64,000 nucleotides of DNA, from the NCBI GenBank assembly GCA_022565695.1, contig JAIUME010000006.1, forward strand, positions 1 through 64,000. The letters are read 5' to 3'. This document shows positions 1-64,000 of the stretch, piece after piece. The notes under the pieces were generated by a model that did no database searches, was not told the origin of the DNA, and saw only the letters and a program-made list of their open reading frames with translations. Positions within the stretch are counted from its first letter, which is position 1. Each line of letters opens with the position of its first letter. The position numbers and the translations under genes are program-made. This DNA comes from Alcanivorax sp. GTDB taxonomy: Bacteria > Pseudomonadota > Gammaproteobacteria > Pseudomonadales > Alcanivoracaceae.

Positions 1-111
<111 letters not shown>

Positions 112-210
112 GTGGGCCGTCACGTTCAGTGACATCAACTTGCTCTCAGTCAGCGTCGGGTTTGGTTCTTACTGAGAATCCGATAGCTACCTAACTTCGA
201 ATCATGCTCC

Positions 211-401
211 GGCGGCGAGGCGGGGTACGCCCTGGAGGGACCTCTTTGGCCATGGGTGGCCAAAGCGCGAGCGCCCAGGGGTGAGGCAAGCGTCTTGCAA
301 AGCACCGCTTTGCGCGCAGCCGAACGCACGCCATCTGTGATGGCGGGCCGGGCCCGAAGGGGCTTGAGCGGTCCCGGAAAGGCGTACCCCGCCTCGCCGC
401 C
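211..401. repeat. structured intergenic palindromic element with nested hairpins
   Basis: A perfect 21-bp inverted repeat (211-231 against 381-401) encloses a second pairing (237-242 with 370-375) and a row of internal hairpins: 244-251/258-265 (8 bp), 286-290/294-298, 297-303/307-313 (7 bp) and 329-335/339-345 (7 bp). There is no convincing ORF inside. The multi-branched fold resembles REP/BIME-like or structured repeat elements between genes of marine gammaproteobacteria. A structured RNA is the alternative. Only one copy was noticed in this window. Confidence 0.55.
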
Positions 402-505
402 TCTCGCTGGAGGGTGACCAGCTATCTTCAGAGCCTTGCCCCGCTACTCCGCGATGAACTCTTTTTTGGGGAGATTGCGCGCCCGGTCCGTCAATAACAG
501 TCGTG

Positions 506-1126
506 TCACAGCTGATTGCGGCGCCAGCGGTCCATGCTGATGGCGCCCACCGCGACGATCAGGGAGACCAGCAACAAGCCGCCGGATACCTTGACGGCCT
601 GTTCGGCGTCAAAGCCCGAGGTGGCTGTCATCAGCGCGCCACCGCCAAGCCACATCAGTGTCCAGAGCACACCGGCTGCGGCGTTGAAGGCGCGAAAACG
701 GGATATCGGCATGGCCAGCATGCCCGCCACAGCGGGTACCGTGGGCCGCAGCGGCTTGCTGAAACGCCCCAGGAGAATGCTCTTGCCCCCGTGGCGCTGA
801 ATGAACGCGCGGCTCCGGGTCAGCAGGACCGGGTAGCGGCTGAACGGCCAGGTGTCCGGAAGGCGGTCACTGAGGTGTCTGCCGAGCCGATAGTTGGCTT
901 CGCCGCCGATGATGGCCCCGGCGATGGCCCCGGCAAATGCCGGTAATGGTGCGGCAACGCCTGAGCCCACCAGGGCCCCTGCCGACAACAGCACCGTGGC
1001 GGCGGGCAGGAAATAACCGATCCCCATCAGCGCTTCAAAGAACAACAACAGAAACAGGATGATCGCCACGTAACCGGCGTTGTCGGTGATGAAGACGGCG
1101 ATGTTGGCGGGATCGAGAAGATTCAT
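506..1126 (-). CDS. DedA/SNARE-associated family membrane protein
   Basis: This 206-residue protein fits the DedA (VTT/SNARE-assoc) family of inner-membrane proteins, several of which flip undecaprenyl phosphate or phosphatidylethanolamine and support envelope integrity. The N-terminal third holds a hydrophobic segment ending in the acidic FFEALMGIGYFLP region, which corresponds to the E-x(n)-PG motif of the family. The central GRFSKPLRP motif followed by AGMLAMP matches the conserved arginine-bearing re-entrant segment. Two further hydrophobic segments lie at the C-terminus. Length is normal for the family. It is followed on the same strand by nothing but the structured repeat, and lies downstream of the M23 peptidase gene. 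The ATG start at 1126 gives the usual N-terminus. Confidence 0.85.
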   Translation of the reverse strand: MNLLDPANIAVFITDNAGYVAIILFLLLFFEALMGIGYFLPAATVLLSAGALVGSGVAAPLPAFAGAIAGAIIGGEANYRLGRHLSDRLPDTWPFSRYPVLLTRSRAFIQRHGGKSILLGRFSKPLRPTVPAVAGMLAMPISRFRAFNAAAGVLWTLMWLGGGALMTATSGFDAEQAVKVSGGLLLVSLIVAVGAISMDRWRRNQL

Positions 1127-1181
1127 GGTGAGTGGGCGAGGCTGTCAGGCTGCAGGAGGGGCAGGGTAACATGAATTGCCG

Positions 1182-1205
1182 CGTCCCGCCGTTGCTGGCG
1201 GGACG
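1182..1205. terminator. GC-rich hairpin between M23 peptidase and DedA genes
   Basis: A perfect 9-bp stem (1182-1190 with 1197-1205) with a 6-base loop lies in the 100-bp gap between the two minus-strand genes. It has no T-run on either side, so it may be a weak terminator, an RNA-stabilising stem or neither. Confidence 0.35.
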
Positions 1206-1226
1206 TTCACGGAGCGAAAGCAGTGC

Positions 1227-2045
1227 TCAGCGCGGCATTTCTCCGACCAGCGTGGTGGGGTCCAGGCGCTCCTGGTACCAGTTCACGCGCCAGCACAGAT
1301 GTGGCCCGGTGGCGCGGCCCGTGGCGCCCACCCGGGCAATCAGATCCCCCTGGCTCACAGTGTCACCTTCGCTGACCAGTATCTCGCTGAGATGCAGGTA
1401 GGTGGAGGACACTCCCAGCCCGTGATCAATCAGCAGTGTGCCACCGGAGTAGAACATGTCCTCGTGTGCCAGGGTGATGACACCGCTGGCGGGTGCGACG
1501 ATATCGGTGCCGGTGGGTGCTGCGATATCAACGCCATAGTGTGGTCTGCGTGGCTCGCCGTTGAGAATGCGCTGGCTGCCGAAGACGCCGGTAATGCGCC
1601 CGGTGACGGGCCAGATGAAGGGCTCGGTGAAGCCGTACAGGGTGCTGTCGGTGTCCCGGGCCTGCCTCACCTGGGCGGCCTCGGCATTGATGCGCGCCAG
1701 GGCGTCGGCCGAGGGCGTGACGGTGCGTTGCGGCAAGCCATCCACACGTTGAATATCCCATTCCCGGTGGGCCAGGGTGATCTCGTAGGTTTCGCTGTCA
1801 CTGCCTTCGCTGATATACAGGCGTGCCGGGCCGGTATCGTCACGGCCGAAGCCGAATGTGAAATGGCCGCTCTCCGTGAGCCTGAGCTGCTGCTTGTCCA
1901 GCATCACCGCCGCGCCAGGGCGGGTCTGACCCACCAGCAACGCGCCGGGAGCAGGGTCGCCACGGAGTGACAACAGCAGCTCGCTGGCGGTGGCGCCGAC
2001 GGGGAGCAACAAGGCGGTCAGTAGCAAAAGGTATCGGAAAGTCAC
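1227..2045 (-). CDS. M23 family metallopeptidase (LytM domain)
   Basis: Exported peptidoglycan endopeptidase of the M23/LytM class, 272 residues. A signal peptide occupies about residues 1-20 (hydrophobic LLLLTALLLPV, then ATASE). The middle part is a beta-rich linker domain. The catalytic zinc region is seen as HYGVDIAAPTG (HxxxD), YLHLSEI (the HxH position) and GPHLCWRV, followed by a short C-terminus. These residues suggest an active enzyme rather than a degenerate EnvC/NlpD-type activator. The start codon is GTG at 2045. It shares orientation with the GGDEF gene upstream and the DedA gene downstream, but the spacings of 60 and 100 bp do not demand one transcript. Substrate is inferred to be peptide cross-links of murein. 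Confidence 0.88.
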   Translation of the reverse strand: MTFRYLLLLTALLLPVGATASELLLSLRGDPAPGALLVGQTRPGAAVMLDKQQLRLTESGHFTFGFGRDDTGPARLYISEGSDSETYEITLAHREWDIQRVDGLPQRTVTPSADALARINAEAAQVRQARDTDSTLYGFTEPFIWPVTGRITGVFGSQRILNGEPRRPHYGVDIAAPTGTDIVAPASGVITLAHEDMFYSGGTLLIDHGLGVSSTYLHLSEILVSEGDTVSQGDLIARVGATGRATGPHLCWRVNWYQERLDPTTLVGEMPR

Positions 2046-2105
2046 GGCGGGTCTCTTGGTTCTCTTCGAAAAACGGGTGTGTGGGGCGCAGACGTTATAA
2101 CTGCA

Positions 2106-3353
2106 TCATGACGTCATGATGCGAATACTGCCATCGTCTTCGACACAGCTGACGCAATTCCGTGCCGCGCCTTTGGCTTCATAGAGTGCCTGATCAGCCA
2201 GTTTGATCAAGTGCTCGCTGCTGGTCGCGCCCGCAGAGGTGCAGGCCACGCCGACGCTGATGGTGACAACGCCGATGCGGGAACCGCTATGGGGGATGCC
2301 CAGGCGCTCTACCCGCGCGCGCATGCGCTCGGCAAAGACCAGCGCGTCACGCAGTCGCGTGCCGCCCAGTACCACCACAAACTCCTCACCGCCGTAGCGG
2401 GCGACAAAGTCGGTGGCGCGCTGGACCATGGTCTTGGGCACGTCGGCGATCTGCTTGAGGCATTCATCGCCGGCCTGGTGACCGTAGGTGTCGTTGAAAG
2501 GTTTGAAATAGTCGATGTCGAACAGCAGTACCGCAATGCTGTCTGGGGCGCCCCGCGCCTGATGCTGCATTTTGTGCAGCAAGCTGTCGAGGCGCTGGTC
2601 CAGACCGCGGCGATTGACGGTGCCGGTCAGGCCATCCTCCGTTGCCTGGCTTTCCAGTGACAGGTTGGCCGCGCGTAGCTCGCTGCGGTGCAGGTTGAGC
2701 ACGCGGTCAGAGAGAAACAGCCGGCGCTCCAGGCGTTCGAAGAAGTACTGCCCGAACAGACTCATGACGGTGCCGCTGAGTGTGAAGGACCAGATCACCA
2801 GTGCCTCGGCAAAACTGAAATCGCTCAGGCCGAACAGTGCGACAGCCAGCGCACCGAGTATGCAGAGGCTGGTCGGCAAGGCCCAGTAGAGCTGTATGCG
2901 AAACAGGCTGCCCAGCATCAGGATGGCGAGGAAACAGATATAGAAGTAAACACTCGCCAGCGGATGATCAATCTTGACGCCCAGGTAGATAGAGGTGCCG
3001 GCCATGGTCAGTGCCATGGCTGCCACAGCAGGCTGTAGCAGACGCGCGTAGACGGGTTCCCGCTTGCGGGCCAGAAAGAAAACACCGCCAGTTACCATCA
3101 TGGCCAGCAAACGGGGGCGCCAGGCCTGGGCAGTGGTGGCGGGATCGACCAGATGTTCCACCAGAAACGCCACCAGGTAGATCACCATCATCATGGCGGT
3201 GGCGCCGGGAATCAGGCGTGCGCAGGACTCGCGAAACTGTTCACTGAAAGCGGTTTCCAGAGAGTCCGGCAGGCGCAAATGCCAGGCCAGCGCCAGATCA
3301 CGCCCGGAGGGCAGTGTCTGACTGTCTGGTGATGGTCCGTGTTGAGTATTCAT
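2106..3353 (-). CDS. membrane-anchored diguanylate cyclase (GGDEF)
   Basis: Makes cyclic di-GMP from two GTP. The first ~200 of 415 residues contain about six hydrophobic segments, so the sensor part is an integral membrane module of no obvious named family. The C-terminal GGDEF domain begins near EDGLTGTVNRR, and the active-site motif GGEEF is at residues 321-325. An RxxD inhibitory-site motif (RATD, 312-315) lies exactly five residues before it, predicting product inhibition. No EAL or HD-GYP domain is present. The gene is transcribed away from cqsA across a 406-bp intergenic region. Whether the cyclase is linked to quorum sensing is only suggested by that position. Confidence 0.92.
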   Translation of the reverse strand: MNTQHGPSPDSQTLPSGRDLALAWHLRLPDSLETAFSEQFRESCARLIPGATAMMMVIYLVAFLVEHLVDPATTAQAWRPRLLAMMVTGGVFFLARKREPVYARLLQPAVAAMALTMAGTSIYLGVKIDHPLASVYFYICFLAILMLGSLFRIQLYWALPTSLCILGALAVALFGLSDFSFAEALVIWSFTLSGTVMSLFGQYFFERLERRLFLSDRVLNLHRSELRAANLSLESQATEDGLTGTVNRRGLDQRLDSLLHKMQHQARGAPDSIAVLLFDIDYFKPFNDTYGHQAGDECLKQIADVPKTMVQRATDFVARYGGEEFVVVLGGTRLRDALVFAERMRARVERLGIPHSGSRIGVVTISVGVACTSAGATSSEHLIKLADQALYEAKGAARNCVSCVEDDGSIRIMTS

Positions 3354-3759
3354 TCGAGCCTCTGCCCCAAAAAGAGGCGCCGACGTATACAGCGGCTAAC
3401 CTCTTGAATATCAATAGACTACCACTCCTTGTCTGAAATGGTAGTGGTTCCGCCGGGCGGGCCAAATGGTGGTCTGTTGGTGGTCTGTGCCAGCGCAGGA
3501 AATGTATGTCCACTCATGGGGCAGGGGTTTGCATCTTGTGCGGCGTTTCTGGAGTGAAAATAAGGAAAGTTTGCATTGAATAATATTTTTTTAATGATGG
3601 CACTTTGACATCACTTTACTAAAAATTTTCCAGTTTATTCTGTGTTAATTCTGATACCTGTAAAAGCTTTATTCCCTTTGTTCTATCTTGAATGGGACGG
3701 CTGTCTCTCTTTTGGGGGGTAAGTCGTTCATTCAATTTTTATGAGCGAAGGAGAAACAT
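3354..3759. other. 406-bp divergent intergenic region, AT-rich towards cqsA
   Basis: No gene is visible. The part next to the GGDEF gene has a 7-bp inverted repeat (3418-3424 with 3439-3445) and an 11-bp tandem duplication (3467-3488). From about 3540 the sequence becomes markedly AT-rich, unlike the surrounding DNA, with TTGACA at 3605-3610 but no well-spaced -10 box. The long leader before cqsA could hold a regulated promoter or a post-transcriptional control site. The cqsA ribosome-binding site AAGGAG is at 3748-3753. Confidence 0.5.
3467..3488. repeat. perfect 11-bp tandem duplication upstream of cqsA
   Basis: The unit tggtggtctgt occurs twice head to tail with no spacer. It lies between the GGDEF and cqsA starts and may be a pair of direct-repeat operator half-sites or a chance slippage product. 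Confidence 0.5.
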
Positions 3760-5013
3760 ATGAACATCAAGGCAGATATGTTCCTGTCTGGTCATTCACA
3801 AAAAAAATTCCCCGCTTTCTTGAGGGAGAGAATGGACCATTTCTTTAACGAACGCTGGGGTAAGCTGTGGGGCGGAAAACATCTGTTGCGCGGAGATGTG
3901 CCAGGTGAGGATGCCATACAGATGATCAGTAATGATTATCTGTCCGTAGCGAGTCATCCAGACATTATAGCGGCGCAGGTGGAGTGCCTCAGAACGGGGC
4001 CTGCAAGTGTGATGATGTCGGGCTCGCTGATGCGTGGTGATACGCCGCAGCGACGTTTTGAAAAACGCATGGCGGAGTACGTGGGGTACGAAGCTGCCAT
4101 CCTGTGCCAGTCTGGCTACGCTGCGAATGTCGGTCTGATCCAGAGCATCACCGAGACAGGCATGCCGGTGTACATGGACATGAATGCCCATGCCTCATTG
4201 TGGGAAGGCGTGCGCAGTGGCGGTGCCAGTGTGCGGCCTTTCCGACACAATGATCTGCGACATCTTGAAAGGCAAATGGAGCGCTATGGGCCGGGCCTGT
4301 TGTGTGTGGATTCGGTATACAGCACCACGGGGAGTCTGTGCCATCTGTGCGATGTCGTGGCATTGGCCGAACATCATGACTGCATGATCCTGGTGGATGA
4401 GTCGCACTCGCTGGGCACCCATGGCCCATCGGGCGCAGGGCTGGTGCGTGAGCTGGGTCTCCAGCATCGGGTGCATTTTGTCACGGCAAGCCTGGCTAAG
4501 GCGTTTTGTGGTCGCGCGGGATTGATACTTTGTCCACGGCAGTTTTCCGAATACTTCTGGATGACATCGCTACCGGCCATCTTCAGTTCCTGCCTGTTGC
4601 CGGCGGAGATCGCCGGGCTGGATACCACACTGGATATCATTGTGCGTGATGAATGGCGCCGTGAAATGCTTCATGCCAATGCGGACTATTTGCGCGAAGG
4701 GCTGTCTGAGCTGGGCTACAACGTGACGGCCAGTGATTCGCAGATTGTCTCGCTGGAGGCGGGAGCGGAGGATGTCACGCTGCTGCTGCGAGAAGCACTG
4801 GAGAAGCACAAGGTATTCGGTTCCGTATTCTGTGCGCCGGCCACTGCGAAAGGACGTTCCATGGTGCGCTTCAGTGTCAATGCCGCGCTCACGCGGGGGC
4901 AGCTGGATCATGTGCTTCGGGTATGCGAGTCCGTGCGTGAGGAGGTTGGCATGAGTGAATGGCCTTCAACGCTACGTCTTGAGCGTGATATGACAAAACC
5001 GGAGGTGGCCTGA
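3760..5013 (+). CDS. cqsA: alpha-hydroxyketone autoinducer synthase, CqsA/LqsA type
   Basis: PLP-dependent acyl-CoA:amino-acid transferase of the alpha-oxoamine synthase family that makes CAI-1/LAI-1-type hydroxyketone autoinducers. Recognised by strong similarity in recalled sequence to Vibrio cholerae CqsA: SNDYL near residue 57, LCQSGYAANVGL, the block around MNAHASLWEG, CVDSVYSTTG, VDESHSLGTHGP (212-223) and the Schiff-base region VTASLAKAFCGRAG with Lys247. PAIFSS and FGSVFCAPAT are also conserved. At 417 residues it is a little longer than Vibrio CqsA, with short extensions at both ends. AAGGAG sits six bases before the ATG. It is convergent to a matching sensor kinase/receiver operon, which strongly supports the assignment over KBL or BioF. 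Acyl chain length cannot be read from sequence. Base composition is less GC-rich than its neighbours. Confidence 0.95.
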   Translation: MNIKADMFLSGHSQKKFPAFLRERMDHFFNERWGKLWGGKHLLRGDVPGEDAIQMISNDYLSVASHPDIIAAQVECLRTGPASVMMSGSLMRGDTPQRRFEKRMAEYVGYEAAILCQSGYAANVGLIQSITETGMPVYMDMNAHASLWEGVRSGGASVRPFRHNDLRHLERQMERYGPGLLCVDSVYSTTGSLCHLCDVVALAEHHDCMILVDESHSLGTHGPSGAGLVRELGLQHRVHFVTASLAKAFCGRAGLILCPRQFSEYFWMTSLPAIFSSCLLPAEIAGLDTTLDIIVRDEWRREMLHANADYLREGLSELGYNVTASDSQIVSLEAGAEDVTLLLREALEKHKVFGSVFCAPATAKGRSMVRFSVNAALTRGQLDHVLRVCESVREEVGMSEWPSTLRLERDMTKPEVA

Positions 5014-5042
5014 AAAATCTGATTTGAAAGAAAGGAGGTAAT

Positions 5043-5072
5043 AAAAAGGCGGGCAGTGATGCCCGCCTTTTT
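5043..5072. terminator. bidirectional rho-independent terminator between cqsA and lqsR-like gene
   Basis: A 13-bp stem (5043-5055 with 5060-5072) with a GTGA loop is A-rich on its left arm and T-rich on its right. It can therefore end transcription from both convergent genes. Confidence 0.9.
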
Positions 5073-5090
5073 ATCTGGTTTTCTTTAGTG

Positions 5091-6104
5091 TCAGTGGTGT
5101 TTCTCCAGACTTTCCAGATAGGCGAGATAGCTTGATGTGCCGCTGTCGTACTCGATGTCGGCTGGTGGGTTCTCCACCAGGGCGCAGAACCACGGCATGT
5201 CACCCTCTATACGTTCTGCCCCGTGAATATGCTCTGCCCAGATAAATTCGTCATCCTCGTCATAGTCATCGGGTGTTGACCAGAGCCAGGGCAATGCCTT
5301 GCCAGCCGCCACCTGTTTGACAATGTGTGCGGGGGCATGGTGTCGTTTCAATGAGAACAGACTGCCCTGCAGGTCTCTCTCGCTGTGAACAATCAGGCGC
5401 GACAGGTGCCCTGTGTCGCTGACCAGAAGAAAACCGTCGGGGTCTTCCACATAGTAGTATTCGGCTATCCGAAGTCGACGGACAAGATTGAAGAAGTAAT
5501 TGATGAAGCCTTCATCGTAGAGAAATTCCGGTGACTCCAGTGCCAGCGTGCTCTGGATCATTGCCGATACTTCCGAGAAGTAACGCCGTTGCAGATCCTG
5601 AATCGTCTGATTGATACGTTGCGTGATCTGAGGATCGCTCTTCATCATGAATTTGTCGATGATGCCCTCGTTGAATGCCTCGACGGCGATCTTTTCGTCC
5701 GCAACGCCGGTGAGCAATATTTTCTTGATCCGCTTGTTGCGGATTTTCTGACAGAACTCGAGCCCGGTCATTTCCGGCATGTCGTAGTCAACGACTACCA
5801 CTGAAACATCACAGAAGCGGTCAGGGTTACTGATTTCCTGCTCTATCAATGTCAGATCAAGGCGAATGACCCGGTCCGAGGAGGCGCGGGAGGGCTGCTG
5901 GTAATAGGTGAAGCAGCGCTGGTCCAGCGGCGTGCGCTGAGCCCGGCTGTTGAGTTGCGCCAGACATTGCCCTGGTGACGAAAAGAACTGGCAAGCCAGC
6001 GACTCATCCAGTTGCAGGCTGAAGTTGTCCAGAAAGCGCTGGTTGTCATCGAGCATGATGACGGTGGTGGGGTGGAAGTAGGGCTGGATGGTCTTCTGCA
6101 TCAT
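5091..6104 (-). CDS. lqsR: LqsR-type response regulator, receiver plus unknown output domain
   Basis: Receiver-domain protein of 337 residues, probably the phosphate acceptor for the adjacent sensor kinase. The receiver shows the acid pair D19-D20, the phospho-acceptor in VVVVDYDMPEMTG (D106), the T of LLTGVAD (T132) and the K of FMMKSD (K155). The loop between the first strand and the acceptor is longer than usual. The ~175-residue C-terminal part has no HTH, EAL, GGDEF or HD motif; it ends in an acidic region. This layout (long receiver, unique C-terminus, next to lqsA/lqsS) is that of Legionella LqsR. The ATG overlaps the kinase stop codon by four bases (ATGA), implying translational coupling. 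Output is unknown: it may act through protein contacts rather than DNA binding. Confidence 0.82.
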   Translation of the reverse strand: MMQKTIQPYFHPTTVIMLDDNQRFLDNFSLQLDESLACQFFSSPGQCLAQLNSRAQRTPLDQRCFTYYQQPSRASSDRVIRLDLTLIEQEISNPDRFCDVSVVVVDYDMPEMTGLEFCQKIRNKRIKKILLTGVADEKIAVEAFNEGIIDKFMMKSDPQITQRINQTIQDLQRRYFSEVSAMIQSTLALESPEFLYDEGFINYFFNLVRRLRIAEYYYVEDPDGFLLVSDTGHLSRLIVHSERDLQGSLFSLKRHHAPAHIVKQVAAGKALPWLWSTPDDYDEDDEFIWAEHIHGAERIEGDMPWFCALVENPPADIEYDSGTSSYLAYLESLEKHH

Positions 6105-7444
6105 TGTTCCCGTGGAAAAGACATCTCGAAAAGGGTGTATTCGTTGAGGCGAGACTCACAGTGAATCTTGCCCTGCAGACTTTCCATGACCAGCTTGCAG
6201 AACGACAGACCCAGGCCTGCGCCCTGATCCAGGGTCTTGGAGCTGTAAAAGTAGTCGAAGATCTGCCTGATCTGCGCCTGATCGATGCCGGGGCCGGTAT
6301 CCATGACGATAAGGCGATTGTAGCGGCTGCTGCGGCCAGTGCCGATGCGGATGGTGCCTTTGCCGGCGCTGAGTACGCTATGCAACGCGTTCTTGATCAG
6401 ATTGAACATCACATGGGTGACGAGCAGGTCAGAGCCATAATAGGCAAAGTCGTCGCCGCGCTCCCAATGTACCAGGTGGCGTTCGCGGTCTGACTTGAAC
6501 GGGAAGCGATCCAGGGCGCGCTCAATCGTGTCGTTCATGGAGTGCCAGCTGAAGGAGTCCTGCTTGATGGTAGTCTGGCCAGCACTGAGCAGCAGCATGT
6601 CGATGATGGTGTTGGAGTAATCGATTTCTTCATCAATACGTTCTGCCGCATGGCGCAGCTTGTCCAGCCGGGTGCCGCGAATGGGCTTGACGGCCAGGCC
6701 GGCATCCATGGCGGCCTTGTGGCCATCCACCAGCTGCGGCAGGTAGTGCACCAGCCCGGAGGTGGCGGCCTTCATGCCCAGCAGTGGCGTGCGCAGTTCA
6801 TGCGCGATGTTGCGCCCTACAGCAGCATGCGCATTGAGTTTCTCTTCCTTGACCAGCTGCGTGTTGTAATTGAAGATGCTGCCGCCGATGACCACGAACG
6901 CATAGATGGGCAACTGTTGGAGATACAGGCTCATCAGGGTGTTGATGTCCTGAACATCGGTGGTCAGCAGCAGTCCTGCCCAGCCCAGCAACGAGCCTGC
7001 CAGGGCCATCAGGATGACGAGCAGCCAGTCATAGACGGCAAGCACCAGGAAGAACAGGGCGGCCATGGTGGACATGCTCCAGATCAGCGACAGATCATTG
7101 CGCAACAGCATGTAGGTAAAAAAGAAGGGCAGCGTGTAGATCAGGAACAGCATCCAGTAAGTGGCGAAGTGGCGCTTCATCGCCTTCGGCCACTGCGCCG
7201 CAAAAATCAATGGCACACAGATCGCTACACCGATCATGCGCAGCCACAGGTTCTCGTAGGGCTGGGGAATGATCAGCCACCAGATATAGTAGTATAGCGG
7301 AAAGGTGATGGCGCCCAGCACGCCGATCATCGGCGCATTATAGCGGGAGTAGTGAACGCTCTCCTGCACCGAGCGCCTGAGGCGCGCCGTCAGCAATTCC
7401 AGATATTTCAACCGGCACCGCCGCGCATCAGCGCAGCAGATCAA
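6101..7444 (-). CDS. lqsS: CqsS/LqsS-type membrane sensor histidine kinase
   Basis: Predicted receptor for the hydroxyketone signal made by CqsA. About six membrane segments fill residues 38-195, with the conserved FPLYYYIWW...PQPYENLWLR and LPFFFTYMLLRND blocks that match recalled CqsS. The kinase core has the H-box NIAHELRTPLLGMKA (His215), an N-box FNLIKNALHS, and G-boxes DTGPGID and GAGLGLSFCK. Unlike Vibrio CqsS it has no C-terminal receiver, as in Legionella LqsS, so phosphate should pass to the separate receiver protein. The start is uncertain: the longest frame begins with TTG at 7444, inside the preceding gene, and the next ATG (7330) lies within the conserved first segment, so a non-AUG start at or upstream of that point is likely. 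Confidence 0.9.
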   Translation of the reverse strand: MICCADARRCRLKYLELLTARLRRSVQESVHYSRYNAPMIGVLGAITFPLYYYIWWLIIPQPYENLWLRMIGVAICVPLIFAAQWPKAMKRHFATYWMLFLIYTLPFFFTYMLLRNDLSLIWSMSTMAALFFLVLAVYDWLLVILMALAGSLLGWAGLLLTTDVQDINTLMSLYLQQLPIYAFVVIGGSIFNYNTQLVKEEKLNAHAAVGRNIAHELRTPLLGMKAATSGLVHYLPQLVDGHKAAMDAGLAVKPIRGTRLDKLRHAAERIDEEIDYSNTIIDMLLLSAGQTTIKQDSFSWHSMNDTIERALDRFPFKSDRERHLVHWERGDDFAYYGSDLLVTHVMFNLIKNALHSVLSAGKGTIRIGTGRSSRYNRLIVMDTGPGIDQAQIRQIFDYFYSSKTLDQGAGLGLSFCKLVMESLQGKIHCESRLNEYTLFEMSFPREQ

Positions 7445-7763
7445 GCAACGCCCGGCGGTGGGCCATGCTCATTGCCCGGAAGCGTTCCAGCAACTGGGTT
7501 TCCTGGGTAATGATGATCGGGTCGCCGTTATCATCCAGTGAGGTTTCGATATTCACGGCGTACAGATGGGGCGATGACTCGCCAACCCCTTCGACAGCAA
7601 TCGTCAGCCCGAGACTTTCTTCCAGGCGCGCAACGATTTCCGCATTCATGCTGCGCTTGTTGTACTTGGACAGCTCTGCAATTCTGCCGCGAATGCCTTT
7701 GGGGAGTCTCACGACAAATTTTTCTACTTCTTGCCGGTTGTCGGCGGCTGCTTTCTTGTCCAT
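7428..7763 (-). CDS. Arc/CopG-like ribbon-helix-helix regulator, first gene of the lqs-like operon
   Basis: Small DNA-binding protein of 111 residues. Residues about 13-50 form an Arc-type ribbon-helix-helix: a beta strand KFVVRLPKGI, a helix around RGRIAELSKYN, and the signature KRSMNAEIVARLEESL. The C-terminal ~55 residues are unassigned and may mediate oligomerisation or ligand or partner contacts. The ATG at 7763 is preferred to the TTG at 7772, because GAGGA lies nine bases before the ATG but directly abuts the TTG. Its 3' end overlaps the sensor kinase frame, so the three genes form one compact operon. Such a gene is not part of the classical Vibrio or Legionella modules. A role in controlling this operon or cqsA is inferred. 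Confidence 0.75.
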   Translation of the reverse strand: MDKKAAADNRQEVEKFVVRLPKGIRGRIAELSKYNKRSMNAEIVARLEESLGLTIAVEGVGESSPHLYAVNIETSLDDNGDPIIITQETQLLERFRAMSMAHRRALLDLLR

Positions 7764-7793
7764 CAGTGACAATCCTCATAACTCACGCACTAG

Positions 7794-7819
7794 TGGCATA
7801 ATGCCATCATTGTGATGAT
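7794..7819. promoter_or_regulatory. paired palindromes upstream of the RHH gene, candidate operator
   Basis: A perfect odd-centred palindrome tggcat-a-atgcca (7794-7806) is followed directly by atcat-tgtg-atgat (7806-7819). They lie 31-56 bp upstream of the RHH start codon, where an autoregulatory operator for a ribbon-helix-helix dimer pair would be expected. No footprint evidence exists. Confidence 0.45.
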
Positions 7820-8043
7820 CCGTTTATGCCCCCGAAGTCGAGGATTCATGGTACACGCGATTGAAGCGCTTCTCATTATCCAATTTCATATTGAGTCGCC
7901 GAACTGCCGCCGCGGGCTCTCGAATATCCCCTCCCGTTGACGTATTTGCAGCGCTTATTATGGCGGATGGGACTATTCGCCATGCTTATAACAGGCGGCC
8001 TAAACAGGTATCCTGAGCACATGGTGGTTGTCAGGATGCGTGC

Positions 8044-8994
8044 ATGAACGTCGGGCGGGTTGATCTCAACTTGTTGAAATATCTGGATGTGCTGCTCAGA
8101 GAGCTGAGTGTGACCCGGGCGGCAGACCAGCTGGGCATCTCCCAGCCGGCGATGAGTAATGGCCTCAAGCGCCTGCGAGAGCTGTTCAACGACCCGCTGC
8201 TGATCCGCACCTCCGGGGGCATGAATCCCACAGAGCGGGCGCTGGAACTGCAGCCGCTGGTGCGCAAGGTGCTGATGCAGACCGAGGCGATGCTGACCCC
8301 GGATGAAGCCTTTGTGCCGGAGGCAAGCCGCCGGGTATTTCGCATCATGACCAGCGATTATGCAGAAGCCACACTGGTGCCCCATCTGGTGCGCCGCCTG
8401 CGTGAGGATGCACCCCATGTGGTACTGGATTTCGTCACCCCGTCAGATGTCAGCTATGCCGACATGGAGCAGGGGCGGGTGGATCTGGCGGTGAACCGCT
8501 TCAATGAAATTCCGCGCTCCTTCCACCAGGTGACACTGTGGAAGGATTCGTTCTCCTGCCTGCTCAATCGCAGCAACCCGCTGGCGCGGGATTTCAATTT
8601 GGAGAATTACCTCAAGGGGCAGCATATCTGGGTGTCCAAGACCGGCTTCGGGGTTGGCTTCGGGATGAACCCGGAGAAACTGGGCGGGCTGGGCTGGATC
8701 GATCAGGCGCTGGCGCGCATCGGCAAGACGCGCAAGATATCCATTTTTACCCGGCATTATCAGATGCCCGCGTTGCTGGCCATGAACAATGACCTGGTGG
8801 CCACCTTGCCGAGCCGCGTGGCGCGCATGCAGACCCAGAACCCGCGGCTGGTGATCAAGGAGCCGCCGTTCGTGATTCCTCGCTTCGAGCTGAAGATGGC
8901 CTGGTCACCCCTGCTGCACCATAACCCGGCGCACCGCTGGTTGCGGCGGCTGATTCAGGAAGAGGCAGAAACGATTCTGCGCGAGGAGTTATAG
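8044..8994 (+). CDS. LysR family transcriptional regulator (NodD-like branch)
   Basis: LysR-type regulator of 316 residues. The N-terminal winged helix-turn-helix is clear: LNLLKYLDVLLRELSVTRAADQLGISQPAMSNGLKRLRELFNDPLL is the usual pattern, with the recognition helix at SQPAMSNGLKRL and the family marker TERALEL near residue 65. The rest is the periplasmic-binding-protein-like co-inducer domain. The protein resembles the NodD/LeuO/SyrM-like branch that often controls aromatic or lipid catabolism genes. It is divergent from the RHH-lqs-like operon across about 280 bp and tail-to-tail with the PTPS-family gene. Its target and ligand cannot be read from the sequence. Confidence 0.9.
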   Translation: MNVGRVDLNLLKYLDVLLRELSVTRAADQLGISQPAMSNGLKRLRELFNDPLLIRTSGGMNPTERALELQPLVRKVLMQTEAMLTPDEAFVPEASRRVFRIMTSDYAEATLVPHLVRRLREDAPHVVLDFVTPSDVSYADMEQGRVDLAVNRFNEIPRSFHQVTLWKDSFSCLLNRSNPLARDFNLENYLKGQHIWVSKTGFGVGFGMNPEKLGGLGWIDQALARIGKTRKISIFTRHYQMPALLAMNNDLVATLPSRVARMQTQNPRLVIKEPPFVIPRFELKMAWSPLLHHNPAHRWLRRLIQEEAETILREEL

Positions 8995-9025
8995 TCCGTT
9001 GTGGTGTGGTTGCGGCGGTGTGACG

Positions 9026-9892
9026 TCAGGCGCGCATTACGCCTGCTTCGGCCAGCGCGCCTTTGGCAACCCCCTCGAACGCTCTCACCCGGAAATGCTT
9101 GCCCAGCGCCTCGTCAGCCAGTTCTGCCGCAATATGTGCCGCCAGATGCTCGACCGTGGAATCGGTATCGATCAGGTAGCAATGATCCTCCGGGATCAAT
9201 AGCTCGAACAGCCCCTGAGGGGCGCTGTAGCGAAACCGGTGATGGGGCACTTCATCAATAAAGTAGGTGCCCTCCAGGTCTTCCTCCGAGCCGATGTAGA
9301 TGTCCTCCCAGCGATCCGCCCAGAGCTTTTCCCAGTAACGGCTGCGGCGCCCGTTCTCGAATATCTGGATCTGTGAGCGGTGGCCATGGGCGATGCGCTG
9401 GCAGTTGCCGTCGTGCTTTTTCAGGCCATGGGAGTAGTGGTAGCTGGGCGCCGTACCAGCATCTTCCTCACGTAGTGTGAGCACCAGCTCACTCACATTC
9501 TCCGGCAGGATGCGGTAGAGCAGCGACATCAGGTGCAGTGTCACGGCGCTCTTGGTGACCTCGGTGCCGGGAATGAACGCGCTGCTGCACAGGGGGGCTT
9601 TCATGCGAATGACGCCCGCATGGTACAGCCACTCCACATTGACCTGGTCCTCGTCCGGCAGGCGCGTCAGGCAATCGCTGTCCTGGGGTATCACCAGCTT
9701 GTGGTCGATCTCGGCGTCCAGGGCCTCCTTCACCGCTTTCTTGATACGGCCGAAGTCCAGCACCATGCCCATGCCGTCGAGATCACCGGTGAGCTCCAGG
9801 TCCACGATCCAGGATTCGCCCACCATGCCGCGCTTGGCGTGGAGGTAGGAAAAGTCCAGGACTGTCAGGTTATCAACGAAGAGAGTGGCCAT
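9026..9892 (-). CDS. double-length 6-pyruvoyltetrahydropterin/6-carboxytetrahydropterin synthase family protein
   Basis: At 288 residues this is about twice the size of QueD. It appears to be two PTPS-like halves. The N-terminal half carries a degenerate copy (FSYLHAKRGMVGESW, then GDLDGMGMVLDFGRIKKAVKEAL and EIDHK) in which the metal-binding HxH is not obvious. The C-terminal half (from about residue 150) has YHYSHGLKKHDGNCQRIAHGHR, giving a His and an HxH pair for zinc plus a nearby Cys, followed by a long insertion and ...FRVRAFEGVAKGALAEA. It may therefore be an enzyme acting on dihydroneopterin triphosphate or a related pterin, with one half structural. It is divergent from the dihydroorotase-type gene. 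No queuosine gene is adjacent, so the symbol queD is not assigned. Confidence 0.8.
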   Translation of the reverse strand: MATLFVDNLTVLDFSYLHAKRGMVGESWIVDLELTGDLDGMGMVLDFGRIKKAVKEALDAEIDHKLVIPQDSDCLTRLPDEDQVNVEWLYHAGVIRMKAPLCSSAFIPGTEVTKSAVTLHLMSLLYRILPENVSELVLTLREEDAGTAPSYHYSHGLKKHDGNCQRIAHGHRSQIQIFENGRRSRYWEKLWADRWEDIYIGSEEDLEGTYFIDEVPHHRFRYSAPQGLFELLIPEDHCYLIDTDSTVEHLAAHIAAELADEALGKHFRVRAFEGVAKGALAEAGVMRA

Positions 9893-9941
9893 GGGCGCTC
9901 TTGTGTCAGCTCTTGAGTGTTAGAGGTGTCTGCACTTTTGA

Positions 9942-9990
9942 TATAATATAACATTTTCCGCTCAAGCCCGCCGACCGCAGACTGGCGGTC
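9942..9990 (+). promoter_or_regulatory. TATAAT box and small hairpin upstream of dihydroorotase
   Basis: TATAAT occurs at 9942-9947 in an otherwise GC-rich gap between the divergent genes, with no well-spaced -35 element. A 6-bp hairpin (9973-9978 with 9985-9990) then lies directly before the annotated start. A promoter here is plausible but unproven. Confidence 0.3.
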
Positions 9991-9997
9991 GCTCATT

Positions 9998-11380
9998 ATG
10001 GCAGTTACCCGGGAGATGCTCACCATCATGTCAGCAGATTTGTCGCTTGTGAACGTTCGGGTTGTGAACGAGGGCACGATAACCGGGACAGATGTCCATA
10101 TTCGTGATGGTCGTATCTCCCATATCGGTTCTCGCGCCCCGGCAACGGGGGCCAGGGTGATCGACGGCGCCGGGCGCTGGCTGCTGCCGGGCATGATTGA
10201 CGATCAGGTGCACTTTCGCGAGCCGGGGCTGACCCACAAGGGGGATCTGGCGACGGAATCCGCTGCAGCGGTGGCGGGCGGCATCACCTCGTTCATGGAA
10301 ATGCCCAACGTCCGTCCTGCGACGCTGACCCACGCGGCGCTGGAGGACAAATACCAGCGCGCTGCCGGGCGCAGCATGGCCAACTACGCCTTCTATCTGG
10401 GCGCCTCGCACCACAATCTGGATGAAATCCGCCGTCTTGCCCCGGGGCAGGCCTGTGGGGTCAAGGTGTTCATGGGCGCCTCCACCGGTGATCTGCTGGT
10501 GGAGCGGCTGGACGTGCTGGAAGCGATTTTCAGCGACTCGCCGGTATTGATTGCCACGCACTGTGAAGATACGCCGATGATTCGCGCCAATGAGGCGCGC
10601 TGGCGCGAGCGCTTTGGTGATGATATCCCCATGGCCGAACACCCCGCCATCCGCAGCCGCGAGGCATGCCTGGCCAGTAGCAGCCTGGCGGTATCGCTGG
10701 CCCGGCGCCACGGGGCGCTGCTGCATGTGCTGCACATCACCACCGCCGAAGAACTGGTGTTGTTCGATGCCGGGCCCCTGTCCGCCAAGCAGATTACAGC
10801 GGAAGCCTGTGCGCACCATCTGTGGTTCAGCAATAACGACTACGACCGGCTCGGCAGCCTGATCAAGTGTAACCCGGCGATCAAGTTGCCCTCCGATCGT
10901 GAAGCATTGATCCGCGCGGTCAATGAAGACCGTATCGATATCATCGCGACCGACCATGCGCCGCATACCCGGGAAGAAAAGGCGGGTCATTATTTCCAGG
11001 CGCCGGCGGGCCTGCCGCTGGTGCAGCACGCATTGCTGTCGTTGCTGGATGCGGTACAGCGGGGCGTCTACACCGTGGAAAAGGTGGTGCAGAAGACCAG
11101 CCATGCGGTGGCAGAGCGCTACGGCGTGACGGATCGCGGCTATATCCGCGAAGGCTGCCATGCCGATCTGGTGCTGGTGGACCCGCAGGCCGAGACCCGG
11201 GTGACGCCGGAGTCCCTGCTTTACAAGTGCGGCTGGTCACCCTTCGAGGGTGAGGTATTGCGCAGCCGCATTGATATGACGCTGGTCAACGGGGTCCCGG
11301 TCTGGGAGGGCGGCGGCATCCAGCCCGCCGCTGCCGCCGCGCCGCCGGGGCGGCGGCTGGGCTTTTCCGCACGCCGCTGA
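9998..11380 (+). CDS. pyrC: dihydroorotase (class I amidohydrolase)
   Basis: Amidohydrolase-superfamily enzyme of 460 residues, most like class I dihydroorotases that cyclise carbamoyl-aspartate in pyrimidine synthesis. Visible motifs: PGMIDDQVHFREPGLTHKGD, the metal-ligand-like lysine in CGVKVFMGASTGDLL, IATHCEDTPMI, VLHITTAEE and IATDHAPHTREE. The first histidine of the usual HxH is replaced by glutamine (Gln70, followed by Val71-His72). The same DDQVHFREPG form occurs in a known branch of dihydroorotases, for example in Bacteroidetes, so it need not mean loss of activity. The start is unsure: ATG 9998 has no ribosome-binding site, and ATG 10028 (residue 11) is a reasonable alternative. Other hydantoinase-like amidohydrolases are the main alternative call. 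Confidence 0.82.
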   Translation: MAVTREMLTIMSADLSLVNVRVVNEGTITGTDVHIRDGRISHIGSRAPATGARVIDGAGRWLLPGMIDDQVHFREPGLTHKGDLATESAAAVAGGITSFMEMPNVRPATLTHAALEDKYQRAAGRSMANYAFYLGASHHNLDEIRRLAPGQACGVKVFMGASTGDLLVERLDVLEAIFSDSPVLIATHCEDTPMIRANEARWRERFGDDIPMAEHPAIRSREACLASSSLAVSLARRHGALLHVLHITTAEELVLFDAGPLSAKQITAEACAHHLWFSNNDYDRLGSLIKCNPAIKLPSDREALIRAVNEDRIDIIATDHAPHTREEKAGHYFQAPAGLPLVQHALLSLLDAVQRGVYTVEKVVQKTSHAVAERYGVTDRGYIREGCHADLVLVDPQAETRVTPESLLYKCGWSPFEGEVLRSRIDMTLVNGVPVWEGGGIQPAAAAAPPGRRLGFSARR

Positions 11381-11473
11381 TCTGGCCGCTGATGCGCCCT
11401 GTCGTCAGTTATGGGGAAAGCACGGATTTGTGGCCAGTGCACGGCGTGGGGTTGACGAGATGATTTATGGTAA

Positions 11474-11845
<372 letters not shown>

Positions 11846-11875
11846 CAGTCCTATCTCTGTCAGGAGGTTGTCGTT

Positions 11876-12409
11876 ATGAGTGGTACTACACTGCGCCTGC
11901 AGTCGAGCATGCTGCAGGTTCTCTTGCCTCTGCTGTTGGTGGCTATGGCCCCGCAAGGTGTTGCGGCGGATGCCGACGACGCTGACGAGTTGCCCTCCGG
12001 GCAGGTATATCGCCATGTGGATGCGGCAGGTAACGTACTTTTTACTGATCAGCGTCCGGAAGGTGCTGAGCCGGTAAACGTGCCGTCCGGTAACCAGTTT
12101 GAAGGTCGCGAAGCAGCAGAGCGTGCACGACGTGCAGCGTCCAGTAGCCGGGGAGCGGGGCGCGAGGAGGATGCCCGGCGTTTGCAAGTTCCCGTGGATA
12201 CGCCGGCTTCCGTGACAAATCGTCAGCAACGCGAGTCACAGGAACAGCTGCGACAGCGTGTGGCGGCCTGCGAGCGCAGTAATGTGGCGGACTGTTCTCC
12301 GGCAACTGTGAGGCGTCGTCTCGAGGAGGAGCGGTACCGCATGACACCGGAGGGACGCAGTCAGCAGGAGGCGATTGGCAACCGGAATCGGGCCAACCGC
12401 GGGTGGTAG
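11876..12409 (+). CDS. exported DUF4124-type protein
   Basis: 177-residue exported protein of unknown function. Residues 1-31 form a signal peptide (hydrophobic LQVLLPLLLVAMAP, then GVAAD). A DUF4124-like segment follows: GQVYRHVDAAGNVLFTDQRPEGAEPV, the usual short beta motif with Y-x-D-x-x-G-x-x-x-F-T-D. The remainder is rich in Arg, Glu and Gln, likely helical, with two cysteines (AACERSNVADCS) that could form a disulfide in the periplasm. DUF4124 proteins are common in Alcanivorax and Pseudomonas, with no settled role. The gene ends 12 bp from the convergent SDR gene. Confidence 0.8.
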   Translation: MSGTTLRLQSSMLQVLLPLLLVAMAPQGVAADADDADELPSGQVYRHVDAAGNVLFTDQRPEGAEPVNVPSGNQFEGREAAERARRAASSSRGAGREEDARRLQVPVDTPASVTNRQQRESQEQLRQRVAACERSNVADCSPATVRRRLEEERYRMTPEGRSQQEAIGNRNRANRGW

Positions 12410-12420
12410 TCTGCTGTTCC

Positions 12421-13179
12421 TCAGTCCTTGCTCAGAAACGCCATCAATCGCCGCGTAAACGCACGCGGCGTCAGTTTTTCCAGCAGCATGGTGCCACTGA
12501 ATTGCAGCCCGATGGGGTGATGCACTGCCTTGCTGTCCAGCGCCCGCCAGGCCGCTTCGGCAATGTCCTTTGCGCTCAGGTGCACACCGAGCTTGTCCAC
12601 CACGGGAGCCCGGAAGGCCTGTTCACTGACCATCGGTGTATTCACGAACGGAGGCATCAGATCACAGACGCGAATGCCATGGCGACGCCATTCGATGTCC
12701 AGTGCTTCGGTCAGACCGCGTACGGCAAACTTGGATGCAGAATAGCTGGCCAGGTGCGGCACGCCGTAAAGCGCTGACGCCGAACTCATGTTCAGGACCA
12801 GTGGATGCTTTGCTTGCCGCAAATGCGGAAAGGCAGCCTGCGTCATGTTGATCAGGCCCTGCACATTGATGGCAAATATCTGCGCATGGGTGTCAGCGGG
12901 AATATCCTCGAAATACCCTGTGCGCAGAATGCCGGCGCAGTTGAACAACACTTGCAGGCTGCCCGCATGCTGCGCAAAGGCGTCTACTGCGCGGGACGCC
13001 GCGGCGCCATCCCGCACATCCAGCGTCTGATGCCAGGCGCCGTCCAGCTCGGTAGAGAGTGCCGCCAGCGCGTCCGAATTGACATCCAGCAGACCAGTCG
13101 TCCAGCCCCGTTGGTGAAACAGCCGCGCCGTGGCGGCGCCGATGCCGGATGCGGCACCGGTAATCAGAATGGTCTTCAT
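12421..13179 (-). CDS. short-chain dehydrogenase/reductase, last gene of BVMO operon
   Basis: Classical SDR of 252 residues. The NAD(P)-binding motif TGAASGIG is at residues 7-14, NCAG near 85, the catalytic serine in NMSSASALYG and the YxxxK pair in SYSASKFAV. The ATG at 13179 is chosen because the Rossmann strand starts immediately after it; the open frame upstream lies inside the esterase gene. The start overlaps the esterase stop by four bases (ATGA). With the upstream esterase and Baeyer-Villiger monooxygenase it makes a three-gene set, in which the SDR may form the ketone before oxygenation or oxidise the alcohol released by the esterase. Substrate is unknown. Confidence 0.9.
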   Translation of the reverse strand: MKTILITGAASGIGAATARLFHQRGWTTGLLDVNSDALAALSTELDGAWHQTLDVRDGAAASRAVDAFAQHAGSLQVLFNCAGILRTGYFEDIPADTHAQIFAINVQGLINMTQAAFPHLRQAKHPLVLNMSSASALYGVPHLASYSASKFAVRGLTEALDIEWRRHGIRVCDLMPPFVNTPMVSEQAFRAPVVDKLGVHLSAKDIAEAAWRALDSKAVHHPIGLQFSGTMLLEKLTPRAFTRRLMAFLSKD

Positions 13180-14207
13180 TGCATGAACTCCGCCATACAG
13201 GCGATTGCGTGGTCGGCGGTATCGAGTATGCCGGCGTGTACCGGAAACACATGCCACATGCCGCGATACAGCAGCAGTGTGGCCGGATTGCCGGCCTCGT
13301 GAAGACGCTGGATCAGTTGCTCGGAATCACCGAGCAGAATTTCGTCGGTACCTGTGATGGTCAGCGTCGGTGGCAGATCGGCGAGGTTACCGAGCAATGG
13401 CGAAACGCCTGACGCGCGTAGCGCTTTCGCTGTTTTGTCAGCACTAACACCAGGATCAGCACCAAGATCAGCGCCAATATAGTGAAGCGCTGCTTTTTCC
13501 AGGGCGCCCCAGTTGAGCATGGCTTCACCCGGCGGCGCAGGTTCGCTGGCGCGCGGGTGCGTGAGATCCACCCAGGGGGACAGCATGATCAGTCCGGCGG
13601 GTGCCGGAAGCCCAAGGTCGCGAAGCGTTTGCGCTACTGAGAGCGTCAGGCCGCCACCCGCGGAATCACCGGCAATGAATATCTGTGCCGGATCGACATC
13701 TTCGTCGAGCAGTGCGCGGTAGGCGTCCACGACATCGTCCCGGGCCGCAGGGAAGGGCGCCTCCGGTGCCAGCCGATAGTCCAGCGCCAACACGGTAGCG
13801 TTGGCGGCGCGGGCCAGATGCGTGGTGAGGCTGCGGTGGGTGCCGGGCGAGCCGACGCAGTAAGCGCCGCCGTGCAGGTACAGCACGACCTTGTCGCCGG
13901 CGCCTGTTGCCGGCCGCAGGCGTTCCGCCGGCACGCCGCCGACGCTCACGGCTTCTCGCGTCACGCCGCGGGCACTGAGCGTGCTGGCGGCGCTGAGACG
14001 CAATCCGGTGCGTTGTACGGACAGCGGTGTCAGCACATAAAACAGTGGCTTGACCAGCAGCCGCATACTGCCGCGCAGCGTCGCGGTCAGCAGTCGCTGC
14101 CCGCGTGATGCGTTGATGTCTGGAAAGCGGATGTCTGGAAGATGAATGTCCGGCCCGCGATCAGGCATGCGATCAGGCATGTTGGTGTCAGGAGAATTGA
14201 TAGTCAT
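13176..14207 (-). CDS. alpha/beta hydrolase, hormone-sensitive lipase family esterase
   Basis: Esterase of the HSL family (bacterial family IV), 343 residues. The oxyanion motif YLHGGAYCVGS and the nucleophile elbow GDSAGGG are clear, with the acid in TGTDEILLGDS and the catalytic His in MWHVFPVHAG. The first ~35 residues are unusual: a run of PD-x-x-x repeats (PDTNMPDRMPDRGPDIHLPDI) that looks like short in-frame duplication and has no known function. The ATG start overlaps the BVMO stop by about 20 bases. It probably hydrolyses the ester or lactone produced by the BVMO. The true start could be nearer the hydrophobic part, around residue 35. Confidence 0.9.
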   Translation of the reverse strand: MTINSPDTNMPDRMPDRGPDIHLPDIRFPDINASRGQRLLTATLRGSMRLLVKPLFYVLTPLSVQRTGLRLSAASTLSARGVTREAVSVGGVPAERLRPATGAGDKVVLYLHGGAYCVGSPGTHRSLTTHLARAANATVLALDYRLAPEAPFPAARDDVVDAYRALLDEDVDPAQIFIAGDSAGGGLTLSVAQTLRDLGLPAPAGLIMLSPWVDLTHPRASEPAPPGEAMLNWGALEKAALHYIGADLGADPGVSADKTAKALRASGVSPLLGNLADLPPTLTITGTDEILLGDSEQLIQRLHEAGNPATLLLYRGMWHVFPVHAGILDTADHAIACMAEFMQ

Positions 14208-15642
14208 CGTGATTGACGTTCCGGGTCAGCAGCCGGTAATTGAAGGTGAAGCCCGGCCAGTTATTGGTGTTCTTGCCGCTCTCGGTCTTGTACCAGCTTG
14301 TGCACCCCTGATCCCACACGCTGTTGGTGATGCGCGCCTGCAGATCGCGGTTGAAACCGGCCTGTACCGTGTCCCGGACTTCCAGTGTACTGGCGCCGGC
14401 TTCCTGCATGGCATCCATGCAGGACAGCACATGATTCATCTGACTCTCGAGCATGTAAATGATGGAGCTGTGGCCCAGATTGGTGTTGGGGCCATAGAGC
14501 ATAAACAGATTGGGGAAGCCGTGCACGGTCATGCCCAGATAGGCTTCTGCGCCATCACGCCAGACCTGATTCAGGTCGCGCCCGTCGCGGCCACTGATTG
14601 TCATCGGCGCGAGAAAGTCTGTGGCCTGGAAACCGGTGCCGTAGATGACGACATCGGCGGGGTGGTGCGTGCCGTCACGTGTGCGCAGGCCGTCACGGTC
14701 AAAGCATTCGATGGCATCGGTCACCACGTTGACGTTGTCCCGAGCCAGGGCGGGCAGATAATCATTGGAAATCAGAATGCGCTTGCAGCCGATGGGGTAA
14801 TCCGGCGTCAGTTTCTTTTCCAGGGCCGGGTCGCTGATGAACTTGCGCAGATAGCGCAGCGCATTGAATTCATACACCTTCATGATGCGTTGCAGGTTGG
14901 TGAAGGCCAGCACGCGGGTTTCGTACATGGCGTAAACCCGCGCCCGGTCGATCTTCTGCAACAGGGGCAGCTTTTCCATCAGCTGCTGTTCGACACGGTG
15001 GTAGGCACGGTCCGGCTTGGGCACCACCCAGGGGGCTGAACGCTGGAACAATGTCAGCTGCGCGACGCGACCGGCGATGGCCGGTACGAACTGGATCGCA
15101 CTGGCGCCGGTGCCGATCACGGCCACGCGCTTGCCGTCGAGATCCACGTTGTGATCCCAGCGTGCGGAGTGAAACCGCGTGCCGCCGAAGTCGTCCGCGC
15201 CGGCAATCGTCGGCCAGGCCGGCCGGTTGAGCTGGCCGGTGGCGGTAATGAGAAAACGGGCAGTGAAGAGTTCACCGGTGGCGGTCTGTACCTGCCACAG
15301 GTTGCTTTGCGCGTCGAAACGGGCCTCGCTGACTTCTGTATTGAAGCGCACATGTCGGCGCACGTCGTATTTGTCGGCGCAATGGCGCAGATAGGCGTGG
15401 ATATCTGCCTGCGGGGCAAAGCGGCGCGACCAGTCGAATTTTGGTTCGAACGAATAGGAATACAGATGAGAGGGCACATCACAGGCCGCGCCCGGATAGG
15501 TATTGTCGCGCCAGGTGCCGCCGACATCGCCCGCCTTCTCGAGTACCAGCAGGGAGTCTTCACCGCGCTGCTTCAGGCGAATGGCCATACCGACCCCGCC
15601 AAACCCCGCGCCGATGATGATGCTGTTGTAATGCGCGCTCAT
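14188..15642 (-). CDS. Baeyer-Villiger-type flavin monooxygenase
   Basis: FAD- and NADPH-dependent class B monooxygenase of 484 residues that inserts oxygen next to a carbonyl, giving an ester or lactone. Seen in sequence: FAD motif IIIGAGFGGVGMAIRL, GGTWRDNTYPGAACDVPSHLYS, the full BVMO fingerprint FGGTRFHSARWD (FxGxxxHxxxWD) and the second nucleotide motif VIGTGASAIQFVP. The ATG at 15642 is preferred because AGGA lies seven bases upstream; an ATG 48 bases further up has no such site. It heads the BVMO, esterase and SDR operon and is divergent from an AraC-type regulator. Long-chain alkane AlmA proteins are relatives, but the fingerprint favours a ketone substrate. Confidence 0.92.
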   Translation of the reverse strand: MSAHYNSIIIGAGFGGVGMAIRLKQRGEDSLLVLEKAGDVGGTWRDNTYPGAACDVPSHLYSYSFEPKFDWSRRFAPQADIHAYLRHCADKYDVRRHVRFNTEVSEARFDAQSNLWQVQTATGELFTARFLITATGQLNRPAWPTIAGADDFGGTRFHSARWDHNVDLDGKRVAVIGTGASAIQFVPAIAGRVAQLTLFQRSAPWVVPKPDRAYHRVEQQLMEKLPLLQKIDRARVYAMYETRVLAFTNLQRIMKVYEFNALRYLRKFISDPALEKKLTPDYPIGCKRILISNDYLPALARDNVNVVTDAIECFDRDGLRTRDGTHHPADVVIYGTGFQATDFLAPMTISGRDGRDLNQVWRDGAEAYLGMTVHGFPNLFMLYGPNTNLGHSSIIYMLESQMNHVLSCMDAMQEAGASTLEVRDTVQAGFNRDLQARITNSVWDQGCTSWYKTESGKNTNNWPGFTFNYRLLTRNVNHDDYQFS

Positions 15643-15775
15643 ACTGCCGTCCTGTCTTGTTGTGATGCTGACGTCTTGTGTTGATGACATTCGATATTAC
15701 ACAGCGTGGGCAGGCTTGTTTATGGGGCGCCAGGACAGTAGATTGTGATTTTCGGACAGCCTCTGGAGGCGAGTC

Positions 15776-16849
15776 ATGCCAGGCATGCCAGAACAGTCAC
15801 CGATTGCCGCGCTGCGCAGCGTAGCCAGTGCGCGCCTGATGAGCACGCTGGGCGCGGAGCGAGGCCTGCCGGTAGCCCGATGTCTGGCAGGCACCGGGAT
15901 CACCGAGGCAATGCTGGCGGACCCCGGCGCGGAAATCACCGCGCAGCAGGAGCTGTTGGTGGTGGGCAATCTGCTCGCCCATCTCGGGCACGGGCCGGGC
16001 CCGGGCATTGAGGCAGGGCGTCGCTATCACCTTACCAGCTATGGCATCTGGGGCTTCGGTCTGGTCAGCAGCCCCAGCCTGCGCAGTGCCACCGAGCTGG
16101 GCATTCGCTACCTGGATCTGACCTTCGCCTTTGCCCGGATATGGCTGGAGGAAGAGGGCGGGGAGGCGCGGCTTTGTCTGGATGCCGGGCATCTGGATGA
16201 GACAGTGCGTACCTTCCTGCTGGAGCGGGACGCAGCGGCCATCGCCGTGCTGCAGACCGAGTTACTGGGGCGGGCGTTGCCCTTGCGGCGCATGACCTTC
16301 CCGCACCCGGCGCCTGCGGATACGGCGCCCTACCGCGATCACTTCGGCGTGTTGCCGACCTTCGACCCTTCTTCGACGGGGACACAGGTGCTTTCTGCCT
16401 TCGATGCGGCCTTGCTGGATCAGCCATTGCCCCAGGCGGACGCGCTCACGCGGCGCCTGTGCGAGGACCAGTGCAGGCAGCTGCTGGAAAAACGCCGGTC
16501 ACGCACCGGTGTTGCTGGCGAGGTGCGCAGCCTGCTGCTGCAACAGCCGGAACAGATGCCGGATATGGAGCAGGTGGCTGCGGCACTGAGCGTCACATCC
16601 CGCACCCTGCGGCGTCGATTGCTGGGGGAGGGCACGGCGTTCCGGGCGCTGGTGGATGAAGTGCGGCAGACACTGGCAGAAGAGATGCTGCGCGCGGGGG
16701 GCTTTACGGTGGAGCAGGTGGCAGACCGGCTCGGCTATGCGGAAGTGGCGAGCTTCATCCATGCCTTCCGGCGCTGGACCGGCACCACGCCGGGGGCCTT
16801 TGCGACCCGCTCGGCCGGTCGCCCCCGGCAATTCGTTGCCGGGGTCTGA
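15776..16849 (+). CDS. AraC family transcriptional regulator with arabinose-binding-like N-terminal domain
   Basis: 357-residue AraC/XylS-type regulator. The N-terminal ~200 residues match the Arabinose_bd (PF12625) type found in OruR/ArgR-like regulators, including the YHLTSYGIWGFGLVSSPSL segment. The C-terminal DNA-binding domain has two helix-turn-helix units: MEQVAAALSVTSRTLRRRL and VEQVADRLGYAEVASFIHAFRRWTGTTPGAF, the standard AraC signature. It is divergent from the BVMO operon with about 130 bp between the starts, so control of that operon is the natural inference. The inducer is not known. A strong TTCG-looped hairpin covers the last codons. Confidence 0.93.
   Translation: MPGMPEQSPIAALRSVASARLMSTLGAERGLPVARCLAGTGITEAMLADPGAEITAQQELLVVGNLLAHLGHGPGPGIEAGRRYHLTSYGIWGFGLVSSPSLRSATELGIRYLDLTFAFARIWLEEEGGEARLCLDAGHLDETVRTFLLERDAAAIAVLQTELLGRALPLRRMTFPHPAPADTAPYRDHFGVLPTFDPSSTGTQVLSAFDAALLDQPLPQADALTRRLCEDQCRQLLEKRRSRTGVAGEVRSLLLQQPEQMPDMEQVAAALSVTSRTLRRRLLGEGTAFRALVDEVRQTLAEEMLRAGGFTVEQVADRLGYAEVASFIHAFRRWTGTTPGAFATRSAGRPRQFVAGV
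16823..16844 (+). terminator. UUCG-tetraloop hairpin over the 3' end of the AraC gene
   Basis: A perfect 9-bp stem (16823-16831 with 16836-16844) closes on a TTCG loop, just before the stop codon. The very stable loop suggests mRNA protection or a terminator, though no T-run follows. Confidence 0.45.
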
Positions 16850-16947
16850 AGGCTTTCCGGTTTCCGTGAGCCTTCTGTGATGCATTGCGCGCTGGGGCTG
16901 TAACGCCTGTGCTAGATTGACGGCATAGGGGAAGGGTGGGGAATCCT

Positions 16948-17517
16948 GTGAAGACCATGATAATGATCCGGCGGTTGATCATCGCAGCAGTGATGTGCGG
17001 TGTGCTGCCGGGCGCCACGTTGGCCGTTGCCGACAGCAGTGCGGTTGTGAGGGCGGGCGAGAGGGCGGGCGCGAGCGATCTGGCGGAAGATACGGCGCAG
17101 TTCCGTCGTGATGTGCTGGACATCAACCGGCGCCTGTTGCTGATGGAAGAAGAGCTGTTGTTCCCGGCGGATACCCGGGTGGCCATCTTCGTGTCGCTGG
17201 ATGTCGGACGTTACTTCACCCCCGATGCCGTGACGCTCCAGCTGGGCGGCAATACCCTGGTCAGCCACCTGTATACAGAGCGGGAAATCCGCGCACTGAA
17301 AAACGGCGCGGTGCAGCGGCTGCATACGGCCAACGTACGTAACGGCACACACGAACTGACCGCCTTTGTGACCGGCATCGGGCCCAATGGCCGGGAAATC
17401 CGCCGGGCAGCGACGCTGAATTTTGACAAGGCCAGTGGCAGGCAGTTTATCCAGTTGCGTCTGGAAGATGACGCGGCCGCACAGCAGCCCAACCTTACTT
17501 TCCACGCCTGGCAATGA
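16948..17517 (+). CDS. exported protein of unknown function paired with TPR protein
   Basis: About 190 residues with a signal peptide (RRLIIAAVMCGVLPGATLAVAD) and a mature part of mixed character: a helical segment RRDVLDINRRLLLMEEELLFP followed by a beta-rich region containing FVSLDVGRYFTPD and VTGIGPNGRE. No family is recognised. GTG 16948 is chosen because GGGGA lies five bases upstream; ATG 16957 is equally possible, and the longer GTG frame at 16936 is less so. The stop overlaps the start of the TPR protein gene by four bases, so the two are coupled and probably act together in the periplasm. No domain shows an enzymatic role. Confidence 0.7.
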   Translation: MKTMIMIRRLIIAAVMCGVLPGATLAVADSSAVVRAGERAGASDLAEDTAQFRRDVLDINRRLLLMEEELLFPADTRVAIFVSLDVGRYFTPDAVTLQLGGNTLVSHLYTEREIRALKNGAVQRLHTANVRNGTHELTAFVTGIGPNGREIRRAATLNFDKASGRQFIQLRLEDDAAAQQPNLTFHAWQ

Positions 17518-19463
17518 TGACCGCGTCTCGTCTGCTGACAGAGCGGGTTTCATTTTTCCTGTCCTGTCTGATACTGGTGCTGACGTTAGCGTCGGTGGCG
17601 GGCGCCTCTGACCGACGGCTGGATCGTCCCCATGCCGTGCAGGATCCGGCCTATGGCCAGATTCTCTACGAGTATTATCAGCAGCGCTATTTCGCGGCCA
17701 TGACCACCACCCATGTGGCACTGGACTCCGGCGCATTGCCGACCCAGCGTGATCGCGCGCGGGTCATGCTGGGTGCATTGTATGTGGCGTATGGCATGCC
17801 CGATGACGCGCAGGCCCTGTTCGAAACACTGCTGGCGGAAGCGGTGGATCCGCAACTGGCGGCGCGCGTGTGGATTCATCTGGCCGACCTGCATTACCGC
17901 CAGCAGCGATACAGTGATGCGCTGGCATTGCTGGACCAGCGAGTGCCCGAAGTCCCCGCCGACCTGGCCGACCAGTACCACGCGCTGCGCGTCCGGGTGC
18001 TGATGCGGTTGGGCCGCTTCGAGGACACGGTTGAGGCCCTGGCGCATCTGGTGGAAGGCAGTCGTTTATCCGCCTATCTGAAATACAACGTGGCAGTCAG
18101 TCGTATCAACGCCGGCCAGGGTGATCAGGGCACCGCGCTGTTGCGCGAGCTGACGGCGCTGCAGCCGGGGGATGCGGAGGTCAACGCCATTCGCGACAAG
18201 AGCCTGCTGGCCCTGGGCGTCCATTACCTGCGTCAGGGGCAGCCCGAGCAGGCCGGCTATTACATGAGCTTTGCCCGGCTGGATGGCCCCCACAGTGATC
18301 TGTCTTTGTTGCTGCATGCCCGCGCTGCGCTGGCGCTGGAACAGCCGCAGCGGGCTGTCGGGTCACTGCAGCAATTGACCCGTCGCAGCGCGCAACGGGA
18401 GGCGGTCCAGGAAGCGGCGCTATTGCTGCCTCATCTTCATGATCAATTGGGCAATCATGCAGCGGCCCTGCAGGGCTATCGTGATGCGGTCGCGGCGTAC
18501 ACCGCGCAGTACCAGTATCTGGATGAACTGACAGAGGCGATTCGCAGCGGCGCCTGGTTTGCCGAGCTGGTGAGTGAGCCGCAATGGTCTACCGCCATGG
18601 ACCCACTGCCGGATTTCATGCCCAATCGGTCTGACAGTTTCCCCACCTTCCAGACATTGTTTGCCTCGGACGCCTTCCATACTGCCTGGCAGAATTACCA
18701 TGAGCTGACACGTCAGCGCCGCCTGTTGGGCAGCTGGCAACAGGCGTTGCCCGCACTGGAGACCTTGCTGGCCGCACACCAGCGCAAGCATCAGGAGCAG
18801 GTGCCCGAGGCGCTGGCCCTGATTGCAGAACTGGATGCGGCGGATCTGGAGGGACGCCTGGCGGAATTGTTCGCACGGATGGACGCCGCCATCGCCGCTG
18901 ATGACTGGCAAGTGTTTGCCAGCGCTGATGAGCAGCGCCTGCTGGATGCTGTGGCGCACGCACGTCGCCTGGTGGACAAATGGGGCGACCGGGTGCGGCC
19001 GGCATCCCGTGAGCGGCTGGCGTTTTATGAGGGGCTGCTGGCCTGGGACCTGCAACAGGATATCGTGCCGCGCCAGTGGCAGCAGCGCAAAGCGCTGGAC
19101 GAAGCCCGGGCGCTGCTGACAGACACGGACACGCTGCGGGACAACCTGTTACGTGCCAGCCGTGCTGATGGCAGCCGCGTGCGTGCCTATCGTCGTGAGA
19201 TGGACCGGCTGGCGGAAGATATCCGGTCGCTGGATCGACGCGGCGCCGATTTGCTGGCGCGCCAACAGATGGCGATAGAAGCGTTGGCGCTGGCCTGGAT
19301 CGCCGAATCGCGTCCGCGTCTGAGGGTTATGACGGCGGCGGCCTGGGAAGCCATTGGTGATCTTCAGGAGCGTGCGGTGCGTCAGGACATGGCTGCGCCG
19401 TCTAGTCTTTCCCCAGAAGGTCCTGCGAATAATGCACCCCACCGTCCCGGTCGATCAGAATAG
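17514..19463 (+). CDS. exported tetratricopeptide-repeat protein
   Basis: 649-residue periplasmic or membrane-attached protein. A hydrophobic N-terminus (VSFFLSCLILVLTLASVAGAS) is a signal peptide or anchor. From about residue 35 to 330 the sequence is a chain of TPR-like helical pairs, for example LYVAYGMPDDAQALFETLLAEA, IHLADLHYRQQRYSDALALL and ALGVHYLRQGQPEQAGYYMSFARL. The C-terminal half is helical and Ala/Leu/Arg-rich without a known domain. It is coupled to the preceding small exported protein. Its last 62 bases overlap the 3' end of the convergent apbE gene, an unusually deep tail-to-tail overlap. It probably serves as a scaffold for an envelope complex; the partner is not evident. Confidence 0.78.
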   Translation: MMTASRLLTERVSFFLSCLILVLTLASVAGASDRRLDRPHAVQDPAYGQILYEYYQQRYFAAMTTTHVALDSGALPTQRDRARVMLGALYVAYGMPDDAQALFETLLAEAVDPQLAARVWIHLADLHYRQQRYSDALALLDQRVPEVPADLADQYHALRVRVLMRLGRFEDTVEALAHLVEGSRLSAYLKYNVAVSRINAGQGDQGTALLRELTALQPGDAEVNAIRDKSLLALGVHYLRQGQPEQAGYYMSFARLDGPHSDLSLLLHARAALALEQPQRAVGSLQQLTRRSAQREAVQEAALLLPHLHDQLGNHAAALQGYRDAVAAYTAQYQYLDELTEAIRSGAWFAELVSEPQWSTAMDPLPDFMPNRSDSFPTFQTLFASDAFHTAWQNYHELTRQRRLLGSWQQALPALETLLAAHQRKHQEQVPEALALIAELDAADLEGRLAELFARMDAAIAADDWQVFASADEQRLLDAVAHARRLVDKWGDRVRPASRERLAFYEGLLAWDLQQDIVPRQWQQRKALDEARALLTDTDTLRDNLLRASRADGSRVRAYRREMDRLAEDIRSLDRRGADLLARQQMAIEALALAWIAESRPRLRVMTAAAWEAIGDLQERAVRQDMAAPSSLSPEGPANNAPHRPGRSE

Positions 19464-20457
19464 CGGACACATCCTCCAGTGTTTCGGCCAATTCCAGCCC
19501 GGCCTCGATGCCGAGCACGAAGAGACTGGTGGACAGCGCATCGGCATCCACGGCCCGGGGCGCCAGCACGGTAACGCTGACCAGTGCACCAGCCGGGCGG
19601 CCACTTTCCGGGCTGAGAATATGATGCACATGCTCGCCGTCACGGATAAAGAAGCGCTCGTAATCGCCAGAGGTGGAAACCGCCACATCCGCCAGCGGCA
19701 GGGTGATGGCCACGGCATCGTCCTGACGCGGATGACGCACGCCGACTTGCCAGAGGCGGCCGCGCCGGTCACCCAGCACATAGCTGTCGCCGCCAAGGCT
19801 GATATAGGCATGGGCGACACCATGTTCGCGCAGCAACGCCACTGCCCGGTCAATGGCGTAGCCCTTGGCGATGCCGCCGAGATCAATGCGTGTGCGCTCA
19901 TGCAGGAATGACAGCGCTGCCGTTTCATCATCGGGTGTCCGGGCCAGCACGACCTTGTCCATGCCCTGGCCTGCACGGGCCTCGGCGATTGCCGCGTCAT
20001 CCGGCGCAATGCCCGCGCGGTAATCGTACAGGTGTCCGACGGTGGCGAAGGTAATGTCGAAGGCGTTGTCGGTGAGCAGGCTGTACTGCCGGGATGTATC
20101 GATCAGCTGCGCGAACTCTTCTGAAATGACCACCGGTGCCCGGGCAGCATGGGCGTTGGCCTGATAGAGCTCGCTGGTCTCCACCCAGGGAGACAGCAGC
20201 GCATTGAGACGTTCGAATTCCGCACGTACGGCGTTGACGGTGGTCTCCGCGGAGCGCGTGCCGGGCCAGAACGCCAGTTCGGCCCGGGTGCCCATGACGT
20301 GCCAACTGTGATTCTCCCAGCCGTTGCGTTCCGTTGCGCCGCTCTCGGGCGGGTCAATCTGCGCTGCCGCCAGAGCAGGCCATAACAGAGCGCTGCACAG
20401 GATGACCAGATGCAATGCGCGCAGGCGGAACAGGAAAGACATTGGCGTGTGGCTCAC
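19402..20457 (-). CDS. apbE: ApbE family FAD:protein FMN transferase
   Basis: Periplasmic flavin transferase of 351 residues that covalently attaches FMN to Thr/Ser of target proteins. An N-terminal hydrophobic segment with no clear lipobox acts as a signal peptide. Conserved regions: WHVMGTRAELAFW, LSPWVETSELYQAN, IDLGGIAKGYAIDRAV, SLGGDSYVLG, AVSTSGDYERFF with HHILSPESGRPA, and DADALSTSLFVLG with the Asp/Thr metal site. The GTG start overlaps the upstream DUF1501-like stop (GTGA). An ATG sits five codons later. As last gene of the minus-strand half of the 19-32 kb redox locus, it should flavinylate a product of that locus; no FMN_bind domain was seen in the neighbours, so the target is open. 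Confidence 0.92.
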   Translation of the reverse strand: MSHTPMSFLFRLRALHLVILCSALLWPALAAAQIDPPESGATERNGWENHSWHVMGTRAELAFWPGTRSAETTVNAVRAEFERLNALLSPWVETSELYQANAHAARAPVVISEEFAQLIDTSRQYSLLTDNAFDITFATVGHLYDYRAGIAPDDAAIAEARAGQGMDKVVLARTPDDETAALSFLHERTRIDLGGIAKGYAIDRAVALLREHGVAHAYISLGGDSYVLGDRRGRLWQVGVRHPRQDDAVAITLPLADVAVSTSGDYERFFIRDGEHVHHILSPESGRPAGALVSVTVLAPRAVDADALSTSLFVLGIEAGLELAETLEDVSAILIDRDGGVHYSQDLLGKD

Positions 20458-22013
20458 GTTATCGGGTTGAAGGCCGTCATCCTGTCGAGCATCGTGGCGT
20501 TGCCGAGACTGTGGTTGGGGAAGCGGCTGGCAAACATGCCCTGATCACCGTTGAGCGCCATATAGTTGAGCAGCACCGTTTCCACCAGCAGGTTGACGTT
20601 GTTTGCCGCAGGCGAGCTGGCGGTTTCCACCGAGCCGCTGGCGCGCATCCAGCCGAGTTGCTGGTGCATGGCCTGTTCGGCCGGGCTGTTGCCCAGCAAC
20701 TGGGGGCGGCCTGCCGGATTGTAGACCAGAAAGAACGACGCCGCAGTGCCGCTGCTGTCGCCGGTCCACTCGCCCTTGCCGCGACCGTTTTCGGAATCAT
20801 CGATGCGGCCGTTGCTGTTGACCGAACCGTCGCTGAACACATACAGCATCAAGGGTACATTGCGGCGCGCGGCGTATTCCAGACAAGCACCCATGCAGCG
20901 CCCGGCACGCAGATCACGAATCTCGCCGGTGCCCCGTTCGCCGGTGTGATAATCGTAGCCACCGATGGTGATACAGCCCGCACCGGCGTAACCCTCCACC
21001 ACCAGCTTCATGATCGAGGCGGTCTTGCGGAATTCACCGTCGCTGTTGAATTCGGCGGACGAAAAAATGCCGCCGTCGCCCACGATATCCGGATCAATCG
21101 CCGGGTTCAGGGCCGTGGGATCGCCATAGCGATCGGTGATGTCCGCGGCTTCGATATACCCGCAGCGCATCATCTCCTTGAGTACCGCATCCTGGGTGAC
21201 CGCTGTGTCCACTTGCCCGAGTTTGCTGTGGCTGATGCGGGCGATGGCTTCCATGACGGCGGTGGCGTCGGACTGGTTCAGCAGCCCGACCAGCTTGCCG
21301 GTGTTGACCAGACCCGTGACATCGCTGGGCCGGTCGATCTTGGTCGGACGCACGCTGGGGTCGAACAGGCTGGCCGGCGCCATGGAGTTGCCGCCGGACT
21401 CGGAGTTGCGCGAGCCCGCCAGCGTCAGCAGTTCGCCGTCCGCACCGGCGCGAAAAATGCCGTACATCGGGTTGTGCGGATTATTCGCGGTATCGTTTTC
21501 CGAGCGCGCCGGTATCACACAACCGTTGATGGCGGCCTGGGTGCCTGCCGAGGTTTTCTGCAGGATGCCTTCCAGGAAACCCGAGTCACTGTGAAAGGCC
21601 AGCCCGAGTGAGCGATCAATGAATTGCTCGCCCAGGTTCGGCACCATGTTGCCGGGCAGGCCCTGCACCGAATACCCGGCGGTGGACAGGTACGCATCCT
21701 GGCCCGCTTCCCGGCCCACCAGCACATTGGAGCCCGCCATGCTGGCGCCACCGGCGAGATCAAAGCAGATGAACGGAATCTTGCCGCCACCGGCGACCTG
21801 AATGCCGCAACCGGCTTTCAGGCTTTCGAGGTCCGGCGCGAGTGCAGCCATAGCCGCACGCGGGTTGGAAAACAGACTGAATACACCGAGGCTGCTGACC
21901 AGCCCGGCGCCGCGCAGCAGACCGCGTGCCAGAAAATCACGGCGTGTGACAGGGCGGCCATGGCCGAGCCCGTGGAGAGGTGCGTCCGGGTGCAGTGGCG
22001 TTCTGATCTTCAT
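20454..22013 (-). CDS. Tat-exported DUF1501-like protein
   Basis: 519-residue protein with a twin-arginine signal (TRRDFLARGLLRGAGLVS, residues 23-40) followed by a hydrophobic stretch, predicting folded export. The mature protein has features seen in DUF1501 proteins of the alkaline-phosphatase-like fold: ICFDLAGGASMAGSN early, GGYDYHTGERGTGEIRDLRAGRC near residue 355 and VFSDGSVNSNGR later. GGAGG lies just upstream of the ATG. DUF1501 proteins commonly pair with DUF1800 or cytochrome partners. Here the upstream genes encode two CxxCH-bearing exported proteins and the downstream gene ApbE, all on one transcript by spacing (11 bp and a 4-bp overlap). Function is unknown; a cofactor-dependent periplasmic enzyme is inferred. 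Confidence 0.75.
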   Translation of the reverse strand: MKIRTPLHPDAPLHGLGHGRPVTRRDFLARGLLRGAGLVSSLGVFSLFSNPRAAMAALAPDLESLKAGCGIQVAGGGKIPFICFDLAGGASMAGSNVLVGREAGQDAYLSTAGYSVQGLPGNMVPNLGEQFIDRSLGLAFHSDSGFLEGILQKTSAGTQAAINGCVIPARSENDTANNPHNPMYGIFRAGADGELLTLAGSRNSESGGNSMAPASLFDPSVRPTKIDRPSDVTGLVNTGKLVGLLNQSDATAVMEAIARISHSKLGQVDTAVTQDAVLKEMMRCGYIEAADITDRYGDPTALNPAIDPDIVGDGGIFSSAEFNSDGEFRKTASIMKLVVEGYAGAGCITIGGYDYHTGERGTGEIRDLRAGRCMGACLEYAARRNVPLMLYVFSDGSVNSNGRIDDSENGRGKGEWTGDSSGTAASFFLVYNPAGRPQLLGNSPAEQAMHQQLGWMRASGSVETASSPAANNVNLLVETVLLNYMALNGDQGMFASRFPNHSLGNATMLDRMTAFNPIT

Positions 22014-22024
22014 CTTCGCCTCCG

Positions 22025-24538
22025 TTATTTGATCAGCATGGTGGCACCGCCCAGCGCTGTCGCGCAGGCTGCCTTGACCGCGACCTGTGTCTGGTCTGCG
22101 GGACAGGCGCCGCCACAGCGGGCGAGGCCATCGGGAATACCATCCGGCGCATTCACCGGCTTGAGGTCGTCCGTGGACAGCAACAGATTGGCCAGCTGCT
22201 CACGTACAGCGGCATCCGTTGGCTGGCTGTCCAGCCCCGTGCCCAGCATGCGTGTCAGCAATGGCGTGATCACATTGTCGTGCCAGGCCTGGTCGGTAAT
22301 GTTGTTGGCATTGATGCTGTAGTCGACATTGCTGAAGAACACGGGCACGTCGGCGTCGCCGCTGATTTCCGCTTCCACCAGCGCATTGCAATACTCGATG
22401 GCGAGCTGGGCAATGCCGATCTGGTGCGCGGTCACGAAGCCACCGATATCATGATTGACGGGCAGCTGCTGCCGCACCAGGCCAAAGGTCTCCGGCACAT
22501 CGCCATAGGTGGCGGGCACGCCGGTAAGACGACTCATGGTGGCGTTGATTTCATCGAAAGTGCGCACACCGATATGCGGTTGCGGTGCTGCAGGCAGGGC
22601 TGGCTGGGGTATGGGGACCGGCTCGGTATAGACGTTGCTGTGGCTGCCCAGACGCGCGAAGGTCAGGAAAAACTCGTCCTCTTCCTGGCTGCGATCCAGG
22701 CCGATCACCGTGCCCAGTCGAGACAGGGACTGTATGCCCCCGTCGTAGTCCGGGCCGCCGATCTGAGTGGCGAGTCGTGTCCAGGTCTGTCCGATGGCGA
22801 CCTCACGGCCATTGATGCCGATGCGCATGCCTTCCAGATCCGTGGCTGGCGGCGCAAGGCCATCCAGATTGATGAAGAAGGGTTCGGCGAACAGGTAGCC
22901 ATAATTGTCGAACCGGGACACTTCCAGGCCGATATAGGATTCCGGGGTGTTTACCAGATCACTGATGCTGAACAGCAGATAAAAACGTTCGCCCACCCCG
23001 GCGGCAAAGTGGTCCGCAACCTGTGCCGGGCTCAACGCCCGGTTATGAATGCCGGCGAAACGAATGACGCCCTGCCAGAGACGATTGCCGGAGGCTTCAT
23101 TGCCCAGCACCAGCGCATGGGTGTCATTCCAGCTGCCGAGCAGTGCCGGTGTGACCGGGTCTTCGATGCCGCTGTTGACGCCATTGACGTAGATGCGGCG
23201 GCCGTTCACGGCATCGTAGGTCAGGACCACATGTTGCAGGCTGGCTTGCAGGGTTTCCGGCGGTGAGTCCAGCAACGGTTCGCCGTTGGCATTGGTGTTG
23301 TCGTGGCGCAGCGCAAAAGCATAGGTGTCCTGCTGTTGGCTGAGCGTGGCATTGCGGCTGTCGCCGCCGGCAGAGTAACTGAGAATGTGCGCATTCTGTT
23401 GTGCCGGTGTGGCGGGGATGACCCAGGCCTCGAAGGTGAATTCCCCGCTGCTGGTAATCAGCTGCTGCAGTTTGGCGCTGGCGGCGGTAGCGCCCTGTGC
23501 CTTGCCGTCGTTGATGCGAATCCCCCAGCCGCCGACCCACTCCACATCACCGCTGAGCGCGAGATTCAGCGCCGGCTCCACGCCGCTGGTATCGAAGGCG
23601 GTATTGCCGGTGCCACTGCGGAATTCATAGCGTGCAATGATATTGCTGTCGTGGCGGCCACCGCTGGCGGCCAGTACACCGTCTTCGATGCGCAGCGCCT
23701 TGCTCAGCACCAGCGCATCATCCGGCTCGGCGACCTCGATGTTGTCGGCCATGGCCTGAATGGCCGCACGCAATGTGTCGCCATCGCTGCTGCAGTCGGT
23801 CCAGCAATTGTGTGCATCACCCACCAGGCGCACGACCAACCGTGAGCTGGCAGGCGTGTCGAGGTTGATGGCGGTGCGACTGGCGGCGTAGGCGGCATCG
23901 AGATCCGCGCTGGCAAAGAACGGCGAAATTGGCGTGCCTGCGGCGTTGGGCGCATGGCAACCGGCGCAGTGGCTGCGCAGCAGCGGCCAGACATGGGCCT
24001 CGAACAGGGCCGGGGATGCGGGGAAGGCACGGCTGCCTCCGGCGTCACGAATCGGCGGGGCAACAAATTCGACGCCCTGGGCGCCGCCGTCGAGGCTCTG
24101 GCCGGCCCAGTTGCTGATCCATACCGTAAGCTGATCAGCACAGGCCTGGTCGGCTGCGGCGCCGCTGCCTTCCCAGCAGTGGTGACCGCTGAGCAGTTTG
24201 CTGACCAGTTGCGAAGTGTCCGGTTGGCGCAGGTTCACCAGGCTGTTGGCAGTGTTGTAGGCGAGATTGATATCGTCGTTGCGGACGAAGGCCGGTGCCT
24301 GGCCGCCGGTGCCGTGGCAGGCGCCACAGCGGTCAGCGCGTACCAGGTTATCCCAGACATTGAGCTTGAACGCAGCCACGTCGGCGGTGCGTGCCACCGG
24401 GCCGGTATAGTTGGGCGTGCCACCATCCCCCGGTGGCGGGTTGCTGGTCACCGGCGCGCCGGAACTGGTGCCGCCACAGGCGCTGGCCAGCGCCAGAACC
24501 GGCAGTAACAGGAACAGTCGAAGAGGCAACATGATCAC
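22025..24538 (-). CDS. LamG-domain lipoprotein with two c-type haem motifs
   Basis: 837-residue lipoprotein. The lipobox is LASAC at about residue 21. Two haem-binding CxxCH motifs are seen: RCGACHGTGG near 96 and HCAGCHAPNA near 196, both in cytochrome-like contexts separated by about 100 residues. A concanavalin-like LamG domain follows (FTFEAWVIPATPAQQNAH, HVVLTYDAVNGRRIYVNG, FAGIHNRALSPAQVADHF). The C-terminal third is unassigned. The region GKAQGATAASAK recalls, weakly, an ApbE flavinylation motif. GTG 24538 overlaps the upstream stop; ATG 24532 is the other possible start. A membrane-anchored electron carrier with a carbohydrate- or protein-binding domain is a fair reading. Confidence 0.8.
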   Translation of the reverse strand: MIMLPLRLFLLLPVLALASACGGTSSGAPVTSNPPPGDGGTPNYTGPVARTADVAAFKLNVWDNLVRADRCGACHGTGGQAPAFVRNDDINLAYNTANSLVNLRQPDTSQLVSKLLSGHHCWEGSGAAADQACADQLTVWISNWAGQSLDGGAQGVEFVAPPIRDAGGSRAFPASPALFEAHVWPLLRSHCAGCHAPNAAGTPISPFFASADLDAAYAASRTAINLDTPASSRLVVRLVGDAHNCWTDCSSDGDTLRAAIQAMADNIEVAEPDDALVLSKALRIEDGVLAASGGRHDSNIIARYEFRSGTGNTAFDTSGVEPALNLALSGDVEWVGGWGIRINDGKAQGATAASAKLQQLITSSGEFTFEAWVIPATPAQQNAHILSYSAGGDSRNATLSQQQDTYAFALRHDNTNANGEPLLDSPPETLQASLQHVVLTYDAVNGRRIYVNGVNSGIEDPVTPALLGSWNDTHALVLGNEASGNRLWQGVIRFAGIHNRALSPAQVADHFAAGVGERFYLLFSISDLVNTPESYIGLEVSRFDNYGYLFAEPFFINLDGLAPPATDLEGMRIGINGREVAIGQTWTRLATQIGGPDYDGGIQSLSRLGTVIGLDRSQEEDEFFLTFARLGSHSNVYTEPVPIPQPALPAAPQPHIGVRTFDEINATMSRLTGVPATYGDVPETFGLVRQQLPVNHDIGGFVTAHQIGIAQLAIEYCNALVEAEISGDADVPVFFSNVDYSINANNITDQAWHDNVITPLLTRMLGTGLDSQPTDAAVREQLANLLLSTDDLKPVNAPDGIPDGLARCGGACPADQTQVAVKAACATALGGATMLIK

Positions 24539-25800
24539 TCCCCCCTGCAGTAAACGGCAGCGTCGACGAACAGGTCGCGCAGCTGGTGGCCGTTATTGCG
24601 GAAGGCGCCGCTCATGTTGGCGACCTGGGTGATGTCCGCGCTTGAGGCGGGGCGGCGCAGACAGACCGTGCGAAAGGTCTTCTCTGCCTGACAGGTGGCA
24701 AAGGCTTCGCTGTTGGCGAGTTCCATGCCCAGACTCTTGGCGCCGGCGCCGCTGCCCGGCAGGCTGCCGTCCCAGCCGAGGACGGCGTTCTGTCCCTCGC
24801 GCCAGTAGTTGTCCCAGCTGTCATCTTCGGTGACGAAGCCGTGGATGAAGTTGTTGGCGTTGATCAGGTATTTGGGCTGCACCCGGGTGCCGGTCACCGG
24901 ATCATTCTGGCCTTCGCGGTTGTAGCGGATCTGCCCGGTGGGCGCGTTCTCGGCGCCGTCCCACTGGTAGTAGGCAAACGCCTGGGCCAGCGGGTCCATA
25001 CCCGCATGGCAGGTGACGCAGTTGTTGATGAAAATGCGACTGTCGCCACCCGGGCTGCGGGTAATGTCCTGGCGAATGCGGTCGGCGGGGCGGGTGCCAT
25101 CCTTGAGCTGCTCCAGGTCATGGCACAGATGATTCATCAGCGTGAACCGCAGCATGGCCCGGTTGGTACCGGCATAGAAAAAGGCGTTGGCGGCGGCGCG
25201 GCTGGTCATGACGCCGGCAGTGGCCTCCGAGGGCAGGTCATACAGGGATGACTGGCTGCGGGAGATCAGCACCTGTTGCAACGGGACGTTGTCCCGCTCC
25301 AGTGCCGCGTAATGCTGGTTGTTGTTGGCGCTGACAGCGGGGATGTCATTGAAGCCCAGAGCGCTGAGCTCCCCCGGGTCGCCGACATAGACCACGTCCT
25401 CGGTCAGCACCTGGCGGAAGTCCGCGTCATCGATGACCAGCCCGATCACGGTGGCGGTGTAGTCGTTCAGGGGCGCAAAGATATCGCCATCCCGATTGGT
25501 CCAGGGTGTGGCAAAATTCTTCAGGACCACGTTATAGAAGGCATCCTGCTCGGTCGCCAGCAAGGCGGCTTCGCGCAGCTCACCGGCTTCGATCAATGCG
25601 GCCATGGTATCCAGCATTGCCGCATCCGGCGGGGTGCCGGTCAGCCGGTTGTGGATGCGTTGCGCCTGGTCTCTGGCGTTGGCCTGGGCTGGCGGTGGTG
25701 CCAACAGGGCCGTCAGCGCCATCAATACGGCCATGGCCAGCGCCACGCGCGGCGCCATGTTCGACAGCCCGGAAGCTGCCCTGGTGTGGTGTCTGCTCAT
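24535..25800 (-). CDS. exported CxxCH-containing protein, cytochrome c-like
   Basis: 421-residue exported protein. The signal peptide is within residues 15-40 (ALAMAVLMALTALLAPPPAQAN). One haem-binding motif is visible, NNCVTCHAGMDPLAQAFAYYQWDG, in a form typical of DUF1588/DUF1592-like planctomycete-type cytochrome proteins, and additional cysteines (FATCQAEKTFRTVCLRRP, VYCRGE) lie at the C-terminus. The ATG at 25800 follows a G-rich ribosome-binding sequence. It is the first gene of the minus-strand operon with the LamG lipoprotein, DUF1501-like protein and ApbE, and is divergent from the HzsA-like gene over about 125 bp. The substrate of this redox set is unknown. Confidence 0.75.
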   Translation of the reverse strand: MSRHHTRAASGLSNMAPRVALAMAVLMALTALLAPPPAQANARDQAQRIHNRLTGTPPDAAMLDTMAALIEAGELREAALLATEQDAFYNVVLKNFATPWTNRDGDIFAPLNDYTATVIGLVIDDADFRQVLTEDVVYVGDPGELSALGFNDIPAVSANNNQHYAALERDNVPLQQVLISRSQSSLYDLPSEATAGVMTSRAAANAFFYAGTNRAMLRFTLMNHLCHDLEQLKDGTRPADRIRQDITRSPGGDSRIFINNCVTCHAGMDPLAQAFAYYQWDGAENAPTGQIRYNREGQNDPVTGTRVQPKYLINANNFIHGFVTEDDSWDNYWREGQNAVLGWDGSLPGSGAGAKSLGMELANSEAFATCQAEKTFRTVCLRRPASSADITQVANMSGAFRNNGHQLRDLFVDAAVYCRGE

Positions 25801-25926
25801 GCCCCCATCCCCCCGACGAGGTTATTGCTCTTCTTTTTACCACTATAACGACCTTGTCCTGGTCGTTTAGGCGACTACTGCACTAACAGATAGTGAACGA
25901 CCGCCCAGAATCGCAAGGAAAAGTTG

Positions 25927-28686
25927 GTGATACTGGTTCCACGCCGGGGGGGCGATTCAAACAACGGGGGAAGGCGTCCAGCCGTGAAAGCACAAGGCAA
26001 GACATACCGCAGCACTCGAGTGTTGTGGGGTTGGGTGTCGTGGGGCTGGCACCTGCTGCCGGGGACGGCCGCGCTGGTGCTGCTGGCAGCCTGCGACCTG
26101 GGCGGTAACGATGATGCCCGCGCCGACGCGGTATTACTGGACCGACCTGTCGCCTATGTGGCGCGCAGCCTGCCCCGGGACGAGAACGGCATGCCCGAGG
26201 TGCGCGATCTGCGCGACCCGGCCGCCTTCTTCCCGGGCGCCACCCTGTACCTGCGCGAGCTTGCCTCGCCGAATGCCCGCGAAGCCTCGCTCACGACCGA
26301 ATTGTTCGAGGGCGCTATCGATGTACGCGACCTGAGTGTCAGTTTTGATGGCCGCCGCCTGTTGTTTGCGTTGCGGGCGCCGGAGATTGACGGCGCTGAT
26401 GACGACGAACAGCCGACCTGGAATATCTGGGAGTATGACCTTGATACGGCCTTGCTGCGGCGTGTGATCAACAATGATCTGGTCGCGGAAGAAGGGCAGG
26501 ATCTGTTTCCCCGTTACCTGCCAGACGGCCGCATCGTGTTTGCCTCCACGCGTCAGCGTCAGGCCCGTGCCCGTTTGCTGGATGAAGGGAAGCCGCAGTT
26601 CGCGCATCTGGAAGAGACTCGCCAGACCCATGCCCTGTCCTTGCATGTGATGAGCGGCGACGGTTCGAATATCCGCCAGATCAGTTTCAATCCGGGCCAC
26701 GATATGGCGCCGCTGGTGCTGGGCGATGGCCGGCTGGCCATGCTGCGCTGGGATAACAAGCAGAACCGCAACAGTTTTGATCTGTATGCCCTCAATCCCG
26801 ATGGTACGGCCACCGGATTGTTGTATGGCAAGGATCGCCAGAACCCCGCGCCACCGGCGCTCAATCAGGAATACACCGATGCCCAGTGGTTGCCGGATGG
26901 CGCGCTGATGGTGTTGGCGCGCCCTCGCCTGAGCAGCAGCTGGTCAGGCATACCTCGCCGGATCGACATCCGTGACTATCAACGCCGTACCCAGATGCTG
27001 CCCGGTGGTGCTGCGGCACAGGAGGCGGAACAGCTTCTGCTGGACATGCCGCTGGCGACATCGGACGACGTGATATCACGGGGCGGCCGTGTGGCAGCCA
27101 TGGTGCCGTTGTCCGATGGCACACAGCGCTATCTGGCCGCCTGGTCGCCCTGCCGGGCATTGCTGAACGAGGTGTTGCGGCCGTGCACGGACGACGTGCT
27201 GGATCAGGAAGGTGTGGAAGAGGCCGAGCCGGCCTACGGGCTGTGGATATTTGACCAGCTTGCCGGTACCGAGCGCCCGGTGGTATTGCCGCGTGCTGGT
27301 CGCATGATCACCGCCGTTGCGGTCATGTCGCCACGGCAGGGCGCAGCGCTGCTGCCGGACCTGCAACCCGGTGCCGGGCTGGATCTGGGGCTTTATGAAG
27401 ACGGCGCCGGCGTGCTGGATATCCGCTCTGTGTTCGATGTGGATGGCAACTTCGAGACTCAGTTCGGCACCCAGAGCCCGCTGCCTGGCGGCGTGCAGAC
27501 GCTGTCGGATTATCGCGACCCGGCGCTGGTGACGGCAGAAGACAGAGTGGTGCGCTTCCTGCGCGTCAGCAAGGCGGTGCTGATTCCCGACGATGATCTG
27601 CTGGATGTCCCCGGCACGGCCTTCGGCCGCAATGCCGCCTTCGGTATGCGCGAAATTGCCGGCTATATCCCGGTGGAGCCGGATGGCTCCGTGCGCGCAG
27701 TGGTACCCGCCAATGTGCCACTGGAAATTCAGCTGGTGGATGCCGCCGGGCGTGCGTTGGGCAACCGTCATGGCAGCTGGCTGACCGTGCGTCCAGGGGA
27801 AACCCTGCGTTGCAACGGGTGTCATGCCCCCGGCTCTGGTGCGCCCCACGGACGCTATGACGCATTGGCCTTGCCCCTCAATGCGGGGGCGCCGGACACG
27901 GGCGTGCCGTTCCCCAACACGCGCGCCGAGTTGTTTGCCGATTTTGGTGAAACCATGGCCCAGGTGCGCGCGCGCCTGCGCCCGGAGGATCAGTCATTAC
28001 AGGCAGATATGTTGTACGAGGATATCTGGACAGACCCGGCTGTACGCGAACCGGATGCGCCGCTGATGCGCCGTTACGACATGCTGGACACCCCGTTGCC
28101 GGTGACGTCGGCGTGTCTGGATGAGTGGGATACCCTGTGCCGCAGCCTGATCCAGTATGAGGCCCACATACAACCGCTGTGGGAATTTCCCCGTGAGACA
28201 GACGAGGATGGCGTGATCACGGATGTGACCTGCGTGAGCTGCCATACCCGGCGTGATGACATGAATCAGTTGCAGGTGGCGCCCGCGCAACTTGAGCTGA
28301 CCGGCGAACCCTCCGGGCAGCAGCCACTGCACCTGACCAGTTACCGGGAGCTGCTGTTCCCCGATACGGCGCTGGTGTTGCAGGACGGCGCACTGGTCGA
28401 GGAGCGGGTGCCGCTCATCGAGAACGGCGAGCCGGTCTATCAGGTGGACGAGGAGGGCGAATTGATTCTGGATGACGAGGGCGAGCCGATCCCGGTGCTG
28501 GTGCCGGTGCAACTCGGCCAGCGTGCGACGGCGGGCAATGCCCGGGCCAGCAATCGCTTCTTCTCACGGTTTGCCGAAGGTGGCAGCCATGCAGGCTGGC
28601 TCTCGGCGGCGGAGTTGCGCCTGGTGGCCGAGTGGCTGGATATCGGTGGCCAGTATTACAACAACCCGTTCGATGTTCCGCAGTGA
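25927..28686 (+). CDS. HzsA-like lipoprotein with beta-propeller and two c-type haem motifs
   Basis: About 919 residues. A hydrophobic segment with lipobox LLAAC (near residue 57) predicts a lipoprotein. Residues ~100-480 contain PD40/TolB-like propeller blades, such as SVSFDGRRLLFALRAPE, FPRYLPDGRIVFASTR and DAQWLPDGALMVLARP. Two haem sites follow: LRCNGCHAPGSG near 635 and VTCVSCHTRRDDM near 775. This order, propeller then cytochrome, is that of HzsA-related proteins (hydrazine synthase alpha family). Nothing else suggests anammox, so only the architecture is shared. GTG 25927 is preferred, with AAGGAA six bases upstream. It starts the plus-strand half of the locus. An acidic Glu/Asp-rich stretch lies near residue 840. 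Confidence 0.78.
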   Translation: MILVPRRGGDSNNGGRRPAVKAQGKTYRSTRVLWGWVSWGWHLLPGTAALVLLAACDLGGNDDARADAVLLDRPVAYVARSLPRDENGMPEVRDLRDPAAFFPGATLYLRELASPNAREASLTTELFEGAIDVRDLSVSFDGRRLLFALRAPEIDGADDDEQPTWNIWEYDLDTALLRRVINNDLVAEEGQDLFPRYLPDGRIVFASTRQRQARARLLDEGKPQFAHLEETRQTHALSLHVMSGDGSNIRQISFNPGHDMAPLVLGDGRLAMLRWDNKQNRNSFDLYALNPDGTATGLLYGKDRQNPAPPALNQEYTDAQWLPDGALMVLARPRLSSSWSGIPRRIDIRDYQRRTQMLPGGAAAQEAEQLLLDMPLATSDDVISRGGRVAAMVPLSDGTQRYLAAWSPCRALLNEVLRPCTDDVLDQEGVEEAEPAYGLWIFDQLAGTERPVVLPRAGRMITAVAVMSPRQGAALLPDLQPGAGLDLGLYEDGAGVLDIRSVFDVDGNFETQFGTQSPLPGGVQTLSDYRDPALVTAEDRVVRFLRVSKAVLIPDDDLLDVPGTAFGRNAAFGMREIAGYIPVEPDGSVRAVVPANVPLEIQLVDAAGRALGNRHGSWLTVRPGETLRCNGCHAPGSGAPHGRYDALALPLNAGAPDTGVPFPNTRAELFADFGETMAQVRARLRPEDQSLQADMLYEDIWTDPAVREPDAPLMRRYDMLDTPLPVTSACLDEWDTLCRSLIQYEAHIQPLWEFPRETDEDGVITDVTCVSCHTRRDDMNQLQVAPAQLELTGEPSGQQPLHLTSYRELLFPDTALVLQDGALVEERVPLIENGEPVYQVDEEGELILDDEGEPIPVLVPVQLGQRATAGNARASNRFFSRFAEGGSHAGWLSAAELRLVAEWLDIGGQYYNNPFDVPQ

Positions 28687-28694
28687 GGGGCCGA

Positions 28695-29453
28695 ATGAGA
28701 GCCTGGAGATATCTGCTTGCCGTGCTACTGGCCTCCCTTCTGGCCGGGCTGGCGCAGAATGTCAGTGCAGCGGAGCAGGCCGGGGACAGGGTTGTCACGA
28801 TTGCCGACCCGTTTATCGAATTGCGTACGGGGCCCGGACGCGGCTACCCCATATTCCATGTGGTGGAAAAGGGGCAGAGCGTGACCCTGATTCAGCGTCG
28901 CACTCAATGGGTCGAAGTGCAGGCGCCCAGGGGGCACAAGGGCTGGGTCAGCCGCGCGCAGTTAGGCCGGACCCTGGATGGCACCGGCGAATATCTGGCA
29001 TTGCAGGAACGCAGCCTGAGTGATTATTTCCGGCCCCATGGCGAATTCGGTGTGGCGGTGGGAGAGCTTGCCGGCACGACTGCGCTGACCGTCCAGGGGG
29101 GCTGGGCCTTTACCGATCGTATGCGACTGGAGCTGGCCTGGACCCAGGCCAACAGTGATTTCGCCAGCCGGCGGTTGCTGGATGTGTCGCTGTCCGCCTT
29201 GATGGCGCCGCGACAGCGGATATCGCCCTATGTCCTGGTGGGCACCGGGCGCGTCAAGGTGACGCCGCGCACCGTGCTGGTTAACGCGGATGTGCGCAAT
29301 GAGCGTTCGGTGCAGGCGGGTGCCGGGGTGCGCGCTTACCTCACCCGCAGTTTTATCTGGCGGGCGGAATATCGCCACTATGTGTTTCTCACTGACAAAG
29401 ATGACAACGAAGAGCTGGAACAATGGCGAACCGGATTCAGCGTACTTTTTTAG
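28695..29453 (+). CDS. SH3-domain outer-membrane beta-barrel protein
   Basis: 252 residues. A signal peptide (YLLAVLLASLLAGLAQNVSA) is followed by a bacterial SH3 domain (IELRTGPGRGYPIFHVVEKGQ, WVEVQAPRGHKGWVSRAQL) and then a beta-strand-rich part of about 150 residues, alternating polar and hydrophobic positions and ending in an aromatic-rich strand finishing with F. The ATG at 28695 follows AGGGGCC directly after the HzsA-like stop. The SH3 unit could bind peptidoglycan or a partner while the barrel sits in the outer membrane. It overlaps the following barrel gene by 31 bases. Confidence 0.78.
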   Translation: MRAWRYLLAVLLASLLAGLAQNVSAAEQAGDRVVTIADPFIELRTGPGRGYPIFHVVEKGQSVTLIQRRTQWVEVQAPRGHKGWVSRAQLGRTLDGTGEYLALQERSLSDYFRPHGEFGVAVGELAGTTALTVQGGWAFTDRMRLELAWTQANSDFASRRLLDVSLSALMAPRQRISPYVLVGTGRVKVTPRTVLVNADVRNERSVQAGAGVRAYLTRSFIWRAEYRHYVFLTDKDDNEELEQWRTGFSVLF

Positions 29454-30121
29454 GTTCAGGCTTGGGCCCAGGCACCGGCACCTGCTTGGGCGTCGTGGCA
29501 CTGGTGAGCATGGCCGTGCTCGCGTCGGTATTGCCGACGGTGGCGTTTGCCCGGGAGGACGGCGCGACGGCAATACTGACACCGCAGATAGAGCGGCGGC
29601 GTATCAGTGAGTCACAGATACGCGCCTCGAACATCGAGGTGGGGGCGTTTGCCGGTGTTATCAGTATTGAGGATTTCGGTAGCAGCCCGGTCTATGGTGT
29701 GCGGCTGGGCTACCACGTGTCAGAAGATGTGTTTTTCGAGGCCGCTGTCGGCCAGGCGCGGGCCGGCGACACCAGCTTTGAAACACTCAACCCCGGCGTT
29801 GAACTGTTGCGGGGCAGCGAGCGGGACTTTCGCTACTACAATTTTTCCGTGGGTTATAACCTGCTGCCAGGGGAAGCCTTTGTCGGCGGCAACCGCGCCT
29901 ATAACACGGCGTTTTATCTGCTGGGTGGGGCAGGCTCGACCCGCTTCGCCGGTGATGACAATTTCACCGTCAGTGTGGGCGCCGGGTACCGGGTCATACT
30001 GGCGAAATGGATGACCGTACGACTGGAAACCCGTAATCATGTGCTCGATCTTGACGTGACCGGGCGCAACAAGACCACGCAGAACCTGGAGTGGACGCTC
30101 GGGCTCGGCGGCTATTTCTGA
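29423..30121 (+). CDS. outer-membrane beta-barrel protein
   Basis: 232-residue predicted eight-stranded outer-membrane barrel. Signal peptide at about residues 20-43 (TCLGVVALVSMAVLASVLPTVAFA). The mature chain has alternating strands ending in Gly/aromatic pairs: VGAFAGVISIEDFG, VYGVRLGYHVSEDVFFEAAVG, FRYYNFSVGYNLLPG and a C-terminal strand finishing in ...GLGGYF with terminal phenylalanine, the Omp signature for BAM recognition. It resembles the outer-membrane beta-barrel domain group seen with SH3 proteins. The start lies inside the preceding gene. It probably pairs with the preceding barrel protein in one complex. Confidence 0.78.
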   Translation: MANRIQRTFLGSGLGPGTGTCLGVVALVSMAVLASVLPTVAFAREDGATAILTPQIERRRISESQIRASNIEVGAFAGVISIEDFGSSPVYGVRLGYHVSEDVFFEAAVGQARAGDTSFETLNPGVELLRGSERDFRYYNFSVGYNLLPGEAFVGGNRAYNTAFYLLGGAGSTRFAGDDNFTVSVGAGYRVILAKWMTVRLETRNHVLDLDVTGRNKTTQNLEWTLGLGGYF

Positions 30122-30146
30122 CACACCATATCAGACAGGGGGAAGC

Positions 30147-30653
30147 ATGTTGATACAGTGGAAGACAACCCGAACGGCCATGTTATCGATGGCACTGACA
30201 GTGCTGCTGATGGCCGGCAACGCCGTGGCCGAACCTGTGCCTGCGCCGGATTTCACCCTGAAAAGCCGCAGCGGTGAAAACATCAAGCTCAGTGAGTTGC
30301 GCGGCCAGATCGTGATGGTGAATTTCTGGGCATCCTGGTGCGGTCCTTGCCGTATCGAAATGCCACTGCTGGAAGATCTGTATCAGGAATATCAGGACTA
30401 CGGCTTTGAGTTGCTGGGCATCAATGTGGATGAAAATACGGCCGATGCCGAACGGTTGCTGGCGCGTATTCCGGTCACCTTCCCGATTCTGCTGGACCCA
30501 CAGAGCAGTGTCAGCAAAGCCTGGCAAGTAGACGCCATGCCGACCACGGTGCTGATTGACCGGGATGGCATGGTGCGTTACCTGCACCGGGGCTACCGCA
30601 GCGGCGAGGAAAAGATCTACGCCGAGCGGTTGCGCGCACTGGTCCTGGAGTGA
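30147..30653 (+). CDS. TlpA-like periplasmic thioredoxin
   Basis: 168-residue thiol-disulfide oxidoreductase. A signal peptide (LSMALTVLLMAGNAVA) precedes a TlpA/ResA-type thioredoxin fold. The active site WASWCGPCRIEMP carries the CxxC pair, and the cis-proline region is DAMPTTVLIDRDG. The family usually reduces apocytochrome cysteines or maintains disulfides in the periplasm, which suits a locus with several CxxCH proteins. The ATG follows AGGGGGA. The stop overlaps the DUF4266 start. TlpA, DUF4266, DUF3570 and ApbE recur together in other proteobacteria by recall. Confidence 0.93.
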   Translation: MLIQWKTTRTAMLSMALTVLLMAGNAVAEPVPAPDFTLKSRSGENIKLSELRGQIVMVNFWASWCGPCRIEMPLLEDLYQEYQDYGFELLGINVDENTADAERLLARIPVTFPILLDPQSSVSKAWQVDAMPTTVLIDRDGMVRYLHRGYRSGEEKIYAERLRALVLE

Positions 30654-30904
30654 TGCCAGTGGGCCTCTGCCGTACTGCAATGCTGTGGGTGGCGCTGTGT
30701 GTGATGCTGGGGCACCTCAGCGGCTGCGCACTCAGGGCGCCGACGCCCTGGGTGCAGCCCTATGAGCGCGCCCGGCTGGCGGACCCGATCATGAGCAAGG
30801 ATCGTGATCCGGCGTCAGCGGCTTATCTCAAGCACGTGCATCAATCCCGGGAGCGATCCCGGGGTGCCGAAGGCAGTGCGGGCGGAGGCTGCGGATGCAA
30901 TTGA
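30650..30904 (+). CDS. DUF4266 small lipoprotein
   Basis: 84-residue lipoprotein. Hydrophobic leader with lipobox LSGC near residue 26, then the conserved PWVQPYERARLADPIM block, a variable helical stretch (YLKHVHQSRER) and a C-terminus rich in glycine and cysteine, ending GGGCGCN. That ending is typical of DUF4266. The first start is GTG 30650, overlapping the tlpA stop; ATG 30653 is one codon later. The terminal cysteines could bind metal or couple to the thioredoxin. It overlaps the DUF3570 gene by ten bases. Function is unknown. Confidence 0.88.
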   Translation: MMPVGLCRTAMLWVALCVMLGHLSGCALRAPTPWVQPYERARLADPIMSKDRDPASAAYLKHVHQSRERSRGAEGSAGGGCGCN

Positions 30905-32061
30905 TCCGTCGTGACGGCGTATCGGGGGCTCTGTTCCCTGTTTTGCTTTCTGTTGTGCTCCTTTTTTTGTTATGGGGCATGGCGCCAGCGGTCAATGCGG
31001 CGGTGTTACCGGAAGACCGTATGGATGTGCTCTACCATCGCTATGACGGCGGCGGTATGGACATCAAGGGTCCGTCGGTGCTGGTACGCAAGAGTTTTGC
31101 CGATAAAGTCTCGGTGAATGCCAACTATTATGTGGACAAGGTCAGTGCCGCATCCGTGGATGTGGTGACGACGGCCAGCCCCTATACCGAAGAGCGGATC
31201 GAAAAATCCATCGGGCTGGATTATCTCTCTGACAAAACGCTTTATTCGGTGGGCGTAACGGCCAGCGATGAACGCGATTACATCGGGCGTACGGTGTTTG
31301 TCGGGGTAAGCCAGGATTTTTTTGGCGATATGACCACCGTGTCGCTGGGGTACTCCCATGGCGACGATGAGGTCCGGCGCCGCGATGACCCCGATTTTCG
31401 CGAAGATCTGACCCGTCGCAGTTATCAGGTAGGTGTCAGTCAGGTGCTGACGCGCAATCTGATTGTCGGTATCAACCACGAACTGATCTCGGATCAGGGC
31501 TATCTCAATAATCCCTATCGCTCGGTGCGCTATCTCACTGGCAGCGGGTTTGCCTATCAGCCGGAGGTCTATCCGCGCACCCGAACCAGCGAAGCCACGG
31601 CATTGCGCGGCAGCTACTATCTGCCCTGGCGCGCCGCGCTGCATAGTGAATTTCGCTGGTTCGAAGACTCCTGGGGTATCGATGCCCGGGACTGGTCCCT
31701 GACACTGGTGCAACCGTTGAATGAGGAATGGGTACTGGAACTGCGGACCCGGTATTACCGGCAAAGCGCCGCCGATTTTTACAGCGACCTGTTTCCGTTC
31801 CAGGACGCACAGAACTTTCTGGCCCGCGACAAGGAGATGAGCACTTTCCGTGCCATGTCCTTCGGCGCCACTGCGGGGTTCCAGCGGCGTTGGCCGGCGA
31901 TGCCCTGGGTTGATCGATACGGGGTTCGCCTGGGGCTTGACCTGTACCGGTATGACTATCGCGATTTCCGCGATCTGCGTGTCAGTGCCGCACCGGGCGA
32001 AGAGCCTCTTTACAGCTTCGATGCATGGGTCACGACACTGGTTTTCACACTCTGGTACTGA
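30895..32061 (+). CDS. DUF3570 outer-membrane protein
   Basis: 388-residue DUF3570 protein. A long hydrophobic signal (LFPVLLSVVLLFLLWGMAPAVNA) precedes the conserved start of the family, VLPEDRMDVLYHRYDGGGMDIKGPSVLVRKSFADKVS as pattern. The rest is a repeating amphipathic beta-strand chain, for example YSVGVTASDERDYIGRTVFVGVSQDFFGD and LTRNLIVGINHELISDQGYLNNPYRSVRYL, and it ends in an aromatic strand FTLWY. It is probably an outer-membrane barrel partner of the DUF4266 lipoprotein. Last gene of the plus-strand half of the locus; no clear terminator follows. Confidence 0.88.
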   Translation: MQLIRRDGVSGALFPVLLSVVLLFLLWGMAPAVNAAVLPEDRMDVLYHRYDGGGMDIKGPSVLVRKSFADKVSVNANYYVDKVSAASVDVVTTASPYTEERIEKSIGLDYLSDKTLYSVGVTASDERDYIGRTVFVGVSQDFFGDMTTVSLGYSHGDDEVRRRDDPDFREDLTRRSYQVGVSQVLTRNLIVGINHELISDQGYLNNPYRSVRYLTGSGFAYQPEVYPRTRTSEATALRGSYYLPWRAALHSEFRWFEDSWGIDARDWSLTLVQPLNEEWVLELRTRYYRQSAADFYSDLFPFQDAQNFLARDKEMSTFRAMSFGATAGFQRRWPAMPWVDRYGVRLGLDLYRYDYRDFRDLRVSAAPGEEPLYSFDAWVTTLVFTLWY

Positions 32062-32095
32062 TGCGTCGTACGACGCTTTTCGCGCAAGAGCGCTA

Positions 32096-32560
32096 TCACA
32101 GATTGGGCATCAATACTTCACCGCGCTGATCAAACGGTAATGCAAAGGGCACCCCGCCGACCCGGGCGCTGCCGCTAATGCGGTAGGAAATCGGTTTGCC
32201 CGGTTCATGCTGCATCGCCTGAAACTGCCGCAGGGTTTCAAACAGGCCCGTCGTCACGCGCGTTCTCACCAGTGCGTCGCCCATGGCTGGTAGCGTGACA
32301 GCATTGCTGGTGAGCCCCCGGGCAAACGGCCGGTCTTCCACCAGGATCTGGTATTCCAGGCTGCGCAGGTCGATGGCCTGATCGTTGGGGTTCCGCGTGC
32401 GAAGGGTCAGCTCCCATTCCTGTTCCAGCATGGTCATATTCACCAGGCGAATATCCGAGAGCGACACCTCCGGGGGCAGCATTTCGCTGCGCAGATTGGT
32501 GCAGCCGGCAAGCAGGGCAAGGCTGATGACAGCGACAAGGTGCATGCGCAGGATCGACAT
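32096..32560 (-). CDS. LEA type 2 (LEA14-like) lipoprotein
   Basis: 154-residue lipoprotein with lipobox LLAGC near residue 20. The mature part is a single LEA_2/WHy-type beta-sandwich: VSLSDIRLVNMTMLEQEWELTLRTRNPNDQAIDLRSLEYQI follows the family pattern (hydrophobic strand, N-P-N turn, then L-x-Y), and the SNAVTLPAMGDALV region is typical. Such proteins are common envelope lipoproteins of marine gammaproteobacteria and are linked with stress tolerance. It is alone on its strand between the DUF3570 gene (convergent) and the photolyase gene, with 108 bp before its upstream neighbour. Confidence 0.85.
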   Translation of the reverse strand: MSILRMHLVAVISLALLAGCTNLRSEMLPPEVSLSDIRLVNMTMLEQEWELTLRTRNPNDQAIDLRSLEYQILVEDRPFARGLTSNAVTLPAMGDALVRTRVTTGLFETLRQFQAMQHEPGKPISYRISGSARVGGVPFALPFDQRGEVLMPNL

Positions 32561-32668
32561 CGAGGGCTCCAGTAGGAAAGGCAGGTATCAGACTGTGTAT
32601 CAATCGGGCTGCTCAGTGATAGCAGCCAGTGAGACCAGCTAGTGTGACCAGTATAGTAGCTGTCTGGT

Positions 32669-34222
32669 TCACGGGTTGTCCCCGTTTTCCTTCGTCGGTG
32701 GCGGATCGGCTTCAAGATCCAGCGTGATCTGTCGCTGGTTGGGGGGAGCCGGACGGCGCGGTGTCGAGCGTTTACGGCTGGCGTGACGTGCCACGATGGC
32801 GGCCTCCTGCCGGACCATGTCGCGGCTCGCGCGGTGTGCCTTGATGGCATTTCTGGCCTGTCGCGCGGCCTGCTCCGGGTCGACCACCGGCAAGGGATAG
32901 TCCTGCCCCGGTGTCACACCACAACGCCGTTGCAGCGATGCCGGCATGGCCCACGGCGTATGAATCCATTCACTGCCGACCTGCGCAAGCTCGGGGACCC
33001 AGCGGCGTATGAAATGTCCGTCGGGGTCCTGATCGCGGGATTGCTTGACGGGATTATAGATGCGCAACGCGTTGATGCCGGTAGTGCCGGCCTGCATCTG
33101 GATCTGCGGGTAGTGAATGCCGGGTTCGTAATCGGTAAACAGACGCGCCAGGTGCAGCGCCGGTTCGCGCCAGTGCAACCACAGGTGATAGCAGGCGAAG
33201 GCCACCAGCATGGCGCGCATACGAAAATTGATCCAGCCGTCATGATGCAGCATGCGCATGCAGGCATCGATAAATGGAATGCCGGTCTGGCCCTCGGCCC
33301 AGGCAATGAAGTGCAGCCGGTTGAAATCATTTTCCCGCAGACCATTGTAGCCCGGGTGCAGATTCAGCCATTCCATGTCGGGCTGGTCTTCGAGTTTCTG
33401 AATGAAATGGCAGTGCCAGTGCAAACGTGATTCGAAGCTGCGCAGGGAGCGTTGCCAGGTCACCGGCATCGGCATCTGCTGGCGAGTCTGCAGGGCGTGC
33501 AGGACCTCGCGCACGGACACAGTGCCGTGGGCCAGATGGGGCGAGAGGCGGCTACAGGCGAGTGTCGCCGTGGCCGGGCTGGACATGGCGTAACGGTAAC
33601 TGGCACCGCGCTCCTGCAGAAACGAGTCCAGCAACGCCAGTGCCTGACGGCGACCACCGGGCTGCCGGCCAGGGCAGGGGCGCTGGTCCAGGCCCATCCG
33701 TTCGGGCAAGCGTTGCGCGGCGGGCGCTCTGACCGGTAACGCCGGTCGCAAACGCTGCGGTGCTGCCCAGGGTGCGGGCGACATGCGCAGGTGCCAATGC
33801 CGCGTCCAGTGGTCTCGATCCCCGAGACGGCGCACCACGGCGTTGGCAGGGCACTGCTCCCAGAGCACGCCGGCGCTTCGGCACCAGTGGGCGACGGCAA
33901 TGTCGCGCTGGTAGCTCCACAGGTTCCCGGTCTCCTCATGGGACCAGAGACGGGTAATACCATGCTGTTGATGCAGTCGCGTCAGGACAGCCACCACGTC
34001 GCCCCGGGCCACATGCAGCGGTGCGCCCAGCGCGGTCAGTGCGCGGTCGAGGTCCAGCAACGATTCGCGAACAAACGCCCAGTGACGCTGGGCCGCATCG
34101 GCCTGCTGCCAGGCCTCGGGTTCCACAACATACAGGGGTAACACCGCCCCGGCCCTGGTGGCTTCGACGAGGGGCCCGTTATCAATGACGCGCAGATCGC
34201 GTTTGAACCAGACGACCTGCAT
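32669..34222 (-). CDS. cryptochrome/photolyase family protein (FAD-binding)
   Basis: 517-residue flavoprotein of the photolyase/cryptochrome superfamily. The N-terminal DNA_photolyase domain starts [16 protein letters not shown]. The FAD-binding C-terminal domain has [94 protein letters not shown] and the usual Trp/Asn positions. No FeS-cluster cysteine set was noted. It may repair CPD or (6-4) lesions or act as a light sensor; the sequence does not decide. It follows the cry-DASH gene with a gap of one base, so the two are cotranscribed. The C-terminal ~60 residues are basic and proline-rich. Confidence 0.88.
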
Positions 34223-34223
34223 G

Positions 34224-35687
34224 TCAGTGCCGTGGCCGCCCCGTTCGGGCGGGCAAGGTGTCGCGCCAGCCTTCGGGGATCGGGATGATCAGCGGCGGGT
34301 AGGCCTGCCCGGCGCATGGCGTCGCGCTGGTAAAGGGCACATGACGCTGCGCGGCGGGCAATTCGGCCAACACCGGCAACCAGTGGCTGACGTACGCCGC
34401 TTGCGGGTCGTAGCGCAGCGCCTGCGCCAGCACATTGAACCAGCGGCCCTGGCGCGGGTCGCTGCCTGCGCCGGCGATATAGGCCCAGTTGCCCCAGTTG
34501 CTGGCGACGTCGTAATCCAGTAGCTGTTGTTCGAACCAGGCCGCGCCGAGACGCCAGTCCTGGCCCAGATCATGAATCAGGAAACTGGCAACATTCTGTC
34601 GGCCCCTGTTGGACATGAAACCCGTGGCATTCAGCTCGCGCATGTTGGCATCAACGAAAGGCATACCGGTATTGCCCTGGCACCATGCGGCAAAACGCGC
34701 CGGGGAAAAGACAGGCATCGGAACCGGCTGCGGGCGCAGACCTTGAAAGCGGAACAGACGTGGCCCGGCGAAGACAGAAAGCCAGCGAAAATATTCCCGC
34801 CAGAGCAATTCGAATACCAGCCAGTAAGTGCTGTCGTTTTTCTCGATGTCGGTTTCGAAGCGGGTAACTTCTGCAACGATACGGCGTGGTGACAGGCAGC
34901 CATGGGCCAGCCAGGGAGAAAATTTCGATGAATAATCGGCGCCCAGCAGACCATTGCGGGTTGCCTTGTAATGCCGCAGCGCCTGGCTGTCCCAGAGGTA
35001 ATGCTGCAGGCGTTGCCGCCCGGCGGATTCGCCACCGGTATAACGCAAGGGGGTGTCGATGTGATGACTGTCAGCGGGCGGCGTGGCAGGTATGCCCTGA
35101 TCGAGCTTTATTGCTGCATGGGCGACGCCCGGCAGGGTGTCGGGCGCGCGTTGTGGTGCGTCGCTGCGGGCATGGGCTTCGACTTTTTTCCGGAAAGCGG
35201 TAAAGGTGGCAGGGAGCTGCTCGGGTGAAAACGGTAACTGATCACGGCGGAAAAGACCGTCGTTCTCGATAACCTCCACAGGCATATCCGGGAGGGCGTG
35301 TTGCACGCAGGTCAGCTCTCTGGCTTCTTCGGTGCCCGGCTGCCAGCTGGTAACAATACGTCGGGCGTTTACTGCGCGTGCCAGCGTTGCCAGGGCTTCG
35401 GCGGGCGCCTCATGGCGCACGATCAGGTGGCTGCCGCGTTGTTGCAGCTGTTGCTGCAAATCGGTCAGCGCTTCGCACAGGAACCTATGGCGGTGAGCGC
35501 CGCGCCGGGATAGCTGCAACGGTGTGCCGTGCGCGCCGTCGGACGTAACCGGCAGCACAGCGGTCGAAGCAGGGGGCAAACAGTAGACCGGCAGCACTTC
35601 ACTGTCGTGGCTAAGGGCAAGAGCGCGTAACAGAGCCGGGTTGTCATCAACGCGCAAGTCATTGCGGAACCAGAACAGCGTTGTCAT
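34224..35687 (-). CDS. DASH family cryptochrome
   Basis: 487-residue cry-DASH. The N-terminus [18 protein letters not shown] is the family hallmark, and the FAD domain contains [31 protein letters not shown] and [18 protein letters not shown]-like sequence ([17 protein letters not shown]), followed by [30 protein letters not shown] and [12 protein letters not shown]. The end contains [16 protein letters not shown] proteins repair pyrimidine dimers in single-stranded or looped DNA and bind FAD and a folate. ATG 35687 is chosen because the family motif follows directly; the longer open frame upstream covers the DUF2256 gene. It overlaps the DUF2256 stop by four bases (ATGA). Confidence 0.95.
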
Positions 35688-35848
35688 GACGGCCTGGCTT
35701 CGCGTCGTTGCCGCCGGCATCGCTCTGAGCAGTAGCGGACGTCTTCCCAGCAGGCAGCCCACTTGCGTCGCCAGGTAAAGGGTCTGCCACAGACTGCACA
35801 ATCCTTGCTGGGCAGATCCTGTTTTCTTGTCTTGCCATGCGCTGTCAT
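35684..35848 (-). CDS. DUF2256 zinc-ribbon-like small protein
   Basis: 54-residue basic protein with two CxxC-like knuckles: CAVCGRPFTWRRKWA and a CWEDVRYCSERC segment, giving the typical DUF2256 pattern C-x2-C...C-x6-C-x3-C. It probably binds one zinc ion. DUF2256 genes are often next to cry-DASH and photolyase genes, as here, which suggests a role in DNA repair or in the flavoprotein's function. The ATG at 35848 is preferred; the longer frame from 35887 runs into the SDR gene. Coupled to the cry-DASH start by a four-base overlap. Confidence 0.88.
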   Translation of the reverse strand: MTAHGKTRKQDLPSKDCAVCGRPFTWRRKWAACWEDVRYCSERCRRQRREARPS

Positions 35849-35855
35849 AGTCGAT

Positions 35856-36608
35856 TCACCATGGAATGTCCTGGCCGTCCCAGGCAATAAAGCGGCCGGA
35901 GTCTTCTGCGGTGGCGTTGAAGACGATGTTCAGCAAGGTCTCGGCAACGAAAGCGGTGGTGAACAGCTTCTTGTCGGGCACGTTTTTCTGGAATGGCTGC
36001 GACAGCGCGGTGTCGGTGGTGCCCGGGTGCAGCGCCAGAATGATCAACTGTTTTGCCCGCCGACGGGCTTCGATGGCGAAGGTGCGAGTAAACTGGTTTT
36101 GCGCGGCCTTGCTGGCACGATAGCTGTACCAGCCGCCCATGGCATTGTCGCTGATGCTGCCGACGCGGGCCGATAGCGTAACAAAGCGAGCGGGTTGGTC
36201 GTGCTTCAGCAGTGCAAAGAAATGCCGGGCCAGCAGCATGGGCCCGAACGCATTCACGCGAAAGCTGGCGTCCAGCGCGGCGACATCAATCTGCTCCAGG
36301 CGTTTTTCCGGCTGCAGGGACGCATCGTGCAACAGCCCCGCACAATTGATGAGGCCGTGCAGGCACCCGTGGCGGTCCTTGATCATCGCAGCGGCATGGG
36401 CAATATCCGCCTCGCGCGTGATATCCAGTGGTACAAGCGTCAGGCGTGAGGGATGGGCTGCCAGCAGGTCTTGTAGCGGCTGACTGTCGTTTGGTGTGCG
36501 GCTGCACGCGTAGACGTGGGCCACGTCATCGCGGGCCAGCAGATAAGCCACCATGGCGAGGCCGATGCCCCGGCTGGCACCCTGGACCAGAAAATACTGC
36601 GCTGTCAT
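35856..36608 (-). CDS. short-chain dehydrogenase/reductase upstream of photolyase genes
   Basis: SDR of 250 residues, similar to the CsgA/YciK-type reductases found beside cry-DASH genes. QGASRGIG near residue 8, NCAG near 90, TLSARVGSISDN with the catalytic serine, and YSYRASKAAQNQF with the YxxxK pair. It ends GRFIAWDGQDIPW. ATG 36608 has AGGG six bases upstream; the TTG one codon earlier is less likely. First gene of the operon SDR, DUF2256, cry-DASH, photolyase. Substrate is unknown. Confidence 0.9.
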   Translation of the reverse strand: MTAQYFLVQGASRGIGLAMVAYLLARDDVAHVYACSRTPNDSQPLQDLLAAHPSRLTLVPLDITREADIAHAAAMIKDRHGCLHGLINCAGLLHDASLQPEKRLEQIDVAALDASFRVNAFGPMLLARHFFALLKHDQPARFVTLSARVGSISDNAMGGWYSYRASKAAQNQFTRTFAIEARRRAKQLIILALHPGTTDTALSQPFQKNVPDKKLFTTAFVAETLLNIVFNATAEDSGRFIAWDGQDIPW

Positions 36609-36700
36609 CAACTGCCCTGCCTGAAAACCCTGACAGGTCAGTGTCAGTGCAGGGCAGCCAAGACGGCGTGAAGCCTGGATATCCTGTCAGGCGTGGCGTC

Positions 36701-37798
36701 TTACAATGTATCAGTCAGCAGAATGCCGATACTGACCCGGTTTTGGTAATCGTCGTAGTTGATCAGCGAATCACCATAGCCACTGAAGACCTGGAAGATG
36801 CCCTTGAAGCGACTGGTCAGCGGGAAGGTGTAGTCCAGTTGCACGGCGCCCTTGTTGTCTCCACGGCGCAGGTTGTTGCGCACCATGATCTCGGCGACGT
36901 GGTTGCCGAAAGGCCGCGCGACGGTGAGGTCGAAGTTGCCCATGTATTTTTCGATGTCCGGGTTGTCGTCGCGGCGCGGGTCATCCGGGTCATCCTTGCT
37001 GTTCTCCGGAATGCGGTACCAGGTGCGCAGCCCCCAGTAATAGTTGCCGGTGCGTGCCACGTAGGAGGCAAACAGTCGCTCCCAGCTGCGTGAGGTCGGT
37101 ACGTCGCGGCCGTTGGACTGGTGCAGATAGCCGAAGCTCAACAGCTCCGAGTCAATCGGGCCCAGTTGCCAGTCTATGGCGCGGGTCACGAACAGCTCGG
37201 GCATATAATTGGTTTCCCTGAATGGCCGTGACTGCTCGGAGTTGTAAGCCTGAAAGAAACTGGTCTGGGTATACGCGAAGTAGATATTGTAGAAATTGAA
37301 CACTTCGGTCGCCAAAGGCACCTTGATCGAGAGCTGGAACTTCACTTCCAGTGAATCGAGGTTGTCATCGCTCTTGTCCGGATCATTCCATTCCGGGTTG
37401 GACCAGTAGCTGACCGGCATGATGTAGTTGCGCCGGTGCGGCGTCATCACGAACGGATTGAACTGGGAGCTTTCCTCCAGTGCCATCCGGGCACGGAGCG
37501 CGTCGACACTGCGCTGGCGGGTGTCCATGCTATCCAGACCGCACCATTCGCGCAGTTGGCTGACAGGGGTGTCTGCCGGCGCATCGCGCAGCAGTTGGTC
37601 CATGCAGGCTTTGTTGTTCCTGCCGGCAGCCTGGGCATCGGCACCGGATTCGCTGCCGGAGGATTCTGGTTCCGCTTCCTGGTTCGCGGGTGCAAGCAGC
37701 AGTTCCGCGCTGGCGGTGGTTGCCGTCAACAGGGCCATCGACGGGACCATCATGGCCGCCAGCATCAATAACGTCGGGCGTGTCATGGCACGTGTCAT
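36701..37798 (-). CDS. pldA: outer-membrane phospholipase A1 (OMPLA)
   Basis: 365-residue OMPLA-type enzyme that removes acyl chains from outer-membrane phospholipids. Signal peptide at 8-31 (LLMLAAMMVPSMALLTATTASA), then a Glu/Ser-rich linker and a cysteine-containing segment. The barrel begins near residue 115. The catalytic motif LHQSNGRD contains His226 and Ser228, with TSRSWERLFASYV following; RNYIMPVSY is also typical. AGGAG lies five bases before the ATG. It is preceded on the same strand by the Trm112-like gene, with a 29-bp gap. Activity would help to keep membrane asymmetry. Confidence 0.93.
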   Translation of the reverse strand: MTRAMTRPTLLMLAAMMVPSMALLTATTASAELLLAPANQEAEPESSGSESGADAQAAGRNNKACMDQLLRDAPADTPVSQLREWCGLDSMDTRQRSVDALRARMALEESSQFNPFVMTPHRRNYIMPVSYWSNPEWNDPDKSDDNLDSLEVKFQLSIKVPLATEVFNFYNIYFAYTQTSFFQAYNSEQSRPFRETNYMPELFVTRAIDWQLGPIDSELLSFGYLHQSNGRDVPTSRSWERLFASYVARTGNYYWGLRTWYRIPENSKDDPDDPRRDDNPDIEKYMGNFDLTVARPFGNHVAEIMVRNNLRRGDNKGAVQLDYTFPLTSRFKGIFQVFSGYGDSLINYDDYQNRVSIGILLTDTL

Positions 37799-37827
37799 GG
37801 CAACTCCTTGCAGCGCCTTGCAATCGG

Positions 37828-38016
37828 TTACAGCTTTCGCAGTTCGTCGTCGCTGAGGGTGCGGGCTTCTTCTTCAAGCAATACGGGGATGCCATCGCGC
37901 ACAGGGTAGGCCAGGCCGCTGGCCTTGCACTGGAGTTCGCCGGCTGATTCGATCCAGGCCAGCGGTGCCTTGCTGACCGGACACACGAGGATGTCCAGGA
38001 GTTCTCTGTCGAGCAT
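37828..38016 (-). CDS. Trm112-like family protein (YcaR type)
   Basis: 62-residue member of the Trm112/YcaR small-protein family: [19 protein letters not shown], then [26 protein letters not shown]. Only two of the usual four cysteines are present, as in many bacterial YcaR proteins. In other bacteria such genes lie in lipid A/kdsB clusters, which are not here. ATG 38016 has GGAA upstream and begins the family sequence; the longer frame has no homologous content. Possible partner of a methyltransferase, but this is only from family knowledge. Confidence 0.88.
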
Positions 38017-38277
38017 AACGGGCTTCCTGCAGGAAAGCGGGCAGCTGGTGCCAATCACCAGCCATTCACCTGTCGCGGCAGAGTATAAGCGAAAAAGACA
38101 GGTAAACGGTGGTTTCAAACGCCTGTTTGACCATCGGGTCACAAATACCGGTAGGACGCGGCTGCCGGCGGCGATAAGATTGTGCCCCTCTCAGCGCTGC
38201 TCGTTTTTTGACCTGCCGAGGCAGGGTCGTCAGCGCCACAGTGATCAATACGCGAATTAACGCCTTCGGAGGTTGCA

Positions 38278-40074
38278 ATGCCCCATTACAAAGCCCCAGT
38301 ACGCGATATGCGTTTCGTCCTGAATGAAGTGCTGGATCTGGACGGTCATTACCAGCAGCTTGGCCTGGAAGAGGTGAACAGCGAGCTGATTGACGCGTTC
38401 CTGGAAGAAGGCGCGAAGTTTTCCCAGAACGAACTGGCCCCGATCTACCGCTCAGGTGACGAGGAAGGCTGCCAGTTCGACAACGGCGTTGTGACCACGC
38501 CGAAAGGGTTCAAGGAAGCCTACGCCAAGTATGTCGAAGGCGGCTGGCCCTCCCTGGGCGGCGAGCCCGAGTTTGGCGGCCAGGGTCTGCCGACCTCTGC
38601 CGGCATCCCGATTTCCGAAATGACCGGCACCGCCAACTGGGCCTGGAGCATGTACCCCGGTCTGTCCCACGGCGCGGTAGCCACCATTGAAGAGCACGGC
38701 ACCCAGGAGCAGAAAGAAACCTACCTGCCGAAGCTCACCAGCGGCCACTGGACCGGCACCATGTGTCTGACCGAACCGCATTGTGGCTCCGATCTGGGCC
38801 TGCTGCGCACCAAGGCAGAGCCGCAGGCGGATGGCACCTACAAGATCTCCGGCACCAAGATCTGGATTTCCGCGGGCGAGCACGACATGGCCGATAACAT
38901 CGTCCACATCGTACTGGCACGTCTGCCGGAAGCACCGGCCGGCACCAAGGGCATTTCCCTGTTCATCGTGCCCAAGTTCCTGGTCAACGACGATGGTTCT
39001 GTCGGTGAGCGCAACGCTGTTGCCTGTGGTTCCATCGAGCACAAGATGGGCATCAACGGTTCCGCGACCTGCGTCATGAACTTCGACGGCGCCAAAGGGT
39101 GGCTGATCGGGCCAGAGAACAAAGGCCTGAACTGCATGTTCACCTTCATGAACTTTGCCCGGCTCGGCACCGCCATCCAGGGCGTTGCCCACGCCCAGCT
39201 GGCCTTCCAGGGTTCTGTGGAATTCGCTCGCGAGCGTCTGGCCATGCGTTCCCTGTCCGGCCCCAAGAACCCGGACGGTCCTGCTGACCCGGTCATCGTG
39301 CATCCGGACGTGCGCCGCATGATCCTGACCTCCAAGGCGTTTGCCGAAGGCGGTCGCGCACTGGTGTACTTCCTGTCCCAGCTGGGTGACAAGGTCAAAC
39401 TGGCCAAGGATGAAGCCGAGCGTAAGGAAGCAGACAGCCTGATGGCACTGCTGACACCGATCGCCAAGGCGTTCCTGACCGAAGTGGGTGTGGAATCTGC
39501 CTGCCTGGGTATCCAGGTATGCGGCGGCAGCGGCTTTATTCGCGAGTGGGGCATGGAGCAGAACCTGCGCGATGCCAAGATCTCCACCATCTACGAAGGC
39601 ACCACCGGCATTCAGGCACTGGATCTGCTGGGCCGTAAAGTGCTGCAGACCCAGGGCGCTGCCCTGCGTCCGTGGACCAAGGTGATCCACAAATACTGTG
39701 AAGGCGTGGCAGAGCAGGAGAACATGAAAGAGTTCGCCGAGCCGCTGAGCCGCCTGAACAAAGAGTGGGGCGATATCACCATGGCCGTTGGCGCCAAAGC
39801 CATGCAGAACATCGAGGAAGTCGGCGGCGCGTCCGTAGATTACCTGATGTACTCGGGCTACGTGACGCTGGCGTACTTCTGGGCGCGCATGGCCGAAGTG
39901 GCACAGACCAAACTGGCGGAAGGCACGTCGGAAGAGGACTTCTACAAAGGCAAGCTGGCGACAGCACGCTTCTACTTCAAGCGCCTGCTGCCGCGTGTTG
40001 CGGCGCACAAGGGTGCTATCGAAGGCGGCGTTGATTGCCTGATGGCTATCACGGAAGAGCAGCTGGCGCTGTAA
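38278..40074 (+). CDS. acyl-CoA dehydrogenase, long form with C-terminal domain
   Basis: 598-residue FAD-dependent acyl-CoA dehydrogenase for the first step of beta-oxidation. Flavin-site motifs: TMCLTEPHCGSDLGLLRTKAE and TKIWISAGEHDMADNI; substrate-side IEHKMGINGSATCVMNFD. The catalytic base is Glu440 in IYEGTTGIQALDLLGRK. The extra C-terminal domain (~120 residues, from about 470) is that of the acyl-CoA dehydrogenase C-terminal family. The gene has a GGAGG-type ribosome-binding site and a strong downstream terminator, so it is monocistronic. A close paralogue lies at 44845. Long-chain fatty acyl-CoA is the likely substrate, by family. Confidence 0.94.
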   Translation: MPHYKAPVRDMRFVLNEVLDLDGHYQQLGLEEVNSELIDAFLEEGAKFSQNELAPIYRSGDEEGCQFDNGVVTTPKGFKEAYAKYVEGGWPSLGGEPEFGGQGLPTSAGIPISEMTGTANWAWSMYPGLSHGAVATIEEHGTQEQKETYLPKLTSGHWTGTMCLTEPHCGSDLGLLRTKAEPQADGTYKISGTKIWISAGEHDMADNIVHIVLARLPEAPAGTKGISLFIVPKFLVNDDGSVGERNAVACGSIEHKMGINGSATCVMNFDGAKGWLIGPENKGLNCMFTFMNFARLGTAIQGVAHAQLAFQGSVEFARERLAMRSLSGPKNPDGPADPVIVHPDVRRMILTSKAFAEGGRALVYFLSQLGDKVKLAKDEAERKEADSLMALLTPIAKAFLTEVGVESACLGIQVCGGSGFIREWGMEQNLRDAKISTIYEGTTGIQALDLLGRKVLQTQGAALRPWTKVIHKYCEGVAEQENMKEFAEPLSRLNKEWGDITMAVGAKAMQNIEEVGGASVDYLMYSGYVTLAYFWARMAEVAQTKLAEGTSEEDFYKGKLATARFYFKRLLPRVAAHKGAIEGGVDCLMAITEEQLAL

Positions 40075-40097
40075 CAGGCTGTCTGGTGCACAAGAAG

Positions 40098-40122
40098 AGC
40101 CCGCCACCGGCGGGCTTTTTTT
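40098..40122 (+). terminator. rho-independent terminator of the acyl-CoA dehydrogenase gene
   Basis: An 8-bp GC-rich stem (40098-40105 with 40109-40116) with loop ACC is followed by a run of T to 40122. It sits 24 bases after the stop codon. Confidence 0.93.
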
Positions 40123-40452
40123 GGCTTGTCGTCGACAGCGTGGCTACGTTGCAGCGTCTTTACATTTTCTTGCGGCTTGGCTAGGGTGCTAGATGAATCG
40201 TGCACATAGCCTATATCAGAATCACTGTCACGGAATGACAAGCGTCGCATATGGAACCACCTCATACCTCTGTCGTAATCCCCCGCAAAAGCACTGTTGC
40301 CGATTGTCAGTGGTACGCAGAGCTGTCCATTTCAGATCAAATCCTCGCCGATTTGCCTGTCGGCCACGATACCGGGCTTTCCGAGTCTGACGGGAAAGCC
40401 CGGATGCTTATTACTGAGCAGGACGCTCACTCAACAGCAAGGAGGCCTGAGC
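40123..40452. other. intergenic region upstream of the Tle1 gene
   Basis: About 330 bp between the terminator and the Tle1 start, less GC-rich than the flanks. It holds a possible 72-codon ORF (40251-40469) and an 11-bp perfect inverted repeat (40372-40403). No promoter with good boxes was recognised. The region may be a remnant of a T6SS accessory gene. Confidence 0.4.
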
Positions 40453-40469
40453 GTGGCGATCATCTTTAA
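40251..40469 (+). CDS. possible small protein of unknown function upstream of Tle1
   Basis: A 72-codon ORF with ATG at 40251 and no strong ribosome-binding site. It ends 17 bases inside the Tle1 gene. The sequence (MEPPHTSVVIPRKS..., mixed and polar) matches no family I know. Adaptors often precede Tle1 effectors, but this ORF is too short for DUF4123. It may be a fragment or a chance ORF. Confidence 0.3.
   Translation: MEPPHTSVVIPRKSTVADCQWYAELSISDQILADLPVGHDTGLSESDGKARMLITEQDAHSTARRPERGDHL
40372..40403. repeat. 11-bp perfect inverted repeat 50 bp before Tle1 start
   Basis: Arms 40372-40382 and 40393-40403 pair perfectly around a 10-base loop. There is no T-run, so it may be an operator or an RNA hairpin controlling the effector gene. 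Confidence 0.5.
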
Positions 40470-42063
40470 CGGCAATCTGGAAATCAACATCGGACCGCAT
40501 GTCCGTGTCCGCAGGGAAAACCCTGTAGTACACAAGCCCGACCGAGCGATACGTATAAAACCGCTTGACCCGGACAACATGCTACAAACCCGCAGCCACC
40601 AGATCATCACCCTCCGGGTTGGCCTTTTCTTCGATGGCACGGGCAACAATATGGAGAACGCCATCGCAGCGGACTGCCAGCTGGAATACGACCCGGAGGT
40701 TCTCGAGGACCTTGAGTTTCTGTGTGAAGACGAGGAGGTCGAGCATGGCAGGGAGGGAAGCTACCAGAACGCGCCGAGCAATATTGTGCGGCTTTATGAG
40801 CTTTATCGGGATGATTCGGAGCGCGCGCTCACTGATAGTGAACAGAGCGCCGCAGTCAGAGTGTACGTGGAGGGTATTGGTACTGTTACCGACAGGAAGG
40901 ATGATCTATATGCCCAGGTTACAGGCATGGGGAGAAATGGCGTTACCTCACGTGCCGAGCAGGGGCTGGAAAGTATCTCTGGGAGAATCAACGAACTCCT
41001 TGAACGTAACTCGAATGTGAAAGTTGGGCGCCTTGAGATTGACGTATTTGGGTTCAGTCGTGGCGCCGCCGCCGCCCGTCACTGTGTCAATGAGGTTATC
41101 AAAGGCAAGAATGGTGAGTTTGGCCGCCTTTGGCAAGATAACGAGACCTGGTTCGCAGACGACTTCGCCGGTGAGTATGGCTCACAGTTGGAAGTGAACT
41201 TTGTAGGGCTGTTTGACTCGGTGCCGGCCATTATGGGGTTGCTGAAAGATGCTGATCCGAGGCTGGCGGCAATTAGCCCTGCGTTGCTGATCGCCAGTGG
41301 CGATTACTCCACCGCCAATGCACGCAATCCCGGGCTGGCCCAGTATCTGCCGCCCGACAAGGTGGGGAAGGTGGTGCACCTGCGTGCCGGAGATGAGTAT
41401 CGAGAGGGATTCGCCCTGAACAGCGTTCAGCCCGACCATCATGAGGTGCTGTTGCCGGGCGTACATTCAGATATAGGCGGTGGTTATCTGCGCGAGCAGG
41501 CGGAGCAGCACTGGCTGACTCGGCCCCGGGCCAGCTCTGCATCGTTCATCGCATCGGCGGAAAGCACGCCAGCATACCGCATGAGCCTGCAAGACCTGGA
41601 AGAGTGGAAACGCGCGCACCCTCATCTGGCCGATCATCCGGGCCTGTCGATCAGGGTCAGGACACAGTCGCCGCGTTCAGGGTCAGCATACTGGACCGGC
41701 GGTCAGCAGCGGCGTGTGCATACCGTTGCCACTCTCAACCGGGTAGTGCGTGGGGAGCTGTCGTTGGTTTATCTGCATATCATGCGAGAGCTTGCCGCCG
41801 CGCAAGGCGCACCGTTTGAACCGATTACTTCTGAGAATCGAGCGCTAGCTTTACCTGCTGATCTTGAAGCAATCTACCCCAAGTTGCTCGCACAGACACA
41901 AGATGGACAGGATCGCCTGACTGATACTGAGAAGCAGGCTCTTTATCAGCGCTATGTGCACGTTTCCGCTCACTGGAATCGCCTCACTCCGGCGCTGCCG
42001 TTAGCGGTGATGAAACCGGCAGACAACTACGAAAGGATCGTCCACCCTCATGAACCCGATTAA
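40453..42063 (+). CDS. Tle1-family phospholipase effector (DUF2235)
   Basis: 536-residue DUF2235/Tle1-type lipase, a class delivered by type VI secretion to hydrolyse phospholipids of rivals. LRVGLFFDGTGNN (about 56-66) opens the alpha/beta-hydrolase fold. The nucleophile elbow is VFGFSRGAAAARH with Ser202, and PGVHSDIGGGY (335-345) supplies Asp340. The C-terminal part has variable sequence. GTG 40453 is chosen because AAGGAGG sits seven bases upstream; the longer open frame upstream has no homologous content. No VgrG, PAAR or T6SS structural gene is in the window. The start of the DUF2931 lipoprotein gene overlaps its end by 14 bases. Confidence 0.9.
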   Translation: MAIIFNGNLEINIGPHVRVRRENPVVHKPDRAIRIKPLDPDNMLQTRSHQIITLRVGLFFDGTGNNMENAIAADCQLEYDPEVLEDLEFLCEDEEVEHGREGSYQNAPSNIVRLYELYRDDSERALTDSEQSAAVRVYVEGIGTVTDRKDDLYAQVTGMGRNGVTSRAEQGLESISGRINELLERNSNVKVGRLEIDVFGFSRGAAAARHCVNEVIKGKNGEFGRLWQDNETWFADDFAGEYGSQLEVNFVGLFDSVPAIMGLLKDADPRLAAISPALLIASGDYSTANARNPGLAQYLPPDKVGKVVHLRAGDEYREGFALNSVQPDHHEVLLPGVHSDIGGGYLREQAEQHWLTRPRASSASFIASAESTPAYRMSLQDLEEWKRAHPHLADHPGLSIRVRTQSPRSGSAYWTGGQQRRVHTVATLNRVVRGELSLVYLHIMRELAAAQGAPFEPITSENRALALPADLEAIYPKLLAQTQDGQDRLTDTEKQALYQRYVHVSAHWNRLTPALPLAVMKPADNYERIVHPHEPD

Positions 42064-42796
42064 ATATGCCTTTCTGATAGTCGGCATATGGCTGTTATCC
42101 GGCTGCATAGACAACGATGGTTTGCCTTGGTGGTGCAAGGGCAGTGAAGGCACGGCGCCATCAGCAGATCTGAACGTCATCGGCTGTGCACGTCCAACAA
42201 AGGCGCCGAAAGGTCTGCCATATCCTGCCTGGGAACTGCGTTTCGCCCATCCAAACTATATGGAGTACTGGATAGAAAGTGCGCAGGTCCTTGATGTTGA
42301 CGGGCGATGGGCGCGCAATGCCGGAGGAGGGACAGGTTCATTTGGCTACCAAGGCGATGGCCCCGTCGCTGAGGGCTGGACGAATCGCCATGGCATGGTG
42401 CCAGTAGGCAGCGGCCGCCGCATGTCAGGCATCAACTTGCCAGAAGAAATCCATGTCCGCTGGCAGTCAAGGGTGGAGGGGAAGGTCTATCAACTCCAGA
42501 TTGATTTTCCTGAATGGGCAAGACAAAAAATGGTGACACCGAATGAGGCAGTGAGCCCTCGGTCAGGCGAGACGCGAACCCAGTATAGAAATCTGGTGAC
42601 ACTAGGGCTGGCGCCGGGTGGAAAGGTGAAGGTGTGGATACAGGGCACCTGGCCTGACGCTATAGAAGTGCTGTCATTGCAGGCGGAATTGGAGGAGAGA
42701 GGCCCATACCTTGGCCAGGAAGAAAATGTAGTGCCTCCATCCCCCGAAGCTCTGGAGTACGTGGAAAAGTACGGCATTCCTTATGAGACGTGGTGA
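42050..42796 (+). CDS. DUF2931 lipoprotein, likely immunity to the Tle1 effector
   Basis: 248-residue lipoprotein (hydrophobic leader, lipobox LLSGC near residue 19). The mature part resembles DUF2931, with W and G-rich beta segments: PAWELRFAHPNYMEYWIESAQVLDVDG, RRMSGINLPEEIHVRWQSRVEGK, TLGLAPGGKVKVWIQG. DUF2931 genes sit next to Tle1 effectors in many genomes and the periplasmic, membrane-tethered location suits blocking the lipase. The gene overlaps the effector's end, so both are coexpressed. Base composition is less GC-rich than the housekeeping neighbours, consistent with transfer. Confidence 0.85.
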   Translation: MNPIKYAFLIVGIWLLSGCIDNDGLPWWCKGSEGTAPSADLNVIGCARPTKAPKGLPYPAWELRFAHPNYMEYWIESAQVLDVDGRWARNAGGGTGSFGYQGDGPVAEGWTNRHGMVPVGSGRRMSGINLPEEIHVRWQSRVEGKVYQLQIDFPEWARQKMVTPNEAVSPRSGETRTQYRNLVTLGLAPGGKVKVWIQGTWPDAIEVLSLQAELEERGPYLGQEENVVPPSPEALEYVEKYGIPYETW

Positions 42797-43035
42797 TGGC
42801 AGGGTTGCTGCCGCCATGAGTCCTGTCGAGAACACCCTGAAGAAGGTAAGACGCCTGCAGCGAGTGCCTCCCCATCAGTAGGCGATCAGATTTGTGTGGT
42901 TCTTCTTTGTGGTTCTGTGCGGATTAAAGGAAAATAGCGGTCGCCGACAAGGGTATGAATCGCCGTATCGTGATGCAGCATACTGAAATGAGCACCAGGT
43001 GGGGTGATAACGTCATAAGGAAGTTGGGGGGGAAC

Positions 43036-44628
43036 ATGAAGAAGATTATTCTGGGGCTGCTGGTCGTGGCCATCGTGTGGGGTGGCAGCAGCTATCTGAT
43101 TGGGGCGCGTGTCGAGACGTTATACACCGAAGCGCTGGCCGATATGGAAGTGCTGCCCGGCCAGGAAGGCCTGCGCTTCCGGGTTGTGGAATACCGTCGC
43201 GGCATATTTTCATCAAAAGTGCGTGCCTGCCTGTCGGTGGATGAGTCGTTGTCGATACTGGCGGAGCTGTCCGGATACGTCTGCGACAAGAGTACTTTCC
43301 GTCACGGCCCGTTAATGTGGACATCTACTGGCCCCTGGATGGGCCTGGCTTTCAGTCACGGCGAGCTGGATATGGCGCCCCTGCCGGAGGAGATCCGCAG
43401 CGTGATCGCCGAGATGCTCGGCGACAATTCCCCGCTTTACGCCGAGATGTGGTTGTCATTCGACGGTAGCGCCCGCGTCCGCGCCTGGGTGCCTGAATTC
43501 AGTATTGCGTTGGCGGGCGTCAATGCGTCGTTGGGGCGCCTGGAGCTGGATGCCTATATGACCGCGCTGGACAGTGATACCGGCAAGGTATTCCTGACGC
43601 TGCGAGATCTCGACATCAGCAGCGATGCCGGGGCCGACCTGGCGATCGGGGCGATAGATATGGCGCTGGATGTGACAGACATGATTGAGGGCGTTTTGCC
43701 GCTCATGCAGGTCAAGCTGCAGGCAGCTGGCATCCGTGCGGGTCGCAGTGCGCGTCAGCCCTGGGAAGACGATACCCAGGTCAGCTTCGATATGGCGCTG
43801 GAGGCGACCAGTGAGCTGAAGGGCGACGCGCTGTCTGGCGAAATGTCCCTGTGGCTGACAGAGGTGCATGCGGAATCCCTGACCGACTCCCTGGCAGATT
43901 CTCCGATCATGATGCCGGAGAACGTCTACATGGCGCTCACCTATCGTGGCATCGACCTGAATGCTGCGATCCGTTTCCAGCAGATTTCCGATGAGATTGA
44001 TCGGCTGCAAACGCAAATGATGATGAGTATGTTTGCCGAACCGGGCGACGAGCCGGTCGATTTTTCCGCCGAGGCGGTGTTCGAGCAGATGAGCGCGTTG
44101 ACCGAGGAAATGATGGTGGTGGTCTCGGAGCGACTGATGCGGCCCGGTGAGACCGGCGCGACGCTGCGTGTGTTGCTGGACCGGGACGATATACGGCAGC
44201 TGTCGCTGGATATGCGCGTGGACTACGAAGGCATCAACGGCGCCAATTTGCCGTTGGATGAGCTGACCTCGCTGGATGAAGCGCAGCTCCTGCAACTGGC
44301 CAACGCTTCCCTGTCGGCGGATGCGGATGCAACCCTGCTGTCGGCCGATCTGTCGGGATTCATTGACGATCGTCTGGTCAGCGCAGGTCTGGCGACGCTG
44401 GAGAACGGCCGGTACGGCGTGACGCTGGCGCTGCAGGGTGGTGAGCTGGTGTTCAACGGCGAGACGCTGGCGGCGTCGGATGTCATGGAGCGGTTGTCGA
44501 CGCTGCGCATGGGCGGTGATGAGATCACGCTGCAGGAGATCGAAGCCTGTTACGAAGACTACGCCGATATCAGCGAGGTGCCGGAGTATTGCCTGGAATT
44601 CGGTCTGTATCCTTACGCTGAGTACTGA
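43036..44628 (+). CDS. DUF945 (YdgA-like) exported protein
   Basis: 530-residue protein of the YdgA/DUF945 family. A single N-terminal membrane segment follows MKK (IILGLLVVAIVWGGSSYLIGARVETLY); the rest is periplasmic. Typical features are the start of the mature part, RVVEYRRGIFSSKVRACL, and a long beta-helical body with a repetitive LEAP/Asp-rich layout, with TYRGIDLNAAIRFQ late. Two cysteines lie in the last 20 residues (IEACYEDYADISEVPEYCLEF). The ATG at 43036 is preferred to the upstream in-frame ATG at 42955, because the membrane segment follows it and a G-rich ribosome-binding region precedes it. Function is unknown. Confidence 0.88.
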   Translation: MKKIILGLLVVAIVWGGSSYLIGARVETLYTEALADMEVLPGQEGLRFRVVEYRRGIFSSKVRACLSVDESLSILAELSGYVCDKSTFRHGPLMWTSTGPWMGLAFSHGELDMAPLPEEIRSVIAEMLGDNSPLYAEMWLSFDGSARVRAWVPEFSIALAGVNASLGRLELDAYMTALDSDTGKVFLTLRDLDISSDAGADLAIGAIDMALDVTDMIEGVLPLMQVKLQAAGIRAGRSARQPWEDDTQVSFDMALEATSELKGDALSGEMSLWLTEVHAESLTDSLADSPIMMPENVYMALTYRGIDLNAAIRFQQISDEIDRLQTQMMMSMFAEPGDEPVDFSAEAVFEQMSALTEEMMVVVSERLMRPGETGATLRVLLDRDDIRQLSLDMRVDYEGINGANLPLDELTSLDEAQLLQLANASLSADADATLLSADLSGFIDDRLVSAGLATLENGRYGVTLALQGGELVFNGETLAASDVMERLSTLRMGGDEITLQEIEACYEDYADISEVPEYCLEFGLYPYAEY

Positions 44629-44647
44629 GGTAAACGGCCACCGGAAG

Positions 44648-44668
44648 GCGGGGTTTTCGCCCCGCTTT
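44648..44668 (+). terminator. hairpin after the DUF945 gene
   Basis: A stem of six G-C pairs (44648-44653 with 44660-44665) with a TTTTCG loop is followed by only three T. A moderate terminator. Confidence 0.5.
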
Positions 44669-44844
44669 CACTCCTGCATCGCCCCCCTGACGTTATCGTG
44701 TCCACTTCCGGTGTTGTTGGTGCTGGCGTTGGCGTGGTCCTGCCTGTCAAACGCTCGTATGAATGGTGAGTCACAAATACCCCTGTCACCGGGGTGCTGA
44801 CCTGCTTAAAATTTGCCACCGGCCAAATCTGTGGAGAAGTGCAC

Positions 44845-46620
44845 ATGGCGACCTATAAGGCCCCTCTGGATGACATGAAGTTCATCCTCGACGACGTGTT
44901 CGCGTCAGAGCAGCTCTGGGCAGGCATGCCTGCCACTGCGGAAGTCACCCGTGACCTGTCCCATGCCATTCTGGAAGAAGCGGGCAAGATGGTGGAAGGC
45001 GTGATGCTGCCGCTGAACCGCTCCGGTGATGAAGAGGGCTGCCAGTTCGACAATGGTGTCGTCACGACGCCGGCGGGCTTCAGGGAGGCCTATCGCACCA
45101 TGGCGGAGAACGGCTGGACGGCGCTGTCGGGCAACCCGGAATACGGTGGCCAGGGCATGCCGAAAATGCTCGCTGTGCTGTTTGAAGAGATGATCCACAG
45201 CGCCAATACATCGCTGGCCCTGTACCCGCTGCTCTCCAATGGTGCGTGCCTGTGCCTGGATGCCCATGCTACCGAGGCGCTCAAGCAAACCTATTTGCCC
45301 AAAATCTACTCAGGTGAGTGGTCTGGCACCATGTGTCTGACTGAGCCGCATTGCGGCACGGATCTGGGCATCATGCGTACCAAAGCGGAACCCCAGGGTG
45401 ATGACAGCTTCCTGATCAGCGGCACCAAGATCTTCATCACCGGTGGCGAGCACGACATGACGGATAACATCATCCATCTGGTGCTGGCCAAATTGCCGGA
45501 TGCGCCGGCGGGGAGCAAGGGCATTTCCCTGTTCCTGGTGCCGAAGTTTCTGGTCAATGCAGATGGCAGCATCGGCGAGCGCAATGGCGTCGCCTGCGGC
45601 TCCATCGAGCACAAGATGGGCATCAAGGGCTCGGCCACCTGCGTGATGAATTTCGACAGCGCCCGGGGCTGGATGATCGGTGAGCCCAATCAGGGCCTGG
45701 CGGCCATGTTCACCATGATGAACTACGAGCGCGTCTCCATCGGCCTGCAAGGCCTGGGGCTGGGCGAGATCAGCTATCAGAGCGCCGTGGAATATGCCCG
45801 CGATCGCGTGCAGGGTCGCGCGGCCTCTGGCCCCGTCAACCCGAGCGGCAATGCAGACCCGATCATCGTGCACGGCGATGTGCGGCGCATGCTGCTGACC
45901 ATGCGCGCCCTGAATGAAGGGGGGCGTGCCTTGTCCTCCTACCTGGGCATGCAGCTGGATATCGCCAAGTTTTCCGAAGACGCGGAAGCGCGCAAGCAAG
46001 CGGATGATCGCGTTGCGCTGCTGACCCCGGTGGCCAAGGCGTTCTTTACCGACCGCGGTCTGGAGACCTGCATCATCGGTCAGCAGGTACTGGGCGGCCA
46101 CGGCTATGTGCGCGAGTGGGGTATGGAGCAGTTTGTGCGTGACGCGCGTATTGCCCAGATCTACGAAGGCACCAATGGTATTCAGGCGCTGGATCTCGCG
46201 GGCCGCAAGGTGGTGCGCAATGGCGGTGCCTCCGCTGAACGCTTTGTCGCTGAGGTGCGTGAGTGGCTGGCCGAGGCCGGCAAGAGCGACGCATTGACTG
46301 CGGTGGCACCGCAACTGGAGCAGGCGTTGGGGCTGCTGGAGCAGGCTACGGCGCAATTGCTGGCGCGCGCCAGTAGCGATCCGGACGCGGTCAACGCCTC
46401 GGCGGTGGAATACCTGGATCTGTTCGGGCTGGTGACCTACGCCTGGTTGTGGGCGCGCATGATGCACGCTGCGGCGGGCCGGGATGATCAGTTTGGTGCC
46501 AGCAAGCTGCTGGTGGGTCGGTTCTATTTTGAGCGGTTGTTGCCGCGGGCGCACAGCCTGGTGGCGCAGCTGGAAGCGGGCAGTGACGCCATCATGGGGC
46601 TGGCTGCTGACGCCTTCTGA
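44845..46620 (+). CDS. acyl-CoA dehydrogenase, paralogue of the 38278 gene
   Basis: 591-residue acyl-CoA dehydrogenase of the same long form as the gene at 38278. Shared motifs: TMCLTEPHCGTDLGIMRTKAE, TKIFITGGEHDMTDNI, IEHKMGIKGSATCVMNFD, and Glu441 as catalytic base in IYEGTNGIQALDLAGRK. The C-terminal domain differs more between the two. The ATG at 44845 is chosen because it aligns with the start of the paralogue and has GGAG upstream; an in-frame start at 44794 adds an unrelated leader. Convergent to endA. The pair probably covers different acyl chain lengths. Confidence 0.94.
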   Translation: MATYKAPLDDMKFILDDVFASEQLWAGMPATAEVTRDLSHAILEEAGKMVEGVMLPLNRSGDEEGCQFDNGVVTTPAGFREAYRTMAENGWTALSGNPEYGGQGMPKMLAVLFEEMIHSANTSLALYPLLSNGACLCLDAHATEALKQTYLPKIYSGEWSGTMCLTEPHCGTDLGIMRTKAEPQGDDSFLISGTKIFITGGEHDMTDNIIHLVLAKLPDAPAGSKGISLFLVPKFLVNADGSIGERNGVACGSIEHKMGIKGSATCVMNFDSARGWMIGEPNQGLAAMFTMMNYERVSIGLQGLGLGEISYQSAVEYARDRVQGRAASGPVNPSGNADPIIVHGDVRRMLLTMRALNEGGRALSSYLGMQLDIAKFSEDAEARKQADDRVALLTPVAKAFFTDRGLETCIIGQQVLGGHGYVREWGMEQFVRDARIAQIYEGTNGIQALDLAGRKVVRNGGASAERFVAEVREWLAEAGKSDALTAVAPQLEQALGLLEQATAQLLARASSDPDAVNASAVEYLDLFGLVTYAWLWARMMHAAAGRDDQFGASKLLVGRFYFERLLPRAHSLVAQLEAGSDAIMGLAADAF

Positions 46621-46629
46621 CCGGCTGCC

Positions 46630-46653
46630 GCCCGCCCTCAGAAGAGGGTGGGC
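46630..46653. terminator. hairpin between convergent acyl-CoA dehydrogenase and endonuclease genes
   Basis: A 10-bp stem with one G.U pair (46630-46639 with 46644-46653) spans the end of the endonuclease gene. No T-run, so weak. Confidence 0.35.
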
Positions 46654-47312
46654 GGGGGTACGTCGCGCATGCTGTCGGGGTCGTCGATAAACGGGTTGCG
46701 ATTGCCCTGTATGTCACCGATGAGGGCATTGCGCTCACGCTCTTCGGCCTCCGGTGGCGCTGATTCATGCCAGCGCAGGAACATTTCATAAGAACCTGCC
46801 AGCGGCAAATCATACTGCACGTGCATGTACATCATTGCCCGAGCGACGATACCGCGTACCGCTTCAGCTGGCTCAAACGTCTGGAAGCCGAGCCGGTAGC
46901 CGCAACGCTGGCTGGTCGGCACCCCGGAGCGCAGTTCGCCAAACAGGGCGCCTCGTCGGTCAAGGTCTGTTTGCCGCTCGACAGGAAACATGTGATGCAT
47001 GTCGTTGCTGGCTCGCAGGTAGTCCGCGTTGTTCTGGCACAGGCGAGCATTGGTGCAACCAACATGCTGCAGCAGGGCTCTGTCCGGGTAAATGCGCTCT
47101 ATGCGTATTCTGTCCCCCGGGCTGAATTCCGTGCCGCAATACAGGGTGCGCCCGCCTTCTGCGTAAACCTGCTCAAAGAACAGGTCGTCTGCCGACGGCG
47201 TGGCCTGGCCCGGGGAGCTCCAGCACAGCGCGACGGCAAGCAGAAGGGCCATGGCTGGCAGAAGAAAATGGTGCTTGTCAGGTCCTGATATTGTTCTTGA
47301 GGTCACGCTCAT
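46638..47312 (-). CDS. endA: endonuclease I, exported DNase
   Basis: 224-residue endonuclease I family protein (Vvn/EndA type), a periplasmic or secreted DNase of the beta-beta-alpha metal fold. Signal peptide MALLLAVALCWSSPGQA after a charged start. The active site is NDMHHMFPVERQ, with catalytic His, and the conserved C-terminal GNRNPFIDDPD holds the metal-site residues. Four cysteines (YCGTEFSP, VGCTNARLCQNN, QRCGYRLG) should form disulfides. May provide nucleotides or degrade DNA in biofilms. Convergent with the acyl-CoA dehydrogenase gene. The ATG lies in the -35 to 0 region of no other gene. Confidence 0.88.
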   Translation of the reverse strand: MSVTSRTISGPDKHHFLLPAMALLLAVALCWSSPGQATPSADDLFFEQVYAEGGRTLYCGTEFSPGDRIRIERIYPDRALLQHVGCTNARLCQNNADYLRASNDMHHMFPVERQTDLDRRGALFGELRSGVPTSQRCGYRLGFQTFEPAEAVRGIVARAMMYMHVQYDLPLAGSYEMFLRWHESAPPEAEERERNALIGDIQGNRNPFIDDPDSMRDVPPPTLF

Positions 47313-47512
47313 GATGTTTTTCTTCCCGTCATGATGTGGTGAGCCGTATTGTAAATCGCGCCACGGCGCATTCGTGGTGCTCTGGCTTTTCGCTATCCTT
47401 TGCTCTTCTTGCCTCCTGCTCCAATAATGTGCCCTGCGTCACAATAATGCCACTCCCTGAGGCATTAATGGCGTGAGTGAGGCGGCATGCCATGTGACGG
47501 AGTGCACATTTT

Positions 47513-48148
47513 TCAGGATGAGCGGTTATGTGATGACTGCTTCGCCAGCGCCAGCTCCTGATCCACATAATGGCCGACCATATCCGAGAGGCCCTGGGAC
47601 AGCTCTTCAAAGGTGATCGACGGATTCTGTTCTGACAGGTGCCGCACCACCGCAAAGATGCCGCCATTGATATAAATGTAGGTCATCGCCGCAATATTGC
47701 GTACCCGCGCAGTTTCCGGGTGCCGCATCATGTGCTGCGTGACGATGTCCAGCAGCAGTCTCTGCACCGGTTCCAGGTATTCCTCGAAATCCATGGTGAA
47801 GGCATGGCGGGCGCACTTGAGGTACAGCTCGTCGTTTTCCTGCAGGAACGCCCGGAAATACACCAGCATATCCAGGATGGCCTCGCGCATGTCTTTCCGA
47901 ACAAGCTCGGGCACGCGGGGCTGGATCATGGCCACCGTATCGGCCACAAAGCGTTCACTCATGGCGCCAAAGATGGCCTCCTTGTTGCTGAAGTACTCAT
48001 ACAGTGACCCAACACTAATCCCTGCAATATCAGCTATTTGCCGCGTTGTGGCGGCGGCTGGACCATGCTGTGCAACGGCGATGAAAGCGGCTTCCACGAT
48101 GGCATTGACGGTAGCCTTCGAGCGCGCCTGACGAGGTTTTCTGGCCAT
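47513..48148 (-). CDS. TetR family transcriptional regulator
   Basis: 211-residue TetR-type repressor. The N-terminal HTH is clear: KATVNAIVEAAFIAVAQHGPAAATTRQIADIAGISVGSLYEYFSNKEAIFGAMSERF. The C-terminal ligand domain is variable. The ATG at 48148 is preferred; nine further codons upstream lack homologous content. It is divergent from the SDR, diiron protein and BVMO genes, with about 90 bp between the starts, so it is the probable regulator of that cluster. Such pairs often respond to lipids or ketones, but the ligand is not readable. Confidence 0.93.
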   Translation of the reverse strand: MARKPRQARSKATVNAIVEAAFIAVAQHGPAAATTRQIADIAGISVGSLYEYFSNKEAIFGAMSERFVADTVAMIQPRVPELVRKDMREAILDMLVYFRAFLQENDELYLKCARHAFTMDFEEYLEPVQRLLLDIVTQHMMRHPETARVRNIAAMTYIYINGGIFAVVRHLSEQNPSITFEELSQGLSDMVGHYVDQELALAKQSSHNRSS

Positions 48149-48188
48149 ATTGAGTTCCGAATTGAATCCGAACAAGCATTCGCTTTAT

Positions 48189-48200
48189 TGTGACATCACA
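48189..48200. promoter_or_regulatory. candidate TetR operator (inverted repeat)
   Basis: TGTGA and TCACA half-sites are separated by two bases, midway between the divergent TetR and SDR starts. It is a plausible operator for the divergent regulator; a CRP site is unlikely because its half-sites are six bases apart. Confidence 0.35.
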
Positions 48201-48238
48201 GGATGTAACGATCAACGCCCACATAACAGGCTGTCTCT

Positions 48239-49096
48239 ATGTTCGGAATCAAGCTCCCCAGCCCTTTCGGTTCAGGTCGTGGCCCCTCTCAGGGTGCCAA
48301 CGCTGTGGTCACTGGCGCAGGCAGCGGCATCGGCCGGGCCTTTGCGCTGGAGATCGCTCGCCGTGGCGGCGCGGTGGTGGTCTCGGATATCAATCTGGAG
48401 ACGGCACAGGAGACCGTGGCGCAGGTGGAAGCCGCCGGCGGCCGGGCCTGGGCCCTGCATTGTGATGTCACCAGCCTGGAGGCCGTGCAGCACATGGCCG
48501 ACGAAGCCGAGCGTCTGCTCCAGGCGCCGGTGGATCTGGTCATCAACAACGCCGGCGTGGGTGTGGGTGGCAAGCCGATTGGCGAGATCGCGATGGCCGA
48601 CTGGGAATGGACCGTCGGCATCAACATGTGGGGCGTGGTGTATGGCTGCCATGTCTTTACACCGAAGCTGAAAGCGCTCGGCCGCGGCGGGATCATCAAT
48701 GTCTGTTCCTCGGCCAGCTTCGCGGCGGCGCCGCTGATGGGCCCCTACAACCTGACCAAGGCGGCTGTCCTGGCGCTGTCTGAAACCCTGGCGGCGGAAA
48801 CCGCCGGCACCGGGGTGTCAGTGACCGCGCTGTGCCCGACGGTTGTGAAAACCAATATCTTTCAGGCCGGCCGCATTGATGCGTCGGCCACCCCCCTGAT
48901 GGACAAGCTCGTTGCCTGGACCGGTGTCTCGGCGGACGGGGTTGTCACCAAGACGCTCAACGCACTGGATCGCGGCGAGCTGTATGTGTTGCCGCAACTG
49001 GATGCACGCATGATCTGGCGAGCCAAGCGCTTTATTCCTGCGACCTACACCCGCGGTGCGGGCCTGTTGAGTCGTCTGGCCGCTGCCAGGCTCTGA
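48239..49096 (+). CDS. short-chain dehydrogenase/reductase, first gene of diiron/BVMO cluster
   Basis: SDR of 285 residues. TGAGSGIG near 22, NNAG near 105, catalytic SSASF and YNLTKAA with the Y-x3-K pair. The C-terminal tail after ~250 is basic (RAKRFIPATYTRGAGLLSRL), suggesting membrane association. It opens the plus-strand set SDR, ferritin-like protein, BVMO. By analogy with other clusters it may form a ketone from an alcohol before oxygen insertion. ATG 48239 follows no strong ribosome-binding site. Confidence 0.9.
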   Translation: MFGIKLPSPFGSGRGPSQGANAVVTGAGSGIGRAFALEIARRGGAVVVSDINLETAQETVAQVEAAGGRAWALHCDVTSLEAVQHMADEAERLLQAPVDLVINNAGVGVGGKPIGEIAMADWEWTVGINMWGVVYGCHVFTPKLKALGRGGIINVCSSASFAAAPLMGPYNLTKAAVLALSETLAAETAGTGVSVTALCPTVVKTNIFQAGRIDASATPLMDKLVAWTGVSADGVVTKTLNALDRGELYVLPQLDARMIWRAKRFIPATYTRGAGLLSRLAAARL

Positions 49097-49132
49097 CGTT
49101 AAAAAACAGCGTTCTGACTATCGGAGAACACC

Positions 49133-50059
49133 ATGGCGAGTATCGATCTGGACAAAATGCTTTTGAAAATCAAAAGCACCCAGTGGTCCCTGTCGGATAT
49201 TGACTGGGACGCCCCCGGGGCAGAGCTGATTACGGAAGAACAGTGGCCCAAACTGAAAGAATTCATGGCCGATCTGATGTGGATCGAGCATGTTGGCGCG
49301 CGCGCCTTCGCGGCCATGTCGAAAAAAGCACCCAACGATACGCTGAAAGAAATCTACAGCTACTTCCATGCCGAAGAGCAGCGCCACGCCAATGCCGAGA
49401 TGGCATTGATGAAGCGCTGGGGCATGCTGGATGGCGATGAGATTCCCGAGCCGAACATCAACCTGCGGCTGGTGATCGAGTGGCTGGATCGTTATGCCGA
49501 CGAGATGCCGGTGTATGTGCTGGGTACTGTGGTGCCGATGCTGGAGATTGCCCTGGACGGCGCCCTGTGCAAATTCCTGCTGGACACCGTGGACGATCCG
49601 GTCTGCCACCAGGCCTTCGAGAAGATCAACGACGACGAGTCACGGCATCTGGGTGTCGGTTTCAGCGTCATGGAAATGCAGGGCCACGGCGCAACCTATA
49701 TCAAGACGGTGAAGATGCTTGCGCCGCTTCTCGATCCACGTCTGCTTCTGGGTATGGCCTCCTATGCCCCGTTGCTGAACAAGATGCGCGACAACATCGT
49801 CGCGCTGGGTCTGCCGGAAGAAAAGCTGTATGCCGCCATGGAAAAGTTCGACAAGATCGGTGGCCGTACCGCCGATGGTCGCGCCAATCCCTGGTTCCAG
49901 ATCATTCGCCAGCATGCCAAATTGGTGGTGAATCGCAGCAACCGGCTTTATCACACGCCCGTGGATGCCCTGGTCAGATTGACCGGCCATATCCCGAAGC
50001 GCGTGCTGCCGGCAGTGCCATCGTGGGTGAAGGAGCTCACCTATCGCCCTGCGGCCTGA
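49133..50059 (+). CDS. ferritin-like diiron protein
   Basis: 308-residue protein with a ferritin-like four-helix bundle. The diiron ligands can be picked out: Glu52, then Glu82-x2-His85 in EEQRHANAEM, Glu138 in MLEIALDG, and Glu169-x2-His172 in DDESRHLGVGF, the E...ExxH...E...ExxH set. It could be an oxygenase, desaturase-type enzyme or an iron/oxidase unit; no reductase or ferredoxin gene lies beside it. The 36-bp gap from the SDR implies cotranscription. The remaining C-terminus contains hydrophobic and basic parts. The best call is a diiron protein of unknown reaction. Confidence 0.85.
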   Translation: MASIDLDKMLLKIKSTQWSLSDIDWDAPGAELITEEQWPKLKEFMADLMWIEHVGARAFAAMSKKAPNDTLKEIYSYFHAEEQRHANAEMALMKRWGMLDGDEIPEPNINLRLVIEWLDRYADEMPVYVLGTVVPMLEIALDGALCKFLLDTVDDPVCHQAFEKINDDESRHLGVGFSVMEMQGHGATYIKTVKMLAPLLDPRLLLGMASYAPLLNKMRDNIVALGLPEEKLYAAMEKFDKIGGRTADGRANPWFQIIRQHAKLVVNRSNRLYHTPVDALVRLTGHIPKRVLPAVPSWVKELTYRPAA

Positions 50060-50146
50060 TCGCAGCCATCGACCCCCGGCCCGGCAGCAGCGGACATAGT
50101 CCGCGCTGTCTGGCGCCGGAACGCCTGAAGCAGAAAGAGCACAGTC

Positions 50147-51757
50147 ATGAGCACAGATACCGATACAGTCAAGCCGCGCCGTAGCCCTGATAAAAAAGCG
50201 GCTGCCAAAAAAACAGCTGCGACCAAAAAGGCGCCGGCCAACGCCGGAGCAGGCCGCAAGAAAGCGGCTGCCAGATCGAAGCCGGTCGCGCAGCAGGTCG
50301 CGGCCCGTTGTGAAGTGCTGATTATCGGCGCCGGCTTTGCTGGCCTGGGGGCGGCCATTCGGCTGCGCCAGCAGGGCATAGAGGATGTCATCATCCTTGA
50401 GCGGGCGGGTGAGGTGGGTGGTACCTGGCGTGACAATACTTATCCCGGTGCGGCCTGCGACATTCCATCGAATCTGTACTCTTTCTCGTTTGCCCAGAAT
50501 CCGGACTGGTCCCGCAGCTTCTCCGGCGGGCCGGAGATTCTCAAGTATGTCCACTATCTCACTGACACCTATCACCTGCGGCCGCTGATTCGCTTTCACG
50601 AGAATGTGGCCAGTCTCAGCTATGACGAGACACGCGGTGTGTGGCGCGCGGTCACGGGCGACAAGATCTTCGAAGGCCGCTCGGTGATCATGGCCCAGGG
50701 CCCACTGTCGAATGCCAGCTTGCCGGACATGCCGGGTATCCAGACCTATCAGGGGCACAAGATTCACAGTGCCATGTGGGATCACGATTACGATTTCACC
50801 GACAAACGTGTGGCGGTTATCGGCACCGGGGCCAGTGGTATCCAGATCATTCCCGAGCTGGTCAAGAAAGCCGGCTTCGTCAAGGTATTCCAGCGCACGC
50901 CGGGCTGGGTGCTGCCGCGCCCGGATTTCCAGACACCCGCCTGGAATCGCGGGCTGTTCCGTCGTTTCCCTGCCAGCCAGGATGCGATGCGCAAGGCGCT
51001 GTTCATGTTCCATGAATCCATGGCACTGGGCATTATCTGGAACTCACCATTGACCCGCCTGATCGAGCGTATTGGCAAGGCGCACCTGCGCCTGCAGGTG
51101 AAGGATCGCTGGCTGCGCCGCCAGCTGACGCCAGACTTCCGTATCGGCTGCAAGCGCGTGCTGATGTCCAGTGATTATTATCCCGCGCTGCAGAAAGACA
51201 ACTGCAAGCTGATCACCTGGCCGATTGCGCGCCTGAGCGAAAAAGGCATTCGCACCGTAGAAGGCATCGAGCATCAGTTCGACTGCATCGTGTTTGCCAC
51301 CGGCTTTGATGTGTCCCATTCCGGTACGCCGTTCCCGGTGTCCGGCATTGATGGCCGTCAGCTGAACGATGAATGGTCCCGGGGCGCCCAGGCCTACAAG
51401 AGCATCAACGTGTCCGGTTACCCGAATCTGTTCATGACCTTTGGCCCCAACTCCGGGCCCGGCCACAACTCGGCACTGGTGTATATGGAATCCCAGATCG
51501 ATTACGCCGTGCGGGGCATCCAGGCATTGCGTGACGGGAATCTCAAGGCGTTGAATGTGAAGCCGGATGTCCAGGTGGCGCACAACCAGGCGATTCAGAA
51601 GCGCCTGGCGAAGACCAACTGGAATTCAGGTTGCAAGAGCTGGTACCTGACCGAGGATGGTTTCAATGCCACCATGTACCCCGGTTTTGCCACCCAGTTT
51701 GCGAAACAGATGGCAGACCTCGACCTGAATGACTATGAGCTGATTACAGCCGACTAG
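50147..51757 (+). CDS. BVMO-type flavin monooxygenase with basic Lys/Ala-rich N-terminal tail
   Basis: 536-residue class B monooxygenase. The FAD site CEVLIIGAGFAGLGAAIRL begins only near residue 55, then GGTWRDNTYPGAACDIPSNLYS, the fingerprint in relaxed form YQGHKIHSAMWD (Tyr in place of Phe) and the second nucleotide site VIGTGASGIQIIP. The first ~50 residues are Lys/Ala/Arg/Thr-rich (KKAAAKKTAATKKAP), like histone H1 tails or AlgP, and unlike the usual BVMO start. Such a tail may bind acidic surfaces, such as membranes or nucleic acid. It is the third gene after the SDR and diiron genes. AAGAG lies upstream of ATG. A terminator follows. Confidence 0.92.
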   Translation: MSTDTDTVKPRRSPDKKAAAKKTAATKKAPANAGAGRKKAAARSKPVAQQVAARCEVLIIGAGFAGLGAAIRLRQQGIEDVIILERAGEVGGTWRDNTYPGAACDIPSNLYSFSFAQNPDWSRSFSGGPEILKYVHYLTDTYHLRPLIRFHENVASLSYDETRGVWRAVTGDKIFEGRSVIMAQGPLSNASLPDMPGIQTYQGHKIHSAMWDHDYDFTDKRVAVIGTGASGIQIIPELVKKAGFVKVFQRTPGWVLPRPDFQTPAWNRGLFRRFPASQDAMRKALFMFHESMALGIIWNSPLTRLIERIGKAHLRLQVKDRWLRRQLTPDFRIGCKRVLMSSDYYPALQKDNCKLITWPIARLSEKGIRTVEGIEHQFDCIVFATGFDVSHSGTPFPVSGIDGRQLNDEWSRGAQAYKSINVSGYPNLFMTFGPNSGPGHNSALVYMESQIDYAVRGIQALRDGNLKALNVKPDVQVAHNQAIQKRLAKTNWNSGCKSWYLTEDGFNATMYPGFATQFAKQMADLDLNDYELITAD

Positions 51758-51815
51758 ATATTCTCCAGCAAGCTGTCTGCGGCAAGCTCTCCGTAAAAGC
51801 GCTCCGCAACATATC

Positions 51816-51843
51816 GCCGGCGCAGGATGTGCCGGCTTTTTTT
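51816..51843. terminator. rho-independent terminator after BVMO
   Basis: A stem (51816-51824 with 51828-51836, one G.U pair) with a short loop is followed by a T-run on the plus strand, ending at 51843, before the convergent helicase gene. Confidence 0.85.
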
Positions 51844-51862
51844 GCATCCATGCATATCGCCG

Positions 51863-54331
51863 TCAGGCTTGCCACCAGGCAGGCAGCAGGGCGCGCACCT
51901 CTGGCCGGCTGAAGCGGTCGTCAATCAGATAGATCACACCCTGATCTTCCCGCGTGCGAATCACGCGGCCCGCCGCCTGAATGACTTTCTGCAGGCCGGG
52001 GTAGAAGTAGGTGTAGTCATAGCCCTTGCCTGGCATCAGTGCGTCGACACGGGCACGCATCTGCTCGTTGATCTCATTGAACTGTGGCAGGCCGAGTGTG
52101 GCGATAAAGCTGCCGATCAGGCGCGCGCCGGGCAGATCGATGCCTTCAGCAAACGCGCCGCCGAGTACGGCAAACCCGACATGCGTGCTGTCCTGCGTAA
52201 AGCGCGCCAGAAACTGCTGGCGAGCAGCCTCCGGCATGCTCCGGCTTTGCCGGTGCAGCGGCACTTCGGGGTGGTGGGTGGCGAGAAAATCAGCGACGCC
52301 TTCCAGGTAGTCGAAACTGCTGAAAAAAGCCAGGTAGTTACCCGGCTGCCGAGCAAACTGCTGCGCGATCAATGAGGCAATGGGGGCAATGGAGGCGGCG
52401 CGTTGATTAAAGCGTGTGGACTGCGGCACCAGTGACACGCGAAGCTGCTCCGCGCTGAAGGGCGCCTCCACATCCAGCCAGCGTGTGCCGGCGGGCAGGC
52501 CCAGAAGATCAGCATGGAAATCCGGCGGGCTCAGCGTGGCGGAGAACAACACTGTGCCAGCGGCATCATTCAGACGTGGTGTGATGAAGGGCGCCGGCAC
52601 CAGATTGCGCAAGCACAACTGCGTGCGGCCACTATTGTCGGCAAGGCTATCCAGCAGGTCTTCGGTGCCCGGCATTCCGTCTGCTTTCAGTGTGCTGCTG
52701 TCGGAGGGGCTGCTGTCGCACAAGCTGCTGTCGCATAGATAGTGCTCATCGAACGCATCAGCAATGCGGCAGAAATGCAGCGCATCGAAATAAAAATCCA
52801 GCAAGGCGCCACCGGTGTCTTCCGGGTGATCGTTGCGGTAATCGGTGATGGCACTGACCAGATTATGCAGCGCGGACATCAATATCGGCGGCGGCTCGGG
52901 AAAGAGCCGGTACGGCCCCTGGGGATCCGTATCGGCGCGGGGCATCAGATTGACGGTTTGCCAGGCTTGCTCCAGCCGGCTGAAGTGATTCCTCAGCACC
53001 TTGGGGGCATGGCGGGTCAGCCGTGCCAGTTGCGTTTCGTCCAGGGTGGCGGTGTACATGCCGCGGGCGCGGGGTAACAGGTTGTGGGCTTCATCCACCA
53101 GCAGGCTGACCTGCCAATCATGCTGGCGCGTCAGGCCATGCAACAATGCGCCCACATCAAAGTAATAGTTATAGTCGCCCACCACGACGTCACTCCAGCG
53201 CGCCAGCTCCTGGCCGAGGTAGTAGGGGCAGACCTCATGGGCCTGTGCCACAGTGGCCAGGCCCGCCTGATCGAGCCTGCCTGCTGCGACGGCAGCAGTA
53301 CGTGCGGCAGGCAGACGATCGTAAAATCCCTTCGCCAGCGGACAGCTGTCGCCATGGCAGGCGAGTTCAGGATAGACGCAGGATTTTTCCCGGGCGACCA
53401 GTTCCAGGGTGCGCAACGGTAAAACAGTGTCTGGCGTTCTGTGTGGGCCCGATGCGTCGGCCAGGGTCGTCAGCGCATCCAGTGCCAGCTGGCGGCCCGG
53501 TGTCTTGGCGGTGAGGAAGAACAGCTTGTCGCGTTGGCAGGTGGCGAGTGCCTTCAGTGCCGGGAACAGTGTCCCCAGCGTCTTGCCAATGCCGGTGGGT
53601 GCCTGCGCCATCAGGCAGCGTCCCTGATGCAGGTTTTTATATACCGCTTCGGCCAGCGCGCGCGGGCCGGTGCGGAAGCTCGGATGGGGAAACGCCAGCG
53701 CTTTCAGGGCGGCGTCGCGGGCCAGCCGATGGTCCATTTCCTGTTCCGCCCAGCGCGCAAAGATGCCGCAGTGCTGGTTGAACACATCGTTCAGTGCGGC
53801 GCGCTGCCAACGTTCACTGATCAGGGTTTCGGTTTGCCGCACCACATCGAAATACACCAGTGCCAGGGTGATCTCCTCGATGCCCTGGTTGTTGCAGAAT
53901 AGCGCGCCATAGCAATGCAGTTGCGCCCAGTGCAGGGCGCGATGATTGGCAGGCAATCGACTGAGCTCGCCGCGAAAGGTCTTGATCTCTTCCAGCCGAT
54001 TGTCGGTCGGACAGTAGCCATCGGCACGGCCGCGCACGGTCAACGTGCGTTCTGCATCACGTAGCGTGTCCGGCTGCGGCAGGACCTGCGTGCACTGCAA
54101 GGCGATTTCTGTCTGGTAGTCATCGCCGCGTCGGCTGGCCACCAGCTGATGACCTGCCATGCCCTCGCGGGCGCTGGGCGAGGGCGTAAAGCGCATATCC
54201 AGATCACCGCGTTTGGCCGTGAACTCACACAGGGCGCGCACGCCGATGGTGTAGTGGCTATCAGAACGATCATCAGGACGGCCATCAGGCCGATCATCAA
54301 GACGATTATGAGGTGCCGGTGTTGACGTCAT
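51863..54331 (-). CDS. XPD/DinG-like ATP-dependent DNA helicase with N-terminal PD-(D/E)XK-like domain
   Basis: 822-residue SF2 helicase. Walker A is AQAPTGIGKT, the DEAH-box is LLVDEAHNLLP. Between them four cysteines (CVYPELACHGDSC, HEVCPYYLG) form the FeS-cluster site of the XPD/DinG group. The first ~130 residues include GRADGYCPTDNRLEEIKTFRG, which matches a D...ExK nuclease motif of the Cas4/RecB type. The start contains an Asp/Arg/Pro repeat (RLDDRPDGRPDDRS) and residues ~540 hold another Ser/Asp repeat. The ATG overlaps the FAN1-like stop by four bases, so the two are cotranscribed. A role in repair of structured or cross-linked DNA is inferred. Confidence 0.9.
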   Translation of the reverse strand: MTSTPAPHNRLDDRPDGRPDDRSDSHYTIGVRALCEFTAKRGDLDMRFTPSPSAREGMAGHQLVASRRGDDYQTEIALQCTQVLPQPDTLRDAERTLTVRGRADGYCPTDNRLEEIKTFRGELSRLPANHRALHWAQLHCYGALFCNNQGIEEITLALVYFDVVRQTETLISERWQRAALNDVFNQHCGIFARWAEQEMDHRLARDAALKALAFPHPSFRTGPRALAEAVYKNLHQGRCLMAQAPTGIGKTLGTLFPALKALATCQRDKLFFLTAKTPGRQLALDALTTLADASGPHRTPDTVLPLRTLELVAREKSCVYPELACHGDSCPLAKGFYDRLPAARTAAVAAGRLDQAGLATVAQAHEVCPYYLGQELARWSDVVVGDYNYYFDVGALLHGLTRQHDWQVSLLVDEAHNLLPRARGMYTATLDETQLARLTRHAPKVLRNHFSRLEQAWQTVNLMPRADTDPQGPYRLFPEPPPILMSALHNLVSAITDYRNDHPEDTGGALLDFYFDALHFCRIADAFDEHYLCDSSLCDSSPSDSSTLKADGMPGTEDLLDSLADNSGRTQLCLRNLVPAPFITPRLNDAAGTVLFSATLSPPDFHADLLGLPAGTRWLDVEAPFSAEQLRVSLVPQSTRFNQRAASIAPIASLIAQQFARQPGNYLAFFSSFDYLEGVADFLATHHPEVPLHRQSRSMPEAARQQFLARFTQDSTHVGFAVLGGAFAEGIDLPGARLIGSFIATLGLPQFNEINEQMRARVDALMPGKGYDYTYFYPGLQKVIQAAGRVIRTREDQGVIYLIDDRFSRPEVRALLPAWWQA

Positions 54332-56073
54332 GACGGGGCGCAGCCAGGCGTAAACGTCACATGGCAAACGGACGCCGGTATGCCATGGCGCACGAAGAAC
54401 GTGAGCCAGCGTTGCTGGTGATCCTGAAGACGATCGCCGGGCCCCTTGACCTCGATCAGCTCATAGCGTGGCAGGCCATGAGCGTCATGAGCGCTTTCGG
54501 AAAAAAAACGAACCAGATCGGGAAAGCCTGACCGATGGCGTTCCGGCGATGCCAGCATTCGCCGGAAAATCAGCTGCAGATGCGCAGCTGGAATACAGGC
54601 CAGTGCCTCCTCCAGCAGCGCCTCAGTCAGTGCCCCCCAGTAAACAAAAGGCGACTGGGTGCCCTGATGCGAGTGGTAACGTTCCAGAATGATGTCGCGA
54701 TGCTGGTCCGCAGCCAGTGGCGCCAGGCAGGCATCGAACAAGGCCTGACGGCGCGGCGTAAAGTCGCTGTGCCGCAAGTCAGCCGGGCCACTCTGGAACG
54801 GATGGAAGAACGCCCCCGGTAACGGTGCGAAGACAGCGGGCCAGCACAGCAAGCCGAACAGACTGCTGAACAGCGCGTTTTCCAGATAATGCACAGTACC
54901 GCCCGGCTGTGTTGCTTCAAGGTGGGCCTGCACGGCCAGTTCCACGCGTGAGCCGGGGCCCATCTTATCGAGAGTCAATGCCATGGCCGGGATGGCGGGC
55001 TCTGCTTGAATACTTGATTGAGCGCCTGGCGAGGGCCTCGGCTGGCCGGCCTTGCGCAGCAGGCGCGGCAACATGCGCCGCACTTGCAGCGTGGCCTCGT
55101 CACTGGGCGGCTGCGCCTCGATCTCACGCGCCAGTGCCAGCGCTGTGTGGGCATCGCCGGAGCGCTCATGCACGCGTATACGGCGTATGGCCGCATCCGG
55201 CAGCGCGCTGTGTCGGTAACAGGCGAGGGCGGCGTCGTTGTCCTCCGCGCGTTCGAAATGCCGCCCCAGCAGATAGCGCAACCGGTCATGGCGTGCCCGC
55301 AGCCAGGGCAGGGTGGGCGCTGGTGGCATCAGCGCTGCGACGTCCCCCGGCGCCATGCCAGCCTCCAGTGCCTCCCGGCACGCGTGCAGTGCCAGTGCCG
55401 TGTCGATATCCTCGCGACAGGTAAAGGCGCGCGAGTCCCGCGCCAGCGGCACAGGCTCAAAGCGCTGATGCCCCAGCTCGGTGAGCACAAACGTGGACCA
55501 GTCCTGATACAGATTGCCGAAAAACATCAGCCGCAGGCGTTGGCAGACGGGCATGATCGTCAGGGCCAGCAGCTGGTCATCAATCGGGCTGGTGTCATCC
55601 GTACACCAGTCACTGAACGGGCGGGCGCCGGGACGCTGTGCGGCGAGCGCGGCCACCAATACCGGCTTGCGTGATTGCCGTGAGTGCGCCGCCGTCTCGT
55701 CACCCAGCAGGCGCAGCAGCTCCGCACGCGTGATCAGGGGCGCGAGGGTTTCTGCATCCACCTCGGGGTCTGCCTCCAGCCAGCCCAGTGCCAGCAGCGG
55801 GCCCAGGGCCTGCCCGGTATCGCCCAGCTCCGGGTAGCTGATCCGGTTGCGGCGGAACAGCGTGCCGCGGCGCATGACCAGGCGCACCAGCAACCCCTGG
55901 CTGGCCTCCGGCAGACGGCCGAACGCCGCCACGAAGGCACGCTCCGTGTCGCTGAGCAGGTCGTCATAGCGCGTGGCCACCCATGCCAGCAGGCGGTGGA
56001 AGTTGCGCAGGTAATAAAGCGGGTCTGCCAGGGGCGCGCTGAACGCAGGCACCTGATCGTGAGTACTGTCCAT
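54328..56073 (-). CDS. FAN1-type VRR-NUC nuclease
   Basis: 581-residue structure-specific nuclease of the VRR-NUC family, orthologous to FAN1. The C-terminal domain has GFPDLVRFF near residue 516 and ELIEVKGPGDRLQDHQQRW near 541, containing the catalytic Asp, Glu and Lys. The central part is helical with TPR/SAP-like content (LRYLLGRHFERAEDNDAALACYR), and the N-terminal helical region resembles the FAN1 winged-helix part. Bacterial FAN1 acts on flaps and interstrand cross-links. The gene sits directly upstream of the helicase and overlaps it, as in many Pseudomonas-like genomes. Start at ATG 56073. Confidence 0.9.
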   Translation of the reverse strand: MDSTHDQVPAFSAPLADPLYYLRNFHRLLAWVATRYDDLLSDTERAFVAAFGRLPEASQGLLVRLVMRRGTLFRRNRISYPELGDTGQALGPLLALGWLEADPEVDAETLAPLITRAELLRLLGDETAAHSRQSRKPVLVAALAAQRPGARPFSDWCTDDTSPIDDQLLALTIMPVCQRLRLMFFGNLYQDWSTFVLTELGHQRFEPVPLARDSRAFTCREDIDTALALHACREALEAGMAPGDVAALMPPAPTLPWLRARHDRLRYLLGRHFERAEDNDAALACYRHSALPDAAIRRIRVHERSGDAHTALALAREIEAQPPSDEATLQVRRMLPRLLRKAGQPRPSPGAQSSIQAEPAIPAMALTLDKMGPGSRVELAVQAHLEATQPGGTVHYLENALFSSLFGLLCWPAVFAPLPGAFFHPFQSGPADLRHSDFTPRRQALFDACLAPLAADQHRDIILERYHSHQGTQSPFVYWGALTEALLEEALACIPAAHLQLIFRRMLASPERHRSGFPDLVRFFSESAHDAHGLPRYELIEVKGPGDRLQDHQQRWLTFFVRHGIPASVCHVTFTPGCAPS

Positions 56074-56226
56074 ATGGCCATGTTATCCGGCTCGGCGCCG
56101 CAGACCAAGCGCCGGATGGCGACACTCGGAACAGGCGCAGGGCCGGGCGACGCGAAAGGTCAAGACAGGGCATGCCCTGGCGGGCAGGCTGCTGCACTCT
56201 GAACAAGGGAATACGGGAGCGAAGGC

Positions 56227-57030
56227 ATGGCGCATCTGCGTGGCAAGACGATTGTACTGACCGGCTCATCCAGCGGCATCGGCGCGGTCGCAGCAAAAAA
56301 GATGGCGCGCGCGGGCGCGCGCATGTGCCTGGTGGCGCGCAACGCCGAGCAACTCAGTGGCATGAAAGCCGATATCGAGGCCGGCGGCGGCAAGGTCTGG
56401 ATCTACCCGGCAGACCTGACTGATGAGGCGCAGTTGGATGCGTGTGCGGCGGCCATTCTGGCGGACCATGAACGCGTTGATGTGTTGATCAACAACGCGG
56501 CACGCTCCATCCGGCGCCCCATCGAAGAAGCGCTGGATCGGCTGCACGATTACCAGCGCACCATCCAGATCAATTATCTGGGGGCGGTCGGGCTGACGCT
56601 GAAGCTGTTGCCGCGCATGCTGGAGCAGGGTCGGGGCCAGGTGGTGAATATCTCCACCATGTCGACTCAGGTGCCGATCCCCCTGTTTTCCGCCTACCTG
56701 GCCAGCAAGTCAGCGCTGGAGTCTTTCTCCCGCTCGCTGCAGGCAGAGCTGGGGCACAAGGGTATTGATGTCACGGTGGTGCATTTCCCCATGGTACGCA
56801 CGCCGATGTCGAACAAGACCCGCATCTACAAGCACATGCGCATGATGGATACCGATGCAGCGGCGGACTGGCTGGTGAAGGCCGTGCGTGAGAAGCCAGC
56901 ACGCATCGCCCGCCCCCTGGGCAATGTGGGCAGCGTGGTGCTGGCGGCGCTGCCCGGCCCGGCGACGCGCTATACCCAGCCACTGTTCCGGCTGATGGAT
57001 TGGCGTTTGAAAAAGAAACTGGAGAAGTAG
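56227..57030 (+). CDS. short-chain dehydrogenase/reductase
   Basis: SDR of 267 residues, close to the YqjQ/DltE-type. LTGSSSGIG near residue 12, NNAARS near 92, NISTMSTQ with the catalytic serine, and YLASKSA with Y and K. A basic C-terminus (DWRLKKKLEK) suggests membrane contact. It is alone on the plus strand, divergent from FAN1 across about 150 bp and convergent to the TonB-like lipoprotein gene. Substrate is not known; related proteins act on lipids. Confidence 0.9.
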   Translation: MAHLRGKTIVLTGSSSGIGAVAAKKMARAGARMCLVARNAEQLSGMKADIEAGGGKVWIYPADLTDEAQLDACAAAILADHERVDVLINNAARSIRRPIEEALDRLHDYQRTIQINYLGAVGLTLKLLPRMLEQGRGQVVNISTMSTQVPIPLFSAYLASKSALESFSRSLQAELGHKGIDVTVVHFPMVRTPMSNKTRIYKHMRMMDTDAAADWLVKAVREKPARIARPLGNVGSVVLAALPGPATRYTQPLFRLMDWRLKKKLEK

Positions 57031-57033
57031 ACG

Positions 57034-57423
57034 TCAGGGACGCAGCACTACAGACACCACCACGGCCATGTCCATGGGGTTGCCGTCTGTGTCCCGGGCC
57101 GGCGCAAAACGCCACTCTCGCACGCTATCGAGCGCCGCCCGATCCAGGACGTCAGAGCCCGCCGACTGCACCAGAACGCTGTCGCCGGTGCGGCCGCTGG
57201 CGAGCACCATCACCTGGACCATGGCAGTGCCCATTTCACCATTCGCCTGCTGCGGATAGCTCACCGGGTTCTCCCGTACCTGCGGGGGCAGGTCCAGCGT
57301 GGGCTGGGGTTCCGACAGGGTCGCCCCTCTGGCGTAGGGCGTGCCGGGTGAGCCAGCGTCGTCCGTGACCGTGACACAGGCGCTGACGAACAGCGTAAGC
57401 AGAGCAAGAGTCAGCAGTTTCAT
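57034..57423 (-). CDS. TonB C-terminal domain lipoprotein
   Basis: 129-residue lipoprotein: lipobox VSAC near 17. The rest is a TonB C-terminal-type domain: VSYPQQANGEMGTAMVQVMVLASGRTGDSVLVQSAGSDVLDRAALDSVREWRFAPAR carries the YP, G, V-V and LD-x-AA-x-x-V-x-x-W-x-F-x-P pattern. Having a lipobox instead of a membrane segment, it is not a classical ExbBD-coupled TonB. It may be a small envelope adaptor. Ends three bases from the convergent SDR stop. Confidence 0.85.
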   Translation of the reverse strand: MKLLTLALLTLFVSACVTVTDDAGSPGTPYARGATLSEPQPTLDLPPQVRENPVSYPQQANGEMGTAMVQVMVLASGRTGDSVLVQSAGSDVLDRAALDSVREWRFAPARDTDGNPMDMAVVVSVVLRP

Positions 57424-57524
57424 CGTATCTCCGTTGTCGGTGAAAGCTGCTCAAGACTCTACTGCACCGGGGCGCCAGAGGCACCCCCGCAGGTCACACA
57501 CTCGCTGGCTCACACACTCGCTTA

Positions 57525-58628
57525 TCACAAACGGCCACTGATCTCCCGCAGCAGCGCAGCGGTGTTGTCCCAGCCGAGGCACCCATCCGTGATCGACACA
57601 CCGTACTCGAGCGCCCCGTCGCCGGACTGGCGACCCTGGTGCAGATGGCTTTCCAGCATGACCCCGGCAATCGCCGACTGTCCGGCGCCTTCTCCTGCGC
57701 GACGTTGCGCCAGCAGATCGCGCAGCACCGCAGGCTGGTTGTCCGGGTGCTTGCCACTGTTGGCGTGGCTGCAATCCACCATCAGGCGCGGGTTGACGCC
57801 GGCCCGCACCAGCGCGGCCTGCGCCCGGGCAATGCTGTCAGCATCGTAGTTGGGGCCGCCATTGCCGCCACGCAGCACCAGATGCGTATCCGGGTTACCG
57901 GCGGCCAGCAGCATCGCCGGATGCCCCTGGGTATCGACGCCGAAATGCCGGTGGCCGTGGGCTGCCGCGCCCATGGCATCCACCGCCACGCTCACCGAGC
58001 CATCGGTACTGTTCTTGAAGCCCACCGGCAGGCTCAGTGCGCTGACCATCTCCCGATGCACCTGGGACTCCGTGGTGCGTGCACCGATTGCGGCCCAACT
58101 GAGCAGGTCGTCGATGTAGCCTGCCGCCATGGGATGTAGCAACTCGGTGGCCAGCGGCAGCCCGAGACCGGTCAGATCCCGCAGCAGACGCCGGGATATC
58201 TCCAGCCCGGCCACCATGTCATGGCTGCCGTCCAGATGCGGGTCGTAGATCAGCCCTTTCCAGCCCACAGTGGTGCGCGGTTTTTCGATGTAGGCGCGCA
58301 TGACGATCAGCAGCGAATCACTGAGCTCCTCGGCCAGTGCCGCCAGGCGAGCACCGTAGTCCAGTGCCGAGGCAGGATCATGCAGGGAGCAGGGGCCGGC
58401 GATCACCAGCAGGCGTGTATCGTCGCCGTGCAGCACGGCGCGTACCGCATCGCGATGGGCATGGATCTGCTGTGTCAGTGCCGGTGACAGCGGCAGCCGC
58501 GCGCGCAGCTCTGCGACGGTGGGCAGGCGCTGGCTATGGCGGATGCCGCGTGTCTTGTCGGCTAGAGAGCTGGCTGTTGCGTCGGCGGCCAGTGCGGCGC
58601 TGGCTGGCGAGTGTAAAGAGGCGTTCAT
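57525..58628 (-). CDS. aroG: class I 3-deoxy-7-phosphoheptulonate synthase (DAHP synthase)
   Basis: 367-residue class I DAHP synthase, the entry step of aromatic amino acid synthesis. Conserved regions: LLVIAGPCSLHDPASALDYG, RAYIEKPRTTVGWKG, DPHLDGSHDM, PLATELLHP, SWAAIGARTTESQVHRE, GFKNSTDG, VLRGGNGGPNYD, LMVDCSHANSGK and GVSITDGCLGWDNT, with metal and PEP ligands in place. ATG 58628 is chosen because AAGGA lies eight bases upstream; the longer open frame from 58802 runs through the attenuator and is not coding. Leader peptide and terminator lie immediately upstream, implying control by aromatic amino acid charge. Which paralogue (AroF, G or H type) is not clear. Confidence 0.92.
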   Translation of the reverse strand: MNASLHSPASAALAADATASSLADKTRGIRHSQRLPTVAELRARLPLSPALTQQIHAHRDAVRAVLHGDDTRLLVIAGPCSLHDPASALDYGARLAALAEELSDSLLIVMRAYIEKPRTTVGWKGLIYDPHLDGSHDMVAGLEISRRLLRDLTGLGLPLATELLHPMAAGYIDDLLSWAAIGARTTESQVHREMVSALSLPVGFKNSTDGSVSVAVDAMGAAAHGHRHFGVDTQGHPAMLLAAGNPDTHLVLRGGNGGPNYDADSIARAQAALVRAGVNPRLMVDCSHANSGKHPDNQPAVLRDLLAQRRAGEGAGQSAIAGVMLESHLHQGRQSGDGALEYGVSITDGCLGWDNTAALLREISGRL

Positions 58629-58683
58629 GTTCTGTGTCCTTGATCTGTCGTGTCTTGCGTCTGCTGCCCGGCAATCGCCGGGC

Positions 58684-58720
58684 AATAAAAACCCCCGGTG
58701 GGGACAGGCCGACCGGGGGT
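58684..58720 (-). terminator. attenuator terminator upstream of DAHP synthase gene
   Basis: On the minus strand a stem of nine pairs (58720-58712 with 58699-58691) with a 12-base loop is followed by a T-rich tract (58690-58684), that is, a rho-independent terminator. It lies between the leader peptide stop (58771) and the DAHP synthase start (58628). Upstream, CAGGCG can pair with two GCGCCTG/ACGCCTG copies on either side, offering alternative structures. Confidence 0.8.
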
Positions 58721-58770
58721 GTTGGGGTGTTCGGTCAGGCGTCCCTGTTACTGGGGCGCCTGCGGGGGTA

Positions 58771-58926
58771 TCAGGCGCGCCAGTGGCTGAACCAATACCC
58801 ATAGAAAAACGCGACGCGCGGCAGTGCAGCCAGCAGGCTGCGGCCGGTGCGAGGGGAGCGTAACTGACTGTGTAGCTGACTGGGTGGCTGACTGTGCAGC
58901 TGTCGTGGTGCGGACAGGCGTTGCAT
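58771..58926 (-). CDS. aromatic-rich leader peptide of the DAHP synthase attenuator
   Basis: A 51-codon ORF on the minus strand (ATG 58926, TGA 58773-58771), preceded by AGGA seven bases upstream. It ends with FFYGYWFSHWRA, so its last dozen codons include three Phe, two Tyr and two Trp. The part before it is Gln/His/Ser-rich and repetitive (QLHSQ twice). The stop codon overlaps the first arm of a hairpin (GCGCCTG pairing with CAGGCGC), as in classical attenuators. Ribosome stalling at the aromatic codons would favour antitermination and DAHP synthase expression. The length is greater than in most leaders. Confidence 0.8.
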   Translation of the reverse strand: MQRLSAPRQLHSQPPSQLHSQLRSPRTGRSLLAALPRVAFFYGYWFSHWRA

Positions 58927-58971
58927 CAGAGCGTCCTCATGCGCGAAAAAATAAAGGGTAACCCGATTCAG

Positions 58972-58984
58972 ATGACAGTGTCAT
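58972..58984. promoter_or_regulatory. 13-bp palindrome upstream of the aroG leader, candidate operator
   Basis: ATGACA and TGTCAT half-sites surround one base. Located about 50 bp upstream of the leader peptide start and probably near its promoter. It could bind a dimeric repressor; no known factor was matched. Confidence 0.35.
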
Positions 58985-59004
58985 GTCCCGATGCGGTATA
59001 CCGG

Positions 59005-60387
59005 CTATAGCTGTGTGCTATCAGGCGGCGGCAGGGCCTTCAACTGCCCCTGCACCACGCCCAGCCGACCGGTGCGCACCGCGTTGCGGCGAATGCCGGT
59101 GACCGGAGAAATCATGAACAGATCACCGTTGCGGCCGGTCAATTGCCGCGGTACGCCGCTGGCCCGGGCGATGTCGGCATTGGCTCGCATGTGCTCAGGC
59201 TCGCCGTGCACCGGTATGGCCAGCGTGGGCCGCACCCACTGATACATAGCCTCCAGCTCTTCGCTGGCCGGGTGGCCGGAGGCATGGATGGGCAGGGCGC
59301 TGTCATCGGCGGTGACAACCTCGACGCCACGTTGCTGCAGCCGGGTGATCAGGCTGGCCACCGCGTCTTCATTGCCGGGAATGATGCGGGAGCTGAAAAC
59401 GACACGGTCACCCGGTGCCAGGGTCAGGTCCGGGTGGGCGTCCACGGCCAGCCGATGGAGCGCGGTGCGCGGCTCCCCTTGGCTGCCGGTGGCCACCGCC
59501 AGCACTTCTTCGGGCGGCAGATAGCCAAGGTGTGCGGGCTGGATCGGCACCACCGCATTTTCCCAGACGCCGGTGGCGCGGGCCGCCGACACCATATTCA
59601 CCAGGGAGCGGCCGAGCAGACCCAGATAGCGGCGGGATTCACCGGCGATGCGGGCCAGGGTGTGCAGCCTGGCGATATTGCTGCCGAAGCAGGCCACCAC
59701 CACGCGGCCCGGCGCCCCGGCAATCGCGTCATGCAGGCCGCGATACAGGCTGCCCTCGGAGCCGGAGTGGCCGGTGACCAGCGCATTGGTGGAATCACAG
59801 ATCATGGCGTCCACGCCCTCATCGCCAAGCGCACAAAACGCCAGGCGGGAAAAGCCGCTGCCGATCACCGGCGCCGCATCCAGCTTCCAGTCCCCCGTGT
59901 GAAAGATATTGCCGGCGGCGGTGCGAATCATCAGCGCGTTGGGCTCGGGGATGGAGTGGGTCAGGGTCAGCCATGTGAGGTTGAATACGCCCACCTGATG
60001 TGTGGTGCCGGCGGTTATTTCGATAATGGGCACCTGGCCGCTGAGCCCGGTTTCCGCCAGCTTGCGGCGCAGTACTTCGGCGGCAAACGGCGTGGCGTAG
60101 ACCGGGCAGCGCAGCTGGTCCCAGAGCCAGGCGACAGCGCCGATATGGTCTTCATGGGCATGGGTGATGATCAGCCCGGCCAGTTGCTCACGGCGCGCGG
60201 TGATGAAAGCCGGATCGGCCATCTGCACGTCCGCACCGGCATGGCCCGGCTGCCCGGCCCGGGAAAAGGTGACGCCGCAATCCACCATCAGCCACTGATG
60301 ATTGTGGCCGTAGAGGTTGAGGTTCATGCCGATCTCGCCGCAACCGCCGAGGGGCAGGAACCAGAGGTCGTCGTGTTCAGGGTTCAT
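59005..60387 (-). CDS. RNase J-like metallo-beta-lactamase/beta-CASP protein
   Basis: 460-residue beta-CASP ribonuclease of the RNase J family. The zinc site is THAHEDHIGA (His76, His78, Asp80, His81), preceded by LGGCGEIGMN and MVDCGVTF, typical of RNase J. The beta-CASP part contains MICDSTNALVTGHSGSE, ATGSQGEPRTALHR and IPVHGEPEHM with the late histidine. It lacks most of the C-terminal oligomerisation domain, since family members are about 550 residues. RNase J is not the main RNA-decay nuclease in gammaproteobacteria, where RNase E dominates. Possible alternative: a related exonuclease of short RNA. It is upstream of the attenuator on the same strand. Confidence 0.87.
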   Translation of the reverse strand: MNPEHDDLWFLPLGGCGEIGMNLNLYGHNHQWLMVDCGVTFSRAGQPGHAGADVQMADPAFITARREQLAGLIITHAHEDHIGAVAWLWDQLRCPVYATPFAAEVLRRKLAETGLSGQVPIIEITAGTTHQVGVFNLTWLTLTHSIPEPNALMIRTAAGNIFHTGDWKLDAAPVIGSGFSRLAFCALGDEGVDAMICDSTNALVTGHSGSEGSLYRGLHDAIAGAPGRVVVACFGSNIARLHTLARIAGESRRYLGLLGRSLVNMVSAARATGVWENAVVPIQPAHLGYLPPEEVLAVATGSQGEPRTALHRLAVDAHPDLTLAPGDRVVFSSRIIPGNEDAVASLITRLQQRGVEVVTADDSALPIHASGHPASEELEAMYQWVRPTLAIPVHGEPEHMRANADIARASGVPRQLTGRNGDLFMISPVTGIRRNAVRTGRLGVVQGQLKALPPPDSTQL

Positions 60388-60486
60388 ACTGTCCAGTCTC
60401 CGCCTGCGCCGGTGAGGGCTGTGGCAAGGGTCGCGACAAAAGGTGTGACAGGACAGTTGCGCGGTTGTTGCATCATGCCGTTCGGA

Positions 60487-62682
60487 TCATGCCTGTGCAG
60501 TGTCGGTGGGTGGCGCGTCGGTGACGACCGGGAGATCAATATAGAAAGTGGTGCCCTGGTCGTTGCTGTCGAAGCGAATGCTGCCGCCCATGTGGGAGAC
60601 CAGTTCCCGGCAGATGGCCAGGCCCAGGCCTGTACCCCCGGCGCGGCGAGTGTCCGAGCTGTCGGCCTGGGCAAAGCGCTCGAACACGCGGTCCTGGAAT
60701 GCATCGGGGATGCCCTTGCCCTGATCCGCCACGGCGATAATCAACCGACCGCTGCTGATGTCGGCGCTGACGGTGATCAGCCCGCCTGGCGGGGAGTATT
60801 TTGCCGCGTTGGAAATCAGATTGGCCATGATCTGCTGGAAGCGCATGGCATCGACATCAAGCCATACTGGATTGGCCGGGTGCCAGCGCAGCACCATGCT
60901 GGCCTGATGACGAGCGGCCACGGATTCATTCACTTCGATGGCATTGACCAGCAAGGCCTGAGCGTCCAGATGCTCGAAATGGAACTCGAGCTTGCCGGCA
61001 TCCAGCTTTTCGAAATCCAGCAGGTCGTTGATCAGATGCAGCAGGCGCTTGCTGTTCTCATTGGCGATGCGGATCAGATTCTGCACGGCGTCCGGCAGCG
61101 TGCCCAGGGCGCCACCCAGCAGCAGCCCCATGGCGCCGGAAATGGCGGTCAGCGGCGTGCGCAGCTCATGGCTGATGGTAGAGACAAACTCACGCTTCAT
61201 CACCTGCGCCCGGCGCTTTTCGGTGACGTCCCAGCAGGTGCCCGTCATCATCAGGTCATTGCTGTCGGGCATCTCCAGAACTCTCGCCCGGGAGGCAATA
61301 TGGCGCAGGGTGCCGTCCGGCCAGATGACGCGATACTCGGTGTCGTATTCGTGACGGAGCTCGGCCGCGCTGTTGAGCTCCTGCCGCACGCGCTCGCGGT
61401 CGCCCGGGTGCAGCAGCATCATGAAGGCTCCCGGCGTACCGTCGAAGGACTCGCCGGATCGCAGCCCGAAAAGGGGGGCCAACAGCGCATCCCAGGTAAT
61501 CAGGTTGGCGCTGAGATCCCAACTCCATGTACCCATGGAAGAGGAGTCCATGGCCAGTTGGTGCCGTTCCTGGTTGATGCGCAAGGCCTGCTCGGTATGG
61601 CGCAGATCCTGGGTCATCTTCTCTGCCAGCATTTCCGCCCGTTGACGCCGGGTCGCCAGGGTATAGATCACCGTGGTCAACAACAGCGACAGTGTCAGGC
61701 CCACCAGTAGCGCCAGTGTCCCCCGGGATTGCAGGAAGGTCCGGGAGAACGCCGGTGTGCTGTAGAAGCGAATGGTCCAGACCTGCTGGTGCAGGGGCAG
61801 CACCAGAGTCTCCTGCAGCGCCTCGGGATGCTTCGGCCTGCTGCCCTGCCAGGAGCGATAGATGCGTGTGGCGTCTGTGGTAACCAGGCCATCGTAAATC
61901 TCGAAATGCACCAGCTCATCGCGCTCTCCCAGGGTGCCGGCGATCAGATCGCCCATGCGGAAGGGGCTATAGACGAACCCGCGCAAGGCACGCCAGCGCG
62001 CACTTACTGAACTGAGCGGCATGCCGGGATAGTACGAGGGGAGATACATCAGCACGCCGCTCTGGACGCTGGTGTCGGATTCCTGCAGCAGGGTGACGGC
62101 ATTGGAGAGTACGGCGACATTTTTGCTGACAGCCAGATCCATGGCGGTCCCTCGCACTGGATCGGAATACATGTCATAGCCAAAAGCGGCGAGATTACGG
62201 CCGGAGAAAGGTTCGAGATAGACGATGCTGGTGTAGCGTGCTCGCTCTCCCTCGGGATGCACCTGGTAATCCGGGAAGCCCTCGGCGCGGACCGTGGCCT
62301 CGTGCTCGGTGAGCGCATCGGGGTCGATCAGCAGACTGACGCCGACGCCCTGGAAGCCGGGATAATGCTCCGGCAGCGCCAGGCGTTCGATAAACCGGCG
62401 CCAGGTCTCACGGCTGATCTCATCCCGGGATTCCAGCAGCGCCGCGCCAGCCCGCAGCACCTGCTTGTAGTCGTTCATGCGACTTTCGATCTGGTCCACT
62501 GTCCTGCTGTTGAGCAGGCTGAACTCCCGGCTGGCCTGCTCCCGCGCCTGTTCGCGCAGCTGATGCCAGACCAGCAGGCTGACGATCACCGACGCCAATA
62601 ACACCAGGAGGGTGACAGTCCACGCGTGGTTGCTGGCCCAGCCGGAGGCGCCAGAGGGCTTTCCTGATACGTCAGAACCCAT
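60487..62682 (-). CDS. CHASE-domain hybrid sensor: histidine kinase with PAS domain
   Basis: 731-residue sensor histidine kinase. Two membrane segments (about 22-40 and 330-350) bracket a periplasmic CHASE domain (PGFQGVGVSLLIDPDALTEHE, FAAFGYDMYSDPVR-type motifs). A PAS/PAC domain follows (WSWDLSANLITWDALLAPLFGL, YRVIWPDGTLRHIASRA). The kinase core shows FVSTISHELRTPLTAISG (H-box), NLISNAAKYSP (N-box), DQGKGIP and GGTGLGLAICREL. No receiver domain, so a separate response regulator is required; none is adjacent except the LuxR-like gene 0.7 kb away on the other strand. CHASE ligands in other bacteria are small organic molecules, but this one is unknown. Confidence 0.93.
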   Translation of the reverse strand: MGSDVSGKPSGASGWASNHAWTVTLLVLLASVIVSLLVWHQLREQAREQASREFSLLNSRTVDQIESRMNDYKQVLRAGAALLESRDEISRETWRRFIERLALPEHYPGFQGVGVSLLIDPDALTEHEATVRAEGFPDYQVHPEGERARYTSIVYLEPFSGRNLAAFGYDMYSDPVRGTAMDLAVSKNVAVLSNAVTLLQESDTSVQSGVLMYLPSYYPGMPLSSVSARWRALRGFVYSPFRMGDLIAGTLGERDELVHFEIYDGLVTTDATRIYRSWQGSRPKHPEALQETLVLPLHQQVWTIRFYSTPAFSRTFLQSRGTLALLVGLTLSLLLTTVIYTLATRRQRAEMLAEKMTQDLRHTEQALRINQERHQLAMDSSSMGTWSWDLSANLITWDALLAPLFGLRSGESFDGTPGAFMMLLHPGDRERVRQELNSAAELRHEYDTEYRVIWPDGTLRHIASRARVLEMPDSNDLMMTGTCWDVTEKRRAQVMKREFVSTISHELRTPLTAISGAMGLLLGGALGTLPDAVQNLIRIANENSKRLLHLINDLLDFEKLDAGKLEFHFEHLDAQALLVNAIEVNESVAARHQASMVLRWHPANPVWLDVDAMRFQQIMANLISNAAKYSPPGGLITVSADISSGRLIIAVADQGKGIPDAFQDRVFERFAQADSSDTRRAGGTGLGLAICRELVSHMGGSIRFDSNDQGTTFYIDLPVVTDAPPTDTAQA

Positions 62683-62875
62683 GCAGTAATTCCCGTGGGG
62701 CGCCCTTCTGTTTTTTGGCCGGCTGTTTGATGGCCGGGGCGCTGATCATGATTGCAGTCTGCCACCATCAGGCGCAAAGGTCATGCCTGCCACGGGATGC
62801 CGTCGTCGTCAGCGGCGTCGGGCAATACGCCGCACAGGGCAGCAGGATCGCTCGCGAGCCCCTGCGAAGGCTGAT

Positions 62876-63217
62876 TTACTGCCCGCCGGCCAGTTGCCAG
62901 AGGTTGGTGGAGCGCGCACCGGAGCGGCAGAAAGCCAGCACGGGCTTCTCGGCCTCCGCCAGGATGTCGCGCATGGCTGAGGCCTGTTCGGCAGTGATCT
63001 GCCCGGGCACCACCGGCAGGTGCACAAAAGCAATGCCCGCGCTTTCAGCGGCCTTGGCCAGCTCTTCGCTGAGTGGTTGCATCGCGCCGCCTTCACCGTC
63101 CGGGCGGTTGTTGATCAGCGTGCGGAAACCCTGTTCTGCGAACAGCGCGACATCTGCCGCGCTGATCTGGCCGCATGTAGCGAAGTCATCGGTGTGTTGT
63201 GTGATCGGGGTGTCCAT
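62876..63217 (-). CDS. beta-lactamase hydrolase-like/DUF442 (TIGR01244) phosphatase
   Basis: 113-residue protein of the DUF442/TIGR01244 family, related to dual-specificity phosphatases. The P-loop is VLAFCRSGARSTNLW, containing Cys-x5-Arg. Upstream FRTLINNRPDGEGG and FVHLPVVPGQIT are characteristic. In other bacteria the domain is fused to sulfurtransferases or beta-lactamase hydrolases (Blh) and used in sulfide oxidation; here it is free-standing. The start ATG is at 63217. Direct repeats lie just upstream. Function in phosphate or sulfur chemistry remains to be shown. Confidence 0.87.
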   Translation of the reverse strand: MDTPITQHTDDFATCGQISAADVALFAEQGFRTLINNRPDGEGGAMQPLSEELAKAAESAGIAFVHLPVVPGQITAEQASAMRDILAEAEKPVLAFCRSGARSTNLWQLAGGQ

Positions 63218-63229
63218 GAGCGCTCCGTC

Positions 63230-63255
63230 AATGCTGCCTGAATGAATGCTGCCTG
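63230..63255. repeat. 11-bp direct repeat upstream of the DUF442 gene
   Basis: The sequence aatgctgcctg occurs at 63230-63240 and again at 63245-63255. It lies 13-38 bp upstream of the phosphatase start. May be coincidental or a binding site pair. Confidence 0.35.
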
Positions 63256-63398
63256 CTGTCCGGGGTCCGGTCAGCTCGACAATTCATTGTAGGAGAGCGG
63301 CACTGGCGCGGCCAGCGTGTTGTCGAGTGTCCTGTACTCACGCAACCCTGAGCAGTACCCTTTGACACTGGTGGACTGACTTGGCACAAGGACAAAAG

Positions 63399-64000
63399 AT
63401 GTCGCAGGGTAAGGTGTCTTCACTCCGCGCAGGCTTTCGGGAAGAGGCCGGTCTGGCGCGCCCGTTCCACTGCCTGGAAACCTGTACAGGATTGCTCCGC
63501 AGTAACGATCCGCAGGCAGCCGCGACAGTCATGGGCACCCTGCAGCACCACCTGGGCGCCGCCGAGATAGTGTGGTTGCGTTACCAGGCCGGCGTGCTGG
63601 AGGCCGTGGCCGCCAGTGGCAGCCTGGTGAGTGCCGGCACGCGCTACCCGATGCGCGCCGGCCTGCAGCCTTTTTTGTCGTGGCCCTGTAAAGCGCTGGT
63701 CCGTCCGCGCCCGGCGAGTAACTGGTTGGTGCATACACCGAATCCCGGGTTCGAATGGCTGGTGCCGTTGGCATTCGCTGGCCAGGTGACCGGCTTGCTG
63801 GGCATAGCGGGCCATGCCGATCAAGGCGTCCCGGCAAAGGCAGACCAGCAATTGCTTGAAATGCTGTCAGTCTTGTTGGCAGCGTGCGGCGGTGCCGCGC
63901 CGAGCGTCCGCCGTCCCGATGCTTTGGCGTCGGAGGACCTCAGCCGCCTGACACCGCGGGAGCGCGAAATAATGAGCCTGCTGCCGCGCGGCTACAGCAA
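63399..64000 (+). CDS. LuxR family transcriptional regulator, cut by window end
   Basis: The first 200 codons of a protein with no stop codon before the edge. AAGGA is six bases before the ATG. The N-terminal ~155 residues are a GAF-like domain (TLQHHLGAAEIVWLRYQAGVLEAVAA, EWLVPLAFAGQVTGLLGIAGHA). The beginning of the LuxR-type HTH is seen at the end: LSRLTPREREIMSLLPRGYSN, the start of the GerE motif. It is therefore probably a GAF-LuxR regulator. Whether it is the partner of the nearby CHASE kinase is doubtful, since no receiver domain is present. Confidence 0.85.
   Translation, partial: MSQGKVSSLRAGFREEAGLARPFHCLETCTGLLRSNDPQAAATVMGTLQHHLGAAEIVWLRYQAGVLEAVAASGSLVSAGTRYPMRAGLQPFLSWPCKALVRPRPASNWLVHTPNPGFEWLVPLAFAGQVTGLLGIAGHADQGVPAKADQQLLEMLSVLLAACGGAAPSVRRPDALASEDLSRLTPREREIMSLLPRGYS

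Follow-up and report, generated by a model that had tools for sequence, protein, structure and literature searches.

The leader preceding a type I DAHP synthase gene in the window, the whole 64,000-nucleotide stretch of Alcanivorax sp. DNA analyzed here, is very probably a ribosome-mediated transcription attenuator that would make the enzyme answer to the supply of charged tRNA-Phe, tRNA-Tyr and tRNA-Trp together. The initial annotation had already proposed an attenuator sensing these three amino acids, and the proposal is well supported by comparison, through conservation, coevolution, codon content and a folding model. It had missed that the element belongs to the Rfam family P15, that its architecture has the six arms of the his type and not the four of the trp type, and that relatives carry a second upstream ORF (uORF). 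It also gave no strand; leader, terminator and DAHP synthase gene all lie on the minus strand. Sequence comparison, set out below, establishes the leader ORF and its codon bias, the terminator, the coevolution of the helices, and the conservation and synteny of the element.

The controlled gene (57525–58628) encodes a 367-residue protein that starts with the ATG at 58628, behind the Shine–Dalgarno sequence AAGGA, and matches PF00793 and NF009395 (494 bits against a cut-off of 343). Against the AroG equivalog model it scores 375, short of the cut-off of 568, so the name aroG used initially should read aroF/G/H-type DAHP synthase. A type I DAHP synthase acts in the biosynthesis of the very amino acids that the leader would sense. 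The 51-codon leader ORF described initially, with its good ribosome-binding site, is found at 58771–58926; it starts with ATG, ends in FFYGYWFSHWRA-stop and carries a Shine–Dalgarno-like GAGGA (58934–58938) 7 nt 5′ of the ATG. Its aromatic C terminus, which is conserved in relatives, contains the putative sensing run FFYGYWF (TTT TTC TAT GGG TAT TGG TTC; 58789–58809). The window contains 835 ORFs of 15–100 residues that have a start codon; the leader ORF alone has six or more F/Y/W in the last 12 codons (it has seven), and none of the 26,591 ORFs from 20 block shuffles of the window reaches seven. The aromatic run is therefore not a chance reading.

Between the leader and the structural gene lies the rho-independent terminator that the initial annotation had reported, about 60 bases from the DAHP synthase gene. 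Its stem pairs ACCCCCGGT (58712–58720) with ACCGGGGGT (58691–58699) and is followed by a T run to 58684. A perfect 7-bp hairpin, GCCCGGC-GATT-GCCGGGC (58666–58683, minus strand), sits between the terminator and the Shine–Dalgarno sequence of the DAHP synthase gene. The leader RNA can be divided, from 5′ to 3′, into six arms, in which helices 1:2, 3:4 and 5:6 compete with 2:3 and 4:5. Arm 1, GGGTAT (RNA GGGUAU; 58795–58800), is paired in the Rfam consensus structure with arm 2b, ATACCC (RNA AUACCC; 58766–58771). Arm 2a, GCGCCTG (RNA GCGCCUG; 58772–58778), overlaps the leader stop codon and is the partner of arm 3, CAGGCGCCCCAGT (58750–58762), which offers CAGGCGC to arm 2a and GGCGCCC to arm 4. 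Arm 4, GGGACGCCTGACCG (58732–58745), would pair with arm 3 to terminate or with arm 5 to antiterminate. Arm 5, ACCCCCGGTCGGCCTGTCCC (58701–58720), comprises the 5′ arm and loop of the terminator, and arm 6 (58684–58699) comprises ACCGGGGGT and the U tract. Arms 2a and 5 were placed by folding, partner swapping and sequence and arm 6 by a terminator scan and sequence; as RNA, arms 3 to 6 read CAGGCGCCC, GGGACGCCUGACCG, CGGUCGGCCUGUCCC and ACCGGGGGU. The 130-nt RNA folds better than its dinucleotide shuffles (z of −2.9, with 1 of 200 shuffles as good).

This region is a full-length match, in sequence and structure, to RF00627 (P15, 'Pseudomonas sRNA P15'). The match spans 58692–58813 on the minus strand and model positions 1–119 of 119, and its covariance-model score of 80.1 bits exceeds the gathering score of 70; the Pseudomonas matches examined precede the same DAHP synthase. 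Rfam files P15 as a stand-alone sRNA, whereas we read it as a terminated attenuator leader. At gathering thresholds, P15 was the only Rfam family in the window and in 7 of the 17 loci scanned, with no metabolite riboswitch or T-box, and a consensus search found no sigma-70 promoter.

We infer stalling, termination and a response to starvation along the following lines. With all three aromatic amino acids plentiful, a ribosome would reach the leader stop codon and mask arm 2; arms 3 and 4 would then pair, leaving arm 5 free for arm 6, and the terminator would end transcription. The short RNA left by termination is taken to be P15. With any one of the three scarce, the ribosome would halt on the FFYGYWF run and cover arm 1, allowing 2:3 to pair and arm 4 to capture arm 5, and transcription would read through.

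A folding model with explicit ribosome positions is consistent with this scheme. In the window, the RNA exposed by a ribosome stalled on the run folds as 2:3 plus 4:5. Assuming a footprint of 13 nt and computing the probability of helix 3:4 just before arm 5 emerges, we obtained 0.60–0.83 for an A site on any of the four codons preceding the run. The value fell to 0.00 at each codon of FFYGYW, was 0.11 at the following F, rose to 0.84 across SHWRA and stood at 0.62 on the stop codon. In the model, then, it is the aromatic run that works the switch: helix 3:4 is predicted to be lost only when the A site lies on it. The last W, in HWRA, falls outside the switching run and is replaced in relatives. 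Across 37 representative leaders, aromatic codons coincide with low 3:4 probability at odds ratios of 5.1, 5.2 and 2.8 for footprints of 10, 13 and 16 nt. The profile depends on the assumed footprint: 31 of the 37 representatives show the expected switch at 10 nt, 28 at 13 nt and 16 at 16 nt. Among the 17 leaders profiled singly, the probability of 3:4 never drops below 0.5 in L121, L122, L177 (of the window's family) and L212. Because arms and codons lie together by design, these profiles speak for consistency and do not amount to independent proof. A model without a ribosome favors 2:3 (0.78 versus 0.10 for 3:4 in the window), and we therefore left termination of an untranslated leader out of our reading. 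Likewise, the minimum-energy fold of the full RNA combines the terminator with 2:3, so antitermination would have to be kinetic.

We compared the window's DAHP synthase with 195 genomes of its order, drawn without regard to the leader. The matches listed include 31 orthologs of at least 56% identity, counting the window's own, and every one of them has an aromatic leader and a terminator upstream; some of these leaders were set by hand from the sequence under a looser T-run rule. An aromatic leader with a terminator also precedes three more distant copies at 50–53% identity (L200, L212 and L223) and the genes at L121 and L122, whose family lies outside this order. The initial annotation had named a search for the peptide ORF and terminator in relatives as a check and loss of the aromatic run as grounds for rejection; ORF and terminator recur at all 31 listed orthologs, and all eight families keep a run of this kind, though not with one fixed sequence.

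The roughly 50% identical paralog has no such leader in the loci examined. Only one of its 30 best-scoring loci (L129–L158) passed the leader filter, L145, where the ORF ends beside a possible start codon of the gene and leaves no room for a terminator. A looser filter also flagged L129, L142 and L156, none with the leader motif. Among 16 further second copies (L233–L248), two (L236 and L240) passed a loose filter, neither of them leader-like. No aromatic leader was found upstream of the second DAHP synthase in the window's own genome (contig 11).

A scan of an 84,980-species genome collection with the pattern YW[F/L][S-like]HWRA returned at least 118 loci. Of those listed, 112 are titled Pseudomonas, and one each comes from an Alcanivorax metagenome-assembled genome (MAG; L026) and an unclassified gamma-proteobacterium (L078); the other four (L040, L044, L082 and L112) are chance matches, in which the pattern stands in other contexts and the enzyme is absent. 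L026 is 80% identical to the window in its DAHP synthase and 78% in the upstream RNase J-like gene, levels that make an Alcanivorax-like origin of the window probable. In the window, that gene (59005–60387, minus strand) encodes a beta-CASP protein that scores below the RNase J model cut-offs and lies directly upstream of the leader; it adjoins the attenuator in L026 as well. Two candidates, L123 and L125, were dropped, with RF00627 scores of 29.8 and 28.4 bits and no DAHP synthase in the stretch fetched. The same held for the enzyme in 9 of 40 R1 matches fetched (L205, L206, L211, L216, L221, L224 and L226–L228). Many weak R1 matches may therefore be due to chance, and the tally of 174 of 390 genomes was not used.

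The leader peptides diverge widely while keeping their aromatic character. Their endings include FFYGYWFSHWRA, YFFYGYWFSQRRA, GYFYGYWFSRSSA, FFGFSYWYWFSPGVPGGRVT, FWYWGYWFSAGVPAARSD, FAFYGYWFSHGVPLADA, FFWWFGYGFYFSQSRGRP, YWQFGFGYFYFSQEPGCH and AYFYFWQFR. From 153 distinct leaders we hand-picked the 37 representatives, which come from eight families (family labels are automatic, except for the hand-assigned L002, L003 and L078 in f3 and L026 in f1). All 37 have an ATG-started leader ORF containing Phe, Tyr and Trp. Aromatic residues make up a share of 0.38 over the last 15 codons versus 0.05 before, so that the translatable ORF is rich in codons for the amino acids under regulation. These codons are biased: Phe TTT:TTC is 62:19 in leaders versus 17:76 in genes (Fisher P of about 5 × 10−15), and Tyr TAT:TAC is 66:16 versus 51:128 (Fisher P of about 2 × 10−15). 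The sensor would gain in sensitivity if ribosomes are slower at the codons used less often.

Coevolution of the switch helices provides a further line of evidence. We exchanged arms between the 37 representatives and compared native with swapped duplexes in 2,000 permutations, a procedure that does not remove relatedness. Native partners pair better by 3.8–5.0 kcal/mol in 2:3 (−23.1 versus −18.1 kcal/mol), 3:4 (−19.6 versus −15.8 kcal/mol) and 4:5 (−19.6 versus −15.4 kcal/mol), with 0 of 2,000 permutations as good in each case, whereas the control pairings 2:4 and 3:5 gave 161 and 1,986 of 2,000. In 500 draws of one sequence per family, native partners were better every time for 2:3, 3:4 and 4:5, in 86% of draws for 2:4 and in 7% for 3:5. 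The test favors 3:4, because most representatives came from searches with models or patterns that include this helix, and because the native fold, at its apex, served to delimit its arms; in alignment A1, L122 aligned poorly. For the protector hairpin 1:2, the difference is small (−13.8 versus −13.0, 26 of 2,000) and lends weak support. Given the negative controls, partner swapping indicates that the three exclusive helices 2:3, 3:4 and 4:5 evolved together, as a switch requires, and the overlapping alternative stems that the initial annotation had noted, with covariance as a proposed check, are supported across eight families.

Single sequences are less telling. We compared duplex energies with dinucleotide shuffles, counting rank 5 of 100 or better as a pass. 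Helix 2:3 passes in 16 of 17 sequences of f1, the window's family, and in 8 of 99 of f3, which is mostly Pseudomonas. Helix 4:5 passes in none of 17 in f1, 3 of 99 in f3, 3 of 18 in f4, 2 of 12 in f200, 2 of 3 in f215 and none of 4 others; in the window it ranks 26 of 100. Because they are seldom exceptional against shuffles, 4:5, and 2:3 in f3, rest on coevolution. The joint conservation of 2:3, 3:4 and 4:5 that marks the his type thus emerges from partner swapping and more weakly from shuffles, and the antiterminator, which is exclusive with the terminator, has coevolving partners but is negative in single-sequence shuffles. We think that 4:5 fails against shuffles of the spacer in most single sequences because nearly every G-rich spacer can pair with the C-rich arm of the terminator.

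These observations bear on what the leader RNA and its peptide could be otherwise. P15 could be a trans-acting small RNA with its own targets, its place before the DAHP synthase gene being incidental or secondary. Such a role would agree with its filing in Rfam as a gene and its detection among the sRNAs of Livny et al. (available text of PMC2375449), and terminated leaders can act in trans, as peTrpL does according to the text available (PMC7298713). We consider it very unlikely, given that P15 precedes the same ortholog at all 31 listed loci (56% identity or more) and carries an ATG-started, aromatic-rich frame with a codon bias, and that its helices coevolve in the pairings of a switch; an additional trans role beside attenuation is compatible with all of this. 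It is still less probable that the leader encodes a nascent-chain arrest peptide, similar to TnaC, that senses free aromatic amino acids and not tRNA charging. Pseudomonas loci show an almost invariant YWFS core, which is also frequent in the window's family, as might be expected of an arrest peptide, but the C terminus, which such a peptide should conserve, varies freely (HWRA, RSSA, HGVPLADA, SQSRGRP, RDRHA and QFR), and the aromatics differ in order and spacing from one family to the next. Moreover, the core is constant at synonymous sites too (TATTGGTTTAGC in 117 of 148 leaders with such a motif), which points to constraint on the RNA. Lowest in our estimation, with hardly any weight, stands a functional small protein of 51 residues. 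The leader ORF does begin with ATG in all 37 representatives, but codon-position differences of 1,564/2,172/2,489 among near leaders of the pattern-scan loci give little sign of selection on the peptide outside the aromatic run, so we doubt that the peptide itself is a product, and neither the window peptide nor one Pseudomonas leader matches Pfam or NCBIfam.

Control by a DNA-binding protein is the remaining alternative to attenuation as the main mechanism. The initial annotation contrasted the locus with enterobacterial control by TyrR and TrpR, and indeed neither TyrR (TIGR04381) nor TrpR (TIGR01321) has a match in the window's genome; among 14 control genomes, each model finds E. coli only. 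It also pointed to a palindrome 46 bp upstream as a potential repressor site. We located ATGACAcTGTCAT at 58972–58984 (no strand assigned), 45 nt from the leader start codon. This palindrome, ATGACAnTGTCAT, is the only perfect match in the genome and one of 15 sites at one mismatch or fewer (the other 14 have one mismatch), versus 1 for the reversed pattern, and may be the operator of some regulator. It is conserved in the Alcanivorax MAG L026. It is absent, however, from L171 and L172, which are automatically placed in the window's genus and keep the attenuator. Repressor control at the palindrome is thus possible but would not be general, and we regard a scheme in which such a repressor dominates and the attenuator is minor as unlikely.

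In relatives, mostly Pseudomonas, a second aromatic-rich uORF (ORF2) lies between the terminator and the DAHP synthase gene. A rule-based search found it in 145 of 175 loci, a set that counts the window's locus three times (L001, L127 and L174), each as a miss. By family, ORF2 is present in all f3 loci except two copies of the window's locus, in 16 of 18 in f4, 5 of 17 in f1 and 1 of 2 in f215, and is absent by rule from f200 (0 of 9), f2 (0 of 1), f188 (0 of 1) and f164 (0 of 2); L215, L232 and L200 have aromatic short ORFs in the same position that the rule missed. We did not find ORF2 in the window, L026, L171 or L172. An example is MNYATYYRYDSFTAWRFTSLRSGQPAASDRSPTGGKHTHAANPANCRTPQ in L002 (L002:1256–1408, plus strand), with equivalents in, for example, L196, L194 and L177, and the core UGGCGAUUUA is identical in all 144 with the WRF motif. 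Three ORF2 peptides gave no match in Pfam or NCBIfam, and Rfam at gathering thresholds found nothing there in 17 loci. A −1 frameshift at UUUAG in the two uORFs was ruled out, as 44 of 144 ORF2 have UUUACC.

The second half of ORF2 carries a conserved H-type pseudoknot, CGGUCGG/CCGACCG with GCCACC/GGUGGC, with compensatory changes (for example, L196:635–706). It is a feature of the long ORF2 only, since 19 loci with a short ORF2 lack the region and were left out before counting. In alignment A2, which holds 36 of 101 distinct sequences (all 14 from f4 and 22 of the Pseudomonas type chosen for diversity), 95.4% of cells are paired versus 91.1% in shuffles (0 of 500), and four pairs are changed on both sides (5 of 500 shuffles). 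Covariation scores 0.174, a value reached by 0 of 500 shuffles and above the maximum of 0.126 for slid versions. The structure was drawn from the same 36 sequences, and one pair is broken in 18 of them. In f4, ORF2 stops on or close to the gene's start codon, and in L190, L194 and L202 its stop codon overlaps an in-frame ATG of the DAHP synthase (ATGA), which suggests translational coupling. ORF2 might accordingly be a second, translational read-out of the same signal. We tentatively propose, with somewhat less than even confidence, that P15 is a triple-aromatic attenuator of the his type, and that Pseudomonas and several related families sense aromatics in two layers, of which it is the first. 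ORF2 with its UGGCGAUUUA core would be the second layer, joined by the pseudoknot in most Pseudomonas and f4 and bringing translation under the same signal in f4, and the window's genus would have kept the first layer only.

The his operon attenuator of Salmonella and E. coli, with stems A to F, forms hairpins 1:2, 3:4 and 5:6 and the alternatives 2:3 and 4:5. We read the P15 leader as having the same six-arm layout, its 1:2 hairpin with weak support, and Phe, Tyr and Trp codons in place of a His run; this is a likeness of layout, for which we claim no homology. The trp attenuator (trpL) has four arms and a leader with Trp codons, and sets a terminator against an antiterminator. Leader codons for the regulated amino acid are common to both systems, whereas P15 has six arms and would read three amino acids. 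The proteobacterial attenuator studies of Panina (2001) and Vitreschak (2004) may have predicted this element. Among open-licence papers, we found none linking P15 to attenuation, and the one apparent mention of RF00627 proved to be a false match ('orf00627').

Related leaders have been described elsewhere. The aroF leader of Corynebacterium glutamicum, from an actinobacterium, likewise places aromatic codons (Phe-Tyr-Phe) before a DAHP synthase gene, with no Trp named in the available text (PMC4046766). In Vibrio, putative attenuators precede DAHP synthase–tyrA operons, and thus a type I DAHP synthase as here; they are database predictions, and the term 'leader peptide' is absent from the main text of that paper (PMC1173090). 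A report of 282 P. aeruginosa genes with early 3′ ends does not name P15, PA1750 or aroF in its main text (PMC8297930), and the available text of another contains no mention of P15, aroF, aroG or DAHP (PMC2965389). As far as the searched papers show, an aromatic leader before a DAHP synthase gene is of a known kind; what is new is that it would take three inputs through six arms, that P15 is reinterpreted and that relatives add a second layer.

The attenuator reading would give a function to an RNA that Rfam lists as an sRNA. It would also show how a genome without detected TyrR or TrpR sets entry to aromatic biosynthesis, with one RNA reading three end products via the ribosome. Finally, it would offer a comparative case of an evolving six-arm attenuator, in which the switch helices drift together in many lineages.
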